From: Ruminococcus sp.
Lineage (GTDB): Bacteria; Bacillota; Clostridia; Oscillospirales; Ruminococcaceae
NCBI GenBank assembly: GCA_031262495.1
Contig: JAISHV010000095.1
Coordinates: forward strand, 1 to 64,000
Reading direction: 5' to 3'
Length of the DNA stretch: 64,000 bases
The notes under the pieces are model-generated. The model made no database searches, was not told where the DNA came from, and saw only the letters and a program-made list of their open reading frames with translations. The translations under genes and the position numbers were made by a program. This document shows, piece by piece, positions 1 through 64,000 of the stretch. Every line of letters starts with the position of its first letter. Within the stretch, counting starts at the first letter, position 1.

Positions 1-245
1 GATGAATGTTGTATGAATGTCGTGAATGTCACGTTTGCATGACTTTGTCAGGGGGGGGGGGGGGTTGGGGGGGGGGGGTTTGGGGGGGGGGGGGGGGCGG
101 CCCCCCCGCGCCCCGAACCCCCCCACCCCCCCCCCCCACCCCCCCCCCTGACAAAGTCATGCAAACGTGACATTCACGACATTCATACAACATTCATCCG
201 ACATACATCCGACATACATCCGACATTCAAACGGACATTCACAAA
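1..245. repeat. Perfect 50-bp inverted repeat around a poly-G/poly-C tract (GAATGTC family, copy 1)
   Basis: Bases 1-50 are the exact reverse complement of bases 149-198. The centre (51-148) is almost pure G runs followed by almost pure C runs. The arms consist of spaced GAATGTC words, and the right side carries further GACATTC/GACATAC words to about 245. The inner arm (CACGTTTGCATGACTTTGTC then G) closely matches the array at 16.7 kb, where an ordinary hairpin takes the place of the G/C tract. The long homopolymers and perfect symmetry at the window edge could be a real hairpin or a sequencing/assembly artefact. Confidence 0.75.
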
Positions 246-301
246 TGCAAAGTTTTAGATTTTACAAGGTACTACAAACCAAAATTATTTTGAATACAAT
301 T

Positions 302-349
302 TGTAGGGGCGGTAAACCTTGCAGAAAAATCTGCCACCCGCCCGCACAT
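302..349. repeat. TGTAGGGGCG-type palindromic repeat
   Basis: The segment begins TGTAGGGGCGG and ends CCCGCCCGCACA. The outer flanks (AATACAATT before, TATTTCATTTT after) are shared with the copy at 49.1 kb, while the internal sequence differs. No coding potential is evident. Confidence 0.6.
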
Positions 350-390
350 TATTTCATTTTTTTATTGCATATTAGTATTAAACAAAACAA

Positions 391-420
391 ACGCCGCCCC
401 TAAAAATTAAGGGGCGGCGT
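391..420 (-). terminator. Rho-independent terminator of serA
   Basis: ACGCCGCCCC and GGGGCGGCGT form a perfect 10-bp stem around an A/T-rich loop. On the minus strand a T-rich tract follows, about 25 bp after the serA stop codon. The rest of bases 350-445 holds no recognisable gene. Confidence 0.8.
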
Positions 421-445
421 TATTTTAAGTTTTTCAGAAAACTTT

Positions 446-1603
446 TTAGATAACTCTGACTTTGATTACATTCTCAATAGCTTCAAGTTTCTCGGCAATA
501 CCGTCGATTGAACCGATAGCGTCAATCATTGTATAAGCGTAATCTTTCTTGGATTTATTTACAAGGTTTTCGATATTAACCCCTTGAGCACCTATAACGC
601 CAGTAATCTTTGAAATCACATCTGGAACATTGCGGTGGATAATACAAACCTTAGTGCCTACAGCCGCCATAGAAGCGTCGGGTAAGTTAACCGAGTTTGT
701 GATGTTGCCGTTTTCGATATAGTCAATAAGTTCATAAGTAGCCATAATTGCACAGTTGTCTTCCGATTCAGGTGTTGAAGCACCCAAATGCGGGATAGCC
801 GTAACCCCGGGCACACCTATAACATCATCTGACGGGAAATCTACAACATACGCCGAAACCTTGCCGCTCTCAAGAGCCTTAATTAAGTCTCCTGTATTTA
901 CAAGTTCAGCGCGGGCAAAGTTGAGGATACGAACGCCGTCTTTCATTGTTGCGATTGTGTCGGCATTGATGGATTCTTTGGTCTGCGGATTAAACGGCAG
1001 GTGAAGCGAAATATAATCAGCATTTGAATAGATTTCTTTCGCATCAGCCACAACAGCAACCTGAGGTTTTAACCCGAGAGCCGATTTTACGGATAAAAAC
1101 GGGTCGTAGCCGATTACTTTCATGCCGAGTGAAACAGCCGCATTCGCAACTAACACGCCGATTGCGCCCAAACCAACGATACCGAGGGTTTTGCCCATAA
1201 TTTCGGGTCCGCCGAATTGCCCTTTGCCTTTTTCTACAAGTTTACCGACTTCAGAGCCTTTCCCTTTAAGGGTTTTCGCCCAATCAATAGCTTCGGCAAC
1301 CTTTCGTGAAGTCATCATAAGCCCGCAGATAACAAGTTCCTTAACGGCGTTAGCATTAGCACCGGGTGTGTTGAATACGCAGATACCTTGTTCAGCGCAA
1401 TCTTTAACGGGGATATTGTTAGTACCCGCCCCCGCACGTGCAATAGCCAAAAGTCCCGGTTCAAATGTCATAGAGAGCATATCCGCCGAGCGAACCATTA
1501 TAGCATCAGCACCGCTCACATTATCGGTAATAGCATATTTGGTTTTGTCAAAAATGTCTGTCCCGCAAGCTGCTATTTTATTCAGAGTACAAATATTGTA
1601 CAT
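446..1603 (-). CDS. serA: D-3-phosphoglycerate dehydrogenase
   Basis: Catalyses the NAD-dependent oxidation of 3-phosphoglycerate to 3-phosphohydroxypyruvate, the first step of serine synthesis in the cytoplasm. The 385-residue protein has a Rossmann motif GLGAIG at residues 144-149, the catalytic-region segments ILNFARAELV and PHLGASTPESE, and a C-terminal ACT domain (about 315-385) that in this family can bind serine. This is the short single-ACT form. The start is supported by AGGAGG about 9 bases upstream. It lies directly downstream of serC on the same strand, so the two probably form a serine operon ended by the 391-420 terminator. Confidence 0.95.
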   Translation of the reverse strand: MYNICTLNKIAACGTDIFDKTKYAITDNVSGADAIMVRSADMLSMTFEPGLLAIARAGAGTNNIPVKDCAEQGICVFNTPGANANAVKELVICGLMMTSRKVAEAIDWAKTLKGKGSEVGKLVEKGKGQFGGPEIMGKTLGIVGLGAIGVLVANAAVSLGMKVIGYDPFLSVKSALGLKPQVAVVADAKEIYSNADYISLHLPFNPQTKESINADTIATMKDGVRILNFARAELVNTGDLIKALESGKVSAYVVDFPSDDVIGVPGVTAIPHLGASTPESEDNCAIMATYELIDYIENGNITNSVNLPDASMAAVGTKVCIIHRNVPDVISKITGVIGAQGVNIENLVNKSKKDYAYTMIDAIGSIDGIAEKLEAIENVIKVRVI

Positions 1604-1717
1604 TGGGAAATCCTCCTAATATTTATTTGGATAAAATTTCAATAAGACTAAGCGTTTTCAGCCTCAAAACTTTTCATATTGGCAATTTCTTGATTTTAGA
1701 TAATTACCGCGAAAAAT

Positions 1718-2800
1718 TTAAGCATTAGCCGCTTCAAATTCCTTCATAAACGCCACTAATTTCTCCACGCCCTCAATAGGCATAGCGTTATAGATTGAAG
1801 CTCTCATACCGCCTACGGAGCGGTGTCCTTTGAGGTTAATAAAACCTTGTGCTTTGGCTTCTTTGACGAATTTCGCGTCAAGGTCGTCATTGCCTGTTAC
1901 AAAGGGGATATTCATAAGCGAACGGTCAGCACCTGCAACAGTTGCCTTAAACATCTTTGAATTGTCGAGGAAATCATAGAGCAGAGCGGCTTTTTTCTCG
2001 TTATGCGCTTTCATTCCCTCTAAACCGCCGTTTTCCTTTACCCAATCAAGCACAAGCCCTAAGATATAGATACCGTAAGTAGGGGGCGTATTATACATTG
2101 AGCCGTTTTCGGCGTGGATTTGATAGTTAAACATTGTCGGTGTAATATCACGTGCTTTGCCGATTAAATCGTCGCGGACAATAACAACCGTAAGCCCGGC
2201 AGGTCCCATATTCTTTTGCGCTCCGGCATAAAGCAACCCGAATTTGGTTACATCAATCGGTTCAGACAAGATACAGCTTGAAACATCGGCGATTAAAGGC
2301 ACATTCCCCGTTTCGGGTAATTTGGTGAAACGCGAACCATAAATCGTATTATTTAAACAGATATGGAAATAATCCGCATCTTCGCGGAAATCAGCTGGAT
2401 TAAGTTCAGGAATATATGAAAAAGTTTTATCTTTAGAAGAAGCGATAACCTTACAATCGCCGTAGCGAGAGGCTTCCTGATAAGCTTTGTTAGCCCACTG
2501 ACCGGTAATAACGAAATCCGCCTTGCCGGAACCGTTTAAGAGGTTTAAAGGAATCATTGCAAACTGAGAGGATGCGCCGCCTTGTAAAAACAATACTTTG
2601 TAGTTATCGGGGATTGACATTACCTCACGGAGATTGGCTTCAACACCGTCAATAATCGCCTGATACTCTTTTGAGCGGTGTGACATTTCCATAACGGACT
2701 CGCCCGTACTGCCGAATTCAAGCAGCTCTGCCGCCGCCTTACTGAGCACTGCTTCGGGAAGCATTGCGGGTCCTGCGCTGAAATTGTAAACTCTTGACAT
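1718..2800 (-). CDS. serC: Phosphoserine aminotransferase
   Basis: Transfers an amino group from glutamate to 3-phosphohydroxypyruvate, giving phosphoserine; PLP enzyme, second step of serine synthesis. I chose the ATG at 2800 (protein begins MSRVYNFSAGPAMLPEAVL) over the longer frame to 2836. It gives the usual length of 360 residues, starts at the conserved N-terminus and has AGCAGG upstream. The PLP lysine is K196 in YAGAQKNMGP. It precedes serA by about 115 bases and has its own strong sigma-A-type promoter at 2867-2895. No phosphoserine phosphatase gene is nearby. Confidence 0.95.
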   Translation of the reverse strand: MSRVYNFSAGPAMLPEAVLSKAAAELLEFGSTGESVMEMSHRSKEYQAIIDGVEANLREVMSIPDNYKVLFLQGGASSQFAMIPLNLLNGSGKADFVITGQWANKAYQEASRYGDCKVIASSKDKTFSYIPELNPADFREDADYFHICLNNTIYGSRFTKLPETGNVPLIADVSSCILSEPIDVTKFGLLYAGAQKNMGPAGLTVVIVRDDLIGKARDITPTMFNYQIHAENGSMYNTPPTYGIYILGLVLDWVKENGGLEGMKAHNEKKAALLYDFLDNSKMFKATVAGADRSLMNIPFVTGNDDLDAKFVKEAKAQGFINLKGHRSVGGMRASIYNAMPIEGVEKLVAFMKEFEAANA

Positions 2801-2866
2801 AATCAGATAACCTGCTTTCTCACATTTTAGGCACAAAAAGCTGTGCCGAAAAAAAATACTGTATTA

Positions 2867-2895
2867 ATTTTATCATATTCAAAATCGTTTGTCAA
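2867..2895 (-). promoter_or_regulatory. Sigma-A-type promoter of serC-serA
   Basis: TTGACA (2895-2890) and TAAAAT (2872-2867) are separated by 17 bases, about 70 bases upstream of the serC ATG. Confidence 0.7.
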
Positions 2896-2944
2896 TAGCT
2901 AATCTAAAGATTTAAAATTTAGTCCATATTATACAATAAATTTA

Positions 2945-4810
2945 TCATAAATCAGTCGATTGTATATATTTGTAAACCTCATCGGCGGTAGTTTCACCGA
3001 CACCGAGAAGCGTTCTGATTTCAGTCGGAGTGAGGGCTGTAAGTGCTTCTTTGGTTTTTACCAGAGTAAAGAGCTTCGCCGCCTTTTTTTGCCCGATGCC
3101 TTTTATATTTGTAAGACCCGTTGAAAGAGTTTCGGTTTTGTGTTTTTTTCGCTGAAATGATATGGAGAAGCGGTGGACTTCATCTTGTATCTGTGTAACC
3201 AAACGGAAAGCGGATTTATTCCCCATTATAGCGATTTCGCCGTTACCTGTTTCATCTGAAACGGCAATCGCCCGTGTGCGGTGTTTGCTGTCTTTCACCA
3301 TGCCGAATAGGGGTACATCAATACCAAGTTCAGCTAAAACGGGTAAAACAGCATTAACCTGACCCGCGCCGCCGTCTAAGAGAATCAAGTCAGGCAGCCG
3401 CTTAAAGCCCTCATCAGTTTCATTTTCATCAAGGTAATGATTAAAACGCCGCCTTAAAACCTCCGCCATTGAGGCGTAGTCATTCTGAATCAGCGTATCT
3501 TTTATGGCAAATTTCTTGTAGTATTTTTTATTCGGGCGCCCGTTCTCAAAAACTACCATACCCGCAACCATTGAGCTGCTGCCGAGGTTTGAAATATCAA
3601 AACTTTCGATTATAATCGGCGGACTCTTCAAGCCGAGGAGTTCCCCTAATTCGCTGAGAGCCGAGACTTCCGAACCTGTCCGCCCGATTCTAACGGCAAG
3701 GGAGTCGGCGGCATTGGTTTTAGCAAGTGCAATAAGTTTCGCGCCCGCGCCGCGCTTTTTATTGGACAAATCGACGGCGTGACCGCTGCGTTCGCGCAGG
3801 AGTTCCTCTAAGATTTCAGCGTTTTCGAGGTTGATTTCGGTTAAAATTTCACGAGGAATGGCGTGTTTAGCCGTTTCATCGTCGTTGGTTTCTGTATAAA
3901 ACTGTAATATAAACGCTTCTAATGTTTCATCACGGTTTTCGGTTTCGCCGAGGAAATATTCACAGCGGTCTGTGAGCTTCCCGCCGCGGTAAATCAACAC
4001 CGCCGCGCACGTTAAATCCCCGCTTTGCGCGATAGCTATAATATCAGTATCACGCATTTCGGGGGCAATTATAAGCTGACGTTCGGCGGCTTTTTTTATG
4101 GCATTAATGCGGTTTCGGCAGAGGGCGGCGCGCTCGAATTCAAGATTTTCAGCGAAACGGTTCATTTGAAGCGTTAAGGATTCAATACTGTTTTCAGAGC
4201 CGTTTTTGATATAATCTACCGCTTCACCGACAGTGCGCAGAAAATCCGCTTTCGGAATTTTCCCCGTACACAGCCCCGAACACTGATTAATATAAAAATT
4301 AAGACAAGGACGTGCTTTCCCGAAATCCTGCGGGAATTTCCGCGTACAAGTCGGCAGCATAAAAACACTGTTGGCTTCATTCACCGCTTGACGCGCAATA
4401 AAAAAGCTCATAAACGGACCTAAAAAAGTCCCGGTACCGACTTTTTGCAAATTTGCCGTAATAACAGGATATTCATCATCTGAAATCTTTATCCAACTGT
4501 AACCTTTATCGTCCGTCAGTTTTATGTTATATTTCGGCTGATTTTGCTTTATAAGGGAACACTCGAGTACCAGAGCTTCATACTCGGTGTCGGTGACAAT
4601 AAAATCGTAATCAAAAACAAGCGAAACCATCTTAGCGACTTTCGGGGTATGTTCCATTCCCTCCCGAAAATAGCTTGTAACACGGTTGCGCAGATTTTTG
4701 GCTTTGCCGATATAGATAATTTTGTTATTTTTGTCCCGCATACGGTATACACCGGGCGCGGTTGTCAATTTTGATGTCTTTTCGCGTAAAAAAGCTAAAC
4801 GATCATTCAT
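2945..4810 (-). CDS. uvrC: UvrABC excinuclease subunit C
   Basis: Makes the two incisions flanking a DNA lesion after UvrAB recognition. The 621-residue protein has the family order: GIY-YIG nuclease at about 15-95 (GVYRMRD, IIYIGKAKNLRNRV), a UVR motif near 205-235 that contacts UvrB, the RNase-H-like endonuclease domain in the middle (IESFDISNLGSSSMVAGMVV, LILLDGGAGQVNA), and a C-terminal helix-hairpin-helix domain (NIKGIGQKKAAKL, LLGVGETTADEV). The ATG at 4810 lies in a CATT tetranucleotide repeat 5 bases after the aroB stop, so translation is probably coupled to aroB. Confidence 0.96.
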   Translation of the reverse strand: MNDRLAFLREKTSKLTTAPGVYRMRDKNNKIIYIGKAKNLRNRVTSYFREGMEHTPKVAKMVSLVFDYDFIVTDTEYEALVLECSLIKQNQPKYNIKLTDDKGYSWIKISDDEYPVITANLQKVGTGTFLGPFMSFFIARQAVNEANSVFMLPTCTRKFPQDFGKARPCLNFYINQCSGLCTGKIPKADFLRTVGEAVDYIKNGSENSIESLTLQMNRFAENLEFERAALCRNRINAIKKAAERQLIIAPEMRDTDIIAIAQSGDLTCAAVLIYRGGKLTDRCEYFLGETENRDETLEAFILQFYTETNDDETAKHAIPREILTEINLENAEILEELLRERSGHAVDLSNKKRGAGAKLIALAKTNAADSLAVRIGRTGSEVSALSELGELLGLKSPPIIIESFDISNLGSSSMVAGMVVFENGRPNKKYYKKFAIKDTLIQNDYASMAEVLRRRFNHYLDENETDEGFKRLPDLILLDGGAGQVNAVLPVLAELGIDVPLFGMVKDSKHRTRAIAVSDETGNGEIAIMGNKSAFRLVTQIQDEVHRFSISFQRKKHKTETLSTGLTNIKGIGQKKAAKLFTLVKTKEALTALTPTEIRTLLGVGETTADEVYKYIQSTDL

Positions 4811-4823
4811 TCATTCATTCATT
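4804..4823. repeat. Tetranucleotide repeat (CATT)5 at the aroB stop / uvrC start
   Basis: Five copies of CATT (ATGA-type on the coding strand) supply both the aroB TGA stop and the uvrC ATG. Because the unit ATGA contains a stop in every frame within 12 bases, and the last copy always gives the same ATG context, a change in copy number should leave both genes intact. Confidence 0.7.
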
Positions 4824-5885
4824 TAAATTATTGTTACTGTAATTCAAAAATTCACTTACAGGCATTTTCTTTATTTTACCATGCCCGATTTTTTCGCAGA
4901 TTATAATTGAAATATCATTGCCGCGGCGTTTTTTGTCATTGAGTGCGGCTTTGAGAATTTCAGTTACATCAAATTCAGGGGTCTGAATATTAAAATAACC
5001 ATATTTGTCGAGCAGGTTATGTAACCGCGTAAAATCATCCGCCGCCATTTCGCCCGAAAACATCGGCGCAACGGAAATAAGTTCCATTCCGAGTGCTACA
5101 GCGACACCGTGAGAAATCCCCGTGAAATTACAAAGTTTTTCTATGGCGTGCCCTAAAGTATGCCCAAAATTAAGGAGCATACGTTCGCCCTTTTCAAATT
5201 CGTCATTCTCGACGATTTCGCGTTTTATATTTACACATTCGCTGATAATTTCAGGCAAAATCTCACGCAGGGTTGACGGCGTATGCGCTTCAAGTTTTTC
5301 AAAAAGCGAAGCCGAACGAATCATGGCATATTTGATAATTTCCCCCAAACCGTCTATATAATACGAGTAAGGCAAAGTCTCAAGCATTTTCGGGTTAATG
5401 ATTACGGCTATAGGCTGTTTAAACGCACCCACAAGGTTTTTTCCGCTTTGGATATCGACCCCGGTTTTGCCGCCGATACTTGAATCAACCATAGCAAGGA
5501 GTGAAGTCGGCATTTGTAAAAAATCAATCCCGCGCAAGTATGTTGAAGCCGCGAAGCCGCTTATATCCCCTGTAACACCGCCGCCGAGAGCGACAATTAA
5601 ATCCGAACGAGTAATGCCGCCTTTATCCAAAAATTCATAAATACGGCTGACAGTATTAAGGTTCTTTGAAGCCTCACCATGCGGAAAAACAAAGCGGTTC
5701 ACAAGCAATCCGCGCTTTTTAAGTGAAGCTTTAACAGCTTCGCCGTATAAAGCCCACACATTATCGTCTGAAATAATTGCGGCTTTGGTGTATTTAGAAA
5801 AATCTATCTCCCGAGGAATAAGTTCATCATCGGTGATGTAGATTTTATAGGGCGCCCGGGTGTTGACATTGATTATTTGAGGCAT
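4815..5885 (-). CDS. aroB: 3-Dehydroquinate synthase
   Basis: Converts DAHP to 3-dehydroquinate in the shikimate pathway, using NAD and a divalent metal. The 356-residue protein shows the NAD-binding GGGVTGDISGF (about 100-110), PTSLLAMVDSSIGGKTGV, and metal ligands in GLGEIIKY, NFGHTLGH and GISHGVAVALGM. Length is typical. It is the first gene of an aroB-uvrC pair driven by a near-consensus promoter at 5926-5954. No other aro gene is near, so it is separated from the rest of the pathway. Confidence 0.96.
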   Translation of the reverse strand: MPQIINVNTRAPYKIYITDDELIPREIDFSKYTKAAIISDDNVWALYGEAVKASLKKRGLLVNRFVFPHGEASKNLNTVSRIYEFLDKGGITRSDLIVALGGGVTGDISGFAASTYLRGIDFLQMPTSLLAMVDSSIGGKTGVDIQSGKNLVGAFKQPIAVIINPKMLETLPYSYYIDGLGEIIKYAMIRSASLFEKLEAHTPSTLREILPEIISECVNIKREIVENDEFEKGERMLLNFGHTLGHAIEKLCNFTGISHGVAVALGMELISVAPMFSGEMAADDFTRLHNLLDKYGYFNIQTPEFDVTEILKAALNDKKRRGNDISIIICEKIGHGKIKKMPVSEFLNYSNNNLNE

Positions 5886-5925
5886 AAAAATACTCGATTC
5901 TTACATTGAAAGTTTACGTATTTTT

Positions 5926-5954
5926 ATTATATCGTAAACTTGCTAAATTGTCAA
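5926..5954 (-). promoter_or_regulatory. Sigma-A promoter of aroB-uvrC
   Basis: Consensus TTGACA and TATAAT hexamers with a 17-base spacer on the minus strand, about 40 bases before the aroB ATG. Confidence 0.85.
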
Positions 5955-5973
5955 GCAAAAACATTGATTAACA

Positions 5974-8214
5974 TTACCTATTTTCCTCTAAATAGGTTGT
6001 TACGCGGTTTTGGATTAGTACAGCTGCCTCTTTTGCGGTATTTTTCCCGCCGAAAAAAGCATCGGCTTCTTCAAGGACTATTTTGCGCAGATTCAGGTCT
6101 AAGCGGTGTATTCCGCCGATTTTGTCTATAGTTTCCATAACCTCTTGAATATCAGCTTCGGTGAGGTCGGGGAGTTTTGTTTCTATATCGGTGCTCGGAT
6201 AGTTCACCGTCAGGATATTGTCTACGCGGTCGCCGTTTTCATCAATATAGAATTTCTTCAAACTGTTTTCGGCTAAAAACTCAAGCCGTGATTTTAAAAC
6301 CGAGAAAGTCGCGTTGTAGGTTTGTGTACCCTGCGGGATTTTTGACTCGCTTAGCAGGAATTTCGTAAATGCCCATGCGCCCTCTTTTTTATCAGAAGTT
6401 GATAAAATAGCCGTTTCATCATAAAGCCACGCTGTAATACCGCTGCTGCCGTTGCTTGTCGGGTAACCTATAAATACCGCCGGTTCTTTAAAATACATAG
6501 TTTCAAGCGACAACTTTGCGCGAAAATTATCAAGCTGAAAATTGTATAAAAGCCCCTCCCCCGCCTGATAAGCATCCGCCGTCCGCTGCCCTAAAACATT
6601 AGGATCATCAAAGGGCGACACAACCGGCAAGCCTTTTGCATATTCAAGGATATTTATAAAATCCTGCGACTCGAAATTACTTACACCGGTGTTATAATCC
6701 ACAAAACTCCCGAGGGAAAATCCGACAAATTCATCTATAAAGATGTCGCGTCTGATATTAACAAAAAGTTCTAAGTTGCTGTTTCGGGCAATTTCATTCA
6801 GTTCTGTAAATGTCTTGCCCGAAGCATTACCTAAAATGCTTTTCCGCCCCGCAAGCGCACCGACTTGGAATGATTTGGCTATGCTAAATAGTTTATCGCC
6901 CATTTTAGCGGCGTTGATAACGGAATCTACACAATCATCAATGCTGATACTGCTGTCTGCTTCAAAATACGGCAATAAATCCTCAAACACACCTTTTGAG
7001 GCATAGGTATTGAAGTCGATCATCCCCGAAATAAGAAGCATATCACCGGCTTTGCCCGAGATTATATCAAGGCTTAAAGCTGTGTCTATCTCTGAAAAAT
7101 CGTACTGCTTAAATTCAACAAAATAGAGCGGGTTTGTCTCGTTAAATCTTAAAATGCTTTCGCTGAGTGTATTGTTAATCCCCGAAATCGTTATTTTGAT
7201 TTTTTCTGACATATCCGTCGGGTCAGTGAGCTTAGCTTTATACACACCCCCATAACCGCTTGAATTCTCGCCGATAATAATAAATTCATTATTCGCAAGT
7301 GCAACACAATACCGCTCCGTAACCCCGAACAGTCCCGACTGCGATAAGTCGGCGATTTCAACCGATTCGCCGTCTTTAAATCCTGAAATTACAGACGATG
7401 ATGAATACAAAAACTCAAAATCCGAGTCCGTGTTTAGGGCTATGAAATCTACAGCGGGTGCCGGTTCAGGCTCCGATAAACTTGCGGTTTTCAAGTCAGC
7501 GTACGTTAACGTAAAATCCATTAAATCACGGCTTCGCATTATCGTGATACGCTCTTTTGAATCAATAAAAATATCCGTAATTACGCCGTTATTAACACCA
7601 AAATCAGGTTTCATAACGAAAGTTTCACGATTTAAATCATAAGCGTAAAAACCGTTTCCTACGGCAAAACAAAAGATTTCATCAAAAACGACAAACCGGT
7701 CAACCCACGCCGAAGCTTTGTCATACCCCTCACGCTCAAGCAGAGAAGAAATATCAAGCACGGCAGTTTCGTTAAAATTCCCGTCAAAGCGAGCGAGAAA
7801 AATTCCGCCTGTAACCTTTTCACCGTCAATCTGTCCGACAGACTTTATGCTGTAGTAGTTTCCGTTTGATTCCTTTAATTCGATATAGTGAGTTATAGTA
7901 TAAGGAGAATCTGTCGCGGAATTTCCGAGAGGGAATTTTTCAAGAATTTCACCGTCCGTATTCATTTTGACAATACTGTATTCGGCGGTTTCCGGGACTT
8001 CCAGTGACGGATTTGAGGTTAAGAGTGTCAGAATATCATTTTCAAATGCCGCCCCTGTAATATATGTATAGTCTTCATTAGCACTTGAAATAGCGGTGGA
8101 TTTATATATTTCAGAGGGTTTATTTTCCGTCGGTGCAGGTTCGTTACAGCCGCCGAAAATCCCGATTATTAAAATCAGCGTAAGAACAATTACATTGAAT
8201 TTTTTCTGTTTCAT
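5974..8214 (-). CDS. Large lipoprotein with a C-terminal solute-binding-protein-like domain
   Basis: The 746-residue protein begins with a lipoprotein signal peptide (MKQKKFN, hydrophobic stretch, lipobox IFGGC), so it is probably anchored outside the membrane. Residues about 40-330 consist of short beta-rich segments, possibly a propeller. From about 335 (KIKITISGINNTLSESILRF) onward it resembles family-1 extracellular solute-binding proteins, including a segment like GITAWLYDETAILSTSDKKE typical of their hinge region. AGAGG precedes the ATG. No ABC permease or ATPase gene is adjacent, so it is an orphan and the ligand is unknown. The general family call is moderately secure. Confidence 0.7.
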   Translation of the reverse strand: MKQKKFNVIVLTLILIIGIFGGCNEPAPTENKPSEIYKSTAISSANEDYTYITGAAFENDILTLLTSNPSLEVPETAEYSIVKMNTDGEILEKFPLGNSATDSPYTITHYIELKESNGNYYSIKSVGQIDGEKVTGGIFLARFDGNFNETAVLDISSLLEREGYDKASAWVDRFVVFDEIFCFAVGNGFYAYDLNRETFVMKPDFGVNNGVITDIFIDSKERITIMRSRDLMDFTLTYADLKTASLSEPEPAPAVDFIALNTDSDFEFLYSSSSVISGFKDGESVEIADLSQSGLFGVTERYCVALANNEFIIIGENSSGYGGVYKAKLTDPTDMSEKIKITISGINNTLSESILRFNETNPLYFVEFKQYDFSEIDTALSLDIISGKAGDMLLISGMIDFNTYASKGVFEDLLPYFEADSSISIDDCVDSVINAAKMGDKLFSIAKSFQVGALAGRKSILGNASGKTFTELNEIARNSNLELFVNIRRDIFIDEFVGFSLGSFVDYNTGVSNFESQDFINILEYAKGLPVVSPFDDPNVLGQRTADAYQAGEGLLYNFQLDNFRAKLSLETMYFKEPAVFIGYPTSNGSSGITAWLYDETAILSTSDKKEGAWAFTKFLLSESKIPQGTQTYNATFSVLKSRLEFLAENSLKKFYIDENGDRVDNILTVNYPSTDIETKLPDLTEADIQEVMETIDKIGGIHRLDLNLRKIVLEEADAFFGGKNTAKEAAVLIQNRVTTYLEENR

Positions 8215-8249
8215 TAGTAAACCTCTGTTTGCATTATTGTACTAAATAT

Positions 8250-8278
8250 ATAATACAGTTACGTGAATCAAAAGTCAA
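8250..8278 (-). promoter_or_regulatory. Sigma-A-type promoter of the lipoprotein gene
   Basis: TTGACT and TATTAT on the minus strand, 17-base spacer, about 35 bases before the ATG at 8214. Confidence 0.65.
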
Positions 8279-8310
8279 TGAAGTTTTTGTAAACATTTTG
8301 TGAAATTAAA

Positions 8311-8339
8311 AACGTGTGCGTCAATCAACGGCACACGTT
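8311..8339 (-). terminator. Terminator downstream of the ECF S component gene
   Basis: AACGTGTGC and GCACACGTT form a 9-bp stem with an 11-base loop. T-rich sequence flanks it on both strands, so it may work in both directions. Confidence 0.7.
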
Positions 8340-8352
8340 CTATTTTTTAACA

Positions 8353-9003
8353 TTACTTTCGATTTGTTTTTAAGAACCTGTCGATTATTGCCGAAAGTGA
8401 TGCTCCGACTATCGTACAGGCTACGGCTTCAATCATACCGTTTGTCGCCGCGATGGTTTTTAAGATGTATAAAACGATACTCCCGCCGCTGAAATTGAAG
8501 ACTTCGATAACAGTTTCGTTGTTCCCGAAGATAAGGAGCAATACGCCGAGGAACAGTATCGTATTAAGGAGCGACCCTATAAGTGCTGTACCCGAATAGA
8601 GAATCATTTTCGGAAATTTCGTCTTAAAAAGTGCCGCAAAAAGCAGTCCGGGCAAAAGTCCCGCTAAAATTCGCGTAGGAACAGTCATAAAAATTGTGCC
8701 CAACGGGTTTTCAGCCCATAAGAGCGCACCGAGTGCATCCGCACCGGTTATACACTGTAAAAGGCTTGTGATACCCATAACAAAGCCTAAAAATGCACCG
8801 CCGCCCGCTCCGCAAACAATAGCTCCGATTACTACGGGTATCATTAAAAGAGTTATACTTATTATCCCGATTTTCAGGTAACCCAGCGGTGTCAGCGACA
8901 TTACTATCAATATTGCCGTTAAAAATGAAAGTTGAACGAGTTTCAGTATTCTTTCGCTCATTTTTTTTGTAGGTTGTACTCCTGTACGTACTTGATTTTG
9001 CAT
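8353..9003 (-). CDS. ECF transporter S component, probably for pantothenate or a precursor
   Basis: An integral membrane protein of 216 residues with about six hydrophobic helices. It has the ECF S-component pattern: a short basic N-terminus, then LSFLTAILIVMSLTPLGYLKIG and glycine-rich helices (AIVCGAGGGAFLGFVMG). It would bind substrate and share an energising module encoded elsewhere. I start it at the ATG at 9003, which has GGGGG six bases upstream; the ATG at 9027 has no ribosome site. The substrate call rests on the neighbouring CoaX-like gene 40 bases upstream on the same strand. Confidence 0.75.
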   Translation of the reverse strand: MQNQVRTGVQPTKKMSERILKLVQLSFLTAILIVMSLTPLGYLKIGIISITLLMIPVVIGAIVCGAGGGAFLGFVMGITSLLQCITGADALGALLWAENPLGTIFMTVPTRILAGLLPGLLFAALFKTKFPKMILYSGTALIGSLLNTILFLGVLLLIFGNNETVIEVFNFSGGSIVLYILKTIAATNGMIEAVACTIVGASLSAIIDRFLKTNRK

Positions 9004-9042
9004 AATTACCCCCGATACTGCCTTCATAAAAAGAAGTGCAGT

Positions 9043-9831
9043 TCACTTATTTTTCGGTAATTCAATATTTTTTTCAAAGATAAGGTAAAGCCCTTCAAGG
9101 GTGAGATTATCGTCTGTGATTACATCGGTTTTGCAATATTTGGTAATGAAGGAGGCATAATGCCCTGTGACTATGACTTCGGCGTTTTCACCGACTATCT
9201 CGCGGTAACGCTCCGCGAAAGAGTCTGTCACCGCCGCCGCCGAATAAACAATACCCGATTGCATACAACTCTTTGTACTGCCCGATAAGACATTATAATA
9301 AGCATCTTTTTCGATCGGCACAACAGGCAGCTGTTCAGTCATATTCTCAAGGGAACGTTTTGAAATACCGAGCCCCGGGATAATTGCTCCGCCTTTATAG
9401 ATACGGTTTTTGTCAATCACCGAAACAACTGTCGCCGCACCGAAGTTCATAATAATACAAGGCGCGGAATACTTTTTTATAGCCGCAACTGCGTCACAAA
9501 CGTTGTTGCTGCCGAGTTCTGCGGGGTTGTCAATTTTTATGTTGAGCCCGTTTTTTACGCCCGGTCCTACACACAGGAATTTTGCATCCGAAAGCTTTGA
9601 TACCGCTTCTCTTAAAAGCCCCACAAGGCGCGGCGCAACGCTTGTTACGGCAATACCCTCAATCTCTTTGATATTTCGTCCGTAAAGGTTTAAAAGCCCT
9701 GAAATTTTGAGCGCGGTCTCATCGGCAGAGAGTGCCGTACTTGCCGCAATTTCAAACCTCAGTGTCAGTTTCCCATCGTCAAATGTTCCGAAAGTAATTC
9801 TCTCATTCGCCGCACAGACCGCAAGTATCAT
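9043..9831 (-). CDS. Type III pantothenate kinase (CoaX) homologue with degenerate active-site motifs
   Basis: The 262-residue protein aligns by eye with CoaX along its whole length: the GGAIIPGLGIS segment, TEQLPVV, the CMQSGIVY segment and C-terminal LTLEGLYLIFEKN. The three acidic motifs look lost. The N-terminal DxGNT phosphate loop reads AVCAANERI, the GADR segment reads ELGSNNVCDAVAA, and DFGTATT reads NFGAATVVS. It may therefore be a non-catalytic paralogue, perhaps sensing pantothenate or CoA, rather than an active kinase. It shares a transcription unit with the ECF S component. Family membership is fairly sure; loss of activity is inferred. Confidence 0.75.
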   Translation of the reverse strand: MILAVCAANERITFGTFDDGKLTLRFEIAASTALSADETALKISGLLNLYGRNIKEIEGIAVTSVAPRLVGLLREAVSKLSDAKFLCVGPGVKNGLNIKIDNPAELGSNNVCDAVAAIKKYSAPCIIMNFGAATVVSVIDKNRIYKGGAIIPGLGISKRSLENMTEQLPVVPIEKDAYYNVLSGSTKSCMQSGIVYSAAAVTDSFAERYREIVGENAEVIVTGHYASFITKYCKTDVITDDNLTLEGLYLIFEKNIELPKNK

Positions 9832-9946
9832 AGAAAATTTACACTTACCTATTTAAAATACTTTTTACCATTAATATTATATACGTTCGGCATTATAAAA
9901 TATAGACAGATTTCACAAATAATTTGTGAACATTTTGTAAAATGAA

Positions 9947-9975
9947 AATCGGGCTATATTTATTATAACCCGATT
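9947..9975 (-). terminator. Terminator of the transcarboxylase operon
   Basis: AATCGGGCTATA pairs imperfectly with TATAACCCGATT around a 5-base loop, about 15 bases after the last stop codon of the operon. A T-containing tract follows on the minus strand. A second small palindrome (CACAAATAATTTGTG) lies at 9914-9928. Confidence 0.6.
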
Positions 9976-9988
9976 AATTTCAGTGATT

Positions 9989-11386
9989 TTACACTGTATG
10001 CACTTTTTCCGCCGCATCCGAATGTTTATCAATCCCGTATTTTTTATCGTTTCTGTCTTTAAAGAATTTCGGAGCTACTTTCGGGAACATGGCGTAGGTT
10101 AATACGTCTTCGTCCTGCTGTGACCATTCGGAACACTCTAATTTGAGTTTTTCAAGTTCAGGTTCAAGTAAATCAGCGGGGCGGCAAGTTATCGCCTTTT
10201 CGCCTTTGAGGATTTGCGCTTTGAATTCATCCGAAATCGGTGTCGGGGTTTTGCCGTATTTCCCGGCTACGAGGTCTTTAAATTCAGCCGAAACCATCTT
10301 ATAACGCTCGCCGTTAATGATATTGAGGGCGGCTTGAGTGCCGACTATCTGTGATGTAGGCGTAACAAGCGGCGGATTTCCCGACTCGCTTCTCACACGC
10401 GGGACTTCTTTTAATACGTCGGTGAATTGGTCGGATTTGCCGGCTTGTTTTAGCTGAGAAAGGAGGTTGCTGAGCATACCGCCCGGCACTTGATAAATCA
10501 AGGCATTAGCATCCACAGCAAGCATTGACGGGTCAAGCAGACCGCTTTCGATATATTTTTTACGAATAGTCATGAAATAATCGCGGATCTCGTTGAGCAA
10601 GATTAGGTCAAGCCCCGTGTCATATTCAGTTCCGGCAAGAGCGGCAACCATAGATTCCGTAGGCGCGTGTGAAGTCCCCAGTGCAAGCGGCGACATCGCC
10701 GTATCAATCATATCACAGCCCGCTTCAATCCCCTTGAGTAAACACATTGAAGCCAGCCCCGAAGTATAATGGGTATGAAGCTGAATGGGGAGTTTTGTAA
10801 CACTTTTGAGGGCTTTTACCAATTTTTCGGTCTTATAAGGCGTTAAGAGAGCCGCCATATCCTTGATACAGATTGAATCAGCACCCTCTGATTCTATTTG
10901 TTTGGCATAATTTTGATAATATTCGTCGGTAAACACATCGCCGACGGTATAAGAGATTGCGACTTGTGCGTGTGCGCCCTCTTTTTTCGCGGCTTTAATA
11001 GCACCTTTTAAGTTGCGGATATCATTGAGCGCGTCAAAAATTCTGATGATATCAATGCCGTTTGACACGGATTTCTGTACAAAATAGTCCAAAACGTCAT
11101 CAGCGTAATGACGATAACCGAGCATATTTTGTCCGCGAAACAGCATTTGGAGCTTACTGTTCGGCAGTTCGCGCCGCAGAGTGCGGAGGCGTTCCCACGG
11201 GTCTTCATTTAAAAAACGTATACACGCGTCAAACGTCGCGCCGCCCCAACATTCGATTGAATGATACCCCACTTTATCCATTTTAGGCAAAATAGGGAGC
11301 ATATCGGTTATGGGCATACGTGTAGCAATCAGTGATTGGTGTGCGTCGCGAAGGACGGTTTCGGTAATACCGATTTTTTTAGCCAT
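9989..11386 (-). CDS. Biotin-dependent pyruvate/oxaloacetate carboxyltransferase subunit (5S / OadA catalytic domain type)
   Basis: The 465-residue protein is the carboxyltransferase barrel found in OadA, pyruvate carboxylase B and transcarboxylase 5S. It shows ETVLRDAHQSLIATRM at the N-terminus, ECWGGATFDAC, FRGQNMLGYRHYADDV, the carbamylated-lysine region SICIKDMAALL, and metal ligands in LPIQLHTHYTSG. It moves CO2 between carboxybiotin and pyruvate. It lacks a fused biotin domain; a separate carrier gene lies directly upstream. I chose the ATG at 11386, with AGGTGA a few bases upstream, over the GTG at 11395. Last gene of a three-gene operon. Confidence 0.9.
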   Translation of the reverse strand: MAKKIGITETVLRDAHQSLIATRMPITDMLPILPKMDKVGYHSIECWGGATFDACIRFLNEDPWERLRTLRRELPNSKLQMLFRGQNMLGYRHYADDVLDYFVQKSVSNGIDIIRIFDALNDIRNLKGAIKAAKKEGAHAQVAISYTVGDVFTDEYYQNYAKQIESEGADSICIKDMAALLTPYKTEKLVKALKSVTKLPIQLHTHYTSGLASMCLLKGIEAGCDMIDTAMSPLALGTSHAPTESMVAALAGTEYDTGLDLILLNEIRDYFMTIRKKYIESGLLDPSMLAVDANALIYQVPGGMLSNLLSQLKQAGKSDQFTDVLKEVPRVRSESGNPPLVTPTSQIVGTQAALNIINGERYKMVSAEFKDLVAGKYGKTPTPISDEFKAQILKGEKAITCRPADLLEPELEKLKLECSEWSQQDEDVLTYAMFPKVAPKFFKDRNDKKYGIDKHSDAAEKVHTV

Positions 11387-11395
11387 GCTGTTCAC

Positions 11396-11779
11396 CTACG
11401 CAATCGTTACAAGAATTTGGTCGGTAACAACAGAATCACCCTTGTTAACCGAGATTGAAGCAATTTTACCGCCCGCAGGCGCAACAATATCAGTCTCCAT
11501 CTTCATAGCCTCAAGAATAAGCAGTACATCGCCGTATTTTACTTCTGCACCGACAGATGTTTTAACGGCATTAATTGTACCGGGCATAGGAGCTTTTACC
11601 GGTGTGCCGCCTGAAACAACCGGTGTGACCGGTGCAGAAACAGGTGCAGAAGCAACCGGTGCAGGTGCAGGAGCAGAAACAGGAGCGGGCATTGCCGCCT
11701 GAACAGGAGCATTTGAATTGTTTTCTTCAACGGTAACGTCATAGGCTAAGCCGTTTACCGTAATATTATATCTTTTCAT
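11396..11779 (-). CDS. Biotin carboxyl carrier subunit (1.3S / gamma type)
   Basis: The 127-residue protein has a short N-terminal segment (MKRYNITVNGLAYDVTVEE), a flexible Ala/Pro linker at about 25-55, and a biotinyl domain with the canonical EAMKMET, whose lysine carries biotin. It shuttles carboxyl groups between the two carboxyltransferase subunits. It ends just before the 5S-type gene and follows the 12S-type gene by 30 bases, so the three should form one complex. Length and layout match transcarboxylase 1.3S and decarboxylase gamma subunits. Confidence 0.92.
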   Translation of the reverse strand: MKRYNITVNGLAYDVTVEENNSNAPVQAAMPAPVSAPAPAPVASAPVSAPVTPVVSGGTPVKAPMPGTINAVKTSVGAEVKYGDVLLILEAMKMETDIVAPAGGKIASISVNKGDSVVTDQILVTIA

Positions 11780-11809
11780 TATTTCACCTTTTTTATTTAA
11801 AGTTGTAAG

Positions 11810-13132
11810 TTACACAGCCGAATGTTTTTTCCCGGGCAAACCAAACACGCGTTTGCTTCTCAAAATATCTAAAATATTTATTAAAGCAGAACGCAAGTCA
11901 CCGGGGGCGATTATTTCACTGACTAAACCTTTTTCGGCGGCGGCTAAAGCACCGTTTTCGTCTTTATAAGTATCGGCAAGTTCATTTCTCTTTGCCGCCG
12001 GGTCAGCTATATCGCGGAGTTTCTCATGATATAAGAATTCAACCGCCGTATCAGGCAGCATCGGTGCTATAACAGCATCGGGGAACGCAATAACCGTATC
12101 GGCGTTTGAAGCGCAGAAAGCGGCGGCAAGCGACCCGTAAGCTAAGCCCGAAAAGATATTGATTTTCGGCGCAGTCGCCTGAGAATAAGATGAAGTGAGT
12201 TTCGCCATAGCGCGAACAGAAACATTCGGGCAAAAGCCCTCTGAATTTATTAATGTAATAATCGGTAAACCGAACGCATCACAGAAATTCACAAAGCGCG
12301 CTATCTTTTTACAGTCTTTGGTAACAATCTTGCCCGCCGTCTTATCAGTAGCGACATACCCCACAGCAGAACCGCCGATTTGCGCTAAAGCAATATAAGA
12401 AGCGTTCCCATAGTCGGGGAACAGTTCGATTACTGAATCGCCGTCACAGAACGCTAATGCCGTCTTTTCGGCGGTTTCGCCCGGTTGTGTGCCTGACGTT
12501 ATATATTCAAATTCGGGAACGGCGTTGATGTTATTGCCGGGGAGAATTTCTAAGATTTTTGAAACTTTTTCGATTGCTTCGTCAATATCCGAAACAATTA
12601 CAGAGGCAATTTCTGTAAGAGAGTTTTTTTCGGATTTAGGAGAAGTGTAAATCTCCGACTTCGCGGTAGCTATAATGAAATCAGCCGAAGCGGCTATGAC
12701 AGCCAAAGTCCCCGAACAAACACCGTCAACAACGGCGATTTGGGGGATTACACCGCTGTAGGATGCGGACTTAGCTAAAATTTTACCGTAGTTTAAAACC
12801 GACTCCGCGCCCTCTGAAATCAAAGCCCCGTCACAGTCATAAAACCCCACAACAGGCACGCCGAGTTTCGCGGCAGTGTCGAATGTACGGCAGATTTTAT
12901 CAGCATGGGCGGCGTTCATTTGTGAAGAAGTACTTCTGTCTTGTGAAAATGCGGCAACGCCGAATCCGCGTACAAACCCTGTAGCAGACAAGACGTTTTT
13001 TGATGTAAAGGTCTCAAACTCGCTGAACTGTCCGTCGTCAAAGAGTTTAGTCAGCCGAGCGCGCCCCTCTGTCTGTGATTTAACTGTCTCACGATATAGG
13101 TCAAAATTTTTTTGCTGTGTTTGGGTTATCAT
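11810..13132 (-). CDS. Acyl-CoA carboxyltransferase subunit, divergent (12S / MmdA type)
   Basis: The 440-residue protein has the double crotonase fold of MmdA/PccB carboxyltransferases but is short (family about 510) and divergent. The usual DSGGARIQEG is DCDGALISEG, the oxyanion-hole GPCAGGA is GVCSGTLAV, and the C-terminal YGGAY is AYGSLAA. It would handle the CoA-linked side of a transcarboxylation or decarboxylation. AGAGGAAG precedes the ATG. First gene of the operon with the biotin carrier and the 5S-type subunit. No membrane beta subunit follows, which argues against a sodium-pumping decarboxylase. Its acyl-CoA substrate is uncertain. Confidence 0.75.
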   Translation of the reverse strand: MITQTQQKNFDLYRETVKSQTEGRARLTKLFDDGQFSEFETFTSKNVLSATGFVRGFGVAAFSQDRSTSSQMNAAHADKICRTFDTAAKLGVPVVGFYDCDGALISEGAESVLNYGKILAKSASYSGVIPQIAVVDGVCSGTLAVIAASADFIIATAKSEIYTSPKSEKNSLTEIASVIVSDIDEAIEKVSKILEILPGNNINAVPEFEYITSGTQPGETAEKTALAFCDGDSVIELFPDYGNASYIALAQIGGSAVGYVATDKTAGKIVTKDCKKIARFVNFCDAFGLPIITLINSEGFCPNVSVRAMAKLTSSYSQATAPKINIFSGLAYGSLAAAFCASNADTVIAFPDAVIAPMLPDTAVEFLYHEKLRDIADPAAKRNELADTYKDENGALAAAEKGLVSEIIAPGDLRSALINILDILRSKRVFGLPGKKHSAV

Positions 13133-13169
13133 ACTCTTCCTCTTAGCAATTTAGCAATCTATTATCGCT

Positions 13170-13196
13170 TTTTCACACTTTTTGTATGTGTGAAAA
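13170..13196 (-). promoter_or_regulatory. Hairpin in the 5' leader of the transcarboxylase operon
   Basis: TTTTCACAC and GTGTGAAAA form a 9-bp stem between the predicted transcription start and the first gene. It has no T run close enough to look like an ordinary terminator. Its role is unknown. Confidence 0.4.
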
Positions 13197-13215
13197 TTTA
13201 AAAAATTCCAAATCT

Positions 13216-13244
13216 ATTATATCACATTTCATAAATAATTGCAA
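13216..13244 (-). promoter_or_regulatory. Sigma-A promoter of the transcarboxylase operon
   Basis: TTGCAA and TATAAT on the minus strand with a 17-base spacer, about 85 bases upstream of the first ATG. Confidence 0.75.
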
Positions 13245-13292
13245 GTGAAATTTATTTAATTTGCTTTAAGTTAACAGAAAATCAATAAATGA

Positions 13293-14015
13293 TTAGCCGA
13301 TTAAGCTTCTCAATGACCGCAATTCCTCCGGCGTGAGTTCTCTAAAAGCACCGGGTTTGAGCATTCCGAGTTTTACGCCGCCTATGGATGTACGTTTGAG
13401 TCTGCCAACTTGAAGCCCGGCGGTTTCGCACATTTTTCTGATTTGGCGGTTTTTGCCTTCGTGTATGGCGATTTTGAGGACTGTGCGCCCTTTTTGTTCT
13501 GTTAAAACTTCAACGTAAGACTGCTGTGTCATTTTGCCATCTATTTCCATCGGTAATGTAAGTAAAGCTAATTGCTCTTCGGTTACGGCTGAATCCACAG
13601 TCACGCGGTATACTTTTGTTATATGTTTTGACGGGTGCATAATACCGTTGGCGAAATCACCGTCATTTGTAAATAAAAGCAACCCCTCCGAGTCTTTATC
13701 CAAACGCCCTACAGGATACACTCTTTCGGTTGTTTCACCGAGCAGGTCTGTAACATTTTTTCTGCCCAGTTCATCAGACATAGTTGTGACATAGCCGCGG
13801 GGCTTGTACATCATTATGTATAATTTGTTTTTCTTTTTAAGCCGTCGCAGAACCTGACCGTCCACGGTAATTATATCGCGGGCGGTTGCGCTGTCGCCGA
13901 CTTCGGCAGTTTTTCCATTGAGTTTTACTTTGCCGGATTTAATGAGTTCTTCCGCCTTGCGTCTTGAGCATATGCCCTCGGCGGCGATTATCTTTTGAAG
14001 TCTGATTTTTTCCAT
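13293..14015 (-). CDS. rluB: 23S rRNA pseudouridine synthase, RluB/RsuA family
   Basis: Converts a specific rRNA uridine to pseudouridine. The 240-residue protein has an N-terminal S4 RNA-binding domain (RLQKIIAAEGICSRRKAEEL, then SGKVKLNG) and the catalytic domain with the aspartate in YPVGRLDKDSEGLLLFTNDG, plus EGKNRQIRKMC near the C-terminus. I start it at the ATG at 14015; the longer frame to 14072 reads through an intergenic hairpin. It follows dacF in the scpA-ytfJ-dacF neighbourhood, as in many Clostridia. Confidence 0.93.
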   Translation of the reverse strand: MEKIRLQKIIAAEGICSRRKAEELIKSGKVKLNGKTAEVGDSATARDIITVDGQVLRRLKKKNKLYIMMYKPRGYVTTMSDELGRKNVTDLLGETTERVYPVGRLDKDSEGLLLFTNDGDFANGIMHPSKHITKVYRVTVDSAVTEEQLALLTLPMEIDGKMTQQSYVEVLTEQKGRTVLKIAIHEGKNRQIRKMCETAGLQVGRLKRTSIGGVKLGMLKPGAFRELTPEELRSLRSLIG

Positions 14016-14056
14016 AAAATATTTATACCTGCGCGGCGACCGCGCTGTCAATTCGC

Positions 14057-14093
14057 GATGAGGGTCTGTCATATGATAAAGACCCTCACCGCG
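14057..14093 (-). promoter_or_regulatory. Hairpin between dacF and rluB
   Basis: TGAGGGTCT and AGACCCTCA pair around an A/T-rich loop. A second small palindrome (AGTTGC-GTA-GCAACT) lies at 14113-14127. Neither has an obvious T run, so they may be RNA-processing or attenuation structures rather than full terminators. Confidence 0.35.
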
Positions 14094-14134
14094 TAGAAGT
14101 TTCTAATAGTCTGTAGTTGCGTAGCAACTGCGAT

Positions 14135-15304
14135 TTATACCAACGATTTAAAATAATCCAAAATGACGTAATACAAGGGCTTAATTTGCTTTTTTGTCAC
14201 TTGTTCAACATAACCGTCTGTTAAAATGTCAACTGCATCTACCACATTGCCGTTGCTGATGAATTCGGCTCTGCCTATGACTTTGCCTTGTGTGACAGGC
14301 GCGTATAAGAATTTATCCATATAAATTTTACAGGCGATACGCGGGGTTTCGCCGATTTTCACGGAGACAACGGGGTTGCGCTGAAGTTTTATCGGCACAC
14401 TGTCGTCAGTCCCGCCGACAACATCTGCCGATTTCCCGAATAAGTCAAATTTCACCTCGGTATTGGTTTCGGCAGAAAAGCCGTAATCAAGCATTTTTGT
14501 ATGGTCATTCCAGTCGTCGGGGGCGTTGAGTGTCACGGCGACAAGTTTCACACCGTCACGTTCAGCGGCAGTTATAAGGCATCTGCCTGCTTCATCTGTG
14601 AAGCCTGTTTTTACGCCGATACAGCCGTCATAAAGCGTGAGCAGTTTATTTGTGTTTGAGAGCCAGCGGTCGTAAGGCGGATTGCCGTATTTTATTTTTA
14701 TACTTTCGCTAGAACAAATTTCTGCGAAAGCGGGGTTTTTCAAAGCGTAAGCCGTGAGCACTGCCATATCATAAGCTGTCGAATAATGGTCATCATCGTG
14801 TAGCCCTGAGGGCGTTACAAAATGGGTTTTAAACATACCGAGCCTAAAGGCTTTGTCGTTCATCATTTCAGAAAAGCCGTCAACGCCGCCTCCTAAAATG
14901 AAAGCGGTTTCATTCGCCGCGTCATTCCCCGACGGGAGCATCATTCCGTAACACAAAGCGCGTTTAGTAACTATATCGCCGTCAACAAGTCCCATTGACG
15001 ACCCTTCAACGGCAATAGCTTCCGAATCAACTGTAAATTCAGTGTCAAAATCACCCTTTTGCTCTGCATCTTCAAGCAGCAGGAGGGTTGTCATTATTTT
15101 TGTTGTACTCGCCATAGGGCGTTCGGTGTATGCCGCCTTTTCAAACAAAACAGTTCCGTTTTCGGCATCAATAAGTATTGCCGACTGCGCCGAAACGGTT
15201 GGCTTTTCTGATTCCGGTTCACCCGTTTCGGAATAAACAGGGAAAGTTAAAGCACAAGCTGTTATTAATGCCGTGAAACTTGATATAATTCTTTTCAAAT
15301 TCAA
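14135..15304 (-). CDS. dacF: D-alanyl-D-alanine carboxypeptidase, DacF type
   Basis: A serine peptidase (S11) that trims the terminal D-Ala from peptidoglycan stem peptides; DacF orthologues act in the forespore during cortex formation. Motifs: STTK (SxxK nucleophile), SGN, and KTGFT. A C-terminal beta-rich PBP5-C domain ends in a possible amphipathic membrane helix. I propose a TTG start at 15304, preceded by GGAG, which places a clean signal peptide at the N-terminus (LKRIISSFTALITACALTF). The GTG at 15346 would add 14 residues before it. It lies between ytfJ and rluB. Confidence 0.92.
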   Translation of the reverse strand: MNLKRIISSFTALITACALTFPVYSETGEPESEKPTVSAQSAILIDAENGTVLFEKAAYTERPMASTTKIMTTLLLLEDAEQKGDFDTEFTVDSEAIAVEGSSMGLVDGDIVTKRALCYGMMLPSGNDAANETAFILGGGVDGFSEMMNDKAFRLGMFKTHFVTPSGLHDDDHYSTAYDMAVLTAYALKNPAFAEICSSESIKIKYGNPPYDRWLSNTNKLLTLYDGCIGVKTGFTDEAGRCLITAAERDGVKLVAVTLNAPDDWNDHTKMLDYGFSAETNTEVKFDLFGKSADVVGGTDDSVPIKLQRNPVVSVKIGETPRIACKIYMDKFLYAPVTQGKVIGRAEFISNGNVVDAVDILTDGYVEQVTKKQIKPLYYVILDYFKSLV

Positions 15305-15413
15305 CTTAAAAACTCCGTTTTGGTATTTTAAGGTTTTTTCTATCACATGATATCAAAATATCTTAAATTAATTTACGTAGTTTCAAAGTAATTATGAAAA
15401 GCAAAATTTGGTG

Positions 15414-15830
15414 TTACCGGTCTGACTCGCCGTCTGAATCGTCAAAGATTTCGTCGTCTGTGCCCTTTTTCTTGTCTTTTTTGAACATATCTTTGACTTT
15501 CATAATAAGTTCGGGGATAGCGGTAATTGCACCCGCCGCGCCTGACGCTTCCGTAATCTGCATAAGGCGCACGTCTGCTTTGTTAATTACGATAAAAGCG
15601 AGCGGTGAAATAGTAATTCCCGCACCCGAACCGCCGCCGAAATACGTTTTATCCGATTTCGTCGGCAAATCAGACCCGCCCGCGCCGAATCCGTATGAAA
15701 CTTTTGATACGGGTATGATGGTTATTTCACCGACTTTAATAGGTTCGCCGATTATTGTATCGGCATTGGCAAGACCTTTAATTTTTTCAAGTGATGTCTC
15801 GATTAAATCTTTTACTTTAGTTTCGTTCAT
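15414..15830 (-). CDS. ytfJ: Spore protein YtfJ (GerW family)
   Basis: The 138-residue protein matches the GerW/YtfJ family: an N-terminal helical segment, then IGEPIKVGEITIIPVSKV, glycine-rich SYGFGAGGSD and FGGGSGAGITISPLAFIVI, then an acidic/basic tail. In Bacillus subtilis GerW is needed for L-alanine germination responses. The ATG overlaps the stop of the preceding ytfI-like gene (ATGA), and the same ytfI-ytfJ pair exists in B. subtilis. It supports the view that the organism forms spores. Confidence 0.92.
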   Translation of the reverse strand: MNETKVKDLIETSLEKIKGLANADTIIGEPIKVGEITIIPVSKVSYGFGAGGSDLPTKSDKTYFGGGSGAGITISPLAFIVINKADVRLMQITEASGAAGAITAIPELIMKVKDMFKKDKKKGTDDEIFDDSDGESDR

Positions 15831-16537
15831 ATTCCCTCCGAAATGATTTCCTTTTTACCAAAAATATCCTTGCGTTTCGTCCATACGCCCCATCCGATTA
15901 AAACTCCGCTTGAGAGAAGAACCGAAACGGGGATTTTTACGCTGAATTTTATGTTATATAAGCTGTCTTTCCCCAGATAGTCACAGTTTATTGAAATCTC
16001 TGAAATGAGGATTGACACGTATGTTCGGGCTAAAGCAATGATATTATAGACCAAGGCGTTACAATACCCATAGAGTATCGCCGCCTGATGTGCATCATCG
16101 CCTGCTGCTGTGATATCAATAACCACATTATCGACAACCAAACCGCGAAGCAGCCGTCTCACGCCTTTATGCGTACTGCCGAGAACCACCCGCATTTTTT
16201 CTCTGCCGGTGTCGATTATGTGAATAATCTCTTTGAGACTGCGTTTGGATTTTTGTTCGGGGTCACTTTCGTCGGTTGTTATTGTTTCGGTCTCCTGCCC
16301 GTCGGGTTCGGGTGCGGTTTCGTCGGTAACTGCTGATTTTGCCTTGCGTTTGGATTTTGATTTTGACGGTGATTTAACGCGCTTTTTAGTTCTTTTTCGC
16401 CGAGGGTAGATAATAAAGAACCAGAATTTTACTTCAAACCCTAATTTCCCTTCAATATAGCGCAAATTAAGTTTAACACTGCTTTTCAGTATTATCAAGA
16501 AAAGCAGTAGGATAATACCTAAAATTATATAAAACAA
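15827..16537 (-). CDS. ytfI: YtfI-like membrane protein (DUF2953)
   Basis: The 236-residue protein has one N-terminal membrane helix (FYIILGIILLLFLIILKSS), a central Lys/Arg- and Asp/Glu-rich low-complexity region (about 60-110), and a C-terminal DUF2953-like part. A second hydrophobic segment, VLLSSGVLIGWGVW, lies near the end. It is the usual partner of ytfJ. I suggest the TTG at 16537 as start (AGG upstream); the frame extends to 16642 only through repeat sequence. Its biochemical role is unknown. Confidence 0.7.
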   Translation of the reverse strand: MFYIILGIILLLFLIILKSSVKLNLRYIEGKLGFEVKFWFFIIYPRRKRTKKRVKSPSKSKSKRKAKSAVTDETAPEPDGQETETITTDESDPEQKSKRSLKEIIHIIDTGREKMRVVLGSTHKGVRRLLRGLVVDNVVIDITAAGDDAHQAAILYGYCNALVYNIIALARTYVSILISEISINCDYLGKDSLYNIKFSVKIPVSVLLSSGVLIGWGVWTKRKDIFGKKEIISEGI

Positions 16538-16555
16538 GATAATAACCTTTTCTTT

Positions 16556-16585
16556 TGTAGGGGCGGGCGCCCCCGCCCGCCCGCA
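16556..16585. repeat. TGTAGGGGCG-type repeat upstream of ytfI
   Basis: Begins TGTAGGGGCGGGCG and continues into C-rich sequence, a degenerate short copy of the palindromic family seen at 27.4, 44.7, 45.9, 49.1 and 58.4 kb. Confidence 0.5.
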
Positions 16586-16603
16586 TATCGTCCCGCAAAC
16601 TAT

Positions 16604-16745
16604 CACAATGTCCGTTTGAGATGTCTCGCAGCGTTGCTGCATATGAATGTCGTATGAATGTCTGTGAATGTCCGTTTGAATGTCGGATGAATGTCACGGC
16701 TTCGATGTCGTATGAATGTCGTGAATGTCACGTTTGCATGAACTT
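16604..16745. repeat. Spaced GAATGTC array, copy 2
   Basis: At least seven GAATGTC or close words spaced by 2-8 bases, lying between scpB and ytfI in an otherwise continuous minus-strand operon. It contains the small palindrome GCAGCGTTGCTGC. The last part (CACGTTTGCATGAACTTGTC) is nearly identical to the arm of the palindrome at the window start. Confidence 0.75.
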
Positions 16746-16755
16746 GTCAGGGGAC

Positions 16756-16813
16756 AGGGAGAGAGGGGGCGGCTATTCGAGGTGGCAGGCGTGACGCCGC
16801 CCCCTCTCTCCCT
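16756..16813. repeat. Large GC-rich hairpin, copy 2
   Basis: An 18-bp perfect stem (16756-16773 with 16796-16813) of AGGGAGAG... with ...CTCTCCCT encloses a 22-base loop containing GTGGCAGGC. The same loop and stem base recur at 58.3 kb. The region to 16965 holds further C-rich sequence, the motif CACCCCCTGTGGGAG shared with copy 3, and no gene. Confidence 0.75.
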
Positions 16814-16965
16814 ATCCCCCGCACTAACTTGTTAGTGCTTGACACGTCCCCAACCCTCTCACCCCCTGTGGGAGCGAATACGTGTACTGTCCGGTCTTAC
16901 TCTTGCTTTTAATATATTCACTTACGGCTGCTTCTTAGCTCGTCCGCGATAAGAAAATGTCGATT

Positions 16966-17565
16966 TCAGCTAATATCAAGGGGTTCATTCTCTGTACTCT
17001 GTACTCTGTATTCTGTATTCTGCGTAAGTTCTCCGATTTCCATCTGTTCCGCCTTCCCTGTAGGCACAGGCGGCAGGTCGGCGAGGGACGAGAGACCGAA
17101 TGTTCTTAGGAATACGGCTGTGGTTTTATATGCTATGGGACGACCGGGGACATCGAGCCGTCCTGATTCTTCAAGCAGACCTTTTGCCGTAAGTGTATTA
17201 ACAAGTGATGAACTGTCAACCCCGCGTATGCTTTCGATAAAACCCTTTGAGACAGGCTGATTATAGGCGGCGATTGTAAGCACCTCAAGCGCCGCTGCTG
17301 ACAGAGGCTGACTGCGTTTTGTATCAAAGGCTTTGTGAATGTATGGGTGATATTTTTGTCCGACTGCCAATTGATATTCTGAGCCGAGTTTTAAGACGGT
17401 GAGTGCTGAACCTGTGTCTTCGTAGCGGTCATTCAGTTCGCGTATGAGTTTTTCGGTTAAGTCTGTGTCAAACCCGCAGGCGGCGGCTATCTTTTCAGGC
17501 GAAACAGGGTCGCCCGAAGCAAAAAGCACAGCTTCTACAGCGGATGTTCCTTCGCTTAAATTCAT
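16966..17565 (-). CDS. scpB: Segregation and condensation protein B
   Basis: Winged-helix partner of ScpA and SMC in the bacterial condensin complex, acting in chromosome segregation. The 199-residue protein has tandem winged helices, with VEAVLFASGDPVSPEKIA at the start, the YQLAVGQKYHPYIH wing and LSAAALEVLTIAAYNQPV. The C-terminal 20 residues (TQNTEYRVQSTENEPLDIS) are encoded by a period-7 nucleotide repeat at 16989-17024 and are probably not ancestral. It starts 4 bases after the scpA stop, so the two are coupled. Confidence 0.94.
   Translation of the reverse strand: MNLSEGTSAVEAVLFASGDPVSPEKIAAACGFDTDLTEKLIRELNDRYEDTGSALTVLKLGSEYQLAVGQKYHPYIHKAFDTKRSQPLSAAALEVLTIAAYNQPVSKGFIESIRGVDSSSLVNTLTAKGLLEESGRLDVPGRPIAYKTTAVFLRTFGLSSLADLPPVPTGKAEQMEIGELTQNTEYRVQSTENEPLDIS
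16989..17024. repeat. Heptamer array inside the 3' end of scpB
   Basis: On the minus strand it reads ACAGAAT twice and ACAGAGT twice, plus a partial copy, with exact 7-base spacing. It belongs to the same heptamer family as the intergenic arrays and encodes the ScpB tail. Confidence 0.7.
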
Positions 17566-17568
17566 AGT

Positions 17569-18297
17569 TTATCTGTTAAATACAATAATAGTATTATCCT
17601 CATTCAAAAGAATTCTGCCGGAGCGTGTCAGTTCAAGAACCGCTAAAAATGCGGCAACGCGTTCCGATTTGTCGTGCATATCGGCGAAAAATTCCGCTAA
17701 GATGCATTTGCCTTTTTTGTAAAGTGTTTTTAAGATATCGACTATCTTTTTGCCGACAGGTACGAATTTCGCGTGAATCAGAGGGTCGAAAGGGTCTGAT
17801 GTATTTGAAATTTCAGAAGTTACGGCAATGATTTTTATGCCCTCAAACGCCTCTGTGAGCATTTTTTTATCGTGCTCTAAAGCGTAATCGTTATTTACCT
17901 CAATTTGAAGCGGTTTTCTCACGGTAATACGCCCGCCGAGATACAAAAGTTTGAGACGTTCTGCCGCCGATTTTATTAACGCAAGCTCAATGAGTTTGCC
18001 TGTGAGTTCGCGTTTTAGGCGTTCTGATTCCTCTTCGCGCGGGAGCAGGCTCATTGTTTTGATATAAAGGAGGCGCGCCGCCATCTCTAAAAATTCAGCG
18101 GCGATATCCATATTCATTGAAGCAATTGTATTGAGGTAAAGCAGATACTGCTCAAGCAGAACCGCAATCGGTATATCGTTTATATTTAGCTTGTGTTTTG
18201 TTATAAGGAACAAAAGCAAGTCAAGCGGACCTTCAAAGTTATCTAATTTAAACGTCAAATCGGTGTTTGTATATGTGTTTTCGGCTTCCAAAAGCAT
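17569..18297 (-). CDS. scpA: Segregation and condensation protein A
   Basis: Kleisin subunit that bridges SMC heads. The 242-residue protein shows the family start TFKLDNFEGPLDLLLFLITK with LNINDIPIAVLLEQYLLYL, the helical segment MDIAAEFLEMAARLLYIKTM, and a C-terminal winged helix (VAAFLAVLELTRSGRI). It overlaps nothing, ends 4 bases before scpB and starts about 10 bases after the M50 peptidase gene. Length is usual. Confidence 0.95.
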   Translation of the reverse strand: MLLEAENTYTNTDLTFKLDNFEGPLDLLLFLITKHKLNINDIPIAVLLEQYLLYLNTIASMNMDIAAEFLEMAARLLYIKTMSLLPREEESERLKRELTGKLIELALIKSAAERLKLLYLGGRITVRKPLQIEVNNDYALEHDKKMLTEAFEGIKIIAVTSEISNTSDPFDPLIHAKFVPVGKKIVDILKTLYKKGKCILAEFFADMHDKSERVAAFLAVLELTRSGRILLNEDNTIIVFNR

Positions 18298-18306
18298 CCT
18301 CTGATT

Positions 18307-18945
18307 TTAAAAATAAAGAAAATTAACCCAATCTGTCAGCCTAAGCATAATATTGTAGGTATGCTGCTGTAAAAATGCCAAAACTCCGTCAAAGAGCGGC
18401 GTTTGAAGCAGTATAAAAAACACAATGAAGATAACGCGTTCAAACTTCATCAGCTTAAAATACTGTTTTTCGGGCAAAACAAGCGAAAATATCCGCGACC
18501 CGTCAAGCGGCGGTATAGGCAGCAAATTAAACACCGCAAGCCCGATATTGAGCATTACGCCGTAATAAACAAACCATATCACTAAATCGGGCAGTGACTC
18601 GCTCGGTGCTGCAATCCGAAGCAATACCATGAATAAATACGCCAAAATGAGGTTGCTCACAGGTCCCGCGAGGGCTGAAACTGCAAACCCGGTTTTCCTG
18701 TTTCGGAAGTTATTCGGGTTTATCGGAACAGGCTTTGCCCAGCCGAAACCGACAAATATCATGAGCACTGACCCGAGAGGGTCAAGGTGGCGCAGCGGGT
18801 TAAGCGTGAGTCTGCCCTGATTTTTAGCGGTATCATCGCCGAGACGGAATGCCGCATACGCATGGGCGGCTTCGTGCACCGGCAGCGATATAAACATTAT
18901 CAGCGCGAAAATTATCACGCGTTCAAAGGTCGGTAAATATGACAT
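18307..18945 (-). CDS. Site-2 protease family (M50) membrane metallopeptidase
   Basis: A polytopic zinc protease of the YwhC/S2P-like group found next to scpAB in Firmicutes. The 212-residue protein has the zinc motif HEAAH in an early helix and the second metal motif region NLLPIPPLDGSRIF, with about five hydrophobic helices. I start it at the ATG at 18945. The ATG at 18960 overlaps the -10 box (TATAATG), and the ATG at 18945 lies exactly where transcription should begin, so the mRNA is probably leaderless. Substrate unknown. Confidence 0.88.
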   Translation of the reverse strand: MSYLPTFERVIIFALIMFISLPVHEAAHAYAAFRLGDDTAKNQGRLTLNPLRHLDPLGSVLMIFVGFGWAKPVPINPNNFRNRKTGFAVSALAGPVSNLILAYLFMVLLRIAAPSESLPDLVIWFVYYGVMLNIGLAVFNLLPIPPLDGSRIFSLVLPEKQYFKLMKFERVIFIVFFILLQTPLFDGVLAFLQQHTYNIMLRLTDWVNFLYF

Positions 18946-18951
18946 ACAACC

Positions 18952-18980
18952 ATTATACACTGAATTTCTTAAAATTGCAA
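18952..18980 (-). promoter_or_regulatory. Sigma-A promoter of the M50-scpA-scpB operon, likely leaderless
   Basis: TTGCAA and TATAAT with a 17-base spacer. Six bases separate the -10 box from the A of the ATG at 18945, the normal distance to +1, so the start codon should be the first codon of the mRNA. No ribosome-binding site is present. Confidence 0.75.
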
Positions 18981-19014
18981 GTATTTTTTGATAATTTAAC
19001 CTTGTTAATCAATA

Positions 19015-19878
19015 TTAAAAAATTTCTAAAGCATAACAAACAAAAATCCCCAGTGCAAACACACCGAATACTATAAGTTTAACAAAAAATGACACCTGTC
19101 TGCGGGAATAGCGTTTTGTTTTTTGCGGAATCAGATAATTAGGATTATTCTCGCGGATCTTGTTATGGGCGTGTATTATGAGCTTATTAAAGACACGCGT
19201 TTTGAATTTCGCCTTTTTTATGTCGAATAACAGATTACATTCGCGGATAATAAGGCGCATTAGGGTTTCACTGTAATCTTTATCCGTGATTTGACGTAGT
19301 TCCCAAATAAAAGCTATAATAATTTCAGCGTAAATTTGATTTAATGTGCCTTTATATACTTGCTGCCGCCCGTATTTGTCGTTACCTTTATATTGTATAA
19401 ATTTAAAGCGGCGAAGTTTATCCAGAATATCCGCAAACAGCGTTATAACCGCTTCGTCTTCGGGTGAACCGCTCCATAATTCGCTTATAGCATTGATTGA
19501 ATTCAAAAACACATTAACCGCCGAGTACCTTAAATCAAAGTCCATGCTGTTTTGCGTCAGCATCAGACGTGCAAAAGGCTCAAAAATCAAGACCTCAAGA
19601 CAATCGGGTTTAATATCCCGCACCGCAACACAATAATGCGTTACGCCGTTCCAGTCCTCATTTTTCAGGGCGCGGCGGGCGTTTTGAATGTGGGTATCAA
19701 ATTTATCTGTGTTGTCGATTCGGTGTTTATGTATTACATTGAGACTGCCGTCAATTACAAGTTTTTTGTATTGCTCATCAGTATACTTTGCTCTGCAATG
19801 CCCGCAAATCAGAAATCCGTCTGTGCGAGTCATTTCCGTACTGCCGCAGTTTTGACAAATAAGTGCTTCTTTTACCAT
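19015..19878 (-). CDS. Zinc-ribbon protein with a C-terminal membrane helix
   Basis: A 287-residue protein of unknown function. Two CxxC pairs (CQNCGSTEM and CGHCRAKY) near residues 9-30 form a TFIIB-type zinc ribbon. A long helical middle follows, then a basic stretch (QKTKRYSRRQ) and a C-terminal transmembrane helix (FFVKLIVFGVFALGIFVCY). It may be a cytoplasmic sensor or scaffold tethered to the membrane. It is transcribed divergently from the natA-like gene from its own strong promoter. Single-gene unit. Confidence 0.75.
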   Translation of the reverse strand: MVKEALICQNCGSTEMTRTDGFLICGHCRAKYTDEQYKKLVIDGSLNVIHKHRIDNTDKFDTHIQNARRALKNEDWNGVTHYCVAVRDIKPDCLEVLIFEPFARLMLTQNSMDFDLRYSAVNVFLNSINAISELWSGSPEDEAVITLFADILDKLRRFKFIQYKGNDKYGRQQVYKGTLNQIYAEIIIAFIWELRQITDKDYSETLMRLIIRECNLLFDIKKAKFKTRVFNKLIIHAHNKIRENNPNYLIPQKTKRYSRRQVSFFVKLIVFGVFALGIFVCYALEIF

Positions 19879-19910
19879 AGTTTTACGACCATTAAAAAAA
19901 TATATATTTA

Positions 19911-19939
19911 ATTATAACTTATTTTTTGGTTCATGTCAA
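19911..19939 (-). promoter_or_regulatory. Sigma-A promoter of the zinc-ribbon gene
   Basis: Consensus TTGACA and TATAAT on the minus strand, 17-base spacer, about 35 bases upstream of the ATG. Confidence 0.85.
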
Positions 19940-19989
19940 GAAGTCATTTTTTATAAATATTAATAAACTGTTAAACTTGAAAATATTAT

Positions 19990-20019
19990 TGACTTTTGAT
20001 TCTATTTTATGTTAATATA
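19990..20019 (+). promoter_or_regulatory. Sigma-A-type promoter of the ABC exporter operon
   Basis: TTGACT and TAATAT with an 18-base spacer, upstream of natA; divergent from the promoter at 19911-19939. Confidence 0.55.
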
Positions 20020-20050
20020 ATATTAGTAAAAAAATATGTACGGAGGTTTT

Positions 20051-20797
20051 ATGTCACACATTCTTGAATGTACGGGACTGACAAAACGCTACCCTAAACG
20101 TGATGTTAATGCGGCAGAAGATATTACGTTCAGCGTCAATGAGGGCGAAATTTTCGCTATAATAGGTCCGAACGGCGCGGGAAAGACCACTACCATACGC
20201 ATGATAGCTACCCTTTTACAGCCCACATCAGGTGAAGCGCAAATCGGCGGATTTTCGCTTGTGAAAGAGCCGGAAAAGATTCGTAAGATTATTACATATC
20301 TGCCTGATGAAGCGGGAGCTTATAAAGGTATGACGGGTATACACTACCTTGAGTTTATGGCATCGCTTTTTGCCGAAAACCCGAAACAGCTTGAGGGTTT
20401 TGTTCAGCGCGGCGAGGAAATATGCAAATTAGGGGACAAGCTGCGCGACAAAATCGGTTCATATTCACGCGGTATGATTCGCAAACTCTTACTTGCGAGA
20501 GCGGTTATGACATCACCTAAACTGGCGATTATGGATGAAGCTACAAGCGGACTGGACGTTATAAACGCCCTTGAAATCAGACGTATGATAAAAGAACTTG
20601 CTGTTTCCGAAAACATGGCTTTTCTGCTTTCGTCGCACAATATGCTCGAGATTGAGTATTTAGCCGACCGCGTAGCGCTCATCACAGACGGAAAAATCAG
20701 CAGAGTCGGCACTGTAACAGAACTCAAAGCTGAATATAATGCGCGTAATTTAGAGGAAGTATTTGAAAAGGCGGTTTCAAACAATGCAATTTCTTAA
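20051..20797 (+). CDS. natA: ABC transporter ATP-binding protein, NatA type
   Basis: ATPase of an ABC-2 exporter resembling the Na+-extruding NatAB. The 248-residue protein has Walker A GPNGAGKTTT, a degenerate signature (SYSRGMIRKL in place of LSGGQ), Walker B LAIMDEATSGLD and the switch histidine in LLSSHNM. I start it at the ATG at 20051, which has GGAGG five bases upstream; the frame opens 15 bases earlier. The permease gene follows. The real substrate (sodium, peptide or drug) cannot be told from sequence. Confidence 0.88.
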   Translation: MSHILECTGLTKRYPKRDVNAAEDITFSVNEGEIFAIIGPNGAGKTTTIRMIATLLQPTSGEAQIGGFSLVKEPEKIRKIITYLPDEAGAYKGMTGIHYLEFMASLFAENPKQLEGFVQRGEEICKLGDKLRDKIGSYSRGMIRKLLLARAVMTSPKLAIMDEATSGLDVINALEIRRMIKELAVSENMAFLLSSHNMLEIEYLADRVALITDGKISRVGTVTELKAEYNARNLEEVFEKAVSNNAIS

Positions 20798-20853
20798 ATT
20801 TTCCTTAGATGAACATTGTTTTGAAAAATCAGTCAAAAAGGTGGTATATCAAG

Positions 20854-22173
20854 ATGCAATTTCGTAATTTACTTAAGAAAGAACTCCGTGAACTCTTCAC
20901 GCTTCAAGTTATAATGTCGATGCTCACAAGTGTCGTACTGCTCGTCCTTATGGGACAAATGTTCGGCGGCGCGGTGGATTCTGCCGAGGAACAGTCGGGA
21001 GCGGCGAATATCGCCGTTGTTGATACATCAAACCCCGAATTTATGAATCAGGTAATGTCTGTTGTTGAGCAAAACCTCAAAGTTTCAAAATATAACGTAA
21101 CTTCCGACGATTATGCCTCCGAACTTAAACGTTTGGAGATTGATAATCTTGTAGTAATCCCCGAGGGGTTTGCGGAGAGTATCTTAAACGGCGAACCGGG
21201 CAAAATTGACTTTATTTCAACTGTAAAAGTCGGCGGATTAACATCGTCACTGTCAACAATCACGTCTTCTGCTTCAATCAGTGTAATTTCTCACGTTATA
21301 CAGACTATGGTACTTTCAGGAAATTACGGTTTGACGGAAACTCAGATAAACACGCTGTGGAATAACGTAGTTGCAGTTGAGTACGCCACATTCGACGGAA
21401 AGATTGTCAACGCCTCCGCAGAGGAAATAACCGGCAATGTCATGATGCAAATGCTTATTGCACCTTTGGTAATATTCTTCCTTCTGTTTATGGCGTCGCA
21501 GATGATTATGACGGCTATTTCGACTGAAAAAATTGACAAAACACTTGAGACACTGCTTTCTGCACCTGTTTCACGGCTCACATTGCTGTTTGCAAAACTC
21601 TTGGCGGCGATTATAGCTGCCCTCGCCAATGCGGCGGCAATGACAGTCGGTATGTTTTTTTACATGGACGGTTTATCCGGCGGAATTATGGGCGAACTCA
21701 CGGGGACAGCCGGAGATGCCATGAGTCAGTTAGGCTTGAGCCTCGGCGTTATGGACTACATATTATTCGGGGTTCAGCTGTTCTTTACTATAGCAATCGG
21801 ACTGGGTATTTCTCTGATTTTAGGTGCGCTTGCGACCGACATAAAATCGGTTCAAAGTCTTCTTATGACAATGATGATGGTGATTTTGGTTCCTTTCGCG
21901 GCTTGCCTTATCGCAGACGTTAACGCTATGTCGCCGCTTTTTAAAACAATTATGTATCTGATTCCGTTCACACACTCATATATGGCGATTCCGAATTTAA
22001 TGACCGGGCAAATGGCGTTATTCTGGTTTGGGCTTATCTATCAGATAATCTTCTTCGCAGTGGTTATGTATTTCGCCGTGAAAATGTTCACGTCGGATAA
22101 ACTCTTTACTATGTCGTTTGATTTTTCTAACAGAAGACAGAGGTCAGACGTCAGAAGACAGAGCGGCAAATAG
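20854..22173 (+). CDS. natB: ABC-2 type permease, NatB type
   Basis: Membrane partner of the upstream ATPase. The protein of 439 residues has an N-terminal helix (LQVIMSMLTSVVLLVLMGQM), a long extracytoplasmic region (about 45-205), then five helices at the C-terminal half with the CPBP/ABC-2 pattern. The ATG at 20854 follows AGGTGG; the frame opens 45 bases earlier. The last 14 residues (NRRQRSDVRRQSGK) are encoded by a heptamer array, so the original protein probably ended near MSFDFS. Confidence 0.87.
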   Translation: MQFRNLLKKELRELFTLQVIMSMLTSVVLLVLMGQMFGGAVDSAEEQSGAANIAVVDTSNPEFMNQVMSVVEQNLKVSKYNVTSDDYASELKRLEIDNLVVIPEGFAESILNGEPGKIDFISTVKVGGLTSSLSTITSSASISVISHVIQTMVLSGNYGLTETQINTLWNNVVAVEYATFDGKIVNASAEEITGNVMMQMLIAPLVIFFLLFMASQMIMTAISTEKIDKTLETLLSAPVSRLTLLFAKLLAAIIAALANAAAMTVGMFFYMDGLSGGIMGELTGTAGDAMSQLGLSLGVMDYILFGVQLFFTIAIGLGISLILGALATDIKSVQSLLMTMMMVILVPFAACLIADVNAMSPLFKTIMYLIPFTHSYMAIPNLMTGQMALFWFGLIYQIIFFAVVMYFAVKMFTSDKLFTMSFDFSNRRQRSDVRRQSGK

Positions 22174-22298
22174 CCTTTTATGAGTTACATACAAAAATCT
22201 CATTATCGACTTTAAGCCGGTAATGAGATTTTCGTTTATAGCCTATTTGTGGTTATTAGCCGCTCTGACTTCTGTCATCTGACATCTGACATCTGTGT
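22131..22298. repeat. Paired heptamer arrays flanking a terminator (convergent natB / amidase ends)
   Basis: The left array (22131-22174) reads CAGAAGACAGAGGTCAGACG... with 7-base period; the right array (22258-22298) is its inverted counterpart (GCTCTGACTTCTGTCATCTG...). Each begins inside the 3' end of the adjacent gene. Between them lies a terminator whose stem AAAATCTCATTA recurs in the element at 48.6 kb. Confidence 0.8.
22194..22235. terminator. Bidirectional terminator between natB and the amidase gene
   Basis: AAAATCTCATTA and TAATGAGATTTT form a 12-bp perfect stem with A runs on one side and T runs on the other, suited to ending transcription from both sides. Confidence 0.8.
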
Positions 22299-23027
22299 TA
22301 CATAGTCCGCCGAAACATACCCTGTTTTGTCGCCTGTTTTCACGATATACCAGTTGCCTGATTTACCGAGGATTATGAGTGAAGTCCCGTTCGGGAGTGC
22401 TCCGATTATTTCGGCATCTGTACCCGGGTAGCGGCGCAGATTGAGATTACTGCCGTCTGTTGAGACTACGCCGTTTTGTGTACTTCCGCCGTCGGCGTAC
22501 GGTATACCGAAATAGACTGTCAATGCTTTAGTCATAGCCTCCGCCATTTCGGGGAGATGGGTTTTTATCCATTCGGCATCTTCGGGGTTGTCGTGGTAAC
22601 CTAATTCCCCTAAGATACTAACGGCGTTAGTGCGCGTAACTTCACCGAGTGATGTTGTGGGGACAGGACGTACCTTTGACGGGTCGGGATAGATTTTTTT
22701 GAATTCCTCGACGACAATGTCCGCAAGTTTGCGGCTATATGACGACCCCGGCGCGTAATATATATCCACGCCCTGAATCTTCCCGGCGTAATCCCCGCCC
22801 GCCGCATTTGTATGCAGAGCCAAATGGACATCGTAATTCCCCGCATTCGAGTCGGCAATAGCCCCCGTAACATTGCGCGACGGGTCATTTCGCGTAAAAT
22901 CAATCCCCGAGGCGCGCAGGAGTGGCTCCATCTCATCTGCAAGCAGATTCATATACTGTTCTTCTGTGCCGCCGGTTATGTATTGGTTCCATTCTTGAGT
23001 TGACGGACTTAAAAATATTTTAGGCAT
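22275..23027 (-). CDS. N-acetylmuramoyl-L-alanine amidase with C-terminal SH3 domain
   Basis: The 250-residue protein has an N-terminal Amidase_3-like domain (KIFLSPSTQEWNQY, HLALHTNAAGGDYAG, SILGELGYHDNPEDAEWIK) that would cleave the bond between MurNAc and L-Ala. It is followed by a bacterial SH3 domain (about 190-245: LNLRRYPGTDAEIIGALPNG, WYIVKTGDKTGYVSADYV). No signal peptide is visible, as in some clostridial and phage-derived amidases. The last residues (QMSDVR) come from a heptamer array. Isolated gene facing natB. Confidence 0.85.
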   Translation of the reverse strand: MPKIFLSPSTQEWNQYITGGTEEQYMNLLADEMEPLLRASGIDFTRNDPSRNVTGAIADSNAGNYDVHLALHTNAAGGDYAGKIQGVDIYYAPGSSYSRKLADIVVEEFKKIYPDPSKVRPVPTTSLGEVTRTNAVSILGELGYHDNPEDAEWIKTHLPEMAEAMTKALTVYFGIPYADGGSTQNGVVSTDGSNLNLRRYPGTDAEIIGALPNGTSLIILGKSGNWYIVKTGDKTGYVSADYVTQMSDVR

Positions 23028-23090
23028 AAAAGCACCCTTTCCATAGTAGTTTACTAAATACTATGAATAGGGTACTGTTTTTGTTAATGA

Positions 23091-23582
23091 TTATTTGTGT
23101 AAAACGTCACTGCCTTTTTGCATTGCCGTGATACCTGTGCGCACAATCTCTTTTATACCGTATTTTACGCATAAAAGCCGTAAATTCTCCGTCTTTTCGG
23201 GTGTTGAACATAGCTGTAATGTTAAAGTCTGGGGCGAAACATCCACAACCACCGCACCGGCAGTCGCCGCTAAATCCATTATTACACCGCGGTTTGAGTC
23301 GTCCGCCGAAACCTTTATCAAAAGCAGTTCTCTGATTGTAGCCGGTTCATTCGTAAGTGAGCGGACTTTTATCGTATCAATCATTTTATTGAGCTGTTTT
23401 AAGATTTGTTCGAGCATCTCCTCGTCGGCATCTGTCACTATAGTAAAGCGCGAAATACTGCTGTCTTCGGTTTCGCCCACAGCTAAACTGTCTATATTAT
23501 AGCCGCGCCGCGAGAACATTCCGGCTATGCGCGACAAAACGCCGGCGCGGTTTTCGGTTAAAACGGAGATAATCTGTTTCAC
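23091..23582 (-). CDS. ilvN: Acetolactate synthase small (regulatory) subunit
   Basis: Regulatory subunit that binds branched-chain amino acids and stabilises IlvB. The protein of 163 residues has an N-terminal ACT domain (ISVLTENRAGVLSRIAGMFS, RRGYNIDSLAVGETED) and the C-terminal ALS_ss domain (LLLIKVSADDSNRGVIMDLA). I chose the GTG at 23582, which overlaps the ilvB stop as GTGA and follows GGAGGAGG; the frame extends to 23612 inside ilvB. Translation is probably coupled to ilvB. Confidence 0.93.
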   Translation of the reverse strand: MKQIISVLTENRAGVLSRIAGMFSRRGYNIDSLAVGETEDSSISRFTIVTDADEEMLEQILKQLNKMIDTIKVRSLTNEPATIRELLLIKVSADDSNRGVIMDLAATAGAVVVDVSPQTLTLQLCSTPEKTENLRLLCVKYGIKEIVRTGITAMQKGSDVLHK

Positions 23583-25174
23583 TTTGTCGTTTCCTCCTCC
23601 GAAATGATACATTCGAGCAGTTTCGCACCGCCGCTGCTTAGAAATTCTACCGCCCTTTTGATGTCGTCATTATCCGAAATTCTCATTGAGTCAATGCCGT
23701 AAGCTTCTGCGATTTTTATGAAATCAGGATTCCCGCCGCTTAAATCGGTGAAACTGCCGTTTATTTCTTTTTGTGCCTCATAAACCATGCCGAGGCGGCT
23801 GTTATTCATCAGAATGATTTTCAGCGGCAATTTTTCGTTTCTTATTACCGCAAGTTCACCCATCATCATCTGAAATGACCCGTCGCCGCAGAAAACAAAA
23901 ATTTCCCTTAGAGGTTCGGCTATGGACACTCCGATTGCGGCGGGGATTGAATATCCCATAGTGCCCATACCGCCGCTGACGATAAATCTGCCGTTTTTTA
24001 CTGTGAAATTCCGTGCTGCCCAGATTTGATTCTGCCCTGCATCGGCGGCAACAACAGTGTTTTCGCCGCAAACTTCTGAAATGGCATTAATTAAGCGTTT
24101 GGGGTTTAAAAAAACTGCAAAATCTGTGAAATCTTCTTTCGGTTGGGGTAAGGTTTTCGGCGGTATGAAATCACATTTCTTTGTGATAATTTCAGTTAAT
24201 TCATTTAAAATATATTTACATTCGCCCACAAGCGGGATATCTGTTTTGATATTCTTGCCGATTTCGGCAGGGTCAACATCAATATGAATTATCGTTTTAT
24301 CATGGCTCTGAAAATCCTCTGCCCGAACCGCTCTGTCGCCCACTCTTGCGCCGATAAGACAGAGTAAATCCGCATTTTTCACGGCAAGATTAGCTGACTT
24401 TTTCCCGTAAAGCCCTATCATGCCGAGGGATTTCGGGTCGTGTTCGGGGAGCAGACCGAGCCCCATCATTGTTGTAACGACAGGGAATCCCGCTTTTTTG
24501 ATAAACTGACGGAATTCATTTACCGCACCGCCGCCGAAAATACCGCCGCCTGCTATAATAAGCGGTTTTTGCGCCGCCTCAAGGGCTGCCGCTATACGCT
24601 TAATCTGCATCATATTGGCTTTGACAGTCGGTTTATAAGTGCGGACGGCGATACTCTCGGGGTAATTGAATTCAATCAATTCCCGCTGAACATCCACCGG
24701 CAAATCAATCAAAACAGGACCGTTGCGCCCCGATTTCGCAATATAAAACGCCTCTTTTATTATATGAGGCAAATCTTTAGCATCTTTTACTAAATATGAG
24801 TATTTTACAAACGGCTCTGCCGCCCCCGTAATATCAGCTTCCTGAAATGCATCCGTTCCGATATCGCGCACGGCGACTTGCCCTGTGAATGCTATTATGG
24901 GTATGCTGTCGGCATACGCCGTAGCAAGCGGCTGAATAAGGTTTACAGCCCCCGGTCCGCTTGTGGCAAAACATACACCCGCTGTGCCCTTCATGCGCGC
25001 ATAACCGCTTGCCGCATGACCGGCGGCGGTTTCGCTCCGCATAAGCACATGGCGGATTTTTGATTCACAAAGCTTTTCATAAAGGGGCATTATCATTGCC
25101 CCGGGATACCCGAAAACAACGTCAACGCCCTCAATTTCAAGGCTTTTTATTATACTTTCAGCGGCTTCAATCAT
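23579..25174 (-). CDS. ilvB: Acetolactate synthase large subunit
   Basis: TPP- and FAD-dependent enzyme that makes acetolactate or acetohydroxybutyrate for valine, leucine and isoleucine. The 531-residue protein has the N-terminal TPP pyrimidine domain with the catalytic Glu in MRSETAAGHAASGYAR, the central FAD-type domain, and the C-terminal TPP motif GDGSFQMMMGELAVIRNEKL...NNSRLGMVY. It is slightly shorter than usual (about 550-570). It forms a cluster with leuA, rimI and ilvN. No T-box or leucine leader peptide was recognised upstream. Confidence 0.94.
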   Translation of the reverse strand: MIEAAESIIKSLEIEGVDVVFGYPGAMIMPLYEKLCESKIRHVLMRSETAAGHAASGYARMKGTAGVCFATSGPGAVNLIQPLATAYADSIPIIAFTGQVAVRDIGTDAFQEADITGAAEPFVKYSYLVKDAKDLPHIIKEAFYIAKSGRNGPVLIDLPVDVQRELIEFNYPESIAVRTYKPTVKANMMQIKRIAAALEAAQKPLIIAGGGIFGGGAVNEFRQFIKKAGFPVVTTMMGLGLLPEHDPKSLGMIGLYGKKSANLAVKNADLLCLIGARVGDRAVRAEDFQSHDKTIIHIDVDPAEIGKNIKTDIPLVGECKYILNELTEIITKKCDFIPPKTLPQPKEDFTDFAVFLNPKRLINAISEVCGENTVVAADAGQNQIWAARNFTVKNGRFIVSGGMGTMGYSIPAAIGVSIAEPLREIFVFCGDGSFQMMMGELAVIRNEKLPLKIILMNNSRLGMVYEAQKEINGSFTDLSGGNPDFIKIAEAYGIDSMRISDNDDIKRAVEFLSSGGAKLLECIISEEETTK

Positions 25175-25238
25175 TGTTAATCACTTTTTTTAAAATTCAT
25201 TATTTTTCATATGACTAAGACGTCAGCAGTTGAAGTCT

Positions 25239-25679
25239 TTAAGACAAGTCTCTGTTTGATGACTTAATCATTATTACTGCATCGTCTGCCGGCTCTTTAT
25301 AATAATTCTTCCGCTCGCCGATACTTTTAAAACCGACTTTTTCGTAGAGTTTTCGTGCGGCGGTATTTTTTTTTCTTACTTCAAGGAAACAAACAGCGAT
25401 ATCGCTTTTTTCTGTAATAAACCGCAGTAATTTTTCGGCATACCCGGAGCGGCGAAATTCGGGCAAAACCCCGATTCGCAATACCGTCATTTCATCAAGA
25501 ACCGATTGGCAAATGATATATCCCAAAGGTTTTTCATCAGCTTTCAGAATAAAAACAATGTCATTGTCAATTGAGTATATCAATGTATCTCTGTTCCAAG
25601 GGTCACTAAAACAGTGCTTTTCGATTTCGGTTAAGAAATCTATGTCTGTCTGCTTTGCTTTTATAATTTCGATATTCAT
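25239..25679 (-). CDS. rimI: Ribosomal protein bS18 alanine N-acetyltransferase (GNAT)
   Basis: A GNAT of 146 residues that would acetylate the N-terminus of ribosomal protein S18. It shows the family features: FLTEIEKHCFSDPW near the N-terminus, the acetyl-CoA loop VLPEFRRSGYAEKLL, and LEVRKKNTAARKLYEKVGF. RimI genes usually sit beside tsaB/tsaD; here it starts inside the leuA stop codon (ATGA overlap) and precedes ilvB, an unusual place. Another small-molecule acetyltransferase role is possible but less likely. Confidence 0.88.
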   Translation of the reverse strand: MNIEIIKAKQTDIDFLTEIEKHCFSDPWNRDTLIYSIDNDIVFILKADEKPLGYIICQSVLDEMTVLRIGVLPEFRRSGYAEKLLRFITEKSDIAVCFLEVRKKNTAARKLYEKVGFKSIGERKNYYKEPADDAVIMIKSSNRDLS

Positions 25680-27358
25680 GACATTTGAGCAGAATGTGCA
25701 TTATTTACCGCCGAAACTAAGGCACTGACAGAGGCATCAATAATATCCTCGTGAACACCCGCGCCCCAGTAGGTTTTCCCGTCTACTTCTATTCCGACAT
25801 ACGCCGCCGCTTTTGATGATGAACCTTGTGTCAAGGCGTGTTCTGAATATGACAGAAGGTTAAAATTAATACCGAGGGCATCTTTTACAGCCTGTGAAAC
25901 GGCATCTAAACGTCCGTTACCGTCTGCATTGCGGTAAATAAATGTGCCGTCGTGCATCCTGATTGTTACTGCTGCGCGTTTGCCGTCGGTTTGGGTATAG
26001 TGTGCTTCAAAAACGTCAAAATAGTCGGAGCGGTTAACAAAATTTTCTTTAAATGCCTCCAAAACGGCATCGGGAGACAATTCACGATGAGCCTTATCCG
26101 ATATATCCTTTATCGCATATCCGACAGCTTCGCGCATAGGTTTCGGCAAGATGAAACCGAAGTTGTGCTCTAAAATAAAGCCTACGCCGCCTTTGCCCGA
26201 CTGACTGTTTATACGTATAATATCGCCGTCATAGTTTCTGCCGATATCTTTGGGGTCAATACATAAATAGGGGACGTTCCAAATGCGGTCGGGGTGTGTT
26301 TCGCGGTATTTCATACCCTTGGCGATGGCATCCTGATGTGAACCCGAAAACGCCGCAAATACAAGCGCACCGCTGTAAGGCTGGCGTTCAAAGACGGTCA
26401 TACCCGTCACTCTGCCGTAGATTTCGGTTATTTCGGGCAAGTCGGAGAAATCAAGCCCCGGGTCAATGCCTTGGGTAAACATATTCATAGCGATTGTAAC
26501 TATATCGGCGTTCCCCGTGCGCTCACCGTTGCCGAAAAGCGTACCCTCGATTCGGTCTCCCCCTGCGATAAGTCCGAGTTCGCAGTCGGAAACAGCCGTA
26601 CCGCGGTCGTTATGAGGGTGAAGCGAAATAACAAGCTTTTCGCGGTGGTTGAGGTGCTTGCACATATATTCAACCTGTGAAGCGTAGACGTGAGGCATAC
26701 TCTCTTCTACGGTCACGGGCAGATTTATTATAATTCTATTATCAAGTTCACTTTCCCACTGATTTATAACGGCATTACATACAGCTAAAGAGAATTCGGG
26801 TTCTGTGCCTGTAAAGCTTTCAGGGGAATATTCAAAGCGGATATTACAGCCGGGGTTTTGTACGCGGAATTTATCTGTCTCGGTTTTAATGAGTTTCGCG
26901 CCCTCTGTGGCGATTAGAGTAATTTCCTCGCGGGATTTTGAAAAAACCTGTTCGCGCTGTGCTACGGAGGTTGAATTATAGAGGTGAACAATTGCATTTT
27001 TACAGCCTTTGAGGGCTTCAAACGTTTTAAGAATGATATGTTCACGCGCCTGTGTCAAAACCTGAATGGTAACATCGTCGGGAATGAGGTTTTGTTCAAT
27101 AAGGCGGCGGCAGAAAGCGTATTCTGTTTCAGAAGCCGCCGGAAAACCTATTTCAATCTCTTTGAAACCGATTTTTATAAGTGTTTCCCACATCAGGAGT
27201 TTTTCGTCGGAAGACATAGGCACAGCGAGTGCCTGATTGCCGTCGCGCAAATCGACAGAACACCAGACAGGCGCATGGTCTGCCGTATCTTTTTTTACCC
27301 AGTCAAAACACTCAACCGGCGGGAGAAAATAACGCTTCCCGTATTTTTTACTGTTCAT
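25676..27358 (-). CDS. leuA: 2-Isopropylmalate synthase
   Basis: Condenses 2-ketoisovalerate with acetyl-CoA, the committed step of leucine synthesis. The 560-residue protein is of the long LeuA2 type: N-terminal YFLPPVECFDWVKKDT, catalytic barrel with VDLRDGNQALAVPM and metal ligands in ISLHPHNDRGTAV, LFGNGERTGNADIVT, and a C-terminal LeuA allosteric domain ending in SKAAAYVGIEVDGKTYWGAGV. I use the ATG at 27358; a TTG at 27376 in frame is the alternative. It overlaps rimI. Confidence 0.95.
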   Translation of the reverse strand: MNSKKYGKRYFLPPVECFDWVKKDTADHAPVWCSVDLRDGNQALAVPMSSDEKLLMWETLIKIGFKEIEIGFPAASETEYAFCRRLIEQNLIPDDVTIQVLTQAREHIILKTFEALKGCKNAIVHLYNSTSVAQREQVFSKSREEITLIATEGAKLIKTETDKFRVQNPGCNIRFEYSPESFTGTEPEFSLAVCNAVINQWESELDNRIIINLPVTVEESMPHVYASQVEYMCKHLNHREKLVISLHPHNDRGTAVSDCELGLIAGGDRIEGTLFGNGERTGNADIVTIAMNMFTQGIDPGLDFSDLPEITEIYGRVTGMTVFERQPYSGALVFAAFSGSHQDAIAKGMKYRETHPDRIWNVPYLCIDPKDIGRNYDGDIIRINSQSGKGGVGFILEHNFGFILPKPMREAVGYAIKDISDKAHRELSPDAVLEAFKENFVNRSDYFDVFEAHYTQTDGKRAAVTIRMHDGTFIYRNADGNGRLDAVSQAVKDALGINFNLLSYSEHALTQGSSSKAAAYVGIEVDGKTYWGAGVHEDIIDASVSALVSAVNNAHSAQMS

Positions 27359-27396
27359 ATTTTTTAAAATTCCCAATCTAATTCGCTTTATTTTAA

Positions 27397-27531
27397 GTAG
27401 GGGCGGTCTTTGACCGCCCGCATACTATCAATCGTGAAGCTTTGACTGTAAAACAACAAATCATAAAAAATTCTTTTATGTTCTAAAATTATGCATTTTA
27501 GAATGTACGGGCGGTCAAAGACCGCCCCTAC
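27397..27531. repeat. Palindromic element with TGTAGGGGCGG-type 24-bp arms
   Basis: The arms GTAGGGGCGGTCTTTGACCG and its complement match over 24 bases (27397-27420 and 27508-27531). They enclose an A/T-rich centre with a second palindrome (TTCTAAAAT / ATTTTAGAA). It lies upstream of leuA and downstream of divIC, with no gene inside. Confidence 0.8.
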
Positions 27532-27573
27532 ACAATACGTTTTTACCTAATATCAGGCGATTATGTGATTATC

Positions 27574-27611
27574 ATAATCTAACATCTCACTTCTAACCTC
27601 TAACCTCTATT
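27574..27611. repeat. Heptamer array starting at the divIC stop codon
   Basis: On the minus strand it reads ATAGAGGTTAGAGGTTAGAA and continues to an AGATTATGAT end, like the arrays at 40.2, 42.6 and 58.5 kb. It begins immediately after the divIC stop. Confidence 0.75.
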
Positions 27612-27923
27612 TTATCCTTTTGAATCGTAGAACCTGCGCTCGTTTGGGTAGGCATACCCTAAGACTTCTACGGCAATTCGTTCGATATATGTTCGCTCGT
27701 CCGTTTCTGACAGAATACTTTCGTATTCGGCATTCTCTTCGGCTAAAAGCCGGGCTTTTTCCTGTAAGAGCAAAAGCTGCTGCTGACGTTCTTCAAGGTC
27801 GGCTTGAGCGGAGATGAATTTCCAGAGACAAAAGAGTACCAAAGTCAGTCCCGCTATAAATATCAACATTTTGAGCGGGAAACCGAGCTTTGTTTTAGGC
27901 GTTTTAATTTTATGTTTAGCCAA
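27612..27923 (-). CDS. divIC: Septum formation initiator, DivIC/FtsB family
   Basis: A small bitopic division protein. The 103-residue product has a basic cytoplasmic N-terminus (AKHKIKTPKTKLG), one membrane helix (MLIFIAGLTLVLFCLWKFI), a coiled coil (DLEERQQQLLLLQEKARLLAEEN written in part), and the C-terminal GYAYPNERRFYD typical of the family. I propose the TTG at 27923, preceded by GGGGGAG; the frame is open to 28028 but would add a non-homologous stretch. It follows yabP-yabQ as in B. subtilis and has its own promoter at 28000-28028. Confidence 0.9.
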   Translation of the reverse strand: MAKHKIKTPKTKLGFPLKMLIFIAGLTLVLFCLWKFISAQADLEERQQQLLLLQEKARLLAEENAEYESILSETDERTYIERIAVEVLGYAYPNERRFYDSKG

Positions 27924-27999
27924 AGTTTCTCCCCCGTTCAAAATTTTCGTGTTTCGCGTAAGTAATAATATGTTCACAAATGTATAGTGATACGAATAC

Positions 28000-28028
28000 A
28001 TTATACTATTTTTTGGAGAATAACGCAA
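28000..28028 (-). promoter_or_regulatory. Sigma-A-type promoter of divIC
   Basis: TTGCGT and TATAAT on the minus strand with a 17-base spacer, just after the yabQ stop codon. It would uncouple vegetative divIC expression from the sporulation genes yabP and yabQ. Confidence 0.65.
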
Positions 28029-28034
28029 GCGTTT

Positions 28035-28466
28035 TTATGTAATTTCTATATTTTCAGCACTTTCAACGGAGTTATCACTGTAATTTTGTTTATTATGTTT
28101 AAAAAGTCTCGAAAATACCCTGCCGAAAAACCGCCTTACCGCGTTCACGATAAAACGTAACAGAGAGGTTACGGCATTGCCGACAGTCAGAAATTCAAGC
28201 AGACTGCCCGTCAGACAGCCTATTGTGATAAAAAGGCGTATTTGTCCCCGCGCTAAAACGGCTGAATATAAAAATAAACATATGCCGTAAATCAATACAT
28301 AAATTATATCACATAATGCGACAAGAAAAAGCCTGTTAGCTGTCTTAAACGTAATCCGGATTATTCGGAATACGTCAAAGACTACACCCAGTGCTACGCC
28401 CATTATTACAGCAGTGAGGAACAGTTTAAGCTGTTCTGTTACCGAAAAAAATGTATTCAGGTTCAA
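28035..28466 (-). CDS. yabQ: Spore cortex biosynthesis protein YabQ
   Basis: A membrane protein of 143 residues required for spore cortex formation in Bacillus. It has about four hydrophobic helices (LKLFLTAVIMGVALGVVFDV, FLVALCDIIYVLIYGICLFL) and a basic C-terminal region (RRFFGRVFSRLFKHNK), matching the YabQ pattern. It lies 12 bases after yabP in the conserved order yabP-yabQ-divIC. Confidence 0.9.
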   Translation of the reverse strand: MNLNTFFSVTEQLKLFLTAVIMGVALGVVFDVFRIIRITFKTANRLFLVALCDIIYVLIYGICLFLYSAVLARGQIRLFITIGCLTGSLLEFLTVGNAVTSLLRFIVNAVRRFFGRVFSRLFKHNKQNYSDNSVESAENIEIT

Positions 28467-28478
28467 AATTAACTCGAA

Positions 28479-28754
28479 TTATTTAAATATTTTCTGCCAG
28501 AATGAGAGTTTGCCGGTGAGCATATCACCGTAGATTATGCTGTCGATACTGCCCTCAATATTCATCTCGCCGGTAGTAACCGACATATCGTTTACGTGAA
28601 GGTCATGCCCCTTTACGGTCAGTTCACCGAGGGTTGTGTATATGTGGATAATATCCTCGTCAAAGCGGTCAACATCGGTTACACCCGATACGGACATCCT
28701 TTTGCGTTCCTCTAAAATTATATTATTGAACATTTTCGCTGTACTGTTTTCCAT
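28479..28754 (-). CDS. yabP: Sporulation protein YabP
   Basis: A 91-residue protein of the YabP/YqfC family, needed for spore cortex assembly in Bacillus and normally made in the mother cell. It carries RKRMSVSGVTDVDRFDED and ELTVKGHDLHVNDMSVTTGE. I chose the ATG at 28754, with AAGGAG seven bases upstream; the frame to 28784 is less well supported. First gene of yabP-yabQ-divIC. No sigma-A promoter is evident upstream, as expected if it is sporulation-controlled. Confidence 0.92.
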   Translation of the reverse strand: MENSTAKMFNNIILEERKRMSVSGVTDVDRFDEDIIHIYTTLGELTVKGHDLHVNDMSVTTGEMNIEGSIDSIIYGDMLTGKLSFWQKIFK

Positions 28755-28855
28755 TAATTTACACTCCTTGCGCTGAATTTTCATTACAGTTTATGATAAA
28801 ACACCGAGATTGAGAACTTTTTTTAAAAATTGTATGAGAAATTTTCAAAAAGTGG

Positions 28856-28884
28856 TTGTGCTTTTTCAAAAAATAGTGTATAAT
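28856..28884 (+). promoter_or_regulatory. Sigma-A promoter of the yqhY-nusB gene train
   Basis: TTGTGC and TATAAT separated by 17 bases, about 90 bases upstream of the yqhY ATG. Confidence 0.65.
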
Positions 28885-28974
28885 ATATCGAACACCTATT
28901 TTTAAATGTGCGATAACAAAACTATTTATGCTCATTTTAATAAAATGTAAATTAATATAAGGAATTACTTAATT

Positions 28975-29364
28975 ATGGATACCCAAACAAACATAAACAC
29001 AACCGAAAAGCGTTTGAAGATTTCAAAGGATGCGCTTGAGAAAATTTGTTATTTCGCGCTCAAAGACTGCGGCGGGGATATCTCCGTTAAGCCGAAAGTG
29101 AAATTCAAAGACCTGTTCGGACAAAGGATTGACCACGTAGCGGATGTTGACTTTAAGGGCGACAGTGCCGAAATCTCGATAAGTATAACCCTGCCCGAAG
29201 ACATAAAAGCCGCCGCCGCCGCCGAAAAAATCCAGCGGCGTATTATAAGCGACGTGCGTTCTATGACGGGGATTACCGTATCAAAGGTAAATATTATTAT
29301 CGCAGGGCTCACACCCGAAAAAAAGGAGAACCCGCAAAATGGCGTTGTCACCACAGTCAATTGA
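28975..29364 (+). CDS. yqhY: Asp23/Gls24 family protein
   Basis: A cytoplasmic protein of 129 residues matching the Asp23/Gls24 family: ISKDALEKICYFALKDCGG at the start and the amphipathic segments DSAEISISITLPEDIK and VSKVNIIIAGL. B. subtilis YqhY sits in the same place, upstream of nusB, and is linked to acetyl-CoA carboxylase regulation. It overlaps nusB by 26 bases. Confidence 0.85.
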   Translation: MDTQTNINTTEKRLKISKDALEKICYFALKDCGGDISVKPKVKFKDLFGQRIDHVADVDFKGDSAEISISITLPEDIKAAAAAEKIQRRIISDVRSMTGITVSKVNIIIAGLTPEKKENPQNGVVTTVN

Positions 29365-29788
29365 ATTCCGAAACCGCCGCGAAGCCGTATTCTATTTGAT
29401 TTTCGAGAGCCTGTTTTCAGACTGCTCACCGGAAGAGATACTCGAAACCGCCGAAAGTGTCGATAACTTTGACGTTGATAAAAAGGCGCGGAAACGTTTT
29501 TTGGCTATTTGCGAAAAGGCGGATGAATTAGACAAACTCATCGCGGAATTCTCCGAAAAGCGTGTCTTAGAGCGCGTACCAAAGATTTCTACAGCGATAT
29601 TGCGGCAAGCCTTTTATGAAATTTTATATGACCCGAAAACTCACGAGAATATCGCTATATCCGAAGCCGTAAGGCTTGCGACGGATTTTACACTCGAAGC
29701 GGATATAAAATTTATAAACGGCGTACTCGGGAATTTTGTACGAAACAGAAAAAGCGAAACGCCCGAAACAACAGAGGCGCAAGCGTGA
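29339..29788 (+). CDS. nusB: Transcription antitermination factor NusB
   Basis: Binds boxA RNA with NusE to antiterminate rRNA operons. The 149-residue all-helical protein has FRNRREAVFYLIFESLF at the N-terminus and ISTAILRQAFYEILYDP, ISEAVRLATDF and FINGVLGNFVR in the C-terminal half. AAGGAGAA precedes the ATG, inside the end of yqhY. The next gene overlaps its stop by a GTGA. Confidence 0.93.
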   Translation: MALSPQSIEFRNRREAVFYLIFESLFSDCSPEEILETAESVDNFDVDKKARKRFLAICEKADELDKLIAEFSEKRVLERVPKISTAILRQAFYEILYDPKTHENIAISEAVRLATDFTLEADIKFINGVLGNFVRNRKSETPETTEAQA

Positions 29789-30732
29789 TTTATCTCGGAT
29801 TTGACACCAGTAATTACACCACGTCGGCGGCGATTTTTGATAGCGTTGATTTCAGCGTAAAACAGGTTAAGAAACTATTGCCCGTAAAGAGCGGGGAATT
29901 AGGTATGCGGCAGTCTGATGCGGTGTTTTTTCACACGCAGCAACTGCCGGAAATAACCGAAGAACTTCTCGGTAAAAGTTATAATATAAAAGCCGTATCG
30001 GCTTCAACCCGCCCGCGCAAAGCCTCCGACTCATATATGCCGTGCTTTACGGTAGGAGGGGCGGCGGCGCGTATTACAGCGGCGGCGGCGGGGATACCGT
30101 TTTATGAAACTTCCCATCAAATCGGGCATATTTTAGCCGCACTCCTCGGCGCGGGGAAAGAGCATCTTTCACTGCTCCGCAAACCGTTTATCGCGTTCCA
30201 CGTCAGCGGCGGGACTACCGATTGCCTTTATGTTGAGCCTTGTGAAAGGGATTTCATTCGCTGTGAAATTTTTTCGTGTTCGGCTGATTTAAAAGCGGGA
30301 CAAGCTGTTGACCGTGCGGGGGTAATGCTCGGACTGAGTTTCCCCTGCGGAAAAGCCCTTGAAGCACTTGCCTTGAAATCCGACAAAACGTTTCGTATAA
30401 AAATTAAGTCAACAGACGGAAATGCTCATTTTTCGGGACTTCAAAACCAATGCGAAAAACAGTTTGAAATGGGTATTCCGCCGCCCGATATCGCGAAATA
30501 TTGCTTGAGTTTTATTGCACAAGCAGTCGGTGATATGACGGAATTCACGCTCGCGAAAACAAGCAGAGATTTACCGATTCTGTTTTGCGGCGGCGTAATG
30601 TCCAATAAGTATATTAAAGAAATTCTGACCGAACGTTTCGGCAGTGAAAACGTAATTTTTTCACCGCCTGAATTTTCATCTGACAATGCCGCCGGCGTTG
30701 CCCTTTATGGTTTTTTAAAAAGTAGAGAATAG
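29785..30732 (+). CDS. TsaD/Kae1-like protein (M22 family paralogue)
   Basis: An ASKHA-fold protein of 315 residues related to TsaD, the tRNA threonylcarbamoyl transferase. It keeps the first phosphate loop (LGFDTSNYTTSAAI), the metal histidines (HQIGH in place of HMEGH), a second loop SGGTTDCLYV and SSDNAAGVALYG near the end. The divergent motifs, shorter length and its place between nusB and xseA rather than beside tsaB suggest a clostridial paralogue. Whether it modifies tRNA is unknown. GTG start, overlapping the nusB stop. Confidence 0.75.
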   Translation: MIYLGFDTSNYTTSAAIFDSVDFSVKQVKKLLPVKSGELGMRQSDAVFFHTQQLPEITEELLGKSYNIKAVSASTRPRKASDSYMPCFTVGGAAARITAAAAGIPFYETSHQIGHILAALLGAGKEHLSLLRKPFIAFHVSGGTTDCLYVEPCERDFIRCEIFSCSADLKAGQAVDRAGVMLGLSFPCGKALEALALKSDKTFRIKIKSTDGNAHFSGLQNQCEKQFEMGIPPPDIAKYCLSFIAQAVGDMTEFTLAKTSRDLPILFCGGVMSNKYIKEILTERFGSENVIFSPPEFSSDNAAGVALYGFLKSRE

Positions 30733-30738
30733 TATAAA

Positions 30739-31926
30739 ATGACGAATACTGTTTTAAGCGTTTCACAGATAAATCGTTATATTTCAATGCAGATAAGCGA
30801 TGACAGTAAACTGAAAAATGTATTAGTGAGAGGCGAAATCACTAATTTCGTTAACCACAGACAAAGCGGACATTATTATTTTTCACTGAAAGATGAATCA
30901 TGCGCAATAAAAGCCGTTATGTTCAAAAGCAACGCCATGCGGCTGGGATTTATCCCCGAAAACGGTATGAGTGTCATTTTGACAGGAGACATACGCGTAT
31001 TTGAACGCGACGGTTTATATCAAATTTATACGACAGATATTGTGAATGAGGGCGCGGGGAAACTCTTTGCCGCTTACAATCAGCTAAAAGAAAAACTCTT
31101 TGCGGCAGGGATTTTTGATGCTTCACACAAAAAGGATTTACCGCCTTTCCCTGAGACCATCGGTGTTGTAACATCGGCTGACGGGGCTGTAATTCAGGAT
31201 ATCAGAAATGTTTTAAAAAGACGTGCGCCATACGTGAAGATTCTGCTTTTCCCTGTTAAGGTTCAGGGGATTGATGCTGACATTGACATTGCGGCGGGTA
31301 TAAAAAAAGCCGACGAAGCCGGGGTTGACCTCATAATCTGCGGCAGAGGCGGCGGGAGTTTTGAAGACCTCTTTGCGTTTTCATCTGAAATCACGGTAAG
31401 AGCGTTTTATAACGCCGTTACACCGATTATTTCGGCGGTAGGACACGAAACCGATAACGCATTGTGTGATTTAGCGGCTGACTTACGCGCACCCACGCCC
31501 TCTGCCGCCGCTGAACAAGCTGTTTTAGAATTGACTCAGCTTTATGAAATGTTAGACGGTTACAAATCAGCCGCTTTGAATAGGTTTAATAATACGTATA
31601 AAATTTACGCCGAAAATCTTACCCGAAAAACCGAGAAACTGCGTTTGCTTTCCCCTCGCGGGCGGATAGAGAATTTCTCCGAACGGCTGACACAAAGGCG
31701 AAACGGTTTGAAATCCGTTATAAATGAGATTTTTACGCGCAAAGAAAACGAACTCGCCAAACTGATTTTAACCGCTGAAAATGTTAATCCTCTCAAAGTA
31801 TTGTCTCGCGGATACACGCTCGTGACAAAGAACGGGAAAACCGTTGCCGCCGTGAATGATACACAGTCCGGCGACAGGGTAAACATACGATTTTTTGACG
31901 GTGAAAAATCCGCCGTAATAGATTGA
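30739..31926 (+). CDS. xseA: Exodeoxyribonuclease VII large subunit
   Basis: Single-strand-specific exonuclease acting in repair and mutagenesis control. The 395-residue protein has the N-terminal OB fold (VLSVSQINRYISMQI, VLVRGEITNFVNHRQSGHYY), the catalytic domain (IGVVTSADGAVIQDI, LIICGRGGGSFEDLFAF, VGHETDNALCDLAADLRAPT) and a C-terminal helical region for XseB binding. It is followed 13 bases later by xseB. Confidence 0.96.
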   Translation: MTNTVLSVSQINRYISMQISDDSKLKNVLVRGEITNFVNHRQSGHYYFSLKDESCAIKAVMFKSNAMRLGFIPENGMSVILTGDIRVFERDGLYQIYTTDIVNEGAGKLFAAYNQLKEKLFAAGIFDASHKKDLPPFPETIGVVTSADGAVIQDIRNVLKRRAPYVKILLFPVKVQGIDADIDIAAGIKKADEAGVDLIICGRGGGSFEDLFAFSSEITVRAFYNAVTPIISAVGHETDNALCDLAADLRAPTPSAAAEQAVLELTQLYEMLDGYKSAALNRFNNTYKIYAENLTRKTEKLRLLSPRGRIENFSERLTQRRNGLKSVINEIFTRKENELAKLILTAENVNPLKVLSRGYTLVTKNGKTVAAVNDTQSGDRVNIRFFDGEKSAVID

Positions 31927-31939
31927 AGTAAGGTAAAAT

Positions 31940-32140
31940 ATGTCAGAGAAGAAACTGAATTTTGAAGAAACCCTGTCAAAACTTGACAGCATCATTTCTG
32001 AAATGGGAAACCCCGATATTACATTATCGGATTCCGTAACAAAATATAAAGAAGCGTTAACACTGATTTCACAGTCAAAAGAGACCATTGAAAATTTGAA
32101 AAAAGAAGTTGAGAGCTTAGGTAGCTATGACAGTAACTGA
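31940..32140 (+). CDS. xseB: Exodeoxyribonuclease VII small subunit
   Basis: A 66-residue helical protein that coats the large subunit. It has the family pattern LNFEETLSKLDSIISEMGNP followed by LSDSVTKYKEALTLI and an acidic end. It overlaps the start of ispA by 14 bases, the usual arrangement in this operon. Confidence 0.93.
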   Translation: MSEKKLNFEETLSKLDSIISEMGNPDITLSDSVTKYKEALTLISQSKETIENLKKEVESLGSYDSN

Positions 32141-32990
32141 ATTTAACAATCGCCTTGAGGCGGTGATTACGGCTTCTGCCGATGTAAAGGGCGATAGAGT
32201 TATCGTAGCACAGGCAATGAAATACTCGCTGATGGCGGGCGGGAAGCGGTTGAGGGCAATGCTGTCGCTGGGGTTTTGTGAAGCTGTGAGCGGCGACCCC
32301 GAAAGGGCTTTGCCGGCGGCATTTTGTGTTGAGCTTATCCATGCGTTTTCGCTGATTCACGACGATTTGCCTTGTATGGATGACGACAACTTACGGCGCG
32401 GAAAACCCTCTTGTCACATAGCTTTCGGTGAGGCAAATGCTTTACTTGCCGGTGATGCGATGTCGCTTTTGTCAACGGAAGTTATAACCGATGATGAACA
32501 GTTGTCGGATAATGAGAAATTACGGCTGATTCGGTTGTTTTCAAAAGCTTCGGGGATTGACGGTATGATAGGCGGTCAGACGTTAGACCTGCTGTATGAA
32601 ACAAAAACGCCGACGCTCACGGAAATTGAGCTGATGTATGAACTCAAAACCGCGGCTTTAATATCAGCGGCGGCGCAAAGCGGCATAATTTCAGGCGGCG
32701 GAACGCCTGAACAAGAATCACTTGCTGAAGCTTTCGGCAAAAAAATCGGCTTGGCTTTTCAGATTGAAGACGATATTTTGGATATCACGGCAGACCCCGA
32801 ACTCCTCGGGAAACCGATAGGCTCCGATGAAAAATCGGGGAAGACTACATATGTTACGCTTAGCGGTATGGAAGCTTCAAAAGTCCGCGTAAAGGGGTTA
32901 TATGATGAAGCCTTTGACATTCTGAAAAAATTTGATAACAATAAAAAACTCATTGCACTGACAGAAGAATTATCAAAGAGAAAATATTAA
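32127..32990 (+). CDS. ispA: Polyprenyl synthetase (farnesyl diphosphate synthase type)
   Basis: Condenses IPP with allylic diphosphates to make geranyl and farnesyl diphosphate for quinone and undecaprenyl lipid synthesis. The 287-residue protein has the first aspartate-rich motif with its downstream arginines (HDDLPCMDDDNLRRGKPSCH), GGQTLDLL, and the second motif FQIEDDILD. It overlaps xseB and precedes a PAP2-like membrane protein and dxs, giving a small isoprenoid cluster. Confidence 0.95.
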   Translation: MTVTEFNNRLEAVITASADVKGDRVIVAQAMKYSLMAGGKRLRAMLSLGFCEAVSGDPERALPAAFCVELIHAFSLIHDDLPCMDDDNLRRGKPSCHIAFGEANALLAGDAMSLLSTEVITDDEQLSDNEKLRLIRLFSKASGIDGMIGGQTLDLLYETKTPTLTEIELMYELKTAALISAAAQSGIISGGGTPEQESLAEAFGKKIGLAFQIEDDILDITADPELLGKPIGSDEKSGKTTYVTLSGMEASKVRVKGLYDEAFDILKKFDNNKKLIALTEELSKRKY

Positions 32991-33004
32991 GGCGGAAGTT
33001 TATT

Positions 33005-33460
33005 TTGAATTTTTATAACAGTGTATTTGTTTCGGCTTTAGTCGGCTGGGGTGTAGCTCAAATACTTAAAACCATCTTATTCTTGATTTTTACGCGGAAT
33101 TTCCGTTTTGAAAGGCTTTTCGGAGCGGGCGGTATGCCGAGTTCTCATTCGGCTATGGTTTGTGCGGCAGTGGCGGCAATGGCAAAACTTGTGCCGATTT
33201 CGTCGCCCGAATTCGCCGTAATGTCTGTTTTGGCTCTAATCGTTATGTATGATGCAATGAGTGTGAGACGTGCCTCAGGGCTTCATGCCCGTGAAATAAA
33301 TAAACTTAATAACCTCTTTGGCATAAAGGCAGAAAAATATGACAACCGCAAAGATAAAAAGCTCAAAGAATTTTTAGGGCATACCCCTCTCGAAGTCTTC
33401 TGCGGCGCGGTTCTCGGCGTTGCTATCGGGCTTGCGATTCCGGTGGCGGTATTATCATAA
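33005..33460 (+). CDS. Divergent PAP2 family membrane protein (YuiD/DUF212 type)
   Basis: A membrane protein of 151 residues with four hydrophobic helices. It has GGMPSSHSAMVCAA, which resembles the PSGH-type phosphatase motif, and RRASGLHAREINKLN, both typical of the divergent PAP2 family. It might dephosphorylate a lipid diphosphate; position between ispA and dxs supports a role with polyprenyl phosphates, but no activity is proven for the family. TTG start preceded by AAGGCGGAAG. Confidence 0.85.
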   Translation: MNFYNSVFVSALVGWGVAQILKTILFLIFTRNFRFERLFGAGGMPSSHSAMVCAAVAAMAKLVPISSPEFAVMSVLALIVMYDAMSVRRASGLHAREINKLNNLFGIKAEKYDNRKDKKLKEFLGHTPLEVFCGAVLGVAIGLAIPVAVLS

Positions 33461-33479
33461 AAAGATTGAAAATATAAAT

Positions 33480-33554
33480 ATGATTAAGTTTTTAACTAAA
33501 GATCAACTTGATAAACTTCTACTACTGATATCTATGTTATACGAAAAATTATGA
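33480..33554 (+). CDS. Possible 24-residue leader peptide overlapping the dxs start
   Basis: A short frame encodes MIKFLTKDQLDKLLLLISML then YEKL. Its stop codon overlaps the dxs ATG as ATGA. No clear ribosome site precedes it and no homologue is recognised. It could couple translation to dxs, which itself has no good ribosome site. Low confidence. Confidence 0.25.
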   Translation: MIKFLTKDQLDKLLLLISMLYEKL

Positions 33555-35362
33555 ATTTAAAAAACCTGACGGACAGCGAACTCCGTAAGCTTTGTAAAAA
33601 AATCCGCCGTGAAATAATTGCTTCCACCAAAAAAAACGGCGGTCATATGGCATCAAACCTCGGAACGGTTGAACTCACTGCCGTACTGTGTAAGATATTC
33701 GATTTCCCCGACGATAAACTCATCTGGGATGTCGGTCATCAGTCATACGCCTATAAAATCCTGACAGGCAGGAGCTTAAAAGATTTGCGGCAGGAAAACG
33801 GCGTTTCGGGCTTTCCGCGCCCCTCTGAAAGCGAATATGACGCGTTTATCGGCGGTCACAGCAGTATGAGTATTTCAGCGGCTTTGGGGCTTGCCGAAGC
33901 GATGAAACTTGACGGCGATACACACCATTCAATAGCCGTAATCGGCGACGGAGCTTTCACAGGCGGCGAATGTTATGAAGGCTTAAATAACGCCGGTAAA
34001 TCAAACACGAATTTTATCGTAATCCTCAATCAAAACGATATGTCCATTTCAAAAAACACAGGTGCTATGGCAAAATACCTGTCGGATATTCGTATAAGCG
34101 ATAAGTATATTTCACTTAAAAGAAACGTTGAGCGTATTTTACACAAAATCCCCGTTGTCGGAAGACCGCTCCACAACCTCATGACAGGCACAAAAGACGT
34201 TTTAAAGATGGTGCTTTACCGCTCAACTATGTTTGAAAATTTCGGTTTTTCATACATAGGTCCTGTAGACGGTCACAACATCAAAGACTTAGAAAAGGCT
34301 TTAACCGCCGCGAAAAAAATGAACCGCCCTGTGCTCGTTCATGTAAATACCGTAAAGGGCAAGGGCTATAAAGCGGCTGAAAAAAATCCGGGTGCATTTC
34401 ACGCTGTGCCCAAAGGCTTTTCAGGACTGAAACCGCCGTGTGTGTCGGAGGATTCATTTTCGGCGGTGTTCGGCGAAACGCTGATGAACTCAGCACACGC
34501 GGACAGCCGTATATGCGCCGTAACGGCGGCGATGAAACACGCTACAGGCTTAAAACAATTCTCCGACGTTTTCCCCGACCGCTTCTTTGATGTAGGTATT
34601 GCCGAAGAACACGCCGTAACATTCTGCGGTGGCTTAGCCGCCGGCGGGAAAATCCCCGTCTGTGCTATCTATTCAAGTTTTATTCAGCGGGCTTACGACC
34701 AGATTATTCAGGATTTGTCTATCGACCGCCGAAAAGTAATCCTTGCTATCGACCGTGCGGGATTTGTCGGCGACGACGGCGAAACACACCAAGGTCTCTT
34801 TGATGTTCCAATGCTCCGTACTATACCGTATGTTGAAATATATTCACCGTCAAATTACTCAGAGCTTCGTTTTTGCATTAAATCAGCTGTAAATTCCGAA
34901 TATCAGGGTGTAATCGCGGTACGTTATCCGCGAGGCTCACAAACGCGTGAATGTTATGTGGAAACGGAAGACATTACCGAATTACCCGATTATGTTTTAA
35001 ATAAATCCGATAATGAAACACTTGTGATAGGCTACGGACGGCAATTTTACGAAATTTTGTCTGTAAAAAAAGCACTCCCAAACTTTGACACCCTAAAACT
35101 CAATAAAATCTTCCCGATAAAGCTCCCCGAAGAGATACTGAATTATAAAAAAATCTTCATCTTTGAAGAGGGTATGCATAACGGCGGAATCGGTGAATGT
35201 ATTGCGGCTGAACTTGCGGGGAGACGTTTTGACGGCGAGCTAAAAATTTACGCCGTAAGCGGTTTCGTGGCGCAAGGTACGGTTTTATCGCAAATGAAGC
35301 GTTTTAAACTTGACTCTGACAGTATCAAAGAAATTTTGCGGGACGAATCTCATGCGCCTTGA
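33551..35362 (+). CDS. dxs: 1-Deoxy-D-xylulose-5-phosphate synthase
   Basis: First enzyme of the MEP isoprenoid pathway; condenses pyruvate with glyceraldehyde 3-phosphate using TPP. The 603-residue protein has NGGHMASNLGTVELT, VGHQSYAYKILTGR, the TPP motif GDGAFTGGECYEGLNNAG, the catalytic glutamate in DVGIAEEHAVTF, and DRAGFVGDDGETHQG. The ATG at 33551 has no strong ribosome site; it overlaps the stop of a short upstream frame. It lies next to ispA and overlaps tlyA. Confidence 0.96.
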   Translation: MNLKNLTDSELRKLCKKIRREIIASTKKNGGHMASNLGTVELTAVLCKIFDFPDDKLIWDVGHQSYAYKILTGRSLKDLRQENGVSGFPRPSESEYDAFIGGHSSMSISAALGLAEAMKLDGDTHHSIAVIGDGAFTGGECYEGLNNAGKSNTNFIVILNQNDMSISKNTGAMAKYLSDIRISDKYISLKRNVERILHKIPVVGRPLHNLMTGTKDVLKMVLYRSTMFENFGFSYIGPVDGHNIKDLEKALTAAKKMNRPVLVHVNTVKGKGYKAAEKNPGAFHAVPKGFSGLKPPCVSEDSFSAVFGETLMNSAHADSRICAVTAAMKHATGLKQFSDVFPDRFFDVGIAEEHAVTFCGGLAAGGKIPVCAIYSSFIQRAYDQIIQDLSIDRRKVILAIDRAGFVGDDGETHQGLFDVPMLRTIPYVEIYSPSNYSELRFCIKSAVNSEYQGVIAVRYPRGSQTRECYVETEDITELPDYVLNKSDNETLVIGYGRQFYEILSVKKALPNFDTLKLNKIFPIKLPEEILNYKKIFIFEEGMHNGGIGECIAAELAGRRFDGELKIYAVSGFVAQGTVLSQMKRFKLDSDSIKEILRDESHAP

Positions 35363-36068
35363 TGTATTTTTAACCGAAAAGGGTTATGAAAAAAGCCGCG
35401 AACGCGCTCAGACACTTATAAAAAGCGGAAAGGTAAAAGTCGGCGGCATTATTATAAGCAAACCTGCATTTGATGTATCTGAAAACGCTGAAATTACGAT
35501 TATCGAAGCTTTACGGTTTGTAAGCCGAGGCGGCGAGAAACTGAGTTACGCTTTAGAAAAATTCGGTATTGATATCAAAGATAAGAAGTGCCTTGATATC
35601 GGTTCATCAACGGGCGGTTTTACGGATTGCCTGCTGCAAAACGGTGCAAAATCCGTAATCTGCGTTGATGTCGGGAGCAATCAGCTTGACGAAACCATTC
35701 GCGCCGACCGCCGTGTTACAGTTTACGAAAACATGGATATTCGCAAGGCTGACCCCGTGACTTTTGACGATGTCGATTTTTTGACCTGTGATGTTTCGTT
35801 TATTTCGCTGAAACTTTTACTGCCCGCAATTAAAAATTTCATCAAAAAAGGCGAAGGCGTTTTCCTCATTAAGCCGCAATTTGAACTTACACGAAAAAAC
35901 ATAGGCAAAGGCGGTATTGTCAAAAACACGAAACTCCGTGAAACTGCCGTAAAAGGCGTTACCGAATCAATGCTCTCAAACGGATTTCGTGTAATAAACA
36001 CGGCAGAATCTTTCCCCCACGGGACAGACGGTAATATTGAATACTCAACATATGTTTCTTTCGGATAA
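35352..36068 (+). CDS. tlyA: TlyA family rRNA (cytidine-2'-O)-methyltransferase
   Basis: Methylates rRNA cytidines in other bacteria. The 238-residue protein has an N-terminal S4 domain (RLDVFLTEKGYEKSRERAQT, SGKVKVGG), SRGGEKLSYALEKF, and an FtsJ-like methyltransferase domain with the SAM motif CLDIGSSTGGFTDCLLQNGA and CDVSFISLKLLLPAI. I use the ATG at 35352, overlapping the end of dxs; the frame opens 42 bases earlier. Conserved neighbour of nadK and argR. Confidence 0.94.
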   Translation: MRLDVFLTEKGYEKSRERAQTLIKSGKVKVGGIIISKPAFDVSENAEITIIEALRFVSRGGEKLSYALEKFGIDIKDKKCLDIGSSTGGFTDCLLQNGAKSVICVDVGSNQLDETIRADRRVTVYENMDIRKADPVTFDDVDFLTCDVSFISLKLLLPAIKNFIKKGEGVFLIKPQFELTRKNIGKGGIVKNTKLRETAVKGVTESMLSNGFRVINTAESFPHGTDGNIEYSTYVSFG

Positions 36069-36093
36069 TATTAATGTCAGGCAATATGAAAAA

Positions 36094-36948
36094 ATGAAGA
36101 TTATAATTTTCCCGAATATGAAAAAGCCCGAAGCCGCCGAAACTTTGGTGAATACCGCTGAAATGCTGATAAAGCGCGGCGCGGAGGTGTTTTGTCCGCT
36201 CGGAATTTCCGGCAAAATCAACTTGCCCGGTGTAACCTTTACCGATACGAATTCACTCAAAGCGGATTTCATAATCGCTGTAGGCGGGGACGGTACAATC
36301 CTCAAAAGTTGCCGCAAGGCTTCCGCCGATGGTACACCTCTGCTCGGCATAAATACAGGACGGCTGGGATTTATGGCGAGTGCCGAAAGAACGGAGCTTC
36401 ACCTGTTGGAAAAACTCTTCACGGGGGATTTTACGATAGAAAATCGCATGATGCTCAAAGCAGAGATTTTCCGTGACAGGGACTTAATTTTTTCATCAGC
36501 CGCTTTAAATGAAATTACAATTTCGACGATTTATTCAAAAATAGCAGATTTTGAAGTAAGTATCGACAGCGGCAAGGTAAGTTCTGTACGCGCTGACGGA
36601 ATTGTAATAGCTACCCCGACAGGTTCTACTGCATATGCTTTGGCTTGCGGCGGACCTATTGTCGAACCCGGCTGTAAGAGTATTCAGGTTACGCCGCTTT
36701 GTCCCCATTCACTTTTTTCGCGCACCATGATTTTTTCAGACGACAGGGAGATTACAGTAACCTGTCCCCGCGGCTCAAATGATAATACACAAATCTTTGT
36801 CAGCACTGACGGCAGAGAACAAAAGCCGTTTTACGCAAAAGATTATCTTAAAATTAAAAAATCCAAAGAAACACTGCGTTTAATAGATATAAAGGGCAAT
36901 ACATTCTTTAATGCGGTGAATGAAAAATTAATGAGGTCGATAAAATGA
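36094..36948 (+). CDS. nadK: NAD kinase
   Basis: Phosphorylates NAD to NADP. The 284-residue protein has the family motif AVGGDGTILKS, then NTGRLGFMA and the segment DGIVIATPTGSTAYALACGG. I chose the ATG at 36094, which gives the normal N-terminus (MKIIIFPNMKKPEAAETL); the frame opens 57 bases earlier within tlyA. It overlaps argR by 4 bases (ATGA). Confidence 0.94.
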   Translation: MKIIIFPNMKKPEAAETLVNTAEMLIKRGAEVFCPLGISGKINLPGVTFTDTNSLKADFIIAVGGDGTILKSCRKASADGTPLLGINTGRLGFMASAERTELHLLEKLFTGDFTIENRMMLKAEIFRDRDLIFSSAALNEITISTIYSKIADFEVSIDSGKVSSVRADGIVIATPTGSTAYALACGGPIVEPGCKSIQVTPLCPHSLFSRTMIFSDDREITVTCPRGSNDNTQIFVSTDGREQKPFYAKDYLKIKKSKETLRLIDIKGNTFFNAVNEKLMRSIK

Positions 36949-37379
36949 AAAGTGTAAGGCATGATCAAATCTCCGAAATCATAAAAACCGGAACAATCAC
37001 TACTCAAGCAGAGATTATTTCAGCTCTGCGCGAACGCGGATTTAAAACCAATCAGCCGAATTTATCACGCGATTTAGCCGAAATGGGCATAAAAAAACGC
37101 CGCACAAAAAACGGCTATGTATACGCCTGTAAACCTGTTGTCACAACCCTGCGCCCGAGTTTTTCACACGGTATAAAATCCATTAATGCGGCGGGCAATA
37201 TCGTAGTAATAAAATGCGAAACAGGAACAGCAGGTGCTGTTTGCGTGTCTATAGAAAAACTCAATTTAAGTGAAATTATAGGCACAATTGCCGGTGATGA
37301 TACCATCTTCGCCGCCGCTGTTTCCGCTGAATCAGCCGCTAAAATCACGAATGCTTTAAGAGAGATTACAGGGATTTAA
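36945..37379 (+). CDS. argR: Arginine repressor
   Basis: Hexameric arginine-responsive DNA-binding protein. The 144-residue product has an N-terminal winged helix (HDQISEIIKTGTITTQAEII, FKTNQPNLSRDLAEMGIKK) and a C-terminal arginine-binding domain (IVVIKCETGTAGAVCVSIEK, IIGTIAGDDTIFAA). In this gene order recN usually follows; here a membrane protein gene follows instead, directly at the stop codon. Confidence 0.94.
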   Translation: MKSVRHDQISEIIKTGTITTQAEIISALRERGFKTNQPNLSRDLAEMGIKKRRTKNGYVYACKPVVTTLRPSFSHGIKSINAAGNIVVIKCETGTAGAVCVSIEKLNLSEIIGTIAGDDTIFAAAVSAESAAKITNALREITGI

Positions 37380-37940
37380 ATGACTAAAACAAGCAAACCC
37401 GAACATTTTGCGTTAAGGGTAGTTAAAGGCTACGGATATTATCTAATGTCACAGATAATGTCACTTTTTGTGTATCTTTCGCTTATGGCACTTGCCGGTT
37501 GGATTGTCCTGCGTATAATTTGCGCGCTCTGTGTCATGGGCATTACCCTCGGGCTGATGTTTAACTGGGCTTATAATGCCTGTAAAAACGACTTGGGGCT
37601 TCACAGAAGCGGCACTAAACCCCTTGACACGAAAATGGGTTACAAAATGGCGGGAGCGATTGCCGTTTTACCGATTGTAATGCTTGTTGTGCTCATACTC
37701 GGGAAAGTCGGGGTTTTGGGCGAAACATTCCCGATTTTCATTCTGCTTGACCCGTGGATTTCACCCTTCGTGTCGCTTTTTACCGAATCACGGACGGCGG
37801 CTTCTTTGGGCGTAATCGGGTTACTCGGAATATTACTGCTCATTTTAACAATCCCCGCCGCCGTAATTATAACATACGAATGTGTCAGACGGGACGTAAA
37901 TATTTCGGGGTTGATTTATAAGAAGGCAGACAACGAATAA
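37380..37940 (+). CDS. Membrane protein of unknown function
   Basis: A 186-residue protein with about four transmembrane helices (residues about 22-60, which may be two helices, 90-108 and 142-168) and short charged ends. The ATG follows the argR stop directly, so it is probably co-transcribed and translationally coupled. I recognise no family motif. It could belong to a lineage-specific set of small integral membrane proteins. Confidence 0.65.
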   Translation: MTKTSKPEHFALRVVKGYGYYLMSQIMSLFVYLSLMALAGWIVLRIICALCVMGITLGLMFNWAYNACKNDLGLHRSGTKPLDTKMGYKMAGAIAVLPIVMLVVLILGKVGVLGETFPIFILLDPWISPFVSLFTESRTAASLGVIGLLGILLLILTIPAAVIITYECVRRDVNISGLIYKKADNE

Positions 37941-38016
37941 TTTTTATAAAAAGTAATATACTTGTCCCCTAAAACATAAAATTGCGTAAAGTATATTTAT
38001 GTTTTGAGGTCTTCTT

Positions 38017-38745
38017 ATGATAAAACGCTTACGCAGATGGAATACACTTTTTATAGCCGCCGCACTTGTGATTTGTGCAATAGTTGTCTTTGTAGCAGTC
38101 AGAACGATGTCGCCCGTACTTCAAACCGCCGGTGAGAGTATTAATACCACGCCTGTTTTGGTATTTGACGCGGGACACGGCGGGCTTGACGGCGGCTGTT
38201 CAACGCCTGACGGTGATGTTGAGAAGGAAATCAATCTTAATATCGTTCATGTTTTGGATGATTTAGCGCGGCTCTACGGTTATGAATCAGTCTTGACACG
38301 CGAAACGGATAAATCCATCTACGACAAAGGTGTTACAGGCATACGCAACCAGAAAATCTCCGACATGGATAATAGACTTGAGATTTTTAATACTTACGAT
38401 AATGCGATTTGCGTTTCCGTTCATCAGAATATCTTCACCGACCCGAAATACAGCGGTGCACAGATGTTTTATTCCGAAACAAACGACAGCAACGAAGTCT
38501 TGGCGCAAATTATGCAGAATAAATTCCGCTCAACCATACAACCCGAAAACGACCGCGAAATTAAACTATGCGGCGATGAACTCTTCTTGTGTTATAACTG
38601 TAAAAACCCCACTCTGATGATTGAATGCGGTTTCCTCTCAAACCCCGAAGAAGCGGCAAAACTCACTGACGAAGCCTTCCAGCGCGAGGTAGCTTATGTG
38701 ATTTTTTCGGGCTTGAATGACTTTACCTCTGCTTTACCTGTCTAA
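38017..38745 (+). CDS. cwlD: Spore-cortex N-acetylmuramoyl-L-alanine amidase
   Basis: Removes stem peptides from MurNAc during spore cortex synthesis, allowing muramic-lactam formation. The 242-residue protein has an N-terminal membrane anchor (LFIAAALVICAIVVFVAV) and Amidase_3 zinc motifs: VFDAGHGGLDGG, EKEINLNIV, CVSVHQNIFTD and MIECGFLSNPEEA. GAGG lies upstream of the ATG. It is followed by a strong terminator. Confidence 0.9.
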   Translation: MIKRLRRWNTLFIAAALVICAIVVFVAVRTMSPVLQTAGESINTTPVLVFDAGHGGLDGGCSTPDGDVEKEINLNIVHVLDDLARLYGYESVLTRETDKSIYDKGVTGIRNQKISDMDNRLEIFNTYDNAICVSVHQNIFTDPKYSGAQMFYSETNDSNEVLAQIMQNKFRSTIQPENDREIKLCGDELFLCYNCKNPTLMIECGFLSNPEEAAKLTDEAFQREVAYVIFSGLNDFTSALPV

Positions 38746-38756
38746 TCGTAACTTTT

Positions 38757-38797
38757 AAAAAAAGCCGCCGTAGTTCAAAACATACGGCGGTTTTTTC
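38757..38797 (+). terminator. Terminator of cwlD
   Basis: AAAGCCGCCGTA pairs with TACGGCGGTTTT, followed by a T run. Directly after it come GGAGGTAAATT and an ATG at 38809 opening a 42-codon frame antisense to the flagellin 3' end; I do not regard that as a proven gene. Confidence 0.85.
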
Positions 38798-38824
38798 GGA
38801 GGTAAATTATGCAGGTAAATCAAG

Positions 38825-38859
38825 CTCTGTCCTCTGTCCTCTCGCCTCTGTCCTCTGTT
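38825..38859. repeat. Heptamer array at the flagellin stop codon
   Basis: On the minus strand it reads ACAGAGG repeatedly with 7-base spacing and one variant (GCGAGAG), beginning directly after the flagellin TAA. Confidence 0.7.
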
Positions 38860-40102
38860 ATGCTAATAAATCAAGTATTCCCTTTTGAATTTCCATTACC
38901 TGCCCCATCATTGTTGATGAAACCTCTTGAAGCGTAGCTTCGCGGGTGAATGTCATTATCTCTTTGGCGTAATCCGTATCGCGGATTCGGCTTTCGGCGT
39001 TTGTCAGGTTTTCTATATTTACGCTTAAATTGTTATATTTATGCTCAAGGCGGTTTTGAACCGAACCGAGAGTGCCCCGAATGAGCGAAACTTTGTTTAC
39101 GGCATTATCTATTTTATCTAATGCGGCGTTCGCACTCTCTGCACTGGTTAAGTCGATATCGTCAAGCCCCAACCCGGCGGCACTTGCATCAAAATCAGCG
39201 GCAAGGCTTCCGATTGAGTCTTCAACAGTGATTTCGCGCCCTTCGGCTTTAGACATGGCGTTGAATACCCTGCTGTAGTTAAAATCAAAGCGTTTGCCGT
39301 CTTTTGAGTGTGCGCCCGCCTGAATGAGCAGTTCGCGGATTTCGCTTAAGCCCGCTATAGCTTCGTCTTTGCCCATAATGTCAGAGGATTTCATAAAGTC
39401 GGAAGCGCGCACTATGAACGAATCAAACCCGCTGTTAAATGCGCCGTCTTTGATGTAAAAATTTATCTTCCCGAAATCTTCTATCATCTGTGATGTCGAG
39501 AGCCATGCATTATACCCGCCCTGTGTAATCATGTCGGAGAATGATGAAGATTTCCCTGTGAGCGTATTGGTGACGATAAGCATATCTTTGCCTGAACCGC
39601 CTGAGAAGGTAAATTCAAGGTTATGGTTTTCGGCGAAAATCTTAAACGCCTTGCCCCCCAATACCCCGCTAAACGCGTAGGCGTAATTCTCGGGATTTTC
39701 TCTCTCATTCAGTAAAACCTGTCCGTTAAAGTCGCCTGCGGCAATATCCGTCAGCTCCTTTCGGAGTTCGTCATACTCAAGCTGAATCGCCGCACGTTCC
39801 ACGTCTGTATATGTACCGTTCGCCGATTGAGAAGCGAGGGTTTTCATACGCGATAAAATAGTATGCGTTGAGCTCAAAGCACCGTCATAGGTCTCTATCA
39901 TTGAAATTCCGTCATTTATATTGTTGAGGGATTGTTCCATTCCGGCAATCTTTGACCGCATTTTTTCGGACACGGCAAGCCCTGCCGCATCATCGGCGGC
40001 ACTGTTGATACGCGAACCGCTCGAAAGCCGCTCCATACTCTTATTGGCTTTTGCCGTATGCATATTATAATATCTAAGCGAACTCATTCCGGATATAGTC
40101 AT
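38858..40102 (-). CDS. hag: Flagellin
   Basis: Filament subunit exported by the flagellar type III system. The 414-residue protein has the conserved N-terminal D0/D1 region (MHTAKANKSMERLSSGSRIN, SAADDAAGLAVSEKMRSKI, MIETYDGALSSTHTILSRM) and C-terminal D1/D0 region (IRDTDYAKEIMTFTREATLQ, then MGQVMEIQKGILDLLA). A variable middle of about 200 residues lies between. GGGAGGATG precedes the ATG at 40102. It is the only flagellar gene in the window, stands alone between repeats, and has a sigma-D-like promoter. Confidence 0.92.
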   Translation of the reverse strand: MTISGMSSLRYYNMHTAKANKSMERLSSGSRINSAADDAAGLAVSEKMRSKIAGMEQSLNNINDGISMIETYDGALSSTHTILSRMKTLASQSANGTYTDVERAAIQLEYDELRKELTDIAAGDFNGQVLLNERENPENYAYAFSGVLGGKAFKIFAENHNLEFTFSGGSGKDMLIVTNTLTGKSSSFSDMITQGGYNAWLSTSQMIEDFGKINFYIKDGAFNSGFDSFIVRASDFMKSSDIMGKDEAIAGLSEIRELLIQAGAHSKDGKRFDFNYSRVFNAMSKAEGREITVEDSIGSLAADFDASAAGLGLDDIDLTSAESANAALDKIDNAVNKVSLIRGTLGSVQNRLEHKYNNLSVNIENLTNAESRIRDTDYAKEIMTFTREATLQEVSSTMMGQVMEIQKGILDLLA

Positions 40103-40176
40103 ATGGCATCCTCCCAAAACAGGTTACAGATTACAGAGCAACTTGCCGTCTTTTCGTTGTTTATTCCTTAATTTAT

Positions 40177-40203
40177 ATATCGTACACGGTAAAAATTTCT
40201 TTA
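40177..40203 (-). promoter_or_regulatory. Sigma-D (sigma-28) type promoter of flagellin
   Basis: On the minus strand, TAAA, 15 bases, then TACGATAT. This matches the sigma-D consensus TAAA-N15-GCCGATAT at 10 of 12 positions. It lies about 75 bases upstream of the flagellin ATG. Confidence 0.7.
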
Positions 40204-40208
40204 ATAAC

Positions 40209-40318
40209 ATAGAGGTTAGATGTTAGAGGTTAGAGGTAAGATTATGAGAATTTCGTGCTATACCTTATTAGAGGCAGTTAGTTGCTCTAACTTCTCACAT
40301 CTAACTTCTAACCTCTAT
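40209..40318. repeat. Heptamer-armed hairpin element A
   Basis: The left arm ATAGAGGTTAGATGTTAGAG and the right arm CATCTAACTTCTAACCTCTA form an imperfect inverted repeat. The centre (AAGATTATGAGAATTTCGTG...) is nearly identical to the element at 52.6 kb. It lies between the divergent flagellin and RNase J genes. Confidence 0.85.
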
Positions 40319-40340
40319 ATTGTTAAATTTTTATAAACAG

Positions 40341-40369
40341 TTGACTTTTTTGAAATTTAGGTGTATACT
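40341..40369 (+). promoter_or_regulatory. Sigma-A-type promoter of RNase J
   Basis: TTGACT and TATACT with a 17-base spacer, giving a leader of roughly 210 bases before the RNase J ATG. Confidence 0.65.
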
Positions 40370-40483
40370 ATATAGTGAATGGTTTTGTACGGAAAAAATC
40401 AATGTAATATTATCTGTGACCAACCCAATTTACAGATAGATTTTTAAAGTTTAAATAAAATACATATTTTTTAACCTTGAAAG

Positions 40484-40566
40484 GAGCAGCAGAAGCTGTG
40501 TTGCGGCAATTCGCCGCTGTACGGAAACAGCTTTGCTGAACTCTCTCGTTTTTTCGGGAGTTTTCG
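40484..40566 (+). promoter_or_regulatory. Structured 5' leader of RNase J
   Basis: AGCAGAAGCTGT pairs with ACAGCTTTGCT around an inner hairpin (GCGGCAATTCGCCGC). A second stem (AACTCTC/GGGAGTT with a U-rich loop, then TTTT) follows. The second could act as an attenuator or as a processing site. Two stacked hairpins in an otherwise unused leader suggest post-transcriptional control, possibly by RNase J itself. Confidence 0.45.
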
Positions 40567-40584
40567 GCTTGCAAATGATAATTT

Positions 40585-42555
40585 ATGAACGAATCCTCTG
40601 ACGGGAAGTCAATCTTGGATGGAATACTGGACCTTACAGGTCTTCCCTCCGCAAGAAAAAGAAACAGAAAAGGCACACCCCTCAAAACAGCGGAAAGCAA
40701 ATCACGCGCTAAAAAGTCCGTTATTGAAGCCGTACCGGCAATAAGTGAGCTTAAGGAACACAAGGAGCAAAAGGAGCACAGAAGCGGAGCAAAAAAAATC
40801 GCCGCAAAAAGCCGTTCCGACAAGTCAAATAGTGCCTCGGTCATAGCTTCAAACACAGGTTTTGTCGGGTTTTCATCTAACCACAGGGCTAAAAAACTCC
40901 CGCCGCTTAAAATTATCCCGCTGGGCGGACTTAATGAAATCGGCAAGAACCTCACTGTGTTTGAGAGCGGTGACGATATGGTTATCGTTGACTGCGGTAT
41001 GGCGTTCCCGGACGGCGATATGCCGGGGATTGATATTGTCATACCCGATTTTACGTTTATCGAAGAGAATCAAGACAAGATACGCGGAATTGTGATTACT
41101 CACGGGCATGAAGACCATATCGGCTCTTTGTCGTATTTACTCAAGAAAATCAGCGTACCTGTTTATGCAACGCGCCTGACGATTGGTCTTATCACAGGCA
41201 AACTCGAAGAACACGGGCTTGCGAAATCCGCTGACCTTGTTACCGTTCGCCCCGGAGATACGGTGAAACTCGGCTGTATGTCGGTTGAATTTATCAGAGT
41301 GAATCACTCTATCCCCGATGCCGTAGCTTTAGCTATAACTACCCCCTGCGGTGTAATTGTTCATACAGGCGACTTTAAGGTGGATTATACCCCCATTGAG
41401 GGCGGTGTAATTGACTTGGCGCGCTTTGCTGAACTGGGCACAAAAGGTGTCTTAGCTTTAATGAGCGACTCGACAAATGCAGAACGCCCGGGACATACCC
41501 GCTCGGAACGCTCTGTCGGTTATTCTTTCGACAAATTATTTGAACTCGGTGAGCATAAGCGCATTATCGTAGCGACTTTCTCTACCAACATTCACCGCGT
41601 TCAGCAGATTATAGACTGTGCCGCTAAAACAGGGCGCAAGGTAGCTGTCTTCGGGCGTTCAATGCTCAATGTAATAGATATCGCGGGCGGTCTCGGGTAT
41701 CTTAAAATCCCCGACGGGCTTATTATCGACATTGACGAAATGAACCGTTTCCCTGCCGATAAGATTGTGCTTATTACTACAGGCAGTCAGGGTGAGCCTA
41801 TGTCGGCTCTGACCCGTATGGCGATGAATGAACACCGTACCGTGTCTATAAATTCATCCGATATGATTATTATCAGTGCCACGCCTATCCCCGGCAATGA
41901 AAAATGCGTAAGCAAAGTCATCAATGAGCTTATGCGCCAAGGTGCTGAGGTTGTATATTCGGCAATGTATGATGTTCACGTATCGGGTCACGCCTGTGCG
42001 GAAGACCTCAAACTCATTATGTCACTCACCAAACCGCGCTTTTTTATCCCTGTTCACGGTGAATACAGACATCTTAAATCCCATGCAAAGTTAGCGTATG
42101 AAATCGGTATCAACCCGAACAACGTCCTTATCGGTTCAAACGGTAATGTAATCGAAACTGACGGCGTTGATATGAAAATCAACAGTCAAGTCCAGTCAGG
42201 ACGTGTTTTCGTTGACGGCTTAGGTGTAGGGGACGTAGGCTCAATCGTTCTGCGCGACCGCCGTCATTTGTCACAGGACGGACTTATCGTTGCCGTAACC
42301 ACCATTGAATCCTCGGATATGACTATCCTATCGGGACCCGATATTGTCTCAAGAGGGTTTGTGTATGTCCGCGAATCGGAAGAACTCATGAACTCCGCCC
42401 GCCGTATCCTCTCCGATACCGTGAACCGCTGTCTTGATGCAGGTGTAGGCGACTGGAATACCATTAAATCACAAATGAAAGACGACCTCGGCGACTACAT
42501 CTTCGCGAAAACAAAACGCAGACCGATGATTTTGCCAATCATAATGGAAATCTAA
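40585..42555 (+). CDS. rnj: Ribonuclease J
   Basis: Metallo-beta-lactamase/beta-CASP nuclease with 5'-exonuclease and endonuclease activity, central to RNA decay and rRNA maturation. The catalytic core has ITHGHEDHIGSL, VNHSIPDAVALAI, HTGDFKVD, STNAERPGHTRSE, TTGSQGEPMSALTRM and PVHGEYRHL. At 656 residues it is about 100 longer than B. subtilis RNase J1 owing to a Lys/Arg- and Ser-rich N-terminal extension (residues 1-105) of low complexity. The only ATG before the core is at 40585. Preceded by a structured leader. Confidence 0.94.
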   Translation: MNESSDGKSILDGILDLTGLPSARKRNRKGTPLKTAESKSRAKKSVIEAVPAISELKEHKEQKEHRSGAKKIAAKSRSDKSNSASVIASNTGFVGFSSNHRAKKLPPLKIIPLGGLNEIGKNLTVFESGDDMVIVDCGMAFPDGDMPGIDIVIPDFTFIEENQDKIRGIVITHGHEDHIGSLSYLLKKISVPVYATRLTIGLITGKLEEHGLAKSADLVTVRPGDTVKLGCMSVEFIRVNHSIPDAVALAITTPCGVIVHTGDFKVDYTPIEGGVIDLARFAELGTKGVLALMSDSTNAERPGHTRSERSVGYSFDKLFELGEHKRIIVATFSTNIHRVQQIIDCAAKTGRKVAVFGRSMLNVIDIAGGLGYLKIPDGLIIDIDEMNRFPADKIVLITTGSQGEPMSALTRMAMNEHRTVSINSSDMIIISATPIPGNEKCVSKVINELMRQGAEVVYSAMYDVHVSGHACAEDLKLIMSLTKPRFFIPVHGEYRHLKSHAKLAYEIGINPNNVLIGSNGNVIETDGVDMKINSQVQSGRVFVDGLGVGDVGSIVLRDRRHLSQDGLIVAVTTIESSDMTILSGPDIVSRGFVYVRESEELMNSARRILSDTVNRCLDAGVGDWNTIKSQMKDDLGDYIFAKTKRRPMILPIIMEI

Positions 42556-42665
42556 AATAGAGGTTAGAGGTGAGATGTTAGAGGTAAGATTATGAACACT
42601 CAGATAAAAGCTTACATCTCGCGATTGCTATATCTAACTTCTAACCTCTAACTTCTAACATCTAT
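42556..42665. repeat. Heptamer-armed hairpin element C
   Basis: The left arm AATAGAGGTTAGAGGTGAGA starts directly after the RNase J stop. The right arm ends TAACTTCTAACATCTATGTT. The centre differs from elements A and B except for the shared AAGATTATGA. Confidence 0.85.
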
Positions 42666-42707
42666 GTTGCTACAGAACATAATGCAGAAAATAGGTAAAA
42701 TTTATCA

Positions 42708-44714
42708 TTGAAAAAGAAACGCAGATTAATATTCGGAATAATTGCCCTGTTGCTTGTGATAATCTCAATGATTTCGGCGGGGCTTGTACGCAGAGCCGAT
42801 GAACTCCTGTTTTGGATTTTGCTCGGTTCTACTTCGCTTGTCGCTGTGGTATTCCTGATTCTCTTTATGATTACCACGCGGGATTTTAAGAATTTCCTGT
42901 CTGATTCAGATGCCCGTTGGGGTATGATTGAGCGCGATTCCCTCTTTCGCTTCCCTACTCCTGCTGTTATTATCGGCGGTGAGGGGCTTATTCTCTGGTA
43001 TAATGCGGCTTTTCGCGAAGAAATTTACACTAACGAATCATTCGGCTTGCCTATTTCGGATATCGTTCAGGTTGACCTTCAAAAAACCCGCGATAACCCC
43101 GGCAAGATGACTGAATACTTCTCGGGGAATTTCCGCCTCTCCGCTGTTACTACCGAAAAAACCGACACAAGCGGCAAAGCCTTAGACAAGCTCACTATGC
43201 TCAGTTTCTCCGATATTTCGCATGAAAACGCCCTAAGGCTCGAACTCGAAAGCGAAATGCCCGACATTTTGGTTATTACGGTAGATAATTCCGAAGAAAT
43301 TTACGGGCATGAAAAAGAATCCGAACGCACTCACATAATGATTCAGCTTGATAAAATTATTGAGGAATATGCCGAAAAGTTCGGTGCTGTAATGCGAAAA
43401 ACCGCCTCTGACAAATATTTCACCGTAATTTCAGAAGCGGGCATAAAGCGCATTATTGAAGACAAATTCAGTATCTTAGACGAAATCCGCGCTATCCCTC
43501 TCGGCGAAAAATCTTATGTTACCGTCTCAATCGGCGTGGGCAAAGGCAATGCCGAAGAAGTCTCCGCACGTCTTATTACCGCTGAAAACAACGCCCGCGA
43601 AGCCCTCGAAATGGCACAGGGGCGCGGCGGCGACCAAGCTGTAATCAAAAACGGCTCTGACTATGAATTCTTCGGCGGCGTTTCAAGCGGTTCTGAAAAG
43701 AACACCAAAGTCAAAATCCGTATGGTAGCAGGTTCTCTCCAAAACATAGCAGCCGGTTCAAGCGAAATCTTCATAATGGGGCATAAATTCGGCGATATGG
43801 ATTGTATAGGCGCGGCGGCAGGGCTTGCGGGGGCTTTGAAGCTCACTTACCCCGAAACGCCGATTAAGATTTGCGCTGACTTAGAGCATATTTTAGCCAA
43901 GCAAATTGTATACCGCCTGATGGATAATCTCCCTGACGGCGAGGAACTCTTTATTTCACCCGAAGAAGCCGTAGAAGCTATGTCTGACAGCGGTTTGCTC
44001 ATTATTGTTGATACGAATAATAAGGAACTCCTTGAGAGTTACACCCTTTACGAAAAGTCAAAAAATGTTATTGTAATTGACCACCACAGGCAGACCACCC
44101 ATTATGTGGATAATGCTTTGCTTTTCCATACTGAACCGTATGCTTCAAGTGCTTCTGAAATTGTCACGGAGATTATTCAGTACTTTAATGACATAAAGCG
44201 TATGTCAAGTTATTATGCAGACGCGCTTTTAGCGGGGATTATGCTTGATACGAAGACGTTCATTATGAAGACAGGTTCGCGTACGTTTGAGGCGGCGGCG
44301 TTTCTGCGCCGTCAGGGAGCTGATACAATCGCCGTGAAGAAGCTCTTTGCCGATTCCCTCGACAGTATTCGCAAACGCTCAAAACTTATATCTTCTGCTG
44401 AAATTTACAAACATTGCGCCATAGCCTCGGACGATTCGGGCACTCCCGATTCGCGTGTATTCTCGGCGCAAGCGGCTGATGAACTTCTCGGAGCAGAAGA
44501 AGCCGACGCAAGCTTTGTAATCTTCAAAACCCCTATGGGCGTGAGTATTTCGGCGCGCTCAATGGGGGCAATGAATGTTCAGATTATCATGGAGAAGTTA
44601 GGCGGCGGCGGTCACCACACCATGGCGGCGGCACAGCTCCCCGATATCTCGGTAACAGACGCAAAAATCCGACTGATAGGCGCGATTGATGAGCACGTTG
44701 CGAATATAACATAG
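42708..44714 (+). CDS. gdpP: c-di-AMP phosphodiesterase, GdpP/DhhP family
   Basis: Hydrolyses the second messenger c-di-AMP. The 668-residue membrane protein has two N-terminal helices (residues about 5-55), a PAS-like domain (about 70-160), a degenerate GGDEF domain (about 170-310), and the DHH/DHHA1 phosphodiesterase (IFIMGHKFGDMDCIGAAAG, IVDTNN, VIVIDHHRQ, and GGGGHHTMAAAQ near the end). Start is a TTG with weak AGG upstream. The stop codon TAG is the first part of a heptamer array. c-di-AMP commonly controls Ktr/Trk potassium uptake, and two such genes occur at 59.5-60.9 kb. Confidence 0.94.
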   Translation: MKKKRRLIFGIIALLLVIISMISAGLVRRADELLFWILLGSTSLVAVVFLILFMITTRDFKNFLSDSDARWGMIERDSLFRFPTPAVIIGGEGLILWYNAAFREEIYTNESFGLPISDIVQVDLQKTRDNPGKMTEYFSGNFRLSAVTTEKTDTSGKALDKLTMLSFSDISHENALRLELESEMPDILVITVDNSEEIYGHEKESERTHIMIQLDKIIEEYAEKFGAVMRKTASDKYFTVISEAGIKRIIEDKFSILDEIRAIPLGEKSYVTVSIGVGKGNAEEVSARLITAENNAREALEMAQGRGGDQAVIKNGSDYEFFGGVSSGSEKNTKVKIRMVAGSLQNIAAGSSEIFIMGHKFGDMDCIGAAAGLAGALKLTYPETPIKICADLEHILAKQIVYRLMDNLPDGEELFISPEEAVEAMSDSGLLIIVDTNNKELLESYTLYEKSKNVIVIDHHRQTTHYVDNALLFHTEPYASSASEIVTEIIQYFNDIKRMSSYYADALLAGIMLDTKTFIMKTGSRTFEAAAFLRRQGADTIAVKKLFADSLDSIRKRSKLISSAEIYKHCAIASDDSGTPDSRVFSAQAADELLGAEEADASFVIFKTPMGVSISARSMGAMNVQIIMEKLGGGGHHTMAAAQLPDISVTDAKIRLIGAIDEHVANIT

Positions 44715-44745
44715 ATGTTAGAGGTTAGATGTTAGAGGTTAGATT
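44710..44745. repeat. Heptamer array at the gdpP stop codon
   Basis: ATAGATGTTAGAGGTTAGAT and continuation. It supplies the gdpP stop codon and is the outer end of the left repeat arm around rubrerythrin. Confidence 0.8.
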
Positions 44746-44747
44746 TT

Positions 44748-44821
44748 GTAGGGGGCGATGGCAATCGCCCCGCAAACTGACGATTTGGGCAGTAACGGGC
44801 GGATTGCCATCCGCCCCTACA
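44748..44821. repeat. TGTAGGGGG palindrome in the left arm
   Basis: Bounded by TGTAGGGGGCGATGGC and ATCCGCCCCTACA. It contains two nested inverted segments (GGCGATGGCAATCGCC and GGGCGGATTGCCATCCGCCC). Confidence 0.75.
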
Positions 44822-44880
44822 GAACAAAAAATGTAATGACAAAATTGACAATATTTGATAACGTCAATAAAGTCACTATG

Positions 44881-45100
44881 TTTTAAGATTTTATTTTTGA
44901 TTTTAGGGTGCATTTCTTGAAGTTCTTGATAAAATTCAAGAAATGCACCATGTTTTTAAGTTTTTATTTTTGATTTTATGTTGACAATATTTAGAAACAT
45001 CAAGAAACGCACCATGTTTTTAAGTTTTTATTTTTGATTTTGTAGTGGCAATATTTAGTAACATCACTATTATCACTCTGTTTTTAAGTTTTTTATTTTT
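44881..45100. repeat. Tandem 64-base repeats upstream of rubrerythrin
   Basis: GTTTTTAAGTTTTTATTTTT recurs at 44952, 45016 and 45080, exactly 64 bases apart, with an older copy at 44881 and an inverted one near 45801-45827. Each unit also carries an AATATTTAG-AACATCA segment, preceded by TTGACA in some copies. A perfect 14-bp hairpin (44907-44920 with 44936-44949) interrupts the first spacing. No coding function. Confidence 0.8.
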
Positions 45101-45105
45101 ATCAC

Positions 45106-45134
45106 TTGACATATTAATTTAAATATGATACAAT
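45106..45134 (+). promoter_or_regulatory. Sigma-A-type promoter of rubrerythrin
   Basis: TTGACA and TACAAT with a 17-base spacer. The -35 box lies where the next 64-base unit would place its own TTGACA, so the promoter may be repeat-derived. Confidence 0.65.
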
Positions 45135-45188
45135 TAATATAATGAAAAATATTACCCTAAATTAAAATACGAAAGGAAAAAAACCTAA

Positions 45189-45728
45189 ATGGAACTCAAA
45201 GGCTCTAAAACCGAGAAAAATTTGTTAGCCGCATTTGCAGGTGAATCACAGGCGCGCAACAAATATACCTACTATGCTTCAAAAGCCCGTAAAGACGGCT
45301 ACGAACAAATCGCAGACCTCTTTATCGAAACAGCAAACAACGAAAAAGAACACGCTAAAATGTGGTTTAAATGCCTCCACAATGACAGTGTGCCCGATAC
45401 AGCCGCGAATTTAGCCGATGCCGCCGCAGGTGAGAACTTCGAGTGGACTGATATGTATAAAGGTTTCGCTGAGACTGCCGAAGAAGAGGGCTTTACAAAG
45501 ATAGCTTTCCTCTTTAAAAAGGTTGCCGAAATCGAAAAACGCCATGAAGAACGCTACAGAAAGCTCTTAGCGAATGTAGAGGGCGGTTTGGTATTCTCTA
45601 AAGACGGCGATATGATGTGGGAATGTGCTAACTGCGGACATATCCACATAGGCAAAGCCGCTCCCGAAATATGCCCTGTTTGTGCTCACCCTAAGGCTTA
45701 TTTTAAAATTACGGCAGAGAATTATTGA
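45189..45728 (+). CDS. rbr: Rubrerythrin
   Basis: A peroxide-reducing non-heme iron protein of anaerobes. The 179-residue product has the four-helix ferritin-like domain with iron ligands in [39 protein letters not shown] and [10 protein letters not shown]. The C-terminal rubredoxin-like domain has [10 protein letters not shown] and [17 protein letters not shown] precedes the ATG. It is the only gene inside the inverted-repeat cassette. Confidence 0.96.
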
Positions 45729-45753
45729 TAATGCAAAACTAAAACTTAAATTC

Positions 45754-45800
45754 ATGTTGACTATGTTGACTATTTCGTGAAAAGTCAACATAGTCAACAT
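45754..45800 (+). terminator. Long hairpin after rubrerythrin
   Basis: A perfect 18-bp stem (ATGTTGACTATGTTGACT with its complement) 25 bases after the stop codon. It is followed by A-rich rather than T-rich sequence, so it may stabilise the mRNA 3' end as much as terminate. Confidence 0.5.
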
Positions 45801-45884
45801 AAAATCAAAAATAAAAACTTAAAAACATGGTGCGTTTCTTGACGTTATCAAATATTGTCAATTTTGTCATTGCGTTTTTTCTTC

Positions 45885-46003
45885 TGTAGGGGCGGATGGT
45901 AATCCGCCCGTTACTGCCCCAATCGTCAGTTTGCGGGGCGATTGCCATCGCCCGTTACTGCCCAAATCGTCAGTTTGCGGGGCGATTGCCATCGCCCCCT
46001 ACA
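45885..46003. repeat. TGTAGGGGCGG palindrome in the right arm, with 44-base duplication
   Basis: Inverted copy of the element at 44748-44821, enlarged by a tandem duplication of 44 bases (one mismatch between copies), with TGTAGGGG and CCCCCTACA ends. Confidence 0.8.
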
Positions 46004-46006
46004 AAA

Positions 46007-46039
46007 TCTAACCTCTCACATCTAACCTCTAACCTCTAT
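46007..46039. repeat. Heptamer array abutting the dcd start codon
   Basis: ATCTAACCTCTCACATCTAA and continuation, ending a few bases before the dcd ATG. It is the outer end of the right repeat arm. Confidence 0.8.
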
Positions 46040-46042
46040 ATT

Positions 46043-46567
46043 ATGATTTTATCAGGTAAAGAAATCCTAAAAAACATAAATTCGGGCGGTATTGTAATAA
46101 AGCCCTTTGATGAGCGAAAAATCAACCCGAACAGCGTAAATCTTACGCTTGCGAATGAATTGCTTACATATAATGTCAATACCCTCGATATGAAAAGCGA
46201 AAATTTCACAAGCCGTCTCATAATCCCCGAAGAGGGGCTTCTCTTAAAGCCTAATAGGCTCTATTTGGGGCGCACAAACGAATTCACGTCTACGGATAAG
46301 TATGTGCCTATGCTCGAGGGGCGAAGCTCTACGGGCAGACTGGGACTGTTTATCCACGTGACGGCGGGTTTCGGTGATGTGGGGTTCGCGGGTTACTGGA
46401 CACTTGAGATGTTTTGTATTCAGCCGATAAAAATTTACCCGAATGTGGATATATGTCAAATCTATTACCACACCATAGAGGGCGAATATGACCTCTATCG
46501 CGGCGGAAAATACCAAAATAACACAGGTATTCAGCCGAGCCTAATGTTTAAAGATTTTGTTAAATAA
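46043..46567 (+). CDS. dcd: dCTP deaminase
   Basis: Deaminates dCTP to dUTP for thymidylate synthesis. The 174-residue protein has the trimeric Dcd/dUTPase fold motifs: MILSGKEILKNI at the start, INPNSVNLTLAN, MLEGRSSTGRLGLF and HVTAGFGDVGFAGYWTLE with the catalytic glutamate. The open frame extends upstream into the repeat arm, but homology begins at this ATG. No ribosome site is visible because the heptamer array ends right before it. A bifunctional dUTP-forming/hydrolysing form is possible. Confidence 0.93.
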   Translation: MILSGKEILKNINSGGIVIKPFDERKINPNSVNLTLANELLTYNVNTLDMKSENFTSRLIIPEEGLLLKPNRLYLGRTNEFTSTDKYVPMLEGRSSTGRLGLFIHVTAGFGDVGFAGYWTLEMFCIQPIKIYPNVDICQIYYHTIEGEYDLYRGGKYQNNTGIQPSLMFKDFVK

Positions 46568-46575
46568 ATGTATAT

Positions 46576-46612
46576 GTTTCGATATATAATATTATATATC
46601 GAAACTTTTTTA
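46576..46612 (+). terminator. Terminator of dcd
   Basis: GTTTCGATATATA and its complement form a 13-bp stem with a short loop, followed by a T run, 9 bases after the dcd stop. Confidence 0.9.
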
Positions 46613-46725
46613 TCCGATAAAATGGTAAGCTTGACATAATTCACAACATTAATGAATATAAATTCTTAATATTATTAATCAGTCGTTAATTTTTATTTAA
46701 TGTACACTTATTTTGCAAATACCTA

Positions 46726-46754
46726 TTGACAAAATTCTTAAAAAATATTAAAAT
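46726..46754 (+). promoter_or_regulatory. Sigma-A-type promoter of the chemoreceptor
   Basis: TTGACA and TAAAAT with a 17-base spacer, about 180 bases upstream of the ATG. Confidence 0.65.
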
Positions 46755-46847
46755 TTATATATAGAAATGAATCAAATATTAAGAAAATAACAGGCAAATT
46801 TCGCACTTTTTACATTTAAAAAGCATAATCGTTTAATTTTTATTTAC

Positions 46848-46857
46848 AAAGGAGGTG
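46848..46857 (+). promoter_or_regulatory. Full-length Shine-Dalgarno sequence without an adjacent start codon
   Basis: AAAGGAGGTG is complementary to the whole anti-SD end of 16S rRNA, yet the nearest plausible start codon of the chemoreceptor lies 76 bases downstream. It may be a ribosome standby site or the remnant of another start. Confidence 0.4.
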
Positions 46858-46932
46858 TTACCACTTATTCTCGGCACTATCTCAGCATTTCAATTCAGGA
46901 TTTTTTATTACGAAGGGGTAAAAAAAATTATT

Positions 46933-48612
46933 ATGAAAAACTTAAAAATCGGTCCGAGGTTAATCACAGCGTTCTTAATCGTTTCATTTTGTGCACTTTT
47001 AGTAGGCGCATTCGGCGTTGTATCATCAAGTTCCCTAAAATCTGACATTGAGCATATGTATAATGAGCCTGTGACAGCTATAAATGCGATAGCTGATATG
47101 CGCGGCAACTTCCAGCTTATGCGTGTAAATATGCTGATGGTTGCGCGAAACGCAAGCAATGAAACTGCCCGCAATACATACCTTTCCGAAGTCGAGGAAT
47201 GTGACGCCGCCATACGTGAAGCAATAACCATTTATGACACTACTATAACGGATATGAGTTCAGAAGACGATTATCTCACATTTAAAGATACGTACGAAAG
47301 TTTTTATAAAGAATTAGGGGCGCTTGAAAGCACGGCCGCCGCCGGCGGGGAATTAGCGGCTCTCGCTTTAATTGACGAGTTTTTTGATGAAGCTGACACA
47401 GCGCGTAACGCTATAAATGCCGCCGCCGATTATAATTTCGATATAGCGACAGATACAAAAGACGAATCGACAGCTACAGCCAATACTTTAATGCTTGTAC
47501 AGGTTTTAATCGTAGTAGCGGCAGTCGGTATAAGCATGGGGCTTGCCGCCTACATATCAAAAATGATTACCGATCCGCTTAAGGCTATGAATGCGGTAAC
47601 TATTCAGGCAGGCGGTACGGGCAACCTGAATTTCTCTGATGAAACTGTCAGAAAAGTCAAGGAATACGGACAGGGCGTTGATGAAGTTGCTCAAAGTATA
47701 GATAATTTCACTAAATTTATTGATAATGTAATCGGTAACACGAAAACACTTGAGCAAGTTTCACAGAAGAATTTGACTGTTCAAAGCCAAATACTCTCAA
47801 AAGATGATACACTGGGCAATGCTGTAAATGCAATGGTGCTCGAACTGCGGACATTGATTGAAGAGGTATCTCAAGCGGCGAAAGAAGTCAGCAGCAGTTC
47901 ACATCAGCTTGCAGAAGCTTCACAGACAATGGCAGAGGGTTCTACAGAACAAGCGGCTACGGTTGAGCAGTTGTCGGCTTCTGTAGCGGATATCTCCGAT
48001 AAAACGAAGTCCAACGCCGTTATGGCGAAAGACGCGGCAGGGCTTGCGCTTGACATCAAAGCCAATGCCGAAAAGGGCAATGCCCAAATGCATGAAATGA
48101 CACAGGCGGTTGAAGAAATCAACAATGCAAGCCATGATATCAGCAGGGTTATTAAGGTTATTGACGATATAGCGTTCCAGACGAATATTTTGGCACTCAA
48201 TGCCGCTGTAGAAGCCGCACGTGCGGGTGAAGCGGGCAAAGGGTTTGCAGTGGTAGCAGACGAAGTGCGAAACTTAGCCTCAAAATCAGCCGCCGCCGCT
48301 AAAGAAACAGGCACAATGATAGAAAACTCAATGAAGAAAGCGGAAGTCGGCTCACAGATAGCGAAAGATACGGCAATTTCGCTGAATGAGATAGTTTCGG
48401 GCATTGAGCGTTCATCGCTTATAGTAGCGCAAATTTCAGCCTCAGCCGAAGAACAACAATACGCAATTGAACAGATAAACACAGGTATAACACAAGTATC
48501 GGGTGTTGTTCAGCGAAACTCAGCACTGACAGAAGAAACAGCCGCCGCCTCAGAAGAAATGAACACAGAAGCCCAATCACTCGAACACATAATCACACAA
48601 TTTGAGGTGTAA
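46933..48612 (+). CDS. Methyl-accepting chemotaxis protein
   Basis: A membrane chemoreceptor of 559 residues. It has TM1 ([21 protein letters not shown] in part), a four-helix-bundle ligand domain (about 35-185), TM2 ([20 protein letters not shown]), a divergent HAMP linker, and the cytoplasmic coiled coil with the conserved hairpin [20 protein letters not shown] and [15 protein letters not shown]. It ends in [20 protein letters not shown] start it at the ATG at 46933 ([10 protein letters not shown]); the frame is open from a GTG at 46855. No che genes are adjacent. Confidence 0.9.
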
Positions 48613-48614
48613 AC

Positions 48615-48813
48615 ATAGAGGTTAGAAGTTAGATGTGAGAGGTTAGAGCGGCGCAGCAACGCTGCATTTCTCTTAAACAAAGATAAAACAAAAATCTCAT
48701 TACCACCTTTACGGTGATAATGAGATTTTCGCTATTAGCTCGATTATAGGTATTCAGTAGCTCTAACTTCTAACCTCTATTCTAACCTCTAACCTCTAAC
48801 CTCTAACCTCTAT
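48615..48813. repeat. Heptamer-armed element D between the chemoreceptor and tRNA-Arg
   Basis: The left array starts 2 bases after the chemoreceptor stop (ATAGAGGTTAGAAG...). The right array, in opposite orientation, runs to the 3' end of the tRNA gene. The middle holds the small palindrome GCAGCAACGCTGC and the terminator at 48691-48729. Confidence 0.85.
48691..48729. terminator. Bidirectional terminator inside element D
   Basis: A 17-bp stem (AAAATCTCATTACCACC with its complement) with a 5-base loop, A and T runs on the two sides. The outer 12 bases match the terminator at 22194-22235. Confidence 0.85.
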
Positions 48814-48818
48814 GTTAG

Positions 48819-48891
48819 CACGCCGAAAGGGATTTGAACCCCCGACCAACCGGTTCGTAGCCGGTTACTCTATCCGCTGAGCTATCGGCGC
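48819..48891 (-). tRNA. tRNA-Arg (anticodon ACG)
   Basis: A 73-base cloverleaf on the minus strand. The acceptor GCGCCGA pairs with TCGGCGT, the D-stem is GCTC/GAGT, and the anticodon stem ACCGG/CCGGT holds the loop CTACGAA, giving anticodon ACG. The T-arm contains TTCGAAT. CCA is not encoded. The ACG anticodon would be edited to ICG by TadA. A heptamer array starts within a few bases of its 3' end. Confidence 0.95.
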
Positions 48892-49052
48892 ATTTTTTTG
48901 TTCTTTTTTTGAGAACATTACTATTTTATCATAAAAGAAAAGTTTTGTCAAGCGATTTTTATGATTTTACATAAAATTCACAATTTAAGCTGAGTAATTG
49001 TGAAGTTAATACTAATATGCATTTAATGAATTGATTGAATTTTCTCCGAAAA

Positions 49053-49152
49053 GCGGGCGACCGAGGGCGGTCGCCCCTACAGACCAAAAAATTAAATACA
49101 ATTTGTAGGGGCGGATGCGCCACGTAGCAACGCTACAACGCCCGCCCGCACA
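49053..49152. repeat. Two TGTAGGGGCG-type repeats in the gap after tRNA-Arg
   Basis: The first (49053-49080) reads GCGGGCGACCGAGGGCGGTC and ends CGCCCCTAC. The second (49104-49152) begins TGTAGGGGCGG, contains the palindrome CGTAGCAACGCTACAACG, and ends CCCGCCCGCACA. The rest of 48892-49265 is A/T-rich with no recognised gene. Confidence 0.7.
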
Positions 49153-49265
49153 TCATTTCATTTTATAACACGGTAACACTTACAAAAAGAAATCATAGAA
49201 TGTAAAAAAGGCAGATGAGACGCACAGACAATTTTCGACAAAAAAGCATATAAAGGGGAGATAAA

Positions 49266-49775
49266 ATGATAATGCAATATTTGATTATATTTGACAGCCG
49301 AGGCGGAAGTCCTGTACCGTATCAATATGTGTGGTGCGGCTGTAGGATAGCGGAGCCTGTGCCGCCTGTAAACACGCTGATTTACCCGCCGCTTCGTTTT
49401 ATAGGCTGGTATACGGAAGAGCAGGGCTGTGGGGCTGTGAAGTGGGATTTCAGGTGTGCACCGACGTCTGATATGGTGCTATACGCGCACTGGGAAGCAG
49501 TTCCCGTACCGCCTTTGCCTCCTGTTCCTCCTGTACCGCCTGTTCCGCCTGACCCGTTCGGGACGTTTACGGTAACATTTGATTGTGACGGCGGTGAGCC
49601 TTCGGCACAAACTCAAAACATCCCTTACGGACAATATGTGGCACGCCCCGCCGACCCTGTAAAAGAAGGATATACATTTGAGGGGTGGTTTGAATATGAA
49701 TCGGGGTTGTGGTATAATTTTGATGTGCCTGTGACGGGGGATTTGAATCTTGTAGCCGCATGGCGGGCTATATAA
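49266..49775 (+). CDS. Small protein with two InlB B-type beta-repeats and a proline linker
   Basis: A 169-residue protein with two repeats of the Listeria-Bacteroides/InlB B type (ends FIGWYTEEQGC...MVLYAHWEA and FEGWFEYESGLW...LNLVAAWRAI). They are joined by a linker of PPVPP units at about 78-95. Such repeats normally occur in surface proteins, yet no signal peptide is visible here. GGGGAG precedes the ATG. Single-gene unit with its own terminator. It could bind another protein in the cytoplasm, be exported by an unrecognised route, or be a fragment. Confidence 0.7.
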   Translation: MIMQYLIIFDSRGGSPVPYQYVWCGCRIAEPVPPVNTLIYPPLRFIGWYTEEQGCGAVKWDFRCAPTSDMVLYAHWEAVPVPPLPPVPPVPPVPPDPFGTFTVTFDCDGGEPSAQTQNIPYGQYVARPADPVKEGYTFEGWFEYESGLWYNFDVPVTGDLNLVAAWRAI

Positions 49776-49781
49776 CAATAC

Positions 49782-49813
49782 AAAATCCCCGATTTTTGAA
49801 TCGGGGATTTTTG
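49782..49813 (+). terminator. Terminator of the beta-repeat protein gene
   Basis: AAAATCCCCGA and TCGGGGATTTT form an 11-bp stem followed by T residues. Confidence 0.85.
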
Positions 49814-49912
49814 TTACTGATTTTGATGTAGTCAGCAGAAGTAAAGAAATATAGAGACAGTTACCCCATAAATCTCATAGATACTGCAAAGCTAATAAGA
49901 AGGTATTACGCC

Positions 49913-50188
49913 TTAAGAAGCCGTATTCTCGTCAAATCCATTCTCGACTAATGCATAAAGTCCGTCAACAGCGGCAGTCTCGTCAGGACCGTCTGCGATA
50001 ACTTTAATAGCAGTGTCGCCTACAATACCGAGTGACAGAACGCCTAAAAGACTTTTTGCGTTCGCTCTTCTTTCGTCTTTTTCTACCCAGATAGAGGACT
50101 TGAATTCGTTCGCTTTCTGGATAAAATAGGTAGCAGGACGTGCGTGTAAACCCACCTGATTTTTTACATGAGCTTCTTTAGAGTACAT
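49913..50188 (-). CDS. ptsH: Phosphocarrier protein HPr
   Basis: A protein of 91 residues of the HPr family. It keeps the PTS phosphorylation histidine (VGLHARPATYF, about residue 15) and the regulatory serine region (NAKSLLGVLSLG, about residue 46). It could serve sugar PTS transport or carbon catabolite control. AAGGAGATAT precedes the ATG and a near-consensus promoter lies upstream. No enzyme I gene is adjacent. The C-terminal end (NGFDENTAS) is slightly longer than usual. Confidence 0.9.
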   Translation of the reverse strand: MYSKEAHVKNQVGLHARPATYFIQKANEFKSSIWVEKDERRANAKSLLGVLSLGIVGDTAIKVIADGPDETAAVDGLYALVENGFDENTAS

Positions 50189-50321
50189 AATAATATCTCC
50201 TTTGTAACCGTCTTCATATTTGGATGTTAAAAAACGGCAGTTATATTCAATTGAAAAAATCTTAAGTTATGTTGTTAATAAACGATACGCAACGTCGGTC
50301 TCTGTTTTGTGTACTTGTAAC

Positions 50322-50350
50322 ATTATACCCTTTATTTTTTATTTAGTCAA
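50322..50350 (-). promoter_or_regulatory. Sigma-A promoter of ptsH
   Basis: TTGACT and TATAAT on the minus strand, 17-base spacer, leaving a leader of about 125 bases. Confidence 0.75.
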
Positions 50351-50386
50351 TGAAAAAATGCATCAATTAACGAAATCATAATAATT

Positions 50387-50419
50387 TTCTCTGTTTTCAT
50401 GCAAATTATGAAAAGAGAA
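50387..50419 (-). terminator. Possible terminator of trmD
   Basis: TTCTCTTTTCAT and ATGAAAACAGAGAA pair with one bulge, directly after the trmD stop codon; the T tract is weak. Confidence 0.4.
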
Positions 50420-50421
50420 GC

Positions 50422-51117
50422 TTATTTTTTTGTTTGAAATGCCAAAAATAAATCGGGGCGGCGCGATTTTGTAATTTCTATTGACATTTCTGTTCGCCAT
50501 TTCTTAATATTTGCGTGATGACCTGACATCAAAACATCGGGGACTTTCTTGTCATGCCAGACCTCGGGCTTAGAGTAATGAGGATATTCAAGCAAGCCGC
50601 TGTAGCAGCTTTCCTCTTCAAAACACACATCCTCGGGCAATACACCCTGAACCATACGCAAAATCGTATCGGTAACAACACAGGCAGGGAGTTCGCCGCC
50701 TGTTAAGACATAATCGCCGATAGAAATTTCTTCATTTACAATTTCTTCAAGTACTCGTTCATCTACACCCTCATAATGCCCGCAAAGAATGAAGATATTC
50801 GGAATCTGCGAAAGGGTTTGTGCTTTCTGCTGAGTGAAGACCTTGCCTTTAGGTGACATATAGATTACATAGGGGGCAGTACCTATTTGCGCCTTGACGT
50901 GCTCATAACAGCAAAAGATAGGTTCGCACTGCATAACCATACCTCTGCCGCCGCCGTAGGGCGAATCATCAACGCGCCTGTGCTTATTAAACGCAAAGTC
51001 ACGGATTTGATGTGTATGCACTTCAAACGCTTCTGTTTTTCTTGCGCGCCCTATAATACTTGTGTCTAAGACAGTTTCAACCATCTCGGGAAACAGTGTC
51101 GCAATGTCAATCCTCAT
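50422..51117 (-). CDS. trmD: tRNA (guanine-N1)-methyltransferase
   Basis: Makes m1G37 in tRNAs, preventing frameshifting. The 231-residue protein has the SPOUT knot motifs: IDIATLFPEMVETVLDTSII, DDSPYGGGRGMVMQCEPI, LCGHYEGVDERVLE and ISIGDYVLTGGELPA. The ATG at 51117 lies inside the end of rimM, so the two are coupled. The upstream partners usually found with it (rpsP, ffh) are not in this unit, and rplS does not follow. Confidence 0.95.
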   Translation of the reverse strand: MRIDIATLFPEMVETVLDTSIIGRARKTEAFEVHTHQIRDFAFNKHRRVDDSPYGGGRGMVMQCEPIFCCYEHVKAQIGTAPYVIYMSPKGKVFTQQKAQTLSQIPNIFILCGHYEGVDERVLEEIVNEEISIGDYVLTGGELPACVVTDTILRMVQGVLPEDVCFEEESCYSGLLEYPHYSKPEVWHDKKVPDVLMSGHHANIKKWRTEMSIEITKSRRPDLFLAFQTKK

Positions 51118-51676
51118 CGGCTTCAATAAGACCTTCCACAGTTTTTATCAAAATTTTCCGTGCCTCAATATCCGTAAATTTAACAAATTCAGCGACAGCG
51201 GGAATAAGGCTTATTTTGCCTTTTTTTGATTTTACATGATAAATATCGTGAGCACCGTTGGATGTAATTTCTGTGATTTCGCCGTAAACCTCTGCTGAAT
51301 CAATGTCGCATACTTCTATGCCTAATAAATCGGCGTGAAAATATGTTCCTACGGGTAATTTTATGTCATTTCGGTCAAGATAGAAAATTTTCCCGATATA
51401 AGTATGTGCAATTTCAACAGTATTAATGCCCGCTATTTTGAGTACGGCATTTGTTTTTCTGACAAAACCGCCGATTACGCTTACAGGAGTTTCGCCTTTA
51501 TTAAGATAAAGGGTTTTAAGGTTCACAAGGGTTTCAGGCGAATCACACATGGGTGAAATTACCACTTCGCCGTTTACGCCGAAAACTGAAATTACCTTTC
51601 CGGCTTCTAAAAATTGTTTGAATTTCAAATTAACACCGTAACGTTTATTGATAGAATTTTTCGCGTAAAAACGCAT
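51107..51676 (-). CDS. rimM: Ribosome maturation factor RimM
   Basis: Assists 30S maturation. The family N-terminus (FLEAGKVISVFGVNGEVVI) starts near residue 22 of the open frame. The C-terminal PRC-barrel includes DLLGIEVCDIDSAEVYGEI and SLIPAVAEFVKF. The ATG at 51676 lacks a clear ribosome site. A TTG at 51628 would give the more usual N-terminus (protein of 173 residues), so the true start is uncertain. Confidence 0.85.
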   Translation of the reverse strand: MRFYAKNSINKRYGVNLKFKQFLEAGKVISVFGVNGEVVISPMCDSPETLVNLKTLYLNKGETPVSVIGGFVRKTNAVLKIAGINTVEIAHTYIGKIFYLDRNDIKLPVGTYFHADLLGIEVCDIDSAEVYGEITEITSNGAHDIYHVKSKKGKISLIPAVAEFVKFTDIEARKILIKTVEGLIEADED

Positions 51677-51780
51677 ATGATACGTTTACTACCTTTTCGT
51701 ATGAGCTGAGTTGTAAGCATATAAAATCTTTCAGACAAGCCGCTTGTTTGAAAATTTATTCATGATTATTAGGAGTAAAT

Positions 51781-52647
51781 ATGTCTCGTTTGTATCGCAC
51801 CGATATTGCCGTTGAACTCATAGATGAAGATGCACACCCGCTTCCAAGCGGCGTAAACCGCAATGTCCGCGAGAAAAAGGCAACAAAAGTAACAGAAATA
51901 ACCATCAAAGACAGACAAGCCGCTTCAAAAATCGGAAAACCTCAGGGACGTTACGTAACGATAGAGACACACAGACTTTCGGCTGAATCGGATGTGTTTA
52001 ATGAGCAAGTGTCAGATATTGCCGAAGAGATAGAAAAATTGACCCTTTGCAGGGATAAAAGCGTACTTATAGTCGGTCTGGGGAATTCGGATATTACGCC
52101 TGATTCGTTAGGTCCGCGTGTTGCGTCACAAATTTTGGTAACACGTCATCTCCACAATGAAAAATTGCCCCCAAGTTTACGTATTCACACACTAAACAGT
52201 ATTTCAGCCGTAACCCCGGGTGTTTTGGGGCAAACAGGCATTGAGGCGGCTGAATCGGTTCAGGCAATTGTGTCAATGATAAATCCGGGATGTGTTTTTG
52301 TGGTTGACGCGTTAGCTTGCGCCGATATATCGCGTTTAGGGAGCACCATTCAGCTCACAGATACAGGGATTTCACCCGGCTCAGGCGTTCAGAACCGCCG
52401 CAAAGAGTTGTCAGCTGTAACACTGGGCGTACCTGTTTACGCTTTCGGCGTACCGACTGTAATTGATATGCACACAATAGCCGAAAACATAACAGGGCGC
52501 ACACCTGATAATCATTTGCCGAATATGATGGTAACCCCGCGTGACGTAGATAAGATAGTAGAACGCTCAGCAAGGCTGTTAGCCTACGCCATAAACAAAG
52601 CCACACAACCGTCGCTGTCGATAGAGGATATTACGGCACTAAAATAG
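51781..52647 (+). CDS. gpr: GPR endopeptidase (spore protease)
   Basis: Degrades small acid-soluble spore proteins at germination. The 288-residue protein has a short propeptide region (RTDIAVELIDEDA), the segment VGLGNSDITPDSLGPRVA and VVDALACADISRLGSTIQL with the aspartates assigned to the active site in this family, and VTPRDVDKIVERSARLL. It is shorter than Bacillus GPR (about 370). TTAGGAG precedes the ATG. Its TAG stop is the first part of a heptamer array. Confidence 0.93.
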   Translation: MSRLYRTDIAVELIDEDAHPLPSGVNRNVREKKATKVTEITIKDRQAASKIGKPQGRYVTIETHRLSAESDVFNEQVSDIAEEIEKLTLCRDKSVLIVGLGNSDITPDSLGPRVASQILVTRHLHNEKLPPSLRIHTLNSISAVTPGVLGQTGIEAAESVQAIVSMINPGCVFVVDALACADISRLGSTIQLTDTGISPGSGVQNRRKELSAVTLGVPVYAFGVPTVIDMHTIAENITGRTPDNHLPNMMVTPRDVDKIVERSARLLAYAINKATQPSLSIEDITALK

Positions 52648-52753
52648 AGGTTAGAGGTAAGAGGTTAGAGGTAAGATTATGAGAATTTCGTGCTATACCT
52701 TATTAGAGGCAGTTAGTTGCTCTAACCTTTAACATCTAACTTCTAACCTCTAT
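52644..52753. repeat. Heptamer-armed hairpin element B
   Basis: Left arm ATAGAGGTTAGAGGTAAGAG, right arm TAACATCTAACTTCTAACCT with end CTAT. The 50-base centre is identical to that of element A 12 kb away. It supplies the gpr stop codon on the left and begins just after the stop of the convergent gene on the right. Confidence 0.88.
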
Positions 52754-52755
52754 GT

Positions 52756-54525
52756 TTATTGGTAAATCGCTGTCACAACCGTATCTTCGGTAATATTCGT
52801 AAGCGGTTTATCCCAGCCGGAAAACGCTTGACCTAAACGGTTCGGCGTGGGTGTGAAGGGCGGTATAACCGTTTCTCCGTGCTTTACGTCAACATAAACG
52901 GCAGTGCCGTCTATGATGAAGGTAACTTCATGTATCTGCGGTGCTGTAAAGATAGCAGTAATAACCGTATCGGCAGTTATATTTTCAAGGGGTTTATCCC
53001 AGCCGGTGAAGGGATTGCCTACGCTGTCCTGTACGGGATAAAACGGCGGCAAGGCTGTTCCTCCGTGGGCTACATCAAATGGGTACTGCATACCGTCGAT
53101 AACGAATGTTACGGTATGAGTTACCGACTGCATAGGCACAAGAATTGCAGTAATCGTAATGTCATCGGTAATATTTGTAAAGTCTTTATCCCAGCCCTCA
53201 AAGATATAACCCGGGATTTCAAGTGAAGTTTGAAGTTTCGCCGATTCGCCGTCATTAACGGTAATCGTACGCGATTGGTCGAGTACTACAACGGTAACAT
53301 TATGTTTTATGGTGTCGTCACCGCCGCCGGGCAGAGTAACTGTCGGGTCGATAGGCTCAAGGATTGCCGTAATTGTGCAGTCGGAAGTAATATTCGTAAA
53401 CGAACCTTGCCATCCTTTGAATATAAACCCTTCAATTTCTGGGTCGGCAGGTTTTTCAAGTGAGCCGCCGTAGGGCACTTCATAAATGCTTTCTTCCTCG
53501 CCCATAACAAGTAAAACCGTCAGAGTTTCGCCCGCGTGGGGGTTCGCTGTCGTTGTTGCGGCTGTGGTTGTCGTAGTTGTTGTGGTGCGCGGGGGGGCGG
53601 CTGTGACAGGCGGTGTCGTGAAACTTGTATTCGGAGGTGCTGCCGTCACTTCGGGCGGAATAGTTGTCACATCGGTACTTATCGGGGTTGCCGTAACAAC
53701 AGGCTCACTGACTGTCGGGGTTGTAGGCTGTTCTGTAGTGGTAAGACCGTAGGAAGCCGCTTCATATGCCGTCCGCAGGTCAGCTATCGGATATGTAAAT
53801 TCATCCTCAAGCAGCTGTGCGCACGTAATAAGTTCGCGTAAATCCTCGCCGCTCACCGCCGACAATAAGAATTCCGTATTAAGATATTCAAAAGCCGGAC
53901 CGAGTTCACTCGTTACAACACAAGCGGTGCGTCTGGGCATCAGCGGTTCAGGCTGATTTACATCATTACCCGCCGAATCCAAAAGCTGTAAGATTAAATT
54001 AAACGGCAATTGGCTCTTAGGGTTAACTCTGCCGTAATAGTCAAAAACATTGGTATAATTCTTGTTTTCGTTTGTATAATACTGAACCGTTGAAACACTG
54101 TTATTGACGTTCAGTTCGCAGTTTGCCGTGCGGACATTAATGCCGCCTTTGCTTTCGCCGGACAGATTGCAAAACATCGAACCGTAAACCAAAAGCAGTT
54201 CGCCGTCATTTGAGCCGCCGAATTTTGAGCTGACTATCACACGGGAGTTGCTTCCGATAACGATATAGTTATCCTCAGAGTTCTCTTTGCCCTTATATGT
54301 TATCGTAAAGGATGAGTTGTCTCCGACAGTGATAGTATCTCCGACAGATAACAACAGGTCAGCCGATGCCGGGGAATTCCCGTCTTCGTCCATGATACTC
54401 ACCGAACCCGAAACAGATGTGCCGTAAAGCCCCGCTGTTGTGCCGGAGGTGAGAATTATTATGGTTGCAATAACCGCGACGACGGCGACAGATGCCGCGA
54501 TTATAGGGATTTTCATATTTTGCAT
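52756..54525 (-). CDS. Membrane-anchored protein with FecR-like domain, Thr/Pro linker and four beta-repeats
   Basis: The 589-residue protein has an N-terminal anchor helix (IPIIAASVAVVAVIATIIIL), a FecR-like domain (about 35-150: LLLSVGDTITVGDNSSFTI, VNVRT-like segments), and a Thr/Pro-rich linker at about 265-330. Four C-terminal repeats of about 58 residues follow, each ending in a form of GWDKPLTNITEDTVVTAI, related to InlB B repeats. It is probably displayed outside the membrane. AAGGAG precedes the ATG. It lies 54 bases after a second FecR protein gene in the same operon. Confidence 0.75.
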   Translation of the reverse strand: MQNMKIPIIAASVAVVAVIATIIILTSGTTAGLYGTSVSGSVSIMDEDGNSPASADLLLSVGDTITVGDNSSFTITYKGKENSEDNYIVIGSNSRVIVSSKFGGSNDGELLLVYGSMFCNLSGESKGGINVRTANCELNVNNSVSTVQYYTNENKNYTNVFDYYGRVNPKSQLPFNLILQLLDSAGNDVNQPEPLMPRRTACVVTSELGPAFEYLNTEFLLSAVSGEDLRELITCAQLLEDEFTYPIADLRTAYEAASYGLTTTEQPTTPTVSEPVVTATPISTDVTTIPPEVTAAPPNTSFTTPPVTAAPPRTTTTTTTTAATTTANPHAGETLTVLLVMGEEESIYEVPYGGSLEKPADPEIEGFIFKGWQGSFTNITSDCTITAILEPIDPTVTLPGGGDDTIKHNVTVVVLDQSRTITVNDGESAKLQTSLEIPGYIFEGWDKDFTNITDDITITAILVPMQSVTHTVTFVIDGMQYPFDVAHGGTALPPFYPVQDSVGNPFTGWDKPLENITADTVITAIFTAPQIHEVTFIIDGTAVYVDVKHGETVIPPFTPTPNRLGQAFSGWDKPLTNITEDTVVTAIYQ

Positions 54526-54579
54526 ACAAAATACTCCTTGCGAGTTTTTTATAAACTCGAGTTAATTTAGGTCTTACTC

Positions 54580-55749
54580 TTATTCGTCAATGAAAATATT
54601 GTCATTATCAATTGAATCATTATCAATTGTATTACCGGGTTCTGTCCACCATGTTTGCCCTGTATATTCGGTCATTTCACCGAGTGTAGAGACTGTCGTA
54701 GGTAAGGTTTCTATAATCTCTGCGGTTGTCACAGCTTCCACCGTGGTTGTCGTAGCAGGTGTTGTCGAAACAGTAACAATGCTTATAATCTCTTGTTCAC
54801 TGTTGAATTCGGGGATTGTAGGCGATGATGCTGTCGGGTAATTACTCTTTACAACCTCTTTATAAGCGGCGTTGAGTTCAAGCGGCGGTATACCGATATT
54901 TTTGTCGTTTGAAATTCTGACAAGCTCCGACAAAGTCAGTTCAGGGAGGCTTTTAAGGTTAAGTTCTGCATTAATCATGCCGAAACGCGAGGTCTTCTCC
55001 ATTGTGACAAGGCGGGAATTCTTGAGTTCCCCGAGTAGCATCTGCTGTCCGTTCGGAGCACCCTCCCAGTCATATAACTGAACATAGGGCGCGCCCGTGA
55101 AAACCTGTATATCGGTTATTTTAGCGGGACTCTCGTCAGCATAGTCGTCATAATATTCGGTGAATGCCCTCATAACGCCGTTTTTAACGTCGATTGAGGA
55201 ATTCGGGGTATTTACTCTGAACAGGTCTTTTTCGCCTATGGTGTTGTCAATACGGACTATCACAGAGCCGTAAACGACATTCGCAGATACAGCACCCTGT
55301 CCTTCAATATTCGTGTAATCTATGTAAAGCTGACTGCCGGGTTCGACAATCAAGAATTTATCCGGGTCAATACGCAGTTTAGCTCTGCCGTTATCTGCTA
55401 CAGTAACAATGTCGCCTGAATGAACAGCGGAATTTTTTGTTCCGGTATATTTTTTAAAATCCCGCTCAATAGACACACTGCCCTGTATTTCGGTAATCTT
55501 TATAATGCGGGTTTTCAGTCCGCCGACAGAGAGTGCAACCAAAACAGCGATAATAAGTACGATAACGATACAGATAAGCCCCATAATAAATATGAGCATA
55601 TTCTCGTGAATATAATCCGTTATCTTTTTCGCGGTTTTTGTCACTCGCTGAGGGACAACCGATTCTTTTAAGTCAGAGAGGGTTTGTCCGGCAGTCTCTG
55701 CTGCCTTTTTGGGGAGTTCACCGATTATATCGGTTATTTTTTTAGCCAT
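54580..55749 (-). CDS. FecR-domain membrane protein
   Basis: A 389-residue protein with a cytoplasmic N-terminal helical segment (MAKKITDIIGELPKKAAETA), one membrane helix at about 52-77 (FIMGLICIVIVLIIAVLVAL), then an extracytoplasmic FecR-like domain (IIKITEIQGSVSIERDFKKY, VHSGDIVTVADNGRAKLRI, DLFRVNTPNSSIDVKNGVMR). A Thr-rich C-terminal region follows. The ATG overlaps the end of the PHP gene by 8 bases, linking it to the hydrogenase operon. No sigma factor gene is adjacent, so a classical FecR-sigma system is not supported. Confidence 0.75.
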   Translation of the reverse strand: MAKKITDIIGELPKKAAETAGQTLSDLKESVVPQRVTKTAKKITDYIHENMLIFIMGLICIVIVLIIAVLVALSVGGLKTRIIKITEIQGSVSIERDFKKYTGTKNSAVHSGDIVTVADNGRAKLRIDPDKFLIVEPGSQLYIDYTNIEGQGAVSANVVYGSVIVRIDNTIGEKDLFRVNTPNSSIDVKNGVMRAFTEYYDDYADESPAKITDIQVFTGAPYVQLYDWEGAPNGQQMLLGELKNSRLVTMEKTSRFGMINAELNLKSLPELTLSELVRISNDKNIGIPPLELNAAYKEVVKSNYPTASSPTIPEFNSEQEIISIVTVSTTPATTTTVEAVTTAEIIETLPTTVSTLGEMTEYTGQTWWTEPGNTIDNDSIDNDNIFIDE

Positions 55750-56464
55750 TTTGCTTCTTCATAAGCGCGTCCAATACGCCTTTTACAGTTTTTTCGTTAG
55801 CATTAAGAAAATGTTCGGGTTCACTGATGTCTTCAAGGTAGTGTGCATCGGAGTCGGTGATGATATTGCAATTTTTTAAGTAAGGGTTTTCTGAAATAAG
55901 TCTTTCGGTAAATCCTGTATGTTTAATTTCAGCGCATTTAAACTCACTGTCAGGCGGGATAAATCCCATATTTGAGAGCAGACTTGTGGTAGATTTATCA
56001 ATATGTGCGGGAATCATTATCCCGCCGAAGTCAGTTACGGTTTTATAAACCTCATCAAACCCGATTGAAGTTGCGGAAATAAGCAGGAGCGGTTCAGTTT
56101 TATAGATATTGTCATCTTTGTCGGCGTACTGTTGTTTTCCGAAGATTTTTTCGTCATTCGGGAAATTTAAGAGTCTTTTGTAAACATATTCCGAAAACGC
56201 TTCGGCGTTAGCTATATTATAAAACAGACAAAGCACATGGGCTTCTTCTGCTGTAGTCAATTCCATTCCGGGTATAGCTAAAATCCCGTATTCGGCGGCA
56301 AGTTCAGATACCGCTTTGCAGTTGCCGCAGGAATTATGGTCGGTGACGGCGATTACGTCAAGTCCTTTGAGTGCCGCCATCCCCACGATATTTGAGGGGA
56401 GGCTGTCATCACTCCCGCAAGGGCTTAAACAGGAATGTATATGCAAATCATAGCTTAATTTCAT
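55742..56464 (-). CDS. PHP-domain phosphoesterase
   Basis: A 240-residue PHP-fold protein with metal motifs DLHIHSCLSPCG, VIAVTDHNSCGN, PGMELTTAEEAHVLCLF, MIPAHIDKS and IITDSDAHYLED. It could act on a nucleotide or sugar phosphate, but the substrate is unknown. I start it at the ATG at 56464, where homology begins; the frame opens 54 bases earlier inside the DRTGG gene. PHP genes of this type recur beside DRTGG and sensory-type hydrogenase genes in Clostridia and Thermotogae. Confidence 0.88.
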   Translation of the reverse strand: MKLSYDLHIHSCLSPCGSDDSLPSNIVGMAALKGLDVIAVTDHNSCGNCKAVSELAAEYGILAIPGMELTTAEEAHVLCLFYNIANAEAFSEYVYKRLLNFPNDEKIFGKQQYADKDDNIYKTEPLLLISATSIGFDEVYKTVTDFGGIMIPAHIDKSTTSLLSNMGFIPPDSEFKCAEIKHTGFTERLISENPYLKNCNIITDSDAHYLEDISEPEHFLNANEKTVKGVLDALMKKQNG

Positions 56465-56471
56465 AAAAAGG

Positions 56472-56822
56472 TTACTTCTGGTGATTAATAAGCTTATTGG
56501 ACAAATCAGCCGCTTCAAAGACAGGCAATTCGGTACGAATCACGGTAATATCGTTTTCACGTGCTTTATCCAAGGATTTTTCGTCGATTGCCGCATTTTC
56601 GGCAAGCACTAAACAGCCGCCGTCAGTCAGTTCCATCACGGCTATCGAATTGATGTTGCCCATGACGGTTACCCAGACAGAACCGTGCGGATTACGCGCC
56701 ATGGCGAATGACAACAAATCACAGCAGAAAATTTTAGTTAATGTTATGCTGTCGGTATTTTCAGAACGGTTTAATACGGTAAATTCAGGGGGTAATTTTT
56801 CAATATATTCAGATAAAGTCAC
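56472..56822 (-). CDS. DRTGG-type domain protein (second copy)
   Basis: A 116-residue single-domain protein of the DRTGG-like fold found with sensory hydrogenases: FCCDLLSFAMARNPHGSVWV, INSIAVMELTDGGCLVLAEN and ARENDITVIRTELPVFEAAD. It is related to the product of 58950-59300 (same length and segment order). The fold often binds adenine nucleotides, but no function is proven here. Lies between the hydrogenase and PHP genes. Confidence 0.78.
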   Translation of the reverse strand: MTLSEYIEKLPPEFTVLNRSENTDSITLTKIFCCDLLSFAMARNPHGSVWVTVMGNINSIAVMELTDGGCLVLAENAAIDEKSLDKARENDITVIRTELPVFEAADLSNKLINHQK

Positions 56823-56838
56823 AAAAAAACCTCAAAAT

Positions 56839-58134
56839 TTAATTTTTAACAGACGAAAGATCACTATTCTGACTCCTGACCTCTGATATCTGATTTCTGT
56901 TTTTGTATATGCAATCTTTTTCTTCCGCTCTGCCCATAACCACGTCTTCTGCCAAGGCTTTACAGCTCGGTGCACCGCACGCGCCGCAGTCAAGACAGGG
57001 CAAGCGGTTTAAGATTTCGTCAATCTGTGACATTTTGCGGATGCTGTCTTTCATGTTGTCGCCTATTCTGAATACAGGGAGATACTCTATTTCGGAATCA
57101 AGGAAGAGTTCTTTTTCGTCGCCCGGTTTAACGTGGCTGCCTGTGACGGGCAAATATTTCCGCAGACGATTGATTTTGGCGCGTGCAACATAGGGGTTTT
57201 CGACATTGAGCGTTCCGCCGACACAACCGCCCGGGCAAGCATTGAGTTCAACAAAATCAAGGTTTGAGATTTTACAGTCTTCAAGGTCTTCTAAAACGTG
57301 AATGACGTTTTCTATACCGTCAGCGGCTAAGTAGTTGTCGGTGAGCAGTCCCCCGCATTCGCCGCCGCTCTTGCTCCAGCTTACGCCGATTTTGCCCGAA
57401 GCAGAAATTTCAGCCGCTGCAGCAGTCGGTATGTCGTCAGTCTCTTTCATATGCGGCAACAGCAAGGGGTAAATATCTTTTATCGCTAAAACGCGGTCAA
57501 CTTCTGATTTTTCAATAGCTATAGGTGATTTAACAGATGTATTTTTAGCAGGGCACGGTGAAATAAAGAATATCCCGATTTTTTCACGCGCTAAGCCTGT
57601 CCGCTCTATAGCCCGTCTCAAGGCAAATTTAGCCGCAACATCCATTGGCGACGAAATCGGCAGCAGCCGCTCTAAGAGATTCGGAAACCGTACGCGAATA
57701 AGTCTTACGACAGATGGGCAGGCAGTGCTGATAAAGGGGCGGTCAAAGCCATGTTCGGCTATATATTTGCGTGAAATTTCGGAGACCATTTCAGCCCCTG
57801 CGGCGACTTCATAAACATCATCAAATCCGAGTTCCAACAAAGCGCGAAGCACAATCCCCGTGTCGTCGATATTATTATACTGTGCATAAAGCGTGGGGGC
57901 GGGTAAAGCTACTTTATATTCAAAGTCGTCCATAGACGAAATCGGGTCATAGACGGGCAATTTAGCGTGATGCGGGCATATGCGAATACATTCGCCGCAG
58001 TCAATACAAAAATCCGTAATAATCCGCGCCTTACCCTCACGTACCCTTATAGCCTGTGTAGGACAGCGTTTTATGCAGTTTATACAGCCCATACACTTAG
58101 TAGAGTCAAGCTGTACAGAGTTATACTTCTTCAA
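56839..58134 (-). CDS. [FeFe]-hydrogenase-like protein, putative sensory type
   Basis: A protein of 431 residues with two N-terminal [4Fe-4S] motifs (CMGCINCIKRCP, CIDCGECIRICP), a hydrogenase H-cluster domain, and a C-terminal CLDCGACGAPSCKALAED cluster motif. The H-cluster cysteines are present (STACPSVVRL, FISPCPAKNTS, ELNACPGGCVGG), but the proton-relay cysteine that precedes the first ligand in catalytic enzymes is alanine. I chose the TTG at 58134, with AAAGGAGGG upstream; the frame to 58287 reads through GAATGTC repeats. The last 15-20 residues (NQISEVRSQNSDL) are heptamer-array encoded. Confidence 0.85.
   Translation of the reverse strand: MKKYNSVQLDSTKCMGCINCIKRCPTQAIRVREGKARIITDFCIDCGECIRICPHHAKLPVYDPISSMDDFEYKVALPAPTLYAQYNNIDDTGIVLRALLELGFDDVYEVAAGAEMVSEISRKYIAEHGFDRPFISTACPSVVRLIRVRFPNLLERLLPISSPMDVAAKFALRRAIERTGLAREKIGIFFISPCPAKNTSVKSPIAIEKSEVDRVLAIKDIYPLLLPHMKETDDIPTAAAAEISASGKIGVSWSKSGGECGGLLTDNYLAADGIENVIHVLEDLEDCKISNLDFVELNACPGGCVGGTLNVENPYVARAKINRLRKYLPVTGSHVKPGDEKELFLDSEIEYLPVFRIGDNMKDSIRKMSQIDEILNRLPCLDCGACGAPSCKALAEDVVMGRAEEKDCIYKNRNQISEVRSQNSDLSSVKN
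56866..56900. repeat. Heptamer array inside the 3' end of the hydrogenase gene
   Basis: On the minus strand it reads CAGAAATCAGATATCAGAGG and continues with TCAGGAG and TCAGAAT, 7-base period. It encodes the C-terminal tail. Confidence 0.7.
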
Positions 58135-58197
58135 TTTACAGCCCTCCTTTGCCACTTTGTACCGGCTTAAAACTTTACTATGATAATTCATTTTTTT

Positions 58198-58310
58198 AAA
58201 TGTCTGTGAATGTCCGTTTGAATGTCTGTGAATGTCGCGTTTGAATGTCGGATGAATGTCACTCTGCGATGTCAATATGTATGTCACGTTTGAATGTCAC
58301 GGCTTCGATG
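58198..58310. repeat. Spaced GAATGTC array, copy 3
   Basis: At least six GAATGTC words with variable spacers between the hydrogenase and HATPase genes of one operon. It shares GTTTGAATGTCACGGCTTCG-type phrases with the copy at 16.7 kb. Confidence 0.75.
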
Positions 58311-58318
58311 TCTTGCAG

Positions 58319-58387
58319 GGGGTGAGGGGCGAGGGGGCGGCTATCTATCGTGGCAGGCAAGACGCCGCCCCCTCTCCCCTACACCCC
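58319..58387. repeat. Large GC-rich hairpin, copy 3
   Basis: Arms of about 23 bases (GGGGTGAGGGGCGAGGGGGC with near-complement) enclose the loop CTATCTATCGTGGCAGGCAA. The loop and stem base match the hairpin at 16756-16813. C-rich sequence and CCCCCTGTGGGAG follow, also shared. No gene lies in 58135-58536. Confidence 0.78.
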
Positions 58388-58432
58388 CTGCACCCCCTAC
58401 CCCTCTCCCCCTGTGGGAGTGAATACCTCTTC

Positions 58433-58461
58433 TGTAGGGGCGACCGCCCTCGGTCGCCCGC
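58433..58461. repeat. TGTAGGGGCG-type palindrome
   Basis: TGTAGGGGCGACCGCCCTCG runs into GTCGCCCG. This is the same word set, in another order, as at 49053-49080. Confidence 0.6.
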
Positions 58462-58501
58462 ATATTCTAAACGCTGTGCGGGTTACTGATAAACGCGGTG
58501 T

Positions 58502-58541
58502 TCATAATCTAACATCTAATCTCTAAAATCTAACCTCTATA
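58502..58541. repeat. Heptamer array supplying the HATPase stop codon
   Basis: On the minus strand ATAGAGGTTAGATTTTAGAG and continuation to AGATTATGAA. The TAG within ATAGAGG ends the HATPase gene. Confidence 0.75.
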
Positions 58542-58953
58542 TTTTCACCGTCATAAGTACCGTCGTCCCCACCCCAAGAGTGGTAGTAATATCCATACTG
58601 TCGCTGTATTTTTTCATATTCGGGAGTCCCATACCTGCGCCGAAACCTAACTGGCGAATATTGTCAGGGGCGGTCGAGAAACCCTCTTGCATAGCTTTTT
58701 CTATATCCGGTATACCCGGACCTTTATCTGCCAAAATCATTGTCACAGTATCTTCGTCAACTGTTACGGTGATTTTCCCGCCCTCGGCGTGGATAACCAT
58801 ATTTATTTCACCCTCATACATAGCGATGGCAACTTTTCTCACCGCTTCATGAGGTACATTCATCTGTTTTAAACGCTTTTTTATATCGGCAGAGGCTTCA
58901 CCGGCACGGGTAAAATCATCTGCATTAACGTCATAGTTGAATTCTATATTCAT
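58537..58953 (-). CDS. HATPase anti-sigma-factor-like ATP-binding protein
   Basis: A 138-residue GHKL ATPase domain of the RsbW/SpoIIAB type. It shows the N box (AIAMYEGEINMVIHAEGG), the G1 region DKGPGIPDIEKAM and G2 GFGAGMGLPNMKKYSD. It could act as a kinase or anti-sigma regulator downstream of the hydrogenase sensor. The ATG overlaps the preceding DRTGG stop (ATGA) and has AGGCGG upstream; the frame opens 45 bases earlier. The stop codon comes from a heptamer array. Confidence 0.88.
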   Translation of the reverse strand: MNIEFNYDVNADDFTRAGEASADIKKRLKQMNVPHEAVRKVAIAMYEGEINMVIHAEGGKITVTVDEDTVTMILADKGPGIPDIEKAMQEGFSTAPDNIRQLGFGAGMGLPNMKKYSDSMDITTTLGVGTTVLMTVKI

Positions 58954-59300
58954 TTGCGTTTGCCGCCTTTCAGCCCTGCACTGTAAAGCTTTCCGCAAGC
59001 TTCAAACATCAATTCGGAGGTCGAAAGCAACACAATATCATTCTGTTCGGCAAGTCTTATAACATCATCAGCAGGTTTTTTCCCTCTGACAAAAACAATG
59101 CAAATAATATCCATCATCATCGCCGTGCGAACGGTTTGAGTGTTCACAAGCCCTGTAATAAGCACCGACTGGTCTTTTACAAAAGCCAACACATCACTCA
59201 TCATATCAGAGCCGCAAGCCGTATGAACCTCACGCGTGAGCTCATCCTCGCCCCATAAAATCTCACAGTCAAGCAGCTTTTTTATATCAAAAACGGTCAC
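58950..59300 (-). CDS. DRTGG-domain protein (first copy)
   Basis: A 116-residue protein with the DRTGG-type fold: VFDIKKLLDCEILWGEDELT, ACGSDMMSDVLAFVKDQSVL, TVRTAMMMDIICIVFVRGKK. First gene of the hydrogenase operon, with a sigma-A promoter upstream and an overlap with the HATPase gene. The family is linked by neighbourhood to sensory [FeFe]-hydrogenases; biochemical role unknown. Confidence 0.85.
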   Translation of the reverse strand: MTVFDIKKLLDCEILWGEDELTREVHTACGSDMMSDVLAFVKDQSVLITGLVNTQTVRTAMMMDIICIVFVRGKKPADDVIRLAEQNDIVLLSTSELMFEACGKLYSAGLKGGKRK

Positions 59301-59342
59301 GAAACAAATCTCCCCGAAACAAAATTATATTAGTATTAATCA

Positions 59343-59371
59343 ATTATAGCACATTTTAAGTGATATTACAA
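59343..59371 (-). promoter_or_regulatory. Sigma-A promoter of the hydrogenase operon
   Basis: TTGTAA and TATAAT on the minus strand, 17-base spacer, about 45 bases upstream of the first ATG. Confidence 0.7.
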
Positions 59372-59477
59372 ATAATTTTTTATTACAATTTAATTTTTTT
59401 AATGAAAATTTTATTACATTTAAAATTTTCGGTAATTTTTGTTAATAAGTTTATTCTATATTATTTTTATAAAACGC

Positions 59478-59506
59478 TTGAAAATTTATTTCAAATGTTG
59501 TATAAT
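59478..59506 (+). promoter_or_regulatory. Sigma-A promoter of the trkA pair
   Basis: TTGAAA and TATAAT with a 17-base spacer, about 40 bases upstream of the ATG. The 59301-59546 gap otherwise holds A/T-rich sequence. Confidence 0.75.
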
Positions 59507-59546
59507 GATTTTATATGAAATAAATTTAGGTTGAAAATTTTTTTAA

Positions 59547-60173
59547 ATGAATATAATCGTTATAGGCTGCGGAAAAGTCGGACAGGCAATCATTACTGCA
59601 CTCACAAATCAAGGGCATGATGTTTCTGTAGTCACAGAAGACCCGCTTCAACTGAGTAACCTTCCCTCTGATTTTTCGGGCTATACAACAATAGGCGTGC
59701 CTATTGACCAAGATATTTTAAAAAAAGCCGGGATTGAGTCCTGTGATGCTTTTGCTGCCGTTACATCTGATGATAATCTGAATCTTATGGCGGCGCAAAT
59801 TGCCAAAAATATCTATAATATCAAAAAGGTTTACGCTCGAATCAATGATGCACAAAAAAATGAGGTATTCGGTTCTTTCGGTATATCCACAATTTGCCCG
59901 ACAAACCTTACTGCCTCGGCGTTAATTCCGCTTTTGAATGACAACACGGACGTCACCGCCGTAAATCACGCCGGGATTTTGTTTGTAATCATGACGACTG
60001 AGATTGAAAAAGATTATATCGGCAAACGTGTCTCCGAAATCAGTACAATGCTTGAAGAAGATGAAGTTATCGTCGCCGTAAAACACAAAGACGGCTCAAA
60101 CACAAAAATTTCATTCGTTAACCCCGAAATCAAATCCGGCGATTCCCTGATAATAATGAAAATGTCAGATTAA
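59547..60173 (+). CDS. TrkA/KtrA-type potassium uptake regulatory protein (first copy)
   Basis: A peripheral membrane regulator of 208 residues. Its RCK_N domain has the nucleotide-binding loop IIVIGCGKVGQAIITAL, and the RCK_C domain (about 130-208) includes GKRVSEISTMLEEDEVIVAV. Such proteins gate Trk/Ktr K+ channels in response to ATP/NAD(H) and, in many Firmicutes, c-di-AMP. No channel gene (trkH/ktrB) lies in the window. A second copy follows 47 bases later. Confidence 0.88.
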   Translation: MNIIVIGCGKVGQAIITALTNQGHDVSVVTEDPLQLSNLPSDFSGYTTIGVPIDQDILKKAGIESCDAFAAVTSDDNLNLMAAQIAKNIYNIKKVYARINDAQKNEVFGSFGISTICPTNLTASALIPLLNDNTDVTAVNHAGILFVIMTTEIEKDYIGKRVSEISTMLEEDEVIVAVKHKDGSNTKISFVNPEIKSGDSLIIMKMSD

Positions 60174-60220
60174 TAATATAAACTGTTAAAATTTACACAT
60201 TAAAAAATCGGAGCCATTAT

Positions 60221-60886
60221 ATGATAGTAACCATAGTCGGCGGCGGAAAAGTCGGGTATTACCTGATGCAAACGCTGATTGACCATAAACACACACCCGT
60301 CTTAATCGAAGAAAAACAAGCCGTCTGCAAGCGTATAGCCGACGCTATGGATATTCAGGTTATATGCGGCGATGCTACACGGCTTGAAACCCTCGAAAAC
60401 GCAAATGTTGCGAAGTCCGGTGCTTTTATCAGTGTAACAGGGCTTGATGAGGTCAACCTTATCGCCTGTCAGCTCGCTAAAAATAAATTCGGTGTCAGAA
60501 AAACCGTTGCAAAGTCCAACAACCCTAAAAATGTCATGATTATGAAGAATTTAGGAATTGATAACGTAATAAACTCCACCGACAGTATCGCGGGACTTAT
60601 TGAGCGTGAAGTAGATACATCCAAAATCAAACAAATCCTTACTCTAAACCAAGGTGAAGTTGTTTTATCGGAAATTGTTTTGCCGGATAATTATACGCTT
60701 GACGGAAAACTGCTCAAAGATATTAAATCAAATATCCTGTTTAATATTATTTCAATTACACGCGGGGAACATTTGATGATTCCGCGAGGGGATTCAATGC
60801 TCAAAAGCGGTGATAAACTGCTTGTTATTTCAGAGAATAACGCCGTTAAAGCACTTAAATCTATTTTGAAAATCAAGGAAAATTAG
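60221..60886 (+). CDS. TrkA/KtrA-type potassium uptake regulatory protein (second copy)
   Basis: A protein of 221 residues with RCK_N (MIVTIVGGGKVGYYLMQTL, VICGDATRLETLENANV) and RCK_C (SKIKQILTLNQGEVVLSEIV, LMIPRGDSMLKSGDKLLVI). It is closer to the usual TrkA pattern than the first copy, with the GDAT motif intact. The two may form a heteromeric gating ring. It precedes the FtsA-like gene by 18 bases. Confidence 0.9.
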   Translation: MIVTIVGGGKVGYYLMQTLIDHKHTPVLIEEKQAVCKRIADAMDIQVICGDATRLETLENANVAKSGAFISVTGLDEVNLIACQLAKNKFGVRKTVAKSNNPKNVMIMKNLGIDNVINSTDSIAGLIEREVDTSKIKQILTLNQGEVVLSEIVLPDNYTLDGKLLKDIKSNILFNIISITRGEHLMIPRGDSMLKSGDKLLVISENNAVKALKSILKIKEN

Positions 60887-60904
60887 AATCTAAATTAAGG
60901 GATT

Positions 60905-63265
60905 ATGAAAATGGCTTCTTCAAAAAAAACCTTAACTACTGACGAGATTACACAAACACCTATCAACGCCGAAACGCCCGAAAAGGCTGTTAAAAAGCCT
61001 GCTGTGCCTGAGAAAACTGCTGCTCAAACTGTTACAAAAAAGAATTCGCCTAAAACTGCCGATAAAAAGAAATCTTCGGCTTCAAAAACATCTCAAAAAG
61101 TTCGGAAACTCATTGAACAGACAGACGACATCATTTTCGCGCTCGACATAGGTACACGCACAGTTGTCGGGATTTTGGGACAAATAAAAGACGGCATTTT
61201 TAACGTTTTGGCGTCTCATTCCGAACCCCACCCTGTCAGAGCAATGATGGACGGTCAGATTGAAGATATTAACCAAGTTTCACGTATTGTGGAACTCGTT
61301 AAAACAAAGCTTGAAAAGCTGTCGGGATATAAACTCACAAAAGTCGCCATAGCGGCGGCAGGGCGTGCACTCAAGACCACGGAAATTTCAATGGACTTTT
61401 CCATTGACGACCGTGATATTTTAACGGACGATGATGTTAAGGCATTTGAAATTGAAACCGTCATGAAGGCTCAGGCAGAACTCAATAAAAATAACGATGT
61501 TTCGGGATTGTTTTATTGTGTAGGGCATACGGTAATTTCATATGAGCTTGACGGCTATAAAATCAAAACCCTCGTCGGACACCGCGGGAAAAAAGCTTTT
61601 GTTAACCTTATCGCGGCATTTTTGCCGAGCGGTGTTGTAGAAAGCCTTTATGCCGTTACCGACAATTGTAAACTTGAGGTTGTGAATCTTACGCTTGAGC
61701 CGATTGCGGCTATGCACGTTATTATTCCGCCGGAAGTAAGGCTCATAAATATTGCCCTCGCGGATATAGGCGCGGGCACATCCGATATAGCTGTTTCGCG
61801 AGGCGGCTCGATTGTCGCTTATGCTATGGCTACTGTCGCCGGTGATGAAATTACCGAAGAAATCATTAAAACATACCTCGTCAGCTTCGATACAGCCGAA
61901 GAAATGAAACTCTCAGGCGGCAGCGAAGACATAACATACACAGACATATTAGGCTATACTCATACAATCAAAACAGAAAAATTCTTTAAAGATTTATTCC
62001 CGGCGGTAGGTACACTCTCCGATACCATAGCCCAAACCATAAAAGAGGCAAACGGTGCTCCGCCCGCAGCGGTATTCTTAATCGGCGGCGGTTCAAAACT
62101 CCCGGAACTGACATCTCACATAGCTGAGCGGCTGGGGCTGCCGCCTGACCGTGTTGCCGTAGGCGGAAAGAGTAATTATAAGAATATCAGAACCGATAAA
62201 GCGGCAAAAGGCTCATGTAAAATTGACGGTCCCGAATTTGTTACACCAATCGGTATCGGTCTTGCGGCGGCAATGTCGGGCGGATATGATTTCAGCGTAG
62301 TTAACTTAAACGGAAAAAAACTCCGCATTTTTGACACCAAAACTATTTCCGTGTTTGACCTGCTGATACTCGGCGGATATAAATCCAACCAAATTTTAGG
62401 CAGAAGCGGCAAAATCTTAACATACACGATAAACAACGAAACACGAAACATCCCGGGTACACCTGCTGTTCCGTCAGAGCTTACCCTCGGCGGCAAAGCG
62501 GTTTCACTGGATACGCCTGTTCATCAGGGCGATGAGATCAGATTTACTCCGGCGAAAAACGGCACTAATGCACGTGTATTTATTCGCGATTTCGCAAAAG
62601 ATGTGAATACTCGCTTTGTTACGGTTGATGACGACCAATACCCTATCGGCAAAATCGTTACTGTTTCGGGCAGACCTGTTACCGCCGAATATGAAATCCG
62701 TCAGTTTGACCGGATAAGCGTTACGGATATAGTTACACTCGGTGATTTATTTGAAACTCTCCCCTTTGACTGTGCAAAATTAGATTTCTATAAAGGCGGA
62801 AAACTGCTTCAATTTGACTATCTCCTTGAAGACGGGGATATGATTATTACCGCCGTGAAAACCAATACTGCAAAAGTTTACCAAAAACGAATTCCGGCTG
62901 ATAGTTTTAAAACACCTGAAATTACCGTAATGAATGATGATGAAGACATTGACGGCGATGAAATTTTAACCCCGAAACACTTAAACAGTACAGAGAAAAC
63001 ACAAAACCCTTTGGAAAACCCTGCTCCGCCGAGTCTCCCGCCCGAAGAATTTGCCGTGACTTTAAACGGAAAACAGATAGTCCTCCCCCCGAGACCCGAC
63101 CATACAGAACACGAGTTCATAGAACTCATGCCGCTTGCTGATGTTGATTTTGAAAAACCTCCTGCTGATGCCGACATTGTGATTACTTTAAACGGTAAGG
63201 ATGTCAGCTTTATAGATAAACTCCACGTAAATGATACGGCGGTAATAAAATGGCAAATGAAGTAA
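60905..63265 (+). CDS. Large FtsA-like actin-fold protein
   Basis: A 786-residue protein. Residues 1-70 form a Lys/Thr/Ala-rich low-complexity N-terminus. The core (about 75-465) is an FtsA-type actin fold with phosphate loop 1 FALDIGTRTVVGILG, an SHS2-like insert (KVAIAAAGRALKTTEISMD), phosphate loop 2 ALADIGAGTSDIAVSRGG and the adenosine motif FLIGGGSKLPEL. About 300 further residues carry beta-rich segments and an acidic/proline linker. FtsA is normally about 420 residues, so this is an extended form; no ftsZ is adjacent. It could position or scaffold a membrane complex. Confidence 0.82.
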   Translation: MKMASSKKTLTTDEITQTPINAETPEKAVKKPAVPEKTAAQTVTKKNSPKTADKKKSSASKTSQKVRKLIEQTDDIIFALDIGTRTVVGILGQIKDGIFNVLASHSEPHPVRAMMDGQIEDINQVSRIVELVKTKLEKLSGYKLTKVAIAAAGRALKTTEISMDFSIDDRDILTDDDVKAFEIETVMKAQAELNKNNDVSGLFYCVGHTVISYELDGYKIKTLVGHRGKKAFVNLIAAFLPSGVVESLYAVTDNCKLEVVNLTLEPIAAMHVIIPPEVRLINIALADIGAGTSDIAVSRGGSIVAYAMATVAGDEITEEIIKTYLVSFDTAEEMKLSGGSEDITYTDILGYTHTIKTEKFFKDLFPAVGTLSDTIAQTIKEANGAPPAAVFLIGGGSKLPELTSHIAERLGLPPDRVAVGGKSNYKNIRTDKAAKGSCKIDGPEFVTPIGIGLAAAMSGGYDFSVVNLNGKKLRIFDTKTISVFDLLILGGYKSNQILGRSGKILTYTINNETRNIPGTPAVPSELTLGGKAVSLDTPVHQGDEIRFTPAKNGTNARVFIRDFAKDVNTRFVTVDDDQYPIGKIVTVSGRPVTAEYEIRQFDRISVTDIVTLGDLFETLPFDCAKLDFYKGGKLLQFDYLLEDGDMIITAVKTNTAKVYQKRIPADSFKTPEITVMNDDEDIDGDEILTPKHLNSTEKTQNPLENPAPPSLPPEEFAVTLNGKQIVLPPRPDHTEHEFIELMPLADVDFEKPPADADIVITLNGKDVSFIDKLHVNDTAVIKWQMK

Positions 63266-64000
63266 ATTCTCAACACGAGACTGATTTAACAGAATCTCAT
63301 ATTCGCCGTGATGAACTCCTTACGGCACTCAACAGTGTAGCTATCCTCCTTATGGGGATAGATCAGTCTGAATCTAAGTTGATTTTCTGGAATGCCCTGC
63401 GTACACTGGCGACACCCCTCAAAGCCGCGACTTTTTCGATTTGGCGCAATGCCTTAACCGACGAAAAACTCGTCTCCGAACGCATAGCAAGCTGGAGTCA
63501 GGGACTGCCGCTTTTCAGAATTCCGCCCTGTGATACTTTCACAGTGTCTGAGCTTGACGAAAACTGGGTAGATAAATCATCCTTAACAAACGAAAAATTT
63601 TTCTCGTATGATGATTTACCCGAAACAATAAGGGATGCTTTTTCGCCTGAACCATTTAAGTCTCTCTTCATCATGCCGATTATGTATCATTCGGAATTCT
63701 GGGGGATATTAACACTTGCCTTTAACAAAGAGAAAACTTTCGCCGATGAAAACGAACGCGGGATGCTTCATTCGGCTGGACTGCTCCTTGCCTCGGCGTA
63801 TTCGCGCCGCGTTTTGATAAGCAACCTCTATGAAGCTAAAGAAGCGGCACTCGAAAGCGTAAAAAGCAAAGCCGAGTTCTTATCCCGAATGAGCCACGAA
63901 ATGCGCACCCCGCTCAATGCTATAGTCGGCATGGCGGCAATCGCAAAAGACTCAAAAGATAACGCGAAAACAGCACTCTGTCTTGACCGAATAGAAAAAT
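63250..64000 (+). CDS. GAF-domain sensor histidine kinase (partial, runs off the window)
   Basis: The ATG at 63250 overlaps the FtsA-like stop codon region. The visible 250 residues contain a GAF-like domain (about 20-190, with FSIWRNALTDEK and FIMPIMYHSEFWGILTLAF), a coiled linker, and the HisKA dimerisation box with the phosphoacceptor histidine in FLSRMSHEMRTPLNAIVGM. The ATPase and any receiver domains would lie beyond 64000. The tight overlap implies co-expression with the FtsA-like protein. Confidence 0.85.
   Translation, partial: MANEVNSQHETDLTESHIRRDELLTALNSVAILLMGIDQSESKLIFWNALRTLATPLKAATFSIWRNALTDEKLVSERIASWSQGLPLFRIPPCDTFTVSELDENWVDKSSLTNEKFFSYDDLPETIRDAFSPEPFKSLFIMPIMYHSEFWGILTLAFNKEKTFADENERGMLHSAGLLLASAYSRRVLISNLYEAKEAALESVKSKAEFLSRMSHEMRTPLNAIVGMAAIAKDSKDNAKTALCLDRIEK

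Follow-up and report, generated by a model that had tools for sequence, protein, structure and literature searches.

Dispersed, intergenic, high-copy stem-loop repeats are familiar in bacteria as the REP/BIME palindromes, which go with RAYT transposases. Natural repeats capable of forming intrastrand triplexes have also been described, among them the PIT elements of E. coli, Synechocystis and H. influenzae (Hoyne and Maher, as cited in PMC4666352), the ITxF collection, and the motif TM/TMECO (Holder et al. 2015, PMC4666352). In the passages of the latter paper that deal with the E. coli motif, it forms a triplex as an oligonucleotide and becomes a duplex once the complement is added, and protection in vivo was not seen. 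According to the same passages, T can stand opposite A in the pyrimidine motif, the purine motif formed by the complementary strand accepts either A or T at that place as well as G opposite G:C, and the PIT elements of E. coli are cited as having neither promoter nor terminator activity.

The element described here occurs twice in the window, that is, in the whole 64,000-nucleotide stretch of Ruminococcus sp. DNA that was analysed. The initial annotation had reported GAATGTC arrays joined to a large hairpin at 16.6-16.9 kb and 58.2-58.4 kb, and both copies lie where it had placed them. The window contains 22 GAATGTC words where 7.0 would be expected (22 was reached by 0 of 100 shuffles), and the two hairpins fold as single-stranded DNA at -30.0 and -26.6 kcal/mol (z of -6.3 and -6.1; equalled by 0 of 200 shuffles). 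Read 5' to 3' on the plus strand, the element consists of the GAATGTC array, a purine arm (R), a loop, a pyrimidine arm (Y1), a short linker, and a second pyrimidine arm (Y2). In copy 1 the array has seven exact words at 16645-16729, with weaker ATGTC words from near 16604. It is followed by R at 16750-16769 (stem type B, GGGGACAGGGAGAGAGGGGG), the stem top and loop at 16770-16799 (CGGC - TATTCGAG GTGGCAGGC GTGAC - GCCG), Y1 at 16800-16820, which pairs with R by hairpin folding and stem alignment, a linker at 16821-16847, and Y2 at 16848-16866 (CCCCAACCCTCTCACCCCC), the third-strand arm, which is a parallel match to R. In copy 2 six exact words at 58208-58298 precede R at 58318-58337 (type C, GGGGGTGAGGGGCGAGGGGG), the stem top and loop at 58338-58367 (from sequence and folding), Y1 at 58368-58388 (from arm parsing), the linker TGCA at 58389-58392, and the third-strand arm Y2 at 58393-58411 (CCCCCTACCCCTCTCCCCC). 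Only two matched segments had been listed at first; the C-rich sequence preceding CCCCCTGTGGGAG constitutes a third.

By Pfam, copy 1 is adjoined by genes for ScpB and a DUF2953 protein and then YtfJ, and copy 2 by HATPase and Fe-only hydrogenase genes, in agreement with the neighbors originally proposed. At both sites the element lies on the plus strand, and all of these flanking genes lie on the minus strand. Both copies share the loop words GTGGCAGGC / GACGCCGCC and CCCCTGTGGGAG, and their stems differ yet remain paired, as had been claimed. Strict conservation of the loop did not stand, because the loop is of the GGCGGTATTA type in 41 of the 52 further copies; loop conservation holds only within subfamilies. 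Likewise, the two stems are not the whole set, being two of about eight stem types. The contig itself begins with a damaged third site (1-250), where a GAATGTC array passes into a long G-run at CAGGGG and is followed by its own array inverted; apparently sequencing or assembly failed at the purine arm. L105 and L114 have comparable G-runs at this arm, and C-run garbling was seen in L031 and L033; the element seems to be a place where sequencing fails.

The genome assembly comprises 2.08 Mb in 104 contigs. In it a loop pattern of 17 bases (GTGGCAGGC, gap, ACGCCGCC) has 95 copies, 47 and 48 on the two strands, and its reversed control has 0 matches. A covariance model of the hairpin region found at least 146 matches at E <= 0.001, a lower bound obtained by scoring the best 150 of 696 candidates. 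We gathered the 95 pattern copies (30 loci, 63 by place, and 2 in the window) and 52 further copies, and parsed 114; 23 of the 95 unique pattern copies (contig ends) and 8 of the 52 extra copies were left unparsed. The array comprises 3-12 GAATGTC words spaced mostly 9-13 nt apart; next come CAGGGG and R, a purine arm of ~20 nt, then CGGC-loop-GCCG and Y1 pairing with R. The linker is GACA or TGCA in most copies and in others a segment of 27 nt that contains a hairpin (GCACTAAC-TT-GTTAGTGC in copy 1), and Y2 is usually followed by TG. The array is part of the element, because a purine arm follows 101 of the 103 GAATGTC arrays in the genome (96 by pattern and 5 with a GGGAC or inserted variant arm). 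All three arms belong to one type in 97 of the 114 parsed copies, with 7 clear chimeras and 10 copies in which one arm is unclassified.

Several composite arrangements were observed around these copies. A second dispersed palindrome, GTAGGGGCG...CGCCCGCA, often adjoins the element (at 16557-16590 and 58434-58462 of the window and in many flanks), and other common 3' flanks (TTTAGTCTTACTCACCCG..., GCATGGTGGCGGTCT...) also produce composite intergenes. A loop insert of the type TGTGCCGTGTAGCAACGCTACGCC is present in 6 of the 52 further copies (L076, L088, L090, L101, L110 and L114), and a similar hairpin insert (CAGTGTGGCGCTGCGCCACACT) is found in loops of the relative G003. The small hairpin GCACTAAC...GTTAGTGC, which is the linker in some copies, has a relative within the purine arm at L053 (9257-9395), which gives it the look of an inserted unit. 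In L111 an inverted GAATGTC array stands after Y1 in place of Y2, so that two elements are fused head to head. Counted by hand, 38 of the 95 pattern copies are 150 bases or less from a contig end; the repeat is one of the main causes of the assembly's fragmentation.

In several respects the element resembles TM/TMECO and the ITxF collection as these are described in PMC4666352: it is G/C-rich, has three successive arms on one strand, uses purine-motif triads with A or T opposite A:T, and is present in many intergenic copies per genome. Several stems also have in common with the E. coli motif the purine core GGGGAGAGGG, as deduced from a control oligonucleotide published there. The order of the arms differs. 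TMECO belongs to class II (Y-R-R*; PMC4666352), whereas here one strand reads R*-R-Y (class I) and the other R-Y-Y* (class III). The class II order of pyrimidine, purine and third strand is absent: the arms are arranged R-Y1-Y2 or, on the complementary strand, R2'-R1'-Y. Most of the hairpins would also escape the ITxF rule given in that paper (stems of 6-15 nt, loops of 1-6 nt), since their loops range from 4 to about 60 nt (30 nt including the stem top in this genome, about 59 nt in the relative G001); its loop rule is fitted only by the linkers and by a 4-nt TGAC loop in part of a short family found in relatives. PIT elements are likewise natural repeats capable of intrastrand triplexes, but are mostly class II and number 18-25 per genome according to PMC4666352, compared with at least 146 here. 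The sequence Y1-linker-Y2 is an interrupted pyrimidine mirror repeat, as in H-DNA, but the extra R arm would allow one strand to fold alone, so that a supercoiled duplex is not needed. The element is dispersed, intergenic, stem-loop-forming and of high copy number like REP/BIME, and differs from it by the third arm. Upstream arrays, stop-codon adjacency and three-strand covariation are absent from the passages of PMC4666352 on these motifs, and the strings 'covaria' and 'compensatory' occur 0 times in its text. A literature search, with most subscription papers outside its reach, found no report of covariation of triplex arms. In summary, natural intrastrand triplex motifs (PIT, ITxF, TMECO) are known and the same principle and triad code are found here; the opposite arm order, the longer loops, the upstream arrays, the stop-codon adjacency and the covarying arms set the present families apart.

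The earlier suggestion that the paired stems reflect selection on an RNA or DNA structure was put to a test of compensatory changes on more copies, which it passed. In the family of this genome (hereafter the own family) 93.3% of 597 stem cells are paired and double changes are present in 6 of 23 pairs, with slid controls at 64-71%; in the short family of the genus the values are 98.8% of 247 cells and 10 of 17 pairs, with slid controls at 66-77%. Regular mismatches occur near the stem base between R and Y1 of the own family. Across distinct stems we counted 9 G.T and 13 A.C mismatches, both about equally rare. RNA helices tolerate G.U pairs; the fact that G.T is no commoner than A.C therefore favors DNA over RNA.

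The constraint extends past the hairpin to the third arm. Y2 reproduces R with G changed to C and A changed to T or A, without reversal; because it matches R in the same 5' to 3' direction, it is a mirror copy of Y1, and this layout is that of an intrastrand triplex. For type B, R is GGGGACAGGGAGAGAGGGGG and Y2 is CCCCCAACCCTCTCACCCCC; for type D they are GGGGTAAGGGGGAAGGGGG and CCCCCCTCCCCCATCCCCC; and in the GAGG variant of type E, Y2 begins with CCTCC. In three copies the last purine run of R is longer by one base, and in these Y1 has gained one C and the 3' end of Y2 one C (two in one copy). We compared the fit of Y2 to R with that of permuted Y2 arms. In the own family (40 distinct pairs from the 114 parsed copies after length filters) the parallel fit is 0.749 against 0.687 for permuted Y2, a value reached by 0 of 20000 permutations, and since copies within a family are related and the arms are of low complexity, this and the following permutation counts overstate independence and are not probabilities of independent events. 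The antiparallel fit is 0.631 against 0.619, a gain of 0.012 (969 of 20000), and parallel is better than antiparallel in 25 of the pairs, equal in 14 and worse in 1. The short family of the genus (34 distinct pairs, 55 records, after 4 of 59 matches were dropped as one chance match and three cut upstream) has a parallel fit of 0.865 against 0.738 (0 of 20000) and an antiparallel fit of 0.752 against 0.727 (gain 0.025; 31 of 20000). Here the 23 distinct pairs with a consistent hairpin reach 0.937 against 0.760 (0 of 20000), and in the 14 distinct pairs with R-Y1 disagreement the coupling is not significant at fixed register (3044 of 20000; 27 of 20000 at the best offset). A set from Deltaproteobacteria (27 distinct pairs, 42 records, being those of 124 homopurine hairpins with CCC 2-4 nt behind) gave 0.882 against 0.748 in parallel (0 of 20000) and 0.762 against 0.721 in antiparallel (gain 0.041; 1 of 20000). 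As sequence comparisons, these fits show that most of the signal between Y2 and R is carried by the parallel register rather than by composition.

It could be argued that only the R:Y1 hairpin matters and that Y2, a C-rich remnant such as a duplicated arm, owes its similarity to R to composition. C-runs do readily fit G-runs, and Y2 is mismatched or lost in some copies. We consider this reading improbable, since Y2 arms permuted at the same composition fit worse in all three data sets and a duplicated Y1 would give a direct copy rather than a mirror copy; no mutational mechanism that yields mirror copies is known to us. Run lengths in R and Y2 shift jointly, in parallel order. In the short family G7AGAGG goes with C7TCTCC, G6AGAGG with C6TCTCC, G5AG3AGG with C5TCCCTCC, and G4AG5AGG with C4TCCCTCTCC (one mismatch in the last), and in Deltaproteobacteria G3AGAG5 goes with C3TCTC5 and G6AG3 with C6TC3. 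Across the short family R and Y2 match perfectly in 26 of the 55 records, with a single mismatch in 13 and with more than one in 16.

The base rule at the third arm is specific. Opposite G in the short family, Y2 is C in 349 of 363 cases; opposite A (n = 75) it is T in 51, A in 17 and C in 7, and an A in Y2 lies opposite A in 17 of 18 cases (Fisher p 3e-13). In Deltaproteobacteria, where the base opposite A was left free in the pattern, a hand count over the 150 matches listed gave T 84, A 57, G 8 and C 1. These base counts follow the purine-motif triad code (G.G:C, A.A:T or T.A:T), and purine, pyrimidine and third-strand arms lie in register on one strand. Both arms have runs of 3-7 G, 1-5 bases apart, so one may ask whether run lengths are instead selected for a G-quadruplex on the G-rich strand (R2' and R1' together offering four or more G-runs) and an i-motif on the C-rich strand, a competition that passages of Holder et al. 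(PMC4666352) note for the E. coli motif as well. Such structures need neither the mirror order, nor the A-opposite-A register, nor a compensating Watson-Crick Y arm, and the 25 to 1 preference of the own family for parallel over reversed order also speaks against this explanation, to which we give little credence. The alignments thus show R and Y1 as a perfect or near-perfect predicted hairpin with compensatory changes and Y2 as an arm that tracks R base by base in parallel register; a triplex fold is well supported as the predicted structure, and the comparative evidence for its putative arms is unusually strong.

The same R-Y1-Y2 layout, with unrelated loops and flanks, is found in other families from genus relatives and Deltaproteobacteria. 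G001 carries one such family, with the loop of about 59 nt. The short family is common to G001, G003 and G004 and consists of a stem after GTT or GCT, Y1, AAA or AGA, Y2, and usually CGGACTTTAAA. In 47 of 55 records the linker base covaries with the base preceding the stem (TT..AAA 29, CT..AGA 18, against CT..AAA 6 and others 2). G003 also has a short-word array on the 5' side, with GGTAC 38 times upstream and once downstream of 36 copies. A pattern for the short layout matched 22 stretches in a genome collection, from two Ruminococcus MAGs (Hm464_bin53 and Hm464_bin171) and from Desulfovibrio, Desulfarculaceae, Desulfobaccales and other Deltaproteobacteria MAGs; it required the layout, and its matches alone say nothing on covariation. 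Searches of eight of those genomes with the R2 model yielded at least 2-130 matches each, including stems absent from the pattern, and counts from the R1 and R2 models are lower bounds, the best 150 candidates per genome having been scored. In one order of Deltaproteobacteria the exact pattern is present in 19 of 29 genomes, with up to 46 in one genome, and a reversed-order control is far rarer. The exact pattern of one stem type was found in 1 of 197 genomes and misses the own genome, so this figure is no census.

Gene context was derived from the longest open frames, without a gene caller, and is therefore crude. For 84 own-family copies (7 of 91 were dropped as lying inside an ORF call), co-directional neighbors are antisense to the element in 48 cases and sense in 16, with 16 converging and 4 diverging pairs (tandem p 8e-5). 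Among 34 short-family copies 16 are sense, 14 converging, 4 antisense and 0 diverging, and among 24 copies from Deltaproteobacteria 7 are sense, 7 converging, 6 diverging and 4 antisense. Both the own and the short family avoid promoter-type intergenes, but their polarities are opposite, and this speaks against a single RNA polarity. Of 42 short-family copies, 38 stand behind a same-strand gene; R starts a median of 10.5 nt after the stop codon and falls 2-37 nt after it in 37 of those 38 copies.

This placement could also fit a role in RNA, with an mRNA 3'-end hairpin or a pyrimidine-motif RNA triplex stabilizing or terminating transcripts, and pyrimidine-motif triplexes are known in RNA (PMC4666352). 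However, the own-family element is antisense to its co-directional neighbors, G.U-type pairs are not enriched over A.C, and copy 1 has no T-run or terminator-like site. The frequent A opposite A in Y2 misfits the pyrimidine motif, and purine-motif triplexes are reported in passages of PMC4666352 not to form in RNA. We regard the RNA role as very improbable, and RNA-level structure was rejected as the main explanation on the opposite gene orientations of the families and the G.T count; of the two kinds of structure originally left open, DNA is favored on these same grounds. A search for intrinsic terminators (a GC hairpin with an immediate T-run) gave 0 at 16500-17000, where Y2 is C-rich. Rfam gave 0 matches above the gathering threshold at 5 loci of related families, and only sub-threshold miRNA matches at copy 1.

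We consider it probable that each copy encodes an intrastrand DNA triple helix, in an account that also takes the element to be a roadblock or boundary and a selfish repeat. The structure is most likely DNA, of class I on the complementary strand, because A is frequent opposite A in Y2 and G.T is no commoner than A.C. As replication or transcription opens the DNA, the single-stranded complementary strand would fold as R2'-linker-R1'-loop-Y, with R1':Y as the Watson-Crick duplex and R2' antiparallel in its major groove. On the strand shown, a class III pyrimidine motif may be possible, which acid pH would favor. As to function, we tentatively suggest a DNA-level roadblock or boundary behind genes, in a family that may multiply as a selfish repeat by means of a putative mobilizer. 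Mobilization by a RAYT was rejected, as a Y1_Tnp gene was found in 0 of 5 genus genomes (66-93% complete, with positive controls detected). Stalling at the structure may have produced the upstream array of short words as a by-product; alternatively, the array may bind protein. A broader and rather doubtful possibility is that two phyla keep or share a DNA element whose selected function is the triple helix, acting in the short families as a strand-specific stop about 10 nt behind stop codons, with R-Y1-Y2 cassettes swapped whole and word arrays growing on the 5' side.

Whether natural intrastrand triplexes are of importance in living bacteria is a long-open question, as the E. coli motifs fold in vitro and have given no in vivo signal. 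The families described here supply comparative evidence for a third strand, of the kind that proved RNA helices. The many stem variants per genome, in which the three arms vary jointly, provide a set of naturally occurring double and triple mutants for testing, and the placement of the short family right behind stop codons points to a concrete, testable function.
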